Below, in pieces: positions 1 through 22,218 of a stretch of DNA of 22,218 bases. A program made the translations under genes and the position numbers. The stretch is from the IMG/VR virus record IMGVR_UViG_3300042261_001168, positions 1 through 22,218 of that record. One strand, given 5' to 3'. The DNA is from a virus. The first letter of the stretch is position 1, and each line of letters opens with the position of its first letter. The notes under the pieces were generated by a model. That model was not told where the DNA came from. It did no database searches and worked only from the letters and a program-made list of their open reading frames with translations.

Positions 1-100
1 CGGTGGAGGCCAATGCGTCGAGCGCCTCCAACACCGCTTCGCCGGCCTGGCAACGCCGGACCAGGGCGTCCAGCTCGCGGCGCAGTTGGTCAATGTCCAT
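1..100 (-). CDS. Start of a helical protein, runs off the window
   Basis: An ATG at 100 overlaps the previous stop by 11 bases and opens a frame of 33 residues to the left edge (MDIDQLRRELDALVRRCQAG and further). The visible part is charged and helical, probably a coiled coil. It extends the operon to at least four genes, but its role cannot be judged from this piece. Confidence 0.5.
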   Translation of the reverse strand, partial: MDIDQLRRELDALVRRCQAGEAVLEALDALAST

Positions 101-1358
101 CGTCCAGCCCTCCGGCGATGTTGATCGGGATGGCCCAGTCCTGTTCGATCGCCAGGCGCCGCTGCCAGGTCTGCACCTGCGCGGTGAATTCGTCGAGTTG
201 CCAGGCATCGAGGCCGTTCAACTGGGCCAGCAGGGTGGCATCGACCCGGTGGGCCTCCCGCAGCGCGGTTTCGAGGTCCGCAATCTCCTGCGCCAGGGCT
301 TCGCACTCGGCCGCGATCCCGGCCTCTTCCTCTGCCAGCCGGGGCATCCCGGCGGTGTCCGCGGCGGCCAGCACGAGGCGGTCCCGCAGGTGCCCGCGGA
401 CCTCTTCGGGGCGTAGATCCCGAGCCAACCGCTGGGCGAGGGCCGCTGGCGTAAAGGTATCCGGGTGGGCCCCGAGCAACCCGGCGGCGTCCGCCAGCAC
501 CGCATCGGCGGCCAGGGCCTCGCATTCATCGAGCAGCGCGCCGATGTCAGACTGGGTGCCGGCGCAGCGCGCAGCGCGCTGTCGCGCAAGTGCCGCCCGA
601 CGCTGTTCGAGGCGGTCTTCCAACGCAGTACAGCGTTGTCGCAGGGCGGCTTGCACCTGTTCCAGGCTCGTGCACTGGGCGTCGGCATCGGCCAGCGTCG
701 CCAGTTCCGTGGTCAATCGGGTGATCTCCGTGCGGGTGTCCACGTTGAGGTCGGTGCACTGCTGGTGGAGCTGGTCATGCAACCGGGCGACGAATTGACA
801 GAGGTCTCCGGCCATGGCTGGATCTCCCGCGGAGATCAGTATCCGATTGAATGCGGGGTTGGTTGTCGGCACCGATGGGTCCCCATGCGAGGTCACCTCC
901 CGCACCGACGGCACAACTGTGTCGGTACCGTCTGGGTCGGGCACCGCGCCACCCCAGGCACGCATCTCCGCATCGAGGGCGACAAGTTCCGACTGCAATT
1001 GCGTGATCTGCGCGGACAGCCGCCGGCAGTCGGCATCCAACTGCCGGAGCCGCTGTTCGACCGCTTGGCACTGGCCGTCCGCCCGCCTGGTCGCGAGTTG
1101 CCGGGCCAGCTCGTCACGCTCGTCCCGCAATGCGGCGAGGGCCGTGTCCAACCCGGTCGGGTCGATAATCGGGGCGAGCAACGCCGTGCGCAGCGCCTGC
1201 GCTTGCGCGGCGGGCAGCCAGGCCAACAGTACCCCCAACGCCCGCGCGACCGGCACCAACGCCGCGAGCCCGGAACCATGCACGGCCTGCTGGATCGCGA
1301 GGACCTGCTGTTGCGGCGACAGCGCCGCCCAGGCGCGCGCCTGCTCAGAGGGCCGCAT
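90..1358 (-). CDS. Long coiled-coil protein of unknown function
   Basis: A 422-residue protein starting MRPSEQARAWAALSPQQQVL at 1358, overlapping the previous gene by 14 bases; a longer frame to 1490 exists but would lie within that gene. After a helical domain with a hydrophobic helix (LVPVARALGVLLAWLPAAQA, residues ~34-53), there are three coiled-coil stretches: ~72-134 (RDERDELARQLATRR, LSAQITQLQSELVALDAEMR), ~195-262 and ~340-372. A less regular linker (~135-180) separates the first two. This resembles SMC/Rad50-type or scaffold coiled coils but has no ATPase motifs. It probably forms a complex with its operon neighbours. It overlaps the next gene by 11 bases. Confidence 0.55.
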   Translation of the reverse strand: MRPSEQARAWAALSPQQQVLAIQQAVHGSGLAALVPVARALGVLLAWLPAAQAQALRTALLAPIIDPTGLDTALAALRDERDELARQLATRRADGQCQAVEQRLRQLDADCRRLSAQITQLQSELVALDAEMRAWGGAVPDPDGTDTVVPSVREVTSHGDPSVPTTNPAFNRILISAGDPAMAGDLCQFVARLHDQLHQQCTDLNVDTRTEITRLTTELATLADADAQCTSLEQVQAALRQRCTALEDRLEQRRAALARQRAARCAGTQSDIGALLDECEALAADAVLADAAGLLGAHPDTFTPAALAQRLARDLRPEEVRGHLRDRLVLAAADTAGMPRLAEEEAGIAAECEALAQEIADLETALREAHRVDATLLAQLNGLDAWQLDEFTAQVQTWQRRLAIEQDWAIPINIAGGLDDGH

Positions 1359-2889
1359 CGACAAACTCCACGCAACTCGACCAGCGTTCACCACCGCGCA
1401 ATAGACGGTGTACCTCCCGAAGACCATCAGCCACCCCGGCGGCATCGGCGGGGCGCTCCAGCACCCGCAGGCGCTCGCTGAGGGCGCCATGAACCCGTCC
1501 TTGCAGACCAGCGAAGGCGTCGAAAGCCAAGCGTTGCTCCGGGGATGGCAGTCGATGGGTCAGGAACAGATAGAACACCGGGATGCCCTCGCGCCGGGAC
1601 CAGCGCAGATCCTCCAGCCAGGTCATGCTGCGCATACGCAGACCGCTACGCCGGCCCGGATAGCTGCGGATGGCCTCGAACTCCGGGGCATCGGGGTCAG
1701 GCGTCGGGGGGGAGTTGCCGACGAACAGCACCGCCCGCGCGCAATCGGTGGCTGGCGCCAAGGCCTCGCGGGCCAGGTGCAGGGCCTCATCGAGCGGGTC
1801 CCAGACATCCAGACCGGGCGAATAGGCAGCATCGGCGAACAATGCCCTCGCCCCGCCCACCGGCTGACGCCCCAACGACAGACAGGTTGCGCGGGGCAGG
1901 GTGACACCGGGCGGCGCGGCGAGCCCGTAGCGTTCCACATCGGTACAGGAAAAACCGTTGATAGAGAGATACTTGTCGGTTGCCAGGGCCCGCAGGGCAT
2001 CGGCCAACCCTGCCCTGATGTCCTGGTTGAAGTCTGGCCAATCCCGCCCGGAGGCGGCAGTGCCCTCTTTAGCGTAGGGGTCCGCCGCCAGTGGCAGCTG
2101 GCCGCGGGCCAGCAGCAGCGCTTGCGTCCAGGCGGACTGATCCGGACAGGTGCAGTCGAGGATGATCGCGAGTTCCAGCGGCACGCCGGTGGCGTTGTAC
2201 TGGGGCGCAACCGCACGGACCAGTCCGCCGCCGTCGCCGTGGTAGTCCAGGTGCCAGCGGATCGCCGCCTCATCGGTCTGGGTGAGGTCGATCCTGAGCC
2301 GACCGCGCGATGCTCCGCTGAGCGTAAACCAGGCCGTCTCGGGCAGCCCGGTTGCCCCATCCGGCACATCGAGACTGATGATCGCGCAGCAGTCATCGTC
2401 GATCTCAACATCCAGCGTGATCGGCAGATCGCGTAACGCCAGGTATCGCTCCTGGGCGCCGCGCAGGCGCACGCGGACATCCGCGGGGCCGACTGGTGGC
2501 ACCGTCTGGCACGGATCGAACCAGGCATCGCCATTGAGACTGAGACGCCCCTGTGCATCGCGCCGAACCGTAGATAAGTTGACCCGCGTGTCCAGTGCCA
2601 GGTCGTAAATCTGCGCGACTAACGAGGTCTGGTCATCCGTGGGCAGTTCGTCGAGCAGTAGCACGGCATGGCCGGGTGCCTGGCTGTTTAGCCAGCCCGC
2701 CAGATCCTCGGCACCATCTACGAGCTCAACGCGCAGCGGCGATGGACTCCAGGGGCACACCGAGACCTGGTGGCGCACCAGACCGCCCGGCCCCAGTTCC
2801 AGGATGCTGAAGCCGGAGGGACAATGGTCGAGGCACGCCCAGATGCCGAGGAGTTCCGTCATCAGAGCCGGGGGTGGTCGCCCGGTCAT
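1345..2889 (-). CDS. Protein with a von Willebrand factor A-like region
   Basis: A 514-residue protein; the ATG at 2889 overlaps the previous stop (ATGA), with a second possible start at 2862. Residues ~1-235 are beta-rich and unfamiliar (SGFSILELGPGGLVRHQVSV, GHAVLLLDELPTDDQTSL, YLALRDLPITLDVEIDDDC). Residues ~236-450 resemble a vWA/Rossmann-type fold: strand PLELAIILDCTCPD (242-250, in place of a DxSxS metal site), helix DIRAGLADALRALA, strand YLSINGFS, Asp364 in VWDPLDEALHLAREAL, then strand ARAVLFVGNSPP and IPVFYLFLTHRL. The metal site is degenerate, so binding may be lost. The C-terminus is helical. vWA proteins mostly act as scaffolds, often with AAA+ ATPases, but no ATPase is seen in the window. 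I give no specific function. Confidence 0.5.
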   Translation of the reverse strand: MTGRPPPALMTELLGIWACLDHCPSGFSILELGPGGLVRHQVSVCPWSPSPLRVELVDGAEDLAGWLNSQAPGHAVLLLDELPTDDQTSLVAQIYDLALDTRVNLSTVRRDAQGRLSLNGDAWFDPCQTVPPVGPADVRVRLRGAQERYLALRDLPITLDVEIDDDCCAIISLDVPDGATGLPETAWFTLSGASRGRLRIDLTQTDEAAIRWHLDYHGDGGGLVRAVAPQYNATGVPLELAIILDCTCPDQSAWTQALLLARGQLPLAADPYAKEGTAASGRDWPDFNQDIRAGLADALRALATDKYLSINGFSCTDVERYGLAAPPGVTLPRATCLSLGRQPVGGARALFADAAYSPGLDVWDPLDEALHLAREALAPATDCARAVLFVGNSPPTPDPDAPEFEAIRSYPGRRSGLRMRSMTWLEDLRWSRREGIPVFYLFLTHRLPSPEQRLAFDAFAGLQGRVHGALSERLRVLERPADAAGVADGLREVHRLLRGGERWSSCVEFVDAAL

Positions 2890-3782
2890 GGTAAGTCTCC
2901 ATTAGTGCCGTGATGAACGGAATTGGCTGCTGCCATAACCGCCCAATGCCCCCAGCCAGGTAGCGTGGCAAGGCGAGCCACCCAATCCGGACGAAGGGCT
3001 GCCAGGGCCGGTGGTGGTGGTGGGAGCGGTGGCAACAGTGAGTCGGCCAACAAGCGCCGGTAGACCGCCTCCAGCAGCGGCGCCTCCTCGGGCACCCGTT
3101 CCGGGCAGGCAAGCACGGGACGCACGATGTCGCGGGTTGGATGCAACAGGCCAACGAGGGCCAGGCGTTCGCGCACCGTCAGCGGCGGTGGCGGGCCGGT
3201 CTCGGCGCAGCCGGTGAGTTCGGCCGCGAGCCAGGGCAGCAACGGTGCGCGGATCACGTCGGACAGCAGGTCCATCACCTGCTCGCGCTCCTGGAGTGGT
3301 AGGGGTGCATACGCGCGTGCCATGACCTGATGGCAGGCAGCAGCGCTGTCCAGTGCGCCAGCGATCGATGCCAACGCAACAACGGAAGTGAGGGTGCGCA
3401 TCGCACGGGCCTGTATCACGGACTGGACCAACGTGACGTTGGCGGCGCCGCTCAGGATCTGTTCCAGCCAGCCGAGGAGCGCGTCACTAGGACCATCAGG
3501 CCAGCGGCGCCAGAAACGGGGCTCGGCAACCTGTAACGCGAGCAGAGGGGTCAGGGTTGGCTCCCAATCGCAAGGCGGCGCAGCTGGCGGTGCCGCCGCG
3601 GGATCGAGCAGGGCCAGTTGCTCGTCTGGCACCAGGCCCCGGCACAGCGCCAGCGGCGCGCCCGCCGCGATCAGTGCCACCAGTTCCCGCATCGTGACCA
3701 GGCCGGCGGCGTGCAAGCGCGGCAGGGCCGCGAGGGTTTGATTGTCGGGTTCGGTGCTTGGCACAAGCGCGCCGAACAGCAC
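2886..3782 (-). CDS. Unknown helical protein, possibly 5'-truncated by phage insertion
   Basis: The frame gives 298 residues from a GTG at 3782, but I see no ribosome binding site there. The frame stays open upstream to a TAA inside the repeat cluster (residues HWLRT precede the GTG). The beginning TVLFGALVPSTEPDNQTLAA reads like the middle of a protein. The product is mostly predicted helical, with Ala/Leu/Pro-rich segments, for example GLVTMRELVALIAAGAPLAL, VTLVQSVIQARAMRTLTSVV and PLLPWLAAELTG, plus a Pro run near the end. I recognise no domain or active site. It overlaps the next gene by ATGA, so the two are probably co-translated. It may be a host gene that lost its start when the phage inserted, or an intact gene with an unusual start. 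Confidence 0.55.
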   Translation of the reverse strand: MLFGALVPSTEPDNQTLAALPRLHAAGLVTMRELVALIAAGAPLALCRGLVPDEQLALLDPAAAPPAAPPCDWEPTLTPLLALQVAEPRFWRRWPDGPSDALLGWLEQILSGAANVTLVQSVIQARAMRTLTSVVALASIAGALDSAAACHQVMARAYAPLPLQEREQVMDLLSDVIRAPLLPWLAAELTGCAETGPPPPLTVRERLALVGLLHPTRDIVRPVLACPERVPEEAPLLEAVYRRLLADSLLPPLPPPPPALAALRPDWVARLATLPGWGHWAVMAAANSVHHGTNGDLP

Positions 3783-3795
3783 GGTGCGAAGCCAG

Positions 3796-3888
3796 TGTAG
3801 CCCGACGGATGATTTGCGACGAATTTACAGATGATTTGCGACAAATTCACACGCCCGTTTTTTTGTCGCAAATCATCTGTCGTTTGTC
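3796..3888. other. Repeat cluster, probable phage right end (transposase sites)
   Basis: Three copies of GATGATTTGCGAC: direct copies at 3808 and 3830 (22 bases apart, each followed by a G/A AATT) and an inverted copy at 3862-3877. Copies two and three form a perfect 19-base inverted repeat (3827-3845 and 3862-3880) with a 16-base loop. A partial fourth unit (GTTTGTC) follows at 3882-3888. The cluster lies right behind the last tail gene. Mu-type transposases bind 22-base sites placed next to each other at the phage right end, and the ends start with TG; a TG occurs at 3796 and also at 3864 in TGTCGCA. The other reading is an operator or a bidirectional hairpin between two operons. No T-run follows the hairpin on the coding strand. 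Confidence 0.5.
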
Positions 3889-3906
3889 TTAACGAGGGGG
3901 CCGTAC

Positions 3907-5904
3907 CTAGGAGGTGGCTCGTGTGGTCGGGAACGGAAGATAAACGGCAACCTCGGTTTGGTCGCGCGCATACCATCTGCTTGTAGTATTATAAACGAAC
4001 GGACCTAGCTCCCAGTGCATGTACGACAGCAGACTGGACAGGTCTGTCACTGACTCTCCGTCATACCCGTAAAGGCTGTGAGGAGAAGCGTAAGTCGGAG
4101 GGTTTGGATAGCCGTACCGATCACCCAGCCACTCTTCATCAATATAAGGTTCGCTAAACCCATCGTTAGTCAGGCCGAGAATCAGACACGCTTTATCGTT
4201 CGCAACAGTGCTCGCCACATAAACGAAAGGTTCTGGTATTGTGGAGCCGCCAATTTCTGTAGTGAAGGTCATGTGTGAACCGGGCTCCCAATACATAGGA
4301 ACCGGAGTGTGCGAGGCCCCTTCGTACAGAGTCGACCCTTCTTGAGCGGTTGCTGACCAAATCAGCTCAGCCGTTGTTATTAGCCCGATAGCGGCAGACC
4401 TTACCCAGTGGTCTGTTATATTCATCCGCCCATACGTTGTCATAAGCCAATTATCGCTTCCACAATACGGGCGACCTTTCTCCTCCTTAGTTTCACTAAA
4501 ATCACTAAATGATGTTAAAAATTCACAGCCTGGTATATCAGTTGTGACCGTGGCTGAATTCACCCAGTAATTTCTATAATAATCGTACCAAACCCCTCCC
4601 GGGGTGTTCGAGTAGCGCGGAGAGTACCTGAGCACGGTCCCAGTTATACTGTCATGGTCGGCAGTTTTCTCGCTACTTCTTAACCACAGCCACTTTCCGC
4701 AGTTGTTACTTGGGTACTCTCTGTCCTCCTCGTTTCTTATCCATTCGTAGTTAGTGTTATCCGGTATAAGATTCACATAGGTTGTGCTCATTGCTACCGT
4801 ACTCCAGTCGTCCCAAAAGCACCCTTGAGAGTCGTGCGTCAAAGTTTCAAATGAGGTTTTTGCTCCAGGCCACGCCCAAAACGGGTCGCCAGACCGCCAC
4901 TCAGAGAATGGATGCGAGTACATGAGGTGATCGTTATAACGCCAGTACCCCACTGACCCGTCTAGGCTTAACTCGTGACTGTCGTGGGCCAATGGATCAA
5001 AGATGCCAAACTCCTGATCCCTTGCGGTTTCGTAAAACGGGATGCTTGACTCTACCCACTGACCGTTGTTGCGCGTCACGAAAGTAACATTATCCACCGT
5101 TTTTGGGTGGAAAGTTCGCACGACCCCGACCAACACTCCTTTCATGTACCAACAGAAGCCCGTCTCATAGGGCCAATCGGCTACCTGAGCAAACTCGCCA
5201 TCCCCTATCTTGCCGTAAACCGCTGAAGGATGGCTGGATGCATCGGCCTCATACCACATGCAGGCGGTGTAGTCGGTGCCTTGGTACTGGGTGCAGATGC
5301 CGTCGCGGTAGACACCGGTCGAGAAGGACGTGTCGCGGAACAGCCGCCAGGTCCCGACGGTGGCGATGAGGGTCCCGGCGACGATCCGGCTGGGGTTGGG
5401 TTCGAGGGTGTAGCCGGCTGGCAGGATGAAAAGTCCCGGCGTGGGTGGTGGCGGGGGCGGCGGCTCGATATAGGTGTAGCCGGTACAGCCATCGCTTGCC
5501 CAATGGCCTGGAGGTGGGAGCGTGGCGAAATTGGTCGGCGAGAGCGATGGGACTGGAGTCGGTTGCTCCTCGGCTTTGCAGGCGAGGAGGAAGTCACCCG
5601 GTTGGGTCGAGCGGATCGAGGGCTTGTCGACCAGCCGCACGGTGTGGTTGACCGCGCCAGCTCCGGACATCAGCTCGATGGTGAACCAGTCATAGCCGTG
5701 TGCTATGATGAAGGCTAGCGCGGTGTCGAGCTGGGCCGCGGCGAGGACAAACGTCAGGTCGAAGGTACGTAGGTGCTGGCGGTGCTTACGGCGTTGGCGC
5801 GGTTGTGGGGCGTCGAACGGGGTGCGGAGCAGGCCGGCGTCGATGGCGTACCCATAGCCGGATTCCTGCGGGGCGGGCAAGCCGGCGTCAGACCAGTCAC
5901 TCAT
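3907..5904 (-). CDS. Putative receptor-binding protein, swapped low-G+C C-terminus
   Basis: A 665-residue protein and the last gene of the late cluster; its start overlaps the previous stop (ATGA). Residues ~1-115 are a paralogue of the C-terminal domain of the previous gene and probably attach it to the tail. A Pro linker (residues ~148-156) and a short beta domain (FILPAGYTLEPNPSRIVAGT, then GTWRLFRDTSF) follow. From about residue 220, the DNA becomes clearly poorer in G+C: 22 of 60 bases at 4501-4560, compared with 46 of 60 at 6241-6300. This C-terminal part is rich in Trp and Tyr (for example WYMKGVLVGVV, YWRYNDHLMYSHPF, YDYYRNYWVNS). I recognise no family. The layout of a conserved anchor plus a foreign variable end fits a host-range protein. 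It ends at a TAG just before the repeat region. Confidence 0.65.
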   Translation of the reverse strand: MSDWSDAGLPAPQESGYGYAIDAGLLRTPFDAPQPRQRRKHRQHLRTFDLTFVLAAAQLDTALAFIIAHGYDWFTIELMSGAGAVNHTVRLVDKPSIRSTQPGDFLLACKAEEQPTPVPSLSPTNFATLPPPGHWASDGCTGYTYIEPPPPPPPTPGLFILPAGYTLEPNPSRIVAGTLIATVGTWRLFRDTSFSTGVYRDGICTQYQGTDYTACMWYEADASSHPSAVYGKIGDGEFAQVADWPYETGFCWYMKGVLVGVVRTFHPKTVDNVTFVTRNNGQWVESSIPFYETARDQEFGIFDPLAHDSHELSLDGSVGYWRYNDHLMYSHPFSEWRSGDPFWAWPGAKTSFETLTHDSQGCFWDDWSTVAMSTTYVNLIPDNTNYEWIRNEEDREYPSNNCGKWLWLRSSEKTADHDSITGTVLRYSPRYSNTPGGVWYDYYRNYWVNSATVTTDIPGCEFLTSFSDFSETKEEKGRPYCGSDNWLMTTYGRMNITDHWVRSAAIGLITTAELIWSATAQEGSTLYEGASHTPVPMYWEPGSHMTFTTEIGGSTIPEPFVYVASTVANDKACLILGLTNDGFSEPYIDEEWLGDRYGYPNPPTYASPHSLYGYDGESVTDLSSLLSYMHWELGPFVYNTTSRWYARDQTEVAVYLPFPTTRATS

Positions 5905-6503
5905 GGGGCGATCTCCAACTTGAGCCACACCTCGATGAGGGCCGGTCCGGCGGCACTGAACCGAGGGTTGTCGATGACCCGCACCCGCCGTAGGTCGCAG
6001 GTGTCCAGGACGGCGACGGGCATACCGAACCAGGCATAATCCACCGCCTCCAGGAACGCTTCGAGGTCAGCCAGTTGTGTGCTGGCCAGCGTGAAGGTGG
6101 CGGTGCACTGGTGGTAGCCGGTCAGCCAGCGGGCGCGCTGGCGGGTGGCGCCAGACTCCATGGCGGTGCGGACCAGGGCGTGGCCGTGGGTGAGCTGATA
6201 GCCGCCGGTGCGGGGAACCGGAAAGCCTGCCGCGGTCCATGGGTCGGCGCCGTTGCTGGCGCGCAGCCGCACATGGCCGATGACGCGCGCGACCGACAGG
6301 CGGGCCTCGTCTGATCCGGCTCCCAGGCCCGCTACGCGGCCAATGACCCGCGCGATCGACAGCCGGCCCCCTGGCGCCGGCGCCGTGCCGGACAAACTGA
6401 CCGGACCGATGACCCGTGCAGCGGACAGCCGTCCGACATCGCCACCACCGGTGACACAGACCGAGCCGATGACCCGTGCAGCAGACAGCCAGGTATCAGC
6501 CAT
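5901..6503 (-). CDS. Tail adaptor with four RVIG repeats
   Basis: A 200-residue protein. Residues ~6-80 contain four repeats of the form LS(A/I/V)ARVIGxV, starting at residues 6, 26, 48 and 69 with Gly/Ala-rich spacers. These look like a small beta-repeat or docking array. Residues ~84-200 form a domain (DPWTAAGFPVPRTGGYQLTH, then TATFTLASTQLADLEAFLEA, AWFGMPV and RVRVIDNPRF) that aligns clearly with the first ~115 residues of the next gene. Both proteins share W..AG.P.P..GY, an Arg-rich stretch, TF.LA..QL, Y.WF and VR..D.P. The two genes overlap by ATGA. I infer an adaptor joining the tail tip to the receptor-binding protein; the function is not known from sequence. Confidence 0.6.
   Translation of the reverse strand: MADTWLSAARVIGSVCVTGGGDVGRLSAARVIGPVSLSGTAPAPGGRLSIARVIGRVAGLGAGSDEARLSVARVIGHVRLRASNGADPWTAAGFPVPRTGGYQLTHGHALVRTAMESGATRQRARWLTGYHQCTATFTLASTQLADLEAFLEAVDYAWFGMPVAVLDTCDLRRVRVIDNPRFSAAGPALIEVWLKLEIAP
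6275..6488 (-). repeat. Four ~60-66 base tandem coding repeats (LSxARVIGxV)
   Basis: The plus strand shows four copies of a GGCCGATGACCCGCGCGA-like word starting near 6275, 6338, 6403 and 6463. They encode the four RVIG motifs on the minus strand. The core of about 26 bases is well conserved, while the spacers differ in length and sequence. Confidence 0.8.
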
Positions 6504-6506
6504 GGA

Positions 6507-6884
6507 TCAGCCGATGGTCGCGCTCAGGAGGGCGACCGGGGCGTTGAGGACCGCGGTCAGGGTCGTCAGGACGAAGGTGTCGGCCACGGGCGAGCTGCCT
6601 TGTGAGCACGGCAGAGCCATCAGAGCCTTGCCGGCCCCATCGCACAGCGTGGCATAGTCCGCCGTGCCGTTGCCCTGCCAGGTGGATGGAGCGTCGGGGG
6701 AAAGTACCAGTTGACCGGTGCCGGGGGTCACGGTCCCGGCCGGGTCATCCAGCGGCAGGGTCGCCAGTAGTACATCGCCCGCGTCGTACACTTTGACACT
6801 GGCCGCGCCGGTCTCGGCGTCGATTTGCGCCAGCACTTCGGTATGCACGGCCACCAACAGGTCCAGGTGGAAGAAAACGGCCAT
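6507..6884 (-). CDS. Small tail-tip-associated protein, unknown function
   Basis: A 125-residue protein between the J-like gene and the RVIG-repeat gene; its start overlaps the J-like stop (TGATG) and its stop lies 3 bases before the next start. It has an amphipathic first segment (MAVFFHLDLLVAVHTEVLAQ), a strand-rich middle (ASVKVYDAGDVLLATLPLDD), and then LVLSPDAPSTWQGNGTADYA, CDGAGKALMALPC and a beta-rich end. I do not recognise a family. Position and size suggest a small adaptor or cap at the tail tip. Confidence 0.5.
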   Translation of the reverse strand: MAVFFHLDLLVAVHTEVLAQIDAETGAASVKVYDAGDVLLATLPLDDPAGTVTPGTGQLVLSPDAPSTWQGNGTADYATLCDGAGKALMALPCSQGSSPVADTFVLTTLTAVLNAPVALLSATIG

Positions 6885-8962
6885 CAGGTGTAAACCTCGT
6901 GTTCATAGACAAAGAGCTCGAGCGCGGTCACCACCTCATCTACCGGGCGAATGCGCGAGACGATGCACAGCACGGCCGCGGTCGCGCTCAGTAGCGGGTG
7001 GCTGATCGCAATGGCCTGGCCGATCCAGAAATTACGCCCGTCCAGCTCGGTCTCGGCGGTCACCATGCGGCGCCGAAGCCGGGTCTGTTTCCAGAAGCGC
7101 TTGGCGTAGGCTTCCGCCTCGGGGCGGTTGCGACACCCCCACAGCACCATCTTGTCAGGGTTCACGGCCGCTTCCGGCCACAGGGCATATTGCGGGGCGT
7201 TGTCCTTGGGGTCCCGGTATTCGACCTCGACCCCATCATAGTCGCGCGAGTCGAAGAACATGTGGGCCATGGACAGGCTCTTGAGCTGATCGGTATTGAG
7301 CGTGGCCTGGGGAATGGTGTGCGGGGCGTCCTCGACGATGCTCAGGGTCGAGCCGAGGGTGATTGGGATGGCGTGTTGCTTCTGGATCACCAGGTGCAGG
7401 GCGTCCCAGATGGTGGTCGACTGGTCGAACACGGCGTCGAAGGTGGGCGCCCCCCAGCGGGTCTTGAGCGTGGCCAGGGTCGGGGCGTCCAGTTCAGCCG
7501 CCGGGCGGCGACCGCCATAGACCGGGTTGGTGAAGACATCGGAAAAGCAGTCGAGCGGATGCTTAAGGTTTGCCCCGGAGCCGTCCAGGCGCGTGGCGCA
7601 GACCCGGATGCGGGTATGCACGTCCGACGGAATACCCTCGGACGCCTTGATCTTGATGGCCATCAGGGTGACGTCACCATAGATGTTCTGGCCATACTCC
7701 GGGCTCTTGGGCGCCAGCACCGACCGGGCCGCGGTCCAGTAGACCGACGATTGGCTGCCCGCGTCGCGCATCTTGGTGCGCATGCGTTGCGCTGTCACCT
7801 CCCAGCGGCGCAGGCCGGAGACTTGCTCCTGAACCGGGTGCGTGATAGTGCGGCGTTGCGGGGTGGTCGAGCAGATCCACTCTGAATGCCAGAAATACGA
7901 TGAGGCGCCGGTGCGATTGCCGTCCTCGTCGATCTCGTAGGCCATGAACTTGATGCGATTGTAGTAGGGGATAGTCTGGCCGGTCGGCGTCCGCTCGCCG
8001 GTACCCGGATTGCCGATGATCTCCTGGGTATAGCATCCGTTCGGCCACACCAGGTCATAGATCAGCCACTCAGCCCCCCAGTGCCCGGTCGGCACGACCA
8101 CAAAAGGGCCAATGACCGGCCCCTCCACATCCTCGCCCCCATCGCCGGCCGACTGGTCGGCCAATTCCTGGTCCGAGACCTCGGGGGCGGTATAGACGTT
8201 CTCGTAGAAATACCAGAATGGCCGTGCCCCTTGCAGCACGCCAAAGGTGCGCTGGTGAGCGCTGGGCGGGACCAGGGCATATTGCACGACCCCCAGGGCG
8301 TGATGAGAAGAATCGTACTCGCGCCCGCCCACCTGCACGCAATGCACGTCGAACAGCCCCTGCCCGAGGCACAGGAACAGGACGGCAAATTGAGACTGAT
8401 CCATGCCGGCGCGGATATCGTAGAAATAATACGGCTGGCTGATGAGATCCGGGACCAGGCGGTTGGTGCCGTAGGCCACCGGGATGGTCTGGCCGACGCG
8501 CACGGTGTTGAGCTGGCCGTTGAAGGAATAGACGGTGCCGGGGGAGGTGGCCCCGTTGACGGCCGCGATAGCCCCCTGACTCTGCGGGGCGTAGGACGGC
8601 GCGGCGGGCTTGCTGGCCTTGGGGCTGATGAGCTTCGAGAGGCCGTAGGACACCCCGAAGCCGACCGCCGCGTTGACGATCAGCGCTCCCGCGGTGCCGG
8701 CGGCGAACCAACTGCCGATGACCGGGACCAGGGCCAAGGCCGGGGCCGCGGGGGCAATGGCAATCGTCACCAGGTCGGTATCGCCCAGCACGGTGTCGTA
8801 ATCGGCGACGGGCAGCCGCTTCAGGTTCAGGGCCGTGACATGGGGGCCGTGGAAGCCGTGGGGGAAGACCCGCAGCAGGAACGCGATCAACGGCCCGGTA
8901 TGGGCAAAACAGCGCGCCTCGCCCGGCGCAAAGGGGTTGCACGTGACGACTATCCGGCCCAT
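6884..8962 (-). CDS. J-like tail tip / host specificity protein
   Basis: A 692-residue protein starting MGRIVVTCNPFAPGEARCFA. The frame remains open to 9193, but only across the peptidase gene, so I use the ATG at 8962. Residues ~65-112 form a hydrophobic, Ala/Gly-rich stretch (ALALVPVIG, FAAGTAGALIVNAAVGFGVS) often seen near the N-terminus of J/TipJ proteins, which may hold the tip or enter the membrane. The middle contains GQTIPVAYGTNRLVPDLISQ and AVLFLCLGQGLFDVHCVQVG, and the C-terminal third contains TIWDALHLVIQKQHAIPITL, DYDGVEVEYRDPKDNAP and a final Phe/Tyr-rich end. These elements match the TipJ-type phage tail family (PF13550), which forms the tip and closes the tail. Compared with lambda gpJ (over 1100 residues) it is short, so receptor recognition probably lies in the downstream genes. 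Confidence 0.8.
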   Translation of the reverse strand: MGRIVVTCNPFAPGEARCFAHTGPLIAFLLRVFPHGFHGPHVTALNLKRLPVADYDTVLGDTDLVTIAIAPAAPALALVPVIGSWFAAGTAGALIVNAAVGFGVSYGLSKLISPKASKPAAPSYAPQSQGAIAAVNGATSPGTVYSFNGQLNTVRVGQTIPVAYGTNRLVPDLISQPYYFYDIRAGMDQSQFAVLFLCLGQGLFDVHCVQVGGREYDSSHHALGVVQYALVPPSAHQRTFGVLQGARPFWYFYENVYTAPEVSDQELADQSAGDGGEDVEGPVIGPFVVVPTGHWGAEWLIYDLVWPNGCYTQEIIGNPGTGERTPTGQTIPYYNRIKFMAYEIDEDGNRTGASSYFWHSEWICSTTPQRRTITHPVQEQVSGLRRWEVTAQRMRTKMRDAGSQSSVYWTAARSVLAPKSPEYGQNIYGDVTLMAIKIKASEGIPSDVHTRIRVCATRLDGSGANLKHPLDCFSDVFTNPVYGGRRPAAELDAPTLATLKTRWGAPTFDAVFDQSTTIWDALHLVIQKQHAIPITLGSTLSIVEDAPHTIPQATLNTDQLKSLSMAHMFFDSRDYDGVEVEYRDPKDNAPQYALWPEAAVNPDKMVLWGCRNRPEAEAYAKRFWKQTRLRRRMVTAETELDGRNFWIGQAIAISHPLLSATAAVLCIVSRIRPVDEVVTALELFVYEHEVYT

Positions 8963-9366
8963 GGACCGACCCACTGGTAATACTCGATGCGGTGGTAGCC
9001 CTGCCGGCGCAGGGTGCCCTCGGGCGCGACGATGACCCCCAGGGCCTCGGTGGTGGTGAGGATGCCGAAGGGGGTAACGATACCGACATGGTGGATCGCC
9101 TGACGGGTGCTCATCGCCACCACGGCGCCGGTGATCGGGGACAGCAGATGACGCCAGCGCGGCGAGCGGACCTCGGCCTCCATGATGCGGCAAGCGCCGG
9201 CCTGGTCACTGATCCAGTCGCCCGGCACCGGCCGGCCCAGCCCGGTCAGGACGGCCGCCACCACGCCCCAGCAGTCATAGGCCTCCGGCCCGCGACCGCC
9301 CCAGGCGAAGGGGGCGCCGAGCAGGGGGCGGATGAGGTCGGCCCAGTCGTCGCGGGTGGTCTTCAT
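8950..9366 (-). CDS. NlpC/P60-family tail peptidase
   Basis: A 138-residue cysteine peptidase. The active-site Cys32 sits in GPEAYDCWGVVAAVL after the usual 'GapfaWGGrGpe.yDCwGlv' entry, and the catalytic His93 is in AIHHVGIV, preceded by the strand GAVVAMST. These are the hallmarks of NlpC/P60 enzymes, which cut peptide cross-links in peptidoglycan. Phage members (lambda gpK-like) sit at the tail tip and help DNA entry. With the transglycosylase in the tape measure, the tail carries enzymes for both the sugar and the peptide part of the wall. Its start overlaps the previous stop (ATGA) and its end overlaps the J-like gene by 13 bases. Confidence 0.88.
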   Translation of the reverse strand: MKTTRDDWADLIRPLLGAPFAWGGRGPEAYDCWGVVAAVLTGLGRPVPGDWISDQAGACRIMEAEVRSPRWRHLLSPITGAVVAMSTRQAIHHVGIVTPFGILTTTEALGVIVAPEGTLRRQGYHRIEYYQWVGPWAG

Positions 9367-9878
9367 GTCCGGCGCACTCCCGGGAACTTGTCCACGCGGT
9401 AGACCTCGGTGGGAAACATGTGGTTCAGGATGTCGGAACGGCTCGCGGTCACCGAGACCCCCTGTTCTGTGATCGTCACCGAGGACAGGTAGAACTCGGT
9501 CCAGGGGTAGGACTGCGGCAGGGGGTCACCCTCTATATAAATGGAGTGGCGGCAGGAGACCGGGGACGATGGGTCTTGGATGGCCTGGTCCAGGAACGCC
9601 TTGGCCTCGCCCTGGATACCGCACCAGACGATACGCAGGTCCTGGTTGCCGCTATCGTCCAGGGTCGGCATCTCGATCTGGGCCGGGACCGGCAGGAACA
9701 GGACCATCGGTCCTTTGCCGTCGCCGTTGGTGTCGATGTCGACATACGCCTCGACCTCTTCATAGTGGTCGATCAGGTAGCGCGTGGTGGCCTTTGGATG
9801 CGACAGGATGAAGGCGTTGTGCCAGTCGATGGCGACTTCCGTGCTGTAGCGCTCCTGTAGCTCGGCGGAGAGGGTCAT
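9363..9878 (-). CDS. DUF1833-like minor tail protein
   Basis: A 171-residue protein between the tape measure and the NlpC/P60 gene. It contains SAELQERYSTEVAIDWHNAF, TTRYLIDHYEEVEAYVDI, then VLFLPVPAQIEMPTLDDSGN, DLRIVWCGIQGEAKAFLDQ and a closing TASRSDILNHMFPTEVYRVD with KFPGV. The layout of beta strands (ligand-like loop, 'flP...eiplp.lddsG..dl.i.w' and a final 'D.ln..fP...y....FPGl') corresponds to the DUF1833 family, which in many siphophages and prophages lies at this place in the tail-tip cluster. It probably forms part of the distal tail. The start overlaps the tape measure stop by one base and its end overlaps the next gene by four (ATGA). Confidence 0.65.
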   Translation of the reverse strand: MTLSAELQERYSTEVAIDWHNAFILSHPKATTRYLIDHYEEVEAYVDIDTNGDGKGPMVLFLPVPAQIEMPTLDDSGNQDLRIVWCGIQGEAKAFLDQAIQDPSSPVSCRHSIYIEGDPLPQSYPWTEFYLSSVTITEQGVSVTASRSDILNHMFPTEVYRVDKFPGVRRT

Positions 9879-12800
9879 CAGCGGCCCCTCCGCAGTCCTG
9901 GATAGGCGCCCTCGGCGGCCCGGGCTACGTCGGTACCCCCGCGGCGGAAATCGTCCGCGATCACGGCGCGGATGATGTCGATGGTGATGCCGCCCTGGCC
10001 GTCCGACTGGGTGCGCGCATCCTGCCCCGGGAGGTTGTTGACCGTGACGTTGACGGCCGGTTGGGCCAGTTGGGCCTTTACCCCCAGGTCACCACCGATG
10101 CGGGTGAGCGGCAGGATGGCCTCGGGGCCGGCCTCGCCCATCAAGCCGGTGCCCTGGGCGTAGCGATGATGGCCGGGGATGGCCAGCGGGAACAGGGTGG
10201 GGGCGGTGATGATGCCTTGACCGACCCCGGACAGCACGACCCCGCCCTGGGCGAAGCCAAAGAGACCCCCGAGCCATGAGCCGATGCCAGACATCGCCAT
10301 GGAGCCGGCCGCCTGGGCCGCACCGCTGGCAGGCGATGCACCGGAGACGCCAAAAGCGCTCTTCAGGGCATTGCCCACGGCCTCGGCGATCGGCTGGACG
10401 ATGAGGAGTTGAATCACGATCTGTTCGATCTGCTGGACCAGGGATTCCATCACGGAGCGGGCCGTGACGCCCCCTTGGGCCATCTGCCCGAACGCGTCGC
10501 CAAAGGCCCGGCCCATATCGCGGGCGGCATCGGCGACCCGATCGGTACTGTTCTGCATGTCGGCAATCCGCGCCTTGCTCGCGTCTTGCTCCCGGGCGGT
10601 ACTCCCCGCCTGGTCGATGATCCCCGCGCGGCGTTGCGTGATGGTGTCACGGGCGCGGGTATAGGCATCGACCTGGGTCATGTCAACCCGTTTGCCAGTC
10701 TGCACGGCGTCGAGCGCCGCGGCCCGCGCGGCTTCGGCCTGGCGGGTGTTGATCTCCAGGAGCTGGTTGTTGATCACCAGGGCGGCATTGGCGCGCGCCT
10801 GCTCCTCAGCGGTCTGGCTGAGTGACTGGCGTTGGTCGGTTAGGGAGCGGACGAAATCGTCTACCGGCTTGAGTGCCGCGGTATAGGCGTCGTCGGCCTG
10901 ATAGATGGCTTGCACGCCCGCCGCCAGGGCCTTGCGACTCTCCTCGACCCCTTGCGCCAACTCATCACGGAAAGCACGCCCACCCTGTTCGGCCAGCGGG
11001 ATCAGCTTATTCAGCGCCCACAGGGGGGATTTCTGGTCGGACTCATCGATATAGGCTTTCGTCTCGTCGGGGAGGGTGCCGCTTTGGGCCCGCGCAGGCC
11101 CCGCGTTGTAGGCCCAGAGGGCCTTGGGCAGGCTCCCGAATTGCTCCATGAGCCGGGCCAGATAGGAAGTGCCGGCCTCGATATTGGCCTTGGGGTCGGT
11201 CAGGATGGCTTGCGGATCGATCCCTAACCGGCCGCCCAGGTCCTTGGCCGTCGGCGGCGTGATCTGCATCAACCCCTTGGCCTTGCCGGAGTCGGCATTG
11301 GGCCGGAAGCGCGATTCGGCATTGATCACGGATAGGATCGCCTCGCGCGCCACGCCATAGCGCTGGGCCATCTCGTCGACGACCGGCAGGATATCGATCA
11401 GCGTCTGTTTTTGTGCCGCGCCCAGCTTGAGCACCGCGGCGACCCGGCTGGCATACTCCTCCAGCGTCGCTTCCTGGGCCTGTTGGGCCTTGGTGAGCTT
11501 ACCGGTTCCTTCCGCGGCGTCTAGGGTCACGGTCTTGAGCCAACGCAGTTGCTCGATGGCCTTCTCACGGGTGATGTCGCCCGCCGCCAGTTGGTTGTTG
11601 ACGACCTTAGCCCCGTCCGCAAAGTCACGCGCGGCCTTGTCCGACTTGTCGTATTGCTCCCGAACCTTTTGCCAGGCGGCGGCGGCACTGTCTTTGGCGG
11701 CCTGGGAGGCATCCTTGGCCCCACTGGTGACCCCGGCTTTGGCGGCGTCCTGAATCCGGCGAATCTCGGTTTCGACCTGGGTGAGCTGGGCGGTGGTGTC
11801 TTTGATCTCGGCCCGGACGACGGCCAGATCTCTGGAGGCGCCGGGCTTGATGCCCTCCCCTGGAAGGAGGTCTTGCAGGCGCTGGTTTTGCTGACCGAGT
11901 TGGCCTTTCAGGTCCATCCGCTGCCCGACCAGCTCGTTGAAGCGGTCTTGTTCGCTTCTTGCTGTCGAGACAAGCGGAGCGCCGGTCGCCGGGTCTTTCG
12001 TCAGGCGCATGGACGCCGGCGCCAGAGAACCGCTGAGGCGATCCCCCAGCACCTCAAGGCCAGCCGCGCCCAGGCTGGTATAGAACTGCCACATCTCCGA
12101 CAGCTTCAGCTTTTGATCGACCGCGGCAAACATCCGCTGAGCGGCATTCGCGAAGCGGCTTTCCTGTTGCTCCAACATCTGCGGGATTTCGGCAAACTTG
12201 GGTCGCAGGTCGGCAAACAACTCCTGGAAGGCGGCGGCCACCACCGCGGAGGTGAGTTGGCCCTGCTCGCCGAGCTTTTTCAGTGATTCATTGGTGCCGA
12301 GGATGCGCTGGATGATCTTTTCGAGCTGGACGCCCAGCCCGCCGGCATTCTGGGCAATGACGGTGAGTTCATCGCCATTCAGCACACCACCCGAGAGGGC
12401 CTGTCCGAGTTGGAGTGTCACCGCGGCGGCGGCCTGGCCCTGCACCCCATAGACGCGCATGGCGCTGGTCAGGTCGGTGGCGAACTGGATCGAGTCTTTG
12501 AAACCGAGCCCGACCTTGCTGAGGGCAGGCACAAACTGATTGAGCTGGTCACGGGCATCCGTCAGTCCGATGCCCAGTTTCTGGGCGTACTGATAGAGAT
12601 CCTGGAAGCCCCCGGCATTGCCTGAGAGTTGCTTGATGGAGGTGCCCATGGAGCGCAGGCTATCCCCGGTCAGCCCGATCTGGCGGATGGCCATAGCCAG
12701 CCCGGTCACGCCCGCCCCGGCGGCCAAGCCTTTCAGCTCATCACTCATGGCGCCGAGCAGTTGCCCGGTCTCCTTGGCCTGTTTGCCAAGCTGTTTGGTC

Positions 12801-12883
12801 GAGTCCTCAACTCGTCGAATACCCGTTACTGCCGCCGAACCGTCGGCATTGATGCGGATCGCGAGTGTCATGTCACCGGCCAT
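9878..12883 (-). CDS. Tail tape measure protein with lytic transglycosylase domain
   Basis: A 1001-residue protein with a strong ribosome binding site (GGGGAGG, five bases before the ATG). Residues ~1-230 form the tape measure N-terminal domain (GLAMAIRQIGLTGDSLRSMG..., ALSGGVLNGDELTVIAQNAG), as in the family with a conserved 'Gel.geElr.l.e.apg' motif. Helical segments follow (~300-480). Residues ~505-612 are an SLT (soluble lytic transglycosylase) domain: catalytic Glu523 in INAESRF, GLMQI at 537-541 and AYNAG at 591-595. Further coiled coils run to ~770, hydrophobic helices lie around 800-880, and the end has GLMGEAGPEAILPLTR (~913-928), the usual tape measure C-terminus. It sets tail length, and the enzyme domain probably opens peptidoglycan during DNA entry. 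Its stop overlaps the next start (TGATG). Confidence 0.92.
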   Translation of the reverse strand: MAGDMTLAIRINADGSAAVTGIRRVEDSTKQLGKQAKETGQLLGAMSDELKGLAAGAGVTGLAMAIRQIGLTGDSLRSMGTSIKQLSGNAGGFQDLYQYAQKLGIGLTDARDQLNQFVPALSKVGLGFKDSIQFATDLTSAMRVYGVQGQAAAAVTLQLGQALSGGVLNGDELTVIAQNAGGLGVQLEKIIQRILGTNESLKKLGEQGQLTSAVVAAAFQELFADLRPKFAEIPQMLEQQESRFANAAQRMFAAVDQKLKLSEMWQFYTSLGAAGLEVLGDRLSGSLAPASMRLTKDPATGAPLVSTARSEQDRFNELVGQRMDLKGQLGQQNQRLQDLLPGEGIKPGASRDLAVVRAEIKDTTAQLTQVETEIRRIQDAAKAGVTSGAKDASQAAKDSAAAAWQKVREQYDKSDKAARDFADGAKVVNNQLAAGDITREKAIEQLRWLKTVTLDAAEGTGKLTKAQQAQEATLEEYASRVAAVLKLGAAQKQTLIDILPVVDEMAQRYGVAREAILSVINAESRFRPNADSGKAKGLMQITPPTAKDLGGRLGIDPQAILTDPKANIEAGTSYLARLMEQFGSLPKALWAYNAGPARAQSGTLPDETKAYIDESDQKSPLWALNKLIPLAEQGGRAFRDELAQGVEESRKALAAGVQAIYQADDAYTAALKPVDDFVRSLTDQRQSLSQTAEEQARANAALVINNQLLEINTRQAEAARAAALDAVQTGKRVDMTQVDAYTRARDTITQRRAGIIDQAGSTAREQDASKARIADMQNSTDRVADAARDMGRAFGDAFGQMAQGGVTARSVMESLVQQIEQIVIQLLIVQPIAEAVGNALKSAFGVSGASPASGAAQAAGSMAMSGIGSWLGGLFGFAQGGVVLSGVGQGIITAPTLFPLAIPGHHRYAQGTGLMGEAGPEAILPLTRIGGDLGVKAQLAQPAVNVTVNNLPGQDARTQSDGQGGITIDIIRAVIADDFRRGGTDVARAAEGAYPGLRRGR

Positions 12884-12885
12884 CG

Positions 12886-13742
12886 TTACCTCCCCTGGCC
12901 GCGGCTGGACCGCTTGGCGAGGGCCTCAGCGGCGGCCTGGCGGGCGGCTTGCAGTCCCCGCTCGCGCTGCTCGCGCTGGTCCAGAATAACCCGTAGCCGG
13001 CGCTCCAGCAGGGCCAGATGGCCCCAGACGGTGGTCCAGGAGGCGCTGGCCAGGCCGTGCAGGCGCAACACGGCCGGGACCGCGGACCGCTCGAACCCGG
13101 GTTGGCCGCCCTGCCCGGAGCGCCAGGCGGGCAGCAGGTCCAGGAAGCATTGCACCACCGGGACCGCCCCGGGCAGCAGCTCAGGGGCGGCACAGGATGG
13201 GCACCAGGTGCGCTCGCCGCGCTGGTTCATACAGCCGTCGCAGTCGCTGGCGCCGGCCCCGTGTGCGGCTCCGGGTCCGGCTGGCCCCCGGCGCTGGGCG
13301 CGGGGTCCGGTGTCGGTGTACCAGTCGAGCCAGTCGAGGAGGTTTTTTTTAACCCGACCTCGGTGCTCGCATCCAACAGCGCCGTCCAGAGGGGGCGCAG
13401 GAATTGCACCATGCGCAGGACCACGGCCAGCGTCTCGGCATTGACCGGCACCCGATGGCCGGTGTCGGCGTCCTCGATGTCCCAGTCCAGGATGTGCTGG
13501 GCGAGCAGGTCGCGCATGCGCGCCAGTTCGGCCGGGTCCAGTTCGGCCAGGATCATCTCATGGGTGTCCGGGGTGTCCGCCTGGATCGCGCTGATCAGGC
13601 GCAGGCGCCGGGCGGTCTCCTGCGCGGCCTGGTCGGTATCGAGCAGGCGGAAGCGCACCGGCACCTCGACGATAGCCCCGTCTACCGGCACGCGGGCCGG
13701 AAACCAGGTGGTGGGCGGCGTGGTGAGCGAGAGACGGAACAT
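12886..13742 (-). CDS. Tail assembly chaperone, -1 frameshift fusion (gpGT-like)
   Basis: Reading 133 codons from 13742 and then shifting -1 at the A-run (next codon AAC at 13344) gives a 285-residue protein without stops. After the shift it reads NLLDWLDWYTDTGPRAQRRG, then a four-cysteine motif CDGC (residues 168-171) and CPSC (181-184), and ends in a long helix (LEFRRL-like region and RGLQAARQAAAEALAKRSSR). The first CxxC lies entirely upstream of the only ATG of the second frame (Met172, at 13230), so separate translation from that ATG would lose half of a likely zinc-binding site. This favours fusion by frameshift. A separate 114-residue protein from 13230 remains possible because the ATG overlaps the gpG-like stop. 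The GT form is known in other phages to be needed in small amounts for tail assembly. Confidence 0.75.
13227..13742 (-). CDS. Tail assembly chaperone, unshifted product (gpG-like)
   Basis: A 171-residue protein between tail tube and tape measure, the fixed place of tail assembly chaperones in long-tailed phages. It begins MFRLSLTTPPTTWFPARVPV and VPVRFRLLDTDQAAQETARR (beta then helix), with helices around EMILAELDPAELARMRDLLA and LRMVQFLRPLWTALLDAST. The final ~38 residues are low-complexity Pro/Thr/Ala (GSTGTPTPDPAPSAGG...) and look like the short tail translated when ribosomes do not shift. In lambda, gpG and the frameshift product gpGT bind the tape measure protein and recruit tube subunits; the same role is inferred here. 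The stop overlaps an ATG (ATGA at 13230) that could allow independent starts in the second frame. Confidence 0.75.
   Translation of the reverse strand: MFRLSLTTPPTTWFPARVPVDGAIVEVPVRFRLLDTDQAAQETARRLRLISAIQADTPDTHEMILAELDPAELARMRDLLAQHILDWDIEDADTGHRVPVNAETLAVVLRMVQFLRPLWTALLDASTEVGLKKTSSTGSTGTPTPDPAPSAGGQPDPEPHTGPAPATATAV
13344..13350 (-). promoter_or_regulatory. Slippery site for -1 ribosomal frameshift
   Basis: On the coding strand the sequence is GGG TTA AAA AAA ACC, giving the heptamer A AAA AAA (last base of TTA plus two AAA codons) inside a run of eight A. The two Lys tRNAs can re-pair after moving back one base, and the next codon is then AAC. A purine-rich, Shine-Dalgarno-like GAGGT lies about 6 bases upstream, similar in kind to the stimulator of E. 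coli dnaX. A possible GC hairpin (CCCCGCGC/GCGCCGGGG) lies about 38 bases downstream, farther than usual. The position within the chaperone gene is exactly where such sites occur in many tailed phages. Confidence 0.8.
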
Positions 13743-14728
13743 CAGAGCGACCCCGCGGCGATCATGTTCTTGAGCGTGACCTCGATCCCCAGGTCGGCCC
13801 CGTCGGCAAAGGCCTCGAAGGACAGCGGCAGCATGATGCCGCTCTCGGTCGTGATGGGGGGGGAGGTGTGGATGATATCGGCGTCGGTAATGAGGAAGGA
13901 CAGCTTCTCGTCCCCGGCCGTGCCGTCCCCGGCACCCTTGGTCAGGATCAGCTCGATACTGATGGCCGTATTGGCGATGGCCTTCTCCAACAGGGTGAAG
14001 GAGTCGAACACCAGTTCCAGCGACCCAGCCACCGCGCAGCGGCCCTCGGGCAAGGCATAGCGCTGACCGCCCGAGCAGAGGGTATACAGGTCGCCGTTCA
14101 TGGCGTTGTCGATGGTCAAGTCGGCGGTCGAGACGGTGCAGACCGCGGACCCGTCGATCTTGACGGTGGCTTCGTAGGCCGAAAAGCCGTTATTCCCCGG
14201 GTCGGTCAGACCGGAGTCCAGCGCCGCCGCGCCGATGGTATGGGACTTGGCGAGCACGTCCAGGGCCAGCATCACGAACCCGGACGAGGGGATCTTCAGG
14301 CTGCCTTTGGTCAGCCGACACCCGGCGAAGAGTTCGGTCTTGCCGGTAATCTCCGGCGTCCAGTCCTTTTCCAGCGTGAAGCCTTCCGGCAGGGTGGCAG
14401 GCTTGAACACATGGGTCCAGGGGGCCGCGGCCGGGTCACCGGTACCGGTCGTGGTCGGGGTGCCGAGCAGATGGCGCAGCCAGTAACCGATGTTCTCCGG
14501 GGCGACCTCGGCATTGAGGGTGCCGCCCGGCGCCAGGTTGCCACGCGCCGAGCGCCGCACGCCACGGCTCTGGCCGATGGTCTGTGATTTGGTCAGCGCC
14601 TGGTTGGGGCTGATGTCCAGCGAGGTGAAATAGCACACGCGCCCGGCGGGCGAGGAGGAGGGGGTCACGCCCCAGGTGGTCTCGTCGAACAGCCCGACCT
14701 TGCAATTGGCGCCGGAAACTTGGGTCAT
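13742..14728 (-). CDS. Tail tube protein
   Basis: A 328-residue protein starting MTQVSGANCKVGLFDETTWG. This opening ('...a..vG.EttwGv.p.....') with a following INPNQ/ISPNQ-type segment (TSLDISPNQALTKSQTIGQS) is typical of long-tail tube proteins in many proteobacterial prophages. The rest is beta-rich (RRSARGNLAPGGTLNAEVAP, ENIGYWLRHLLG, PSSGFVMLALDVLAK) and ends with LPLSFEAFADGADLGIEVTL. It should polymerise as rings around the tape measure. I chose the ATG at 14728, which has AAGGA just upstream and lies 5 bases past the gp37-like stop; the frame continues to 14800 but would overlap the previous gene by 67 bases. Its stop overlaps the start of the chaperone gene. Confidence 0.75.
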   Translation of the reverse strand: MTQVSGANCKVGLFDETTWGVTPSSSPAGRVCYFTSLDISPNQALTKSQTIGQSRGVRRSARGNLAPGGTLNAEVAPENIGYWLRHLLGTPTTTGTGDPAAAPWTHVFKPATLPEGFTLEKDWTPEITGKTELFAGCRLTKGSLKIPSSGFVMLALDVLAKSHTIGAAALDSGLTDPGNNGFSAYEATVKIDGSAVCTVSTADLTIDNAMNGDLYTLCSGGQRYALPEGRCAVAGSLELVFDSFTLLEKAIANTAISIELILTKGAGDGTAGDEKLSFLITDADIIHTSPPITTESGIMLPLSFEAFADGADLGIEVTLKNMIAAGSL

Positions 14729-14733
14729 GGTCC

Positions 14734-15192
14734 TTAAACCTCTTGATACATGTGTGGGCAGGTCGACAGGCCCCGCTCGGCAGCGTAGCTGTCGATCCAA
14801 GTGAATACAGGGGGCTCGATGCTGAGCAACTGACCGCGCTGATAGAGCACCGGCCCCCAGTCCGCGGAGGGTCGCAGCCCTTCCAGCAGGTCGTAGACGG
14901 CCCGGCGATAGGTGCCGATCAGCGCCAACGCGCTCACATCCGCGGCGGCGAGCTGCTCCACGCTGAACAGGATGTCGAACGTCGAGGTCAGGGTCCGTCC
15001 CGCGGTCCGGCCCGGGGGACCGGCCATCGTGCTGCTGGTGGGCACCACCGACAGGGTGGGATAGTTCAGGATGACCTGCCCGGGTTGCGACCGCCGGGGG
15101 GAGCCGAGTACCTGCACCTGCCGCACCGGGTGGGCGGGCAGGCTCAGCAACGGCGTCAGGACGGTGACCACCCAGGCCGGGTCCAGGAACAT
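14734..15192 (-). CDS. Mu gp37-like protein (DUF1834), probable tail terminator
   Basis: A 152-residue protein directly behind the gp36-like gene, the expected gp37 position. It has a beta strand-rich first half (RQVQVLGSPRRSQPGQVILN, YPTLSVVPTSS), then TLTSTFDILFSVEQLAAADV, a helix (RRAVYDLLEGLRPSADWGPV) and an end containing FTWIDSYAAERGLST. The helix followed by 'gLRPs..wgPVlyqrGqLlsie' resembles the DUF1834/gp37 family, whose members are thought to cap the tail tube next to the head. Together with the gp36-like gene it is the best evidence for a Mu-type head-tail joint. The assignment rests on pattern and order; no catalytic residues are expected. Confidence 0.55.
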   Translation of the reverse strand: MFLDPAWVVTVLTPLLSLPAHPVRQVQVLGSPRRSQPGQVILNYPTLSVVPTSSTMAGPPGRTAGRTLTSTFDILFSVEQLAAADVSALALIGTYRRAVYDLLEGLRPSADWGPVLYQRGQLLSIEPPVFTWIDSYAAERGLSTCPHMYQEV

Positions 15193-15689
15193 CAGCCCAT
15201 CCCCGCCAAGGTGTCGGCCGTCACCAGCCGTTCAGCGGCCTGATAACGGATCGCTGACGGGGTGCTGACGGCCGGTAAACCGAGCGTCAAGGCCCCGTCG
15301 CGCAGGGCCGCCAGCGTCTTGCGCGCGGTCGCGGCCCGACGTATCCAGCCGGCGAAGGGGCCGCTCGGGTCCCCATGGCGAGCGCCCAGCATGTCCTCCA
15401 GGGCCAGCCCGACCGCGGCCGAGCGCACGATCGCCGGTACCGGGTCCAGTCCGTTGGGCCAGCGCGCGGCCAGATGGCCATCGGTGATCGCGTTAGCCTC
15501 GGCACAGGCCCGCGCCAGGCGCTCCACGGCCAGGGTGGTGGCTGGGTCGGCGGCGGCCGGGTCGGCCACGGCGGTGCGCAGTTGCGCCCCGGAGACCGGC
15601 TCCCAGTCGGTGGGGCCGGCCAGACCCGCCAGCAGATTCAGGTCGTTTTCGGACGCCACCAGGTCGGCCGGGGTGCACCAGGGGGTCAT
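15192..15689 (-). CDS. Mu gp36-like head-tail protein (DUF1320)
   Basis: A 165-residue protein beginning MTPWCTPADLVASENDLNLL. DUF1320/gp36 proteins of Mu-like phages typically start with a short (Y/W)CTPADL motif and have a central run of helices in which a residue such as Asp/Glu precedes 'ANAITDGHLAARWPNGLDPV'; here this reads ARACAEANAITDGHLAARWP, then VPAIVRSAAVGLALEDMLGA. The family sits between capsid and gp37 and is thought to help form the head-tail connector. This copy is distanced from the capsid gene by four inserted genes. Its start overlaps the previous stop (ATGA) and its stop overlaps the next start (TGATG). Confidence 0.75.
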   Translation of the reverse strand: MTPWCTPADLVASENDLNLLAGLAGPTDWEPVSGAQLRTAVADPAAADPATTLAVERLARACAEANAITDGHLAARWPNGLDPVPAIVRSAAVGLALEDMLGARHGDPSGPFAGWIRRAATARKTLAALRDGALTLGLPAVSTPSAIRYQAAERLVTADTLAGMG

Positions 15690-15967
15690 ACGTCCTCCGG
15701 ATGAGGGGTGAGGGGAGAGGAGTGAGGAGTGAGCGCCGGCCGCGCGTACGGCGTGCCGGTCAGCAACCAGTGCAGGTCCACCGTCAGCGTCCCCGCCCGT
15801 ACCGCGGTGACGATCGCGCCATAGGGCACATGGCCATCGCGGCGGCAGTCGCGCGGGGTTAGCGGGTCAAGGCCCAGTCGGTCGGCCAGGACGGCATCCG
15901 AGTAGATACCGCACGCCAGGCGTAGCCGGTCGAGCACCGCATGGGGCCGGCGCGTCCGCCCGCTCAT
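15686..15967 (-). CDS. Small CI-repressor-type helix-turn-helix protein
   Basis: A 93-residue protein; the start at 15967 forms ATGA with the previous stop. Residues ~9-72 (HAVLDRLRLACGIYSDAVLA, then DRLGLDPLTPRDCRRDGHVP, YGAIVTAV and LHWLLTG) match the layout of the phage CI repressor DNA-binding domain family (PF07022). In that family a helix-turn-helix is followed by a G-x-VPY element and ends in a DWLLTG-like motif. It lacks the C-terminal peptidase/dimerisation domain of full CI repressors. The last ~14 residues (LTPHSSPLTPHPEDV) are translated low-complexity CTCAC repeat. A DNA-binding regulator inside a structural operon is unusual; alternatively the fold may have been reused in a structural or adaptor role. 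The gp36-like gene starts in its stop codon (ATGA). Confidence 0.6.
   Translation of the reverse strand: MSGRTRRPHAVLDRLRLACGIYSDAVLADRLGLDPLTPRDCRRDGHVPYGAIVTAVRAGTLTVDLHWLLTGTPYARPALTPHSSPLTPHPEDV
15705..15733. repeat. CTCAC/GTGAG low-complexity repeat inside a coding region
   Basis: A short tract of GTGAGG and GAGGAG words, the same kind as at 20692-20777. Here it forms the 3' end of the CI-like gene and encodes the repeated peptide LTPHSSPLTPH. Confidence 0.55.
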
Positions 15968-16287
15968 GGCGTACCTGCCAGGGTGCGCTGCGCCGCCAAG
16001 GGCGCGGCGCGCTGCACGATCCAGGACAGGGGCGCTTGCAGGTCCGGGGGCGCCAGGCTGGGCGCGGTACAGAGACACTGCCGGTACAGCTCGCCGTCGG
16101 CCCCTTCATAGGGTTGGCGACACGAGCAGGCTTGGCGCCATTCCTGGCCCTCTGGGGCCGGTTCTAGGGTGCGGGCGGAGTTGTCCGTATTGAGGGTACG
16201 CCACGCCAGCGCCTCGCCCGTCGGGGGCAGGGCCGCGGCCACGCCGGGGAGCGCCAGGGCGAGCAGGATCATGGGGGCTAATCTCAT
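15964..16287 (-). CDS. Small secreted protein with two CxC motifs
   Basis: A 107-residue protein of unknown function. The ATG at 16287 overlaps the previous stop as ATGA; a longer frame to 16329 would read through the palindromic repeat and is less likely. Residues 1-19 (MRLAPMILLALALPGVAAA) form a clear Sec-type signal peptide with no lipobox cysteine at the cleavage site, so a periplasmic or secreted product is expected. The mature part has exactly four cysteines, arranged as CSC (residues 54-56) and CLC (71-73), which suggests two disulfides or a small metal site. It sits between the fibre partner and the CI-like gene. An envelope-acting phage factor (for example superinfection exclusion or spanin-like) is possible, but nothing in the sequence proves it. 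Confidence 0.55.
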   Translation of the reverse strand: MRLAPMILLALALPGVAAALPPTGEALAWRTLNTDNSARTLEPAPEGQEWRQACSCRQPYEGADGELYRQCLCTAPSLAPPDLQAPLSWIVQRAAPLAAQRTLAGTP

Positions 16288-16922
16288 ACGGGGGACTCCA
16301 GTAGGGTACGCTCGGCGTACCCTACACACTCAGGGTCAGCGGGTGGATCGTCCGCCGGCGGCTCGGCCGGCGGCGGTTCAGGCGGTGTTTCAGGTGCCGG
16401 GGCCGGTACGGCCGCGGCCAGTTGGGCCATGACATGGGGCGTTGCGCCGGCCTGGAACAGGGCGTCCAGTTGCGCCTCGCTCCACCCCAAGGCCGCGCCC
16501 AGCACCGCGATGGCCGGCGACGTACGCGGAAACACCGTGCTCGTGGTCCAGGCCAGGCGTACCAGGTCGGGGGTCGCCGGGTCGGCCATCAGGGCTTCGA
16601 CGGCCGTGAGCTGGCCGGTCGCCAGCAAGGCCGCCCGCGCCTCGAAGGGGCCGAGGACGGCGGTCTCGCGCCATTGGCGGAGCCGTTCCGCGGCGCGCTC
16701 CTCGGGGGTGCCCAGGGCGTAGGCGACGGCCACCTCCCGTCCGGCGCGGGTCTCGACCACCGGCGCGGCATAGCCCAAGGGGGCCTGGGCCGGGTCAGCG
16801 GGGTCGTGGATCAGTTCCACCTGGCCCTCGTCCCGCAGGGCCTCCCAGTAGCCGCGCGGGGCGTCCGGATCGGCCGGTGGCGGCGGGGCCGGCGTCCCGG
16901 CGGGCAAACGATAGAGGTCCAT
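16284..16922 (-). CDS. Probable fibre partner/assembly protein (XkdW-like pattern)
   Basis: A 212-residue protein starting 3 bases after the fibre-like gene. It begins with a Pro-rich segment, then RGYWEALRDEGQVELIHDPADP, and has a helical middle, AAERLRQWRETAVLGPFEAR followed by LLATGQLTAVEALMADPATP and ALGWSEAQLDALFQAG. This pattern (a helix, then a 'tlveal..lp' type segment, then 'alGlteaqlDaLF') is common in small proteins next to tail fibre genes and is sometimes labelled XkdW-like or tail assembly chaperone. The role is inferred mainly from position. A low-complexity Pro/Glu/Asp tail (EPPPAEPPADDPPADPECV) follows. The final residues (about VGYAERTL) are encoded by the palindromic repeat at 16301-16325, which suggests that the original C-terminus was altered by insertion of that repeat. 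Confidence 0.5.
   Translation of the reverse strand: MDLYRLPAGTPAPPPPADPDAPRGYWEALRDEGQVELIHDPADPAQAPLGYAAPVVETRAGREVAVAYALGTPEERAAERLRQWRETAVLGPFEARAALLATGQLTAVEALMADPATPDLVRLAWTTSTVFPRTSPAIAVLGAALGWSEAQLDALFQAGATPHVMAQLAAAVPAPAPETPPEPPPAEPPADDPPADPECVGYAERTLLESPV
16301..16325. repeat. REP-like palindrome, copy 2, inside a coding region
   Basis: It has the same perfect arms as the copy at 21803-21827 (GTAGGGTACGC and GCGTACCCTAC), here around a TCG loop. It lies within the last codons of the 212-residue gene and just upstream of the next start codon at 16287, so the hairpin could also hide or expose that start in the mRNA. Confidence 0.8.
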
Positions 16923-16925
16923 AGA

Positions 16926-19700
16926 TCAATCCACCTGCGGATATACATAGACGCTACAGGACAGCCCCCGGCCCGGATCGCCCACCGCCCCGGTATCGAC
17001 CCAGGGGTCGGACACCACCTGCCAGCGGTGGTTGTCATATAAATTGATCCAATAATCGCCGACGGTGCCGCTGTAGGGCAGTTCGGATGCAATCGCGACG
17101 GAGCCGGCGAAGTTGACACCGAGATCCGTCCAGGTGCTGCCCGTCCACTGATACGTGCGCTTGGTATCGAGGACGGCCACCTTGCCACCGACCGCGGGCG
17201 GATTACTGGTGGGCAGCGCGGCGTAGGTCGAGACCGCGCCGGACCAATAGATATCAATGAGGGACCACACCTGGGTGCGGACCCACTTGTGCATATTGGC
17301 GGTCACGACCAGGCACAGGCCAATCGGCGTCAGGGTCGAGGCGGGTAGCTCGCCGACCGTCGGGATCATCTGACACTGATGATCGCCGGGAGCGCTCAGG
17401 ATCTTCATCGTGTAGGGGCCACGGAGCGCGATCGCAACGGGGTCGGCGAGCGTCTCGGGGGTGCCCGGCAGGGTGGAGGTGCCACCCGCCACGATCCGCG
17501 GATTCTGCCCGCTGGGATAGACCGAGGCGGCCGGAGAACCGGCCCACAGGTCGAGCACGATATCCCCGCCCACCGGCGCCGATTGGACATCACAGACCAT
17601 GCCGGCGAGCAGCCCGGCGATCGGGCTGCGCAGCGTCATGGAGCTGGTGAAGGGCACCGCGCGATCGTCGATGCCCCACACGAATTCACTCACCCAGTAG
17701 ACGTGGCTGTTCAGTAGCTCACGATCATGGGTGGTCTGCACGCGATCGGCCGCCGTCGCCGCCACGGCCTCAGCGAGGGCCGCGGCATCCAGCCCGCGTT
17801 GGTCGAGGTCCGCGGCCACGCCGGTGGTGGTCACGACATCCAACCCGGTCTGCACCCGGTCGGCGGCGGTGGCCGCGACGTCCAGGCCGGTCTGCACCCG
17901 ATCCGCCGCGGTCGCGGTCGTGTCCACACCGGTCTGCACCCGATCCGCGGCGGTGGCGGCGACATCCTGGCCGGTCTGGGTGCGGTCCAACCCGGTCTGC
18001 ACCCGATCCGCCGCCGTCGCGATCGCGTCCGCGCCGGTCTGCACCCGATCCGCCGCCGTGGCGGCGACATCCTGGCCGGTCTGGGTCCGGTCCAACCCGG
18101 TCTGCACCCGATCCGCCGCCGTGGCGGCGACATCCTGGCCGGTCTGAGTGCGATCCGCACGGGTCTGGACCCGATCGGCCGCGGTCGCCGCGGCGTCCAG
18201 TACCGTCTGTGCCCGGTCCGCGGCCGTGGCCTGGGCATACTGCCCGCTCTGCACCCGGTCGGCGGTGGTGGTCTGGGCATCCGCTCCGGTCTGCACCCGA
18301 TCGGCCGCGGTAGCGATCGCGTCCAGGCCGGTCTGCGTGCGATCCGCCCCGGTCTGCACCCGATCCGCCGCCGTGGCCTGGGCATCCAGGCCGGTCTGGG
18401 TGCGATCCGCCCCGGTCTGGACCCGATCGGCCGCCGTTGCCGCGACCGCCGCGGCCAGGGCCTCCGCATCCAACCCGCGCTGGTCGAGGTCGGCCGCCAC
18501 CGCATTGGCCGTGACCACATCCGCCCCGGTCTGTAGGCGATCCGCCGCGGTCGCCGCGGCATCCTGTCCGGTCAGCACCCGATCCGCCTCGGTCTGCACC
18601 CGGTCGGCCGCGGTGGCCTGGGCGTCCAGGCCCGTCTGGGAGCGCTCCAACCCGGTCTGCACCCGATCGGCGGCGGTCGCCGTGGCATCCAACCCGGTCT
18701 GGGTCCGATCCGCCCCGGTCTGTGCCCGGTCGGCCGCGGTGGCTTGGACATCCAACCCGGTCTGGGCGCGGTCCGCCCCGGTCTGCACCCGGTCAGCCGC
18801 CGTCGCCGCGACCGCCGCGGCCAGGGCCTCCGCATCCAACCCGCGCTGGTCGAGGTCGGCCGCTACGGCATTGGCCGAGACCACATCCGCCCCGGTCTGC
18901 TCCCGATCGGCCGCCGTGGCCTGGGCATCCTGCCCGGTCTGTACCCGATCCGCCCCGGTCTGTACCCGGTCGGCCGCCGTGGCCTGGGCGTCCAGGCCCG
19001 TCTGGGTCTGATCCAAGCCGGTCTGCACCCGATCGGCGGCGGTCGCCGTGGCATCCAAGCCGGTCTGGGTCCGATCCGCTTCGGTCTGTACCCGGTCGGT
19101 CGCGGTGGCCTGAGCATCCAACCCGGTCTGGGCGCGATCCGCCCCGGTCTGCACCCGATCCGCCGCGGTGGCCTGGGCGTCCAGGCCGGTCTGGGTGCGA
19201 TCCAACCCGGTCTGCACCCGGTCGGCCGCGGTGGCTTGGGCATCCAACCCAGTCTGGGTGCGGTCGGCCTGGATCGCCGCGATCAGTTCCTCGACCAGGG
19301 TCGCCCCAAGGATCTCCTGGGCCGCCACCAGGTCGCGCAATTCTTGCACGCCCGGTGCGTCGGCCACCTGCACCCGGTAGGTCTCGGACCCGCCGGGCCA
19401 TTGCAGCACGATCTTGTACCAGGTCGCCCCGCCCCCCGGGAGCGCCAGGGCGTCCTGCGGGGCCAGGGTCAGCGTCAGCCCCGCGCTCGGCACCTCCAGG
19501 GTGCTGTATTCGGTGGCGAGCTGGGTACTGTTGAAGGCGATCGCCGGGTTTCCCGCCGTATCCACCAGCCGCACGCTGGCGCGCACCCCCCCCAGCCGGC
19601 CGGCGCCGGTACTGGGGGCCGGCAAGTGCACCTGGGCCGGCCAGGCGGGCGCCGCCCCGAGCAGGGCGGCGAGCAGCAGGCAGGAGCGGCGGGCACGCAT
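16926..19700 (-). CDS. Secreted fibre-like protein with long heptad-repeat shaft
   Basis: A 924-residue protein. The chosen ATG lies 4 bases after the capsid stop and opens with a convincing signal peptide (MRARRSCLLLAALLGAAPAW, cleavage near residue 22). A longer frame to 19787 exists but only by overlapping the capsid gene. Residues ~25-120 look like a small beta domain (RLVDTAGNPAIAF, WYKIVLQWPGGSETYRVQV), as seen at the start of many tail fibres. Residues ~146-656 are 7-residue repeats of the ADRVQTG / ADRTQTG / LDAQATA kind, which should form a long alpha-helical trimeric coil. Residues ~660-924 form a globular tip, with TYAALPTSNPPAVGGKVAVL and YQWTGSTWTDLG, a pattern common in fibre tips. 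Its place in the head cluster and its signal peptide are both odd for a tail fibre; a head fibre or an envelope-displayed protein is possible. Confidence 0.7.
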   Translation of the reverse strand: MRARRSCLLLAALLGAAPAWPAQVHLPAPSTGAGRLGGVRASVRLVDTAGNPAIAFNSTQLATEYSTLEVPSAGLTLTLAPQDALALPGGGATWYKIVLQWPGGSETYRVQVADAPGVQELRDLVAAQEILGATLVEELIAAIQADRTQTGLDAQATAADRVQTGLDRTQTGLDAQATAADRVQTGADRAQTGLDAQATATDRVQTEADRTQTGLDATATAADRVQTGLDQTQTGLDAQATAADRVQTGADRVQTGQDAQATAADREQTGADVVSANAVAADLDQRGLDAEALAAAVAATAADRVQTGADRAQTGLDVQATAADRAQTGADRTQTGLDATATAADRVQTGLERSQTGLDAQATAADRVQTEADRVLTGQDAAATAADRLQTGADVVTANAVAADLDQRGLDAEALAAAVAATAADRVQTGADRTQTGLDAQATAADRVQTGADRTQTGLDAIATAADRVQTGADAQTTTADRVQSGQYAQATAADRAQTVLDAAATAADRVQTRADRTQTGQDVAATAADRVQTGLDRTQTGQDVAATAADRVQTGADAIATAADRVQTGLDRTQTGQDVAATAADRVQTGVDTTATAADRVQTGLDVAATAADRVQTGLDVVTTTGVAADLDQRGLDAAALAEAVAATAADRVQTTHDRELLNSHVYWVSEFVWGIDDRAVPFTSSMTLRSPIAGLLAGMVCDVQSAPVGGDIVLDLWAGSPAASVYPSGQNPRIVAGGTSTLPGTPETLADPVAIALRGPYTMKILSAPGDHQCQMIPTVGELPASTLTPIGLCLVVTANMHKWVRTQVWSLIDIYWSGAVSTYAALPTSNPPAVGGKVAVLDTKRTYQWTGSTWTDLGVNFAGSVAIASELPYSGTVGDYWINLYDNHRWQVVSDPWVDTGAVGDPGRGLSCSVYVYPQVD
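17733..19265 (-). repeat. 21-base-phase coding repeat (ADRVQTG heptads)
   Basis: This is the part of the fibre-like gene that encodes residues ~146-656. The DNA repeats words such as CCGGTCTG and GATCCGCC many times with third-position variation, in a 21-base (heptad) phase often grouped as two or three heptads. A longer element (VVTANAVAADLDQRGLDAEA and the following residues) occurs three times: near residues 271 and 393, then in a changed form near 620. The first two copies are nearly identical in DNA and exactly 366 bases apart, which points to a recent segmental duplication. Confidence 0.9.
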
Positions 19701-19704
19701 GGCG

Positions 19705-20670
19705 TCAGGCGATGATGTTGTTGAGGGTGTACTTGGCCACGGCGTACTGCACGAACAGGCAATAGTCGTTGCGCACCCGCACTGCATCCGCGCGGCGTGG
19801 TTCGTCGCGGTAGGTCTCGACCGTCAGCATGTCCGCGGCGCCGCCGGTCCACAGGATGGTGCGGCCCCAGCAGGGTTCCAGCGCATTGGTCGAGCCATTG
19901 CTCAGGCGCAGCAGATGGACATAGGCCGGGTTCCAGATGTCCGCCAGCACGGCGGCCTTGTTCTTCTGGGTGGTGTCCTTCATGCCCCCCGCCACCAGGA
20001 TCTGATCGACCCCCAGATAGGCCGCCATGGCCGCGCGCTGCGCCTCGAAACCACCCATCTGGATGGGGGCGGTGTACTGAAGCGCGGTCTTCACCTCGGT
20101 GGTGTTCACCAGCGCCCAGAAGGCGGTCAGGCTCATGGCCAGGGCATTGGGCAGCAGCCCGGAGGCGGTGCGGAAGGCGGCCTTGGCGGTGTCGATATCG
20201 GCCTTGGGGGTCGCGGTCGCGGCGGTATTCCAGGGCACGGCCGCGGCGTTGTCGACCGACGCGATGGCCAGGTCCGCGACCCGGCGCTCATGGGCCATCA
20301 GGATCTGATCGGTCACGGTGTCGGTGGTGGCCTGTTCGACCTCGATCACGGTGCTATAGAGGGCGCGCAGCCGGTCATCGATATAACCGACCAGACCGCG
20401 GTCTTCGGTATCGAAGCTGGACATCTCGAAGCGCCAGTCGATCTCGTTGTAATGCCCGCCGGCGCCGCGCGCATCGTCGACCGCCTTCAGGCCCACGTCC
20501 TTCGGGATGCGCGGGAACTTGGCGGAACTGATGGCCGAACGGAACAGCGGCAGCACTTGCAGCCCGATATGGCCGGCCGCGGCCGAACCGAGCAGGCGCT
20601 CATAGGCCACCACCCCGAGATCATGACGGAGTTCGGCCACACTGGCGGTCGTGGAGGGAGAGACGGGCAT
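19705..20670 (-). CDS. Major capsid protein
   Basis: A 321-residue protein with the features of phage major capsid proteins (HK97 fold expected). It has an N-terminal arm, a central stretch FDTEDRGLVGYIDDRLRALY followed by a long helix (VIEVEQATTDTVTDQILMAH), a middle domain with VPWNTAATATPKADIDTAKAAF, and a C-terminal end ETYRDEPRRADAVRVRNDYC followed by AVAKYTLNNII. The last block is typical of capsid proteins in Mu-like and related prophages: a final strand with Arg-rich contacts, then a closing helix. An AGGAG ribosome binding site lies five bases before the ATG, one of the clearest in the window, as expected for the most abundant phage protein. The next gene starts 4 bases after its stop. 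Confidence 0.8.
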   Translation of the reverse strand: MPVSPSTTASVAELRHDLGVVAYERLLGSAAAGHIGLQVLPLFRSAISSAKFPRIPKDVGLKAVDDARGAGGHYNEIDWRFEMSSFDTEDRGLVGYIDDRLRALYSTVIEVEQATTDTVTDQILMAHERRVADLAIASVDNAAAVPWNTAATATPKADIDTAKAAFRTASGLLPNALAMSLTAFWALVNTTEVKTALQYTAPIQMGGFEAQRAAMAAYLGVDQILVAGGMKDTTQKNKAAVLADIWNPAYVHLLRLSNGSTNALEPCWGRTILWTGGAADMLTVETYRDEPRRADAVRVRNDYCLFVQYAVAKYTLNNIIA

Positions 20671-20691
20671 GGGGGCTCCTGGGATGAGATG

Positions 20692-20777
20692 TGAGTGGCG
20701 AGAAGTGAGGAGTGAGAGGGAGATGGGTGAGGGGTGAGAGGGTGCCTTCTCTCACATCTCACTTCTCTCCCCTCACT
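20692..20777. repeat. CTCAC/GTGAG-rich low-complexity repeat between decoration and capsid genes
   Basis: The 108-base gap between the decoration stop and the capsid start is built almost wholly of GTGAG/CTCAC-type words. It includes an imperfect inverted pair, with GAGATGTGAG near 20694 matched by CTCACATCTC near 20753, and a tighter hairpin GTGAGAG-GGTGCCTT-CTCTCAC. The same kind of sequence recurs near 15705-15733, where it is translated as the end of the CI-like gene. It might be a hairpin insulator or attenuator before the capsid gene, or simply a dispersed low-complexity repeat. Confidence 0.55.
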
Positions 20778-20778
20778 G

Positions 20779-21777
20779 CTAGCTCGTAAGCAGCTTGGGC
20801 GTGTATTCCAGCCAGGCGTTGTGCAGCAGGAAATCATCCGTGCCCAGGGTGCCGGCGGTGGGGCCGAACAGCAGCGTGACGCTGCCCGGCGGGGCATGCA
20901 CATCCACGGCGGCCAGGGTGCGGGTCAGCTCGGTGACGGTCTTGGCGATCGCGGTGGCCGTGACGGCGGTGGAGACCCCGCCGAAGTTGGTGTCGGCATC
21001 GTGCAGGGCGTTGGGAATCTGCTCATAGGCGGCGATGGTCAAGGAGGTGGCATCGCCCGCGGTCGCGCCGGTCTTGGAGACCAGGGCATGGAACACCACG
21101 TCCTTGGTCTCGTCCATATCCTTGGGCCAGGCGACGGCCACGCCCACCGGGGTCGGGGTGGCATGGTTATTCCAGCGCACACAGATGGCCTTGCTGTTGG
21201 TCAGTTCGAGGCCGGGGGTCGCGGAGGCGCCGTCGGCAAACACCGCCAACGGGGCGCCGGTGCTGCCCAGGACCAGACTGCCCATGGGGATGCGGTGGAT
21301 GTGCTGGGTCGAGAGCAGCCCCTGATAGATCTCGGCCAGGGCGGCCTCGACGGTCCCGGTCGCGGTGAAGCTGCCCGTGTCGGCGATCGACACGGTAGCG
21401 GCGGTGGTGCTGAGCACGCCGAATTCGACCACCTCCACCAGGGCGCCACTGCTGGCCGCGGCCTCGACTGCGACCCCGATGGCTGAACCGACCGCGGTCC
21501 CGGACACCTTGCCGTCCGCCGCGCCATAGAGCAGCGCGCCGACGGCGTAACTGGCCGCGGCCTCGATCTCGACCGAGCCGGGCACGGTGCGCAGACGCAC
21601 GCTCACCAGCGCGCCACTGGCGACCGCGCGGGTGGTCACGCCCAGGTGCTGTTCCCCGGCCCCGGCATAGACCACCTGGGGGGGCGTGGTGGTGGTGGCG
21701 TTCTGGAGTTTGACCCGCCGCCCGGCGGCCAGGTCGGTGCCCGCCGTAAAGGCTTTGTAGCCTGCATTCTCGCTCAT
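20779..21777 (-). CDS. Head decoration protein (DUF2190-like N-terminus)
   Basis: A 332-residue protein between the protease/scaffold and capsid genes, the usual place for a head decoration/stabilisation protein. The first ~115 residues (YKAFTAGTDLAAGRRVKL, then HLGVTTRAVASGALVSVRL and AAASYAVGALLYGAADGKVS) are rich in short beta strands and Gly turns, and resemble the DUF2190 type of small capsid cement proteins, which fasten to the outside of the shell. The remaining ~200 residues (from about GTVEAALAEIYQGLLSTQHIHRIP) are extra compared with that family and look beta-rich; they may form a knob on the head surface. The start ATG at 21777 has no strong ribosome binding site. I am confident that it is a head protein, less so of the exact family. 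Confidence 0.6.
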   Translation of the reverse strand: MSENAGYKAFTAGTDLAAGRRVKLQNATTTTPPQVVYAGAGEQHLGVTTRAVASGALVSVRLRTVPGSVEIEAAASYAVGALLYGAADGKVSGTAVGSAIGVAVEAAASSGALVEVVEFGVLSTTAATVSIADTGSFTATGTVEAALAEIYQGLLSTQHIHRIPMGSLVLGSTGAPLAVFADGASATPGLELTNSKAICVRWNNHATPTPVGVAVAWPKDMDETKDVVFHALVSKTGATAGDATSLTIAAYEQIPNALHDADTNFGGVSTAVTATAIAKTVTELTRTLAAVDVHAPPGSVTLLFGPTAGTLGTDDFLLHNAWLEYTPKLLTS

Positions 21778-21802
21778 GGTGTCCGGTCTCTGGTGGTCAT
21801 GT

Positions 21803-21827
21803 GTAGGGTACGCAAGGCGTACCCTAC
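21803..21827. repeat. REP-like palindrome, copy 1
   Basis: A perfect hairpin with arms GTAGGGTACGC and GCGTACCCTAC around a 3-base loop (AAG). It lies in the 68-base gap between the protease/scaffold stop and the decoration gene start. A second copy with the same arms and loop TCG is at 16301-16325. Short palindromes of this type are usually dispersed chromosomal repeats of the host. It could also fold in the mRNA and reduce transcription into the decoration gene. No T-run follows it, so it is not a standard terminator. Confidence 0.8.
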
Positions 21828-21845
21828 CGGGCTGTAGATCAGGGC

Positions 21846-22218
21846 TCAGGCGCGGTGCGTCTGGGGCTGGGTGGCGTCGATCCAGGCGCGGTGCGCCGCG
21901 GGGTGGGTGCGGGCGACCGCCATCATGGCCGCCGCACGACTCATCTGCTCCGTGTTCATGGTCTGGGTGACGAGGGCCTCGAAGTCGCCGTCGGCGGGAT
22001 CGGTCGCCGATGGGTTGGCCGCATCGCGCGTCAGGACGATGGGGGTGCAGCCCTTCAGATAGGTCTGGAAGCCCTGGGGGTCCTGCCGGGCATAGCCGCG
22101 CGCCCAGTCCTGTTTGGCCGGCTCGATCAGACGCTCGCGCAAGGCGGTGGCCACGGCCTCGGCGGCGGTGCGCTCGGCGATGGTGTCTTCCAGGTCGGCG
22201 ATGCGCTGCTGGGCCGCG
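21846..22218 (-). CDS. Mu I-like prohead protease/scaffold protein, C-terminal part
   Basis: This is the last 123 codons of a gene whose start lies beyond the right edge; the frame is open right up to base 22218. The visible part opens with a charged coiled-coil stretch (QQRIADLEDTIAERTAAEAV), followed by PAKQDWARGYARQDPQGFQTYL and a closing MNTEQMSRAAAMMAVART. In the Mu I protein family an N-terminal protease processes the prohead and a C-terminal coil acts as scaffold; family members end with a similar PAQR-WAL-YARKDP-F block and a short helical close, so I read this as the scaffold end. The gene order (protease/scaffold, decoration, capsid) agrees. A GTG at 22154 could start a short form but sits inside the coil and is unlikely to be the true start. 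The catalytic domain is not visible. Confidence 0.7.
   Translation of the reverse strand, partial: AAQQRIADLEDTIAERTAAEAVATALRERLIEPAKQDWARGYARQDPQGFQTYLKGCTPIVLTRDAANPSATDPADGDFEALVTQTMNTEQMSRAAAMMAVARTHPAAHRAWIDATQPQTHRA

Follow-up and report, generated by a model that had tools for sequence, protein, structure and literature searches.

A 924-residue fibre protein encoded in the head gene cluster of a Mu-like phage begins with a predicted Sec-type signal peptide (SP), as do three related fibres. What stood out most in the initial annotation, that a phage fibre encoded beside the capsid gene should carry such a signal, holds up, and a signal of this kind recurs in three relatives. The window (the whole stretch of DNA analysed, an IMG/VR record of 22,218 bases) comes from a Mu-like phage of an uncultured bacterium. 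Mu-like head genes lie on its minus strand in the order Mu I-type protease (end), scaffold-like protein, major capsid protein and fibre, followed by two proteins that we call P2 and P3, an HTH-like ORF, a Gp36-like connector, a tail terminator-like protein and the tail tube. The features of this region are as follows:

19705..20670, minus strand: major capsid protein (PHROG major head protein phrog_1005, E 2.2e-34)
16926..19700, minus strand: SP-bearing fibre gene, 924 aa, ATG at 19700, stop at 16926-16928
19644..19700, minus strand: Sec-type signal peptide, residues 1-19, cut predicted between A-P-A and W, alternative after A22
19308..19634, minus strand: N-terminal beta domain, residues 23-131, 109 aa, which also heads SP-less phage fibres (HMM relatives)
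17730..19268, minus strand: heptad shaft, residues 145-657, ADRVQTG / LDAxATA type, tandem repeats of 21-nt multiples
16929..17717, minus strand: C-terminal tip, residues 662-924, 75% identical to the fibre tip of the relative L003, four conserved Cys
16284..16922, minus strand: P2, fibre-companion protein, 212 aa, no SP (phrog_6034, E 2.7e-9; 71% to L003)
15964..16287, minus strand: P3, 107 aa, own SP (score 7.97), four conserved Cys (CxC...CxC), 57% to L003
15686..15967, minus strand: HTH/repressor-like ORF in the late head operon (phrog_2328, E 1e-3 for a longer ORF), with 4-nt overlaps on both sides
15192..15689, minus strand: Mu Gp36-like head-tail connector after the fibre module (PF07030, E 2e-9)

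The ORF was confirmed at 924 residues directly after the phrog_1005-matching capsid gene, as initially annotated, with 4 nt between the capsid stop and the fibre ATG. The subsequent stop-to-start distances are equally tight (fibre-P2 3, P2-P3 −4, P3-HTH −4 and HTH-connector −4 nt). Because such short gaps tie the fibre module to capsid and connector, it is probably expressed late, most likely carried on the late head transcript, and this coupling argues against a lysogen-only surface protein. A sigma-70 consensus scan of the fibre block, which has little power in high-GC DNA, found no promoter; this result and the short gaps give no support to a stand-alone moron equipped with a promoter and terminator of its own. 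A clear Shine–Dalgarno site is absent before the ATG at 19700. Codon 24, a GTG, is a conceivable start downstream of the SP, and initiation at 19787, an in-frame ATG within the capsid gene, would leave the SP buried. Given the 4-nt coupling and the relatives, we favour ATG 19700 as the fibre start.

The fibre N-terminus (MRARRS-CLLLAALL-GAAPA, with WPAQ after the predicted cut) has the n-, h- and c-regions of a signal peptide with an AxA-type cut, and reaches 8.5 on a home-made n/h/c-region score. Such an ad hoc score would pick up certain membrane anchors as well; the hydrophobic cores of the SPs studied here are short, roughly 8-14 residues, like those of cleavable signals. When calibrated on E. 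coli K-12, the score gave 6.2-8.6 for 22 of 23 exported proteins (one lipoprotein was unscored) and a maximum of 7.45 among 52 cytoplasmic proteins, the fibre falling inside the OmpF/OmpA range. None of 1000 shuffles of the fibre N-terminus attained 8.5, and all window genes other than the fibre and P3 scored <4.3. The background consisted of 120 phage contigs selected by the heptad motif and nothing else. Five of their 973 ORFs of at least 100 aa reached 7.9, two of them in the relative L003/L032; at a length of at least 350 aa, only 1 of 286 did so, namely the L003/L032 fibre, and the P3 of the same relative is one of the other four. The shuffles and the 973-ORF background together rule out a chance alanine-rich start. 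The L003 contig is the only one of about 120 heptad-matched contigs with an SP-bearing fibre, so heptad fibres do not in general carry an SP. The Sec-type signal peptide that had been proposed is borne out by these scores and by the three relatives that also have one, and we consider Sec export of the fibre likely from its sequence.

The four SP-bearing fibres (window, L003, L014 and L144) were found via homology of their N-domain or tip and not via the SP. Their SPs are all unlike in sequence, yet each combines a charged n-region with a short h-region and an AxA-type cut. In L003, the tip is 75% identical to that of the window fibre and the N-terminus is unrelated, yet headed by an SP (score 8.18), whose start overlaps the preceding stop; the heptad stretch is short and the gene context unlike that of the window. 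L014 has the window-type N-domain with an SP in a fibre that is cut by the contig end, Mu F-like and virion-morphogenesis genes lie just upstream, and a start codon is absent at the beginning of the N-domain. The L144 fibre is an annotated prophage gene, WP_157818051.1, from a Mu-like and perhaps decayed prophage on plasmid pTs417 of Ca. Thiodictyon syntrophicum. Its N-domain is 42.7% identical to that of the window (E 3e-8), its SP scores 8.2, and collagen repeats with PHROG tail-fibre matches follow the N-domain. The gene is annotated from the GTG of the SP, which overlaps the previous stop; only a TTG is present at the domain start.

The initial annotation had asked whether relatives keep the SP, and had counted relatives starting past the hydrophobic segment against its reading. 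Both kinds exist: the SP is kept in L014, L144 and, on a new N-terminus, L003, whereas N-domain fibres of the L005 group, L098, L062 and L039 lack it and start exactly at the domain. The L005 group fibre occupies the same locus as that of the window, between capsid and connector genes with P2 next, and the L098 fibre bears a classic tail-fibre tip. Since these N-domain relatives are SP-less, the SP is not universal and, judged by sequence, is an add-on gained or lost by an otherwise ordinary virion-type fibre. Bootstrap values of 39-88 make the N-domain tree too weak to count gains and losses. Fibre genes recur in Mu-like head clusters (L005, L014, L033 and L144), and three of the four SP fibres lie in such clusters. 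No useful match was found in GenBank phages searched with the N-domain, major capsid protein, tip and L014 fibre, and scans of genome contigs with the tip and with the N-domain gave no match. At 4350-5714 of L033, a reverse transcriptase (RVT_1, E 7.5e-14), likely part of a diversity-generating retroelement, lies beside a heptad fibre in the head cluster; phage target proteins of such elements are reported to lack signal peptides (PMC6199706).

Downstream of the SP, the protein is built like a phage fibre. The N-domain, whose HMM matches the L005, L098, L062 and L039 fibres, was modelled by AlphaFold (pLDDT 78) as a beta domain followed by a helix. The best Foldseek match in the PDB was the cyanophage Pam1 tail machine (E 0.06), and matches in BFVD (RcapNL, LIT1, phi673 and phCDa; probability 0.75-1.0, E 0.001-0.3) were fibre, tail or uncharacterised phage proteins, those to fibre or tail proteins reaching probabilities of 0.97-1.0 with E above 1e-3; at these weak E-values the model is suggestive of a structural likeness to phage fibre and tail proteins. 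The initial estimate of about 510 heptad residues and a coil of about 75 nm agrees with the 513 residues and ∼76 nm measured here if the shaft is fully helical (1.485 Å per residue). It contains zero proline and three register changes, and its hydrophobic periodicity peaks at 3.5 residues with a power of 5.4 versus at most 0.4 at other tested periods. The heptad motif is common to about 100 phage fibres, and by sequence the array amounts to a phage fibre shaft of the ordinary kind. A known fold is lacking for the tip (AlphaFold model pLDDT 32), and its four cysteines are invariant between window and L003. Mature SP-bearing fibres contain 4, 4, 4 and 6 cysteines.

The tip (75% identity), P2 (71%) and P3 (57%) recur together in L003, where, as in the window, P2 and then P3 follow the SP fibre. 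A P2 homologue also follows a tail fibre gene in phage Motura. The P3 N-terminus, MRLAPMILLALALPGVAAALPP, contains no Cys and hence no lipobox, and comparison of P3 with solved structures gave chance matches only. A small second SP-bearing protein is encoded downstream of the fibre in the window and L003 (P3 in both) and in L144, as the third gene (16171-16488; SP score 7.17). The latter is apparently truncated and has a LamG-like or lectin-like segment by eye, for which a Pfam search gave no match.

Several other observations concern the window at large. A REP-like palindrome with arms GTAGGGTACGC / GCGTACCCTAC is present in two copies, at 16301-16325 and 21803-21827 (4 arms found versus 0.2 expected); one copy adds to the 3′ end of P2 a tail that is absent from L003 P2, and the second separates the protease gene from the scaffold gene. 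At 3805-3880, TTTGTCGCAAATCATCTGT occurs three times with at most 2 mismatches, twice direct and once inverted (0 expected), and these sites likely represent a transposable-phage (transposase) end, as judged from their sequence. On account of these end-like sites, bases 1 to ∼3790 probably belong to the host and flank the phage, which would then be a transposable prophage in its integrated state. Three probable host genes at 90-3782 (445-466, 514 and 298 aa; no convincing Pfam match) could identify the host. GC content drops to 50% at 4001-5000, towards the distal end of the last tail gene (3907-5904), versus 63-66% in the neighbouring kilobases, as if the C-terminal part of that gene were newly acquired. 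The tape measure protein (9878-12883) has an embedded SLT transglycosylase domain.

Searches of the literature returned no match for a recurring module of SP fibre and SP partner, and several known systems share parts of it. The window fibre resembles tailed-phage fibres in its attachment-type N-domain, coiled repetitive shaft and C-terminal tip, and in its adjoining companion gene; it differs in its Sec-type SP, in its place in the head cluster and in the second exported protein that follows. To our knowledge, tailed-phage fibres are taken to be cytoplasmic, and ordinary ones lack an export signal. The scaffold is ordinary and its export putative. Phage T5 encodes an exported blocker, Llp, directly downstream of its receptor-binding protein pb5 (PMC9586334). 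Like Llp and Cor of T1/phi80, P3 would be a small, Cys-containing exported protein beside a putative receptor-binding fibre (PMC9586334); unlike them, it has no lipobox Cys, it shows no sequence match to them, and here the fibre itself bears an SP. PblA and PblB are tail adhesins of a streptococcal phage that act on the cell surface (PMC4508584, PMC3675006), and an SP is predicted for pneumococcal PblB (PMC4508584). Like the window fibre, they are phage tail or fibre proteins that combine a coiled coil with internal repeats, and action at the cell surface would be a further likeness; but they belong to Gram-positive siphophages, reach the surface via lysis in S. mitis, and show no sequence relation to it. 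The candidate head filament protein of phiCbK, gp76, is described as a long repeat-rich fibre near head genes, but is glycine-rich, 2799 aa long and equipped with a ConA-like domain, and an SP is unmentioned in the part of that report available to us (PMC3556154).

We tentatively favour a reading, to which we give somewhat less than an even chance for export and role together, in which a virion-type fibre belongs to a late-expressed, Sec-exported module that blocks receptors at lysis. The architecture, the SP-like start and its recurrence, the gene coupling and the conserved cysteines are observed. An attachment-like N-domain, heptad shaft and receptor-type tip would have been rerouted to the Sec pathway, and the fibre would be made late on the head-gene transcript, alongside cytoplasmic P2 and exported, cysteine-bearing P3. 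It would then cross the inner membrane, lose its SP and trimerise in the periplasm, where the tip cysteines could pair, and would build up there until lysis; since neither a secretion partner nor an anchor for the outer membrane was seen, it would be confined to the periplasm before then. On release, the fibre might coat tip-recognised receptors on envelope fragments and neighbouring cells, sparing progeny from debris and surviving lysogens from re-infection, with P3 as a helper or second blocker. Export, cleavage, trimerisation, periplasmic folding, release at lysis and the receptor-blocking role are what we infer from these observations. We favour receptor blocking because the tip sits at the receptor-binding tip position, because a second exported protein is encoded alongside, and because T5 places its exported blocker Llp beside its receptor-binding protein (PMC9586334). 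Against it speak the SP-less N-domain relatives, so that the basic fibre needs no export, and the lack of a lipobox in P3, unlike Llp.

Alternatively, the hydrophobic start might not be used for export, either because translation begins at GTG 24 or because this stretch serves a normal head or tail fibre as a peptide that binds the capsid or touches the membrane. The SP-less L005 and L098 fibres begin where GTG 24 aligns, the ATG at 19700 is without a clear Shine–Dalgarno site, and the upstream codons are rich in GC and alanine. However, at the start of the domain L014 offers no initiation codon and L144 only a TTG, the L144 gene being annotated from the SP GTG that overlaps the previous stop; furthermore, the n/h/c pattern is kept in four unlike sequences and occurs in only 1 of 286 large background phage ORFs. 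The recurrence and this background make the head fibre with a misleading hydrophobic start, one of two roles initially suggested, less likely, and we assign the unused start as a whole a low probability. We likewise think it unlikely that the fibre is a virion component matured in the periplasm (folding, disulfides) that joins heads or tails via its N-domain at lysis. Such a route would fit an N-domain typical of SP-less phage fibres, including the one with the L098 tail-fibre tip and that at the L005 post-capsid locus, as well as the mostly fibre and tail proteins among the Foldseek matches, the even cysteine counts of the mature SP-bearing fibres and expression from the late operon. It sits less well with P2, whose lack of an SP would be odd for the folding partner of a periplasmic fibre, and we are aware of no precedent for such fibre assembly in a tailed phage, which also counts against it. 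That there are tailed phages whose Sec-exported, disulfide-folded fibre is loaded onto virions or envelope only at lysis seems rather unlikely to us; if true, such extracytoplasmic loading would break the rule of wholly cytoplasmic tailed-phage virion assembly.

The other role initially suggested, in which the lysogen displays the fibre on its envelope, finds little support. A prophage-encoded surface adhesin acting in lysogenic conversion, displayed on or released around the lysogen, would account for the SP and the second exported protein, and could draw on the HTH gene within the same block, the precedent of PblA/PblB fibres as cell adhesins, one PblB having a predicted SP (PMC4508584, PMC3675006), and the L144 third gene, which looks lectin-like by eye (without a Pfam match). 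Against this, stop-start coupling binds the module to capsid and connector, the sigma-70 scan, weak for high-GC DNA, finds no promoter, and neither a YadA-type nor another outer-membrane anchor was detected, so that we hold this adhesin to be distinctly improbable. An autotransporter or YadA adhesin in particular is rejected: a C-terminal membrane anchor was not detected, no Pfam family matching at E up to 1.

For annotation, these results are a warning against dismissing every SP predicted on a fibre gene as a mistake. That phage fibres repeatedly bear an export signal, accompanied in three cases by a second protein with such a signal, hints at extracytoplasmic assembly or at a function away from the virion, and suggests that the fibres of a small group of phages may act outside the cell interior.
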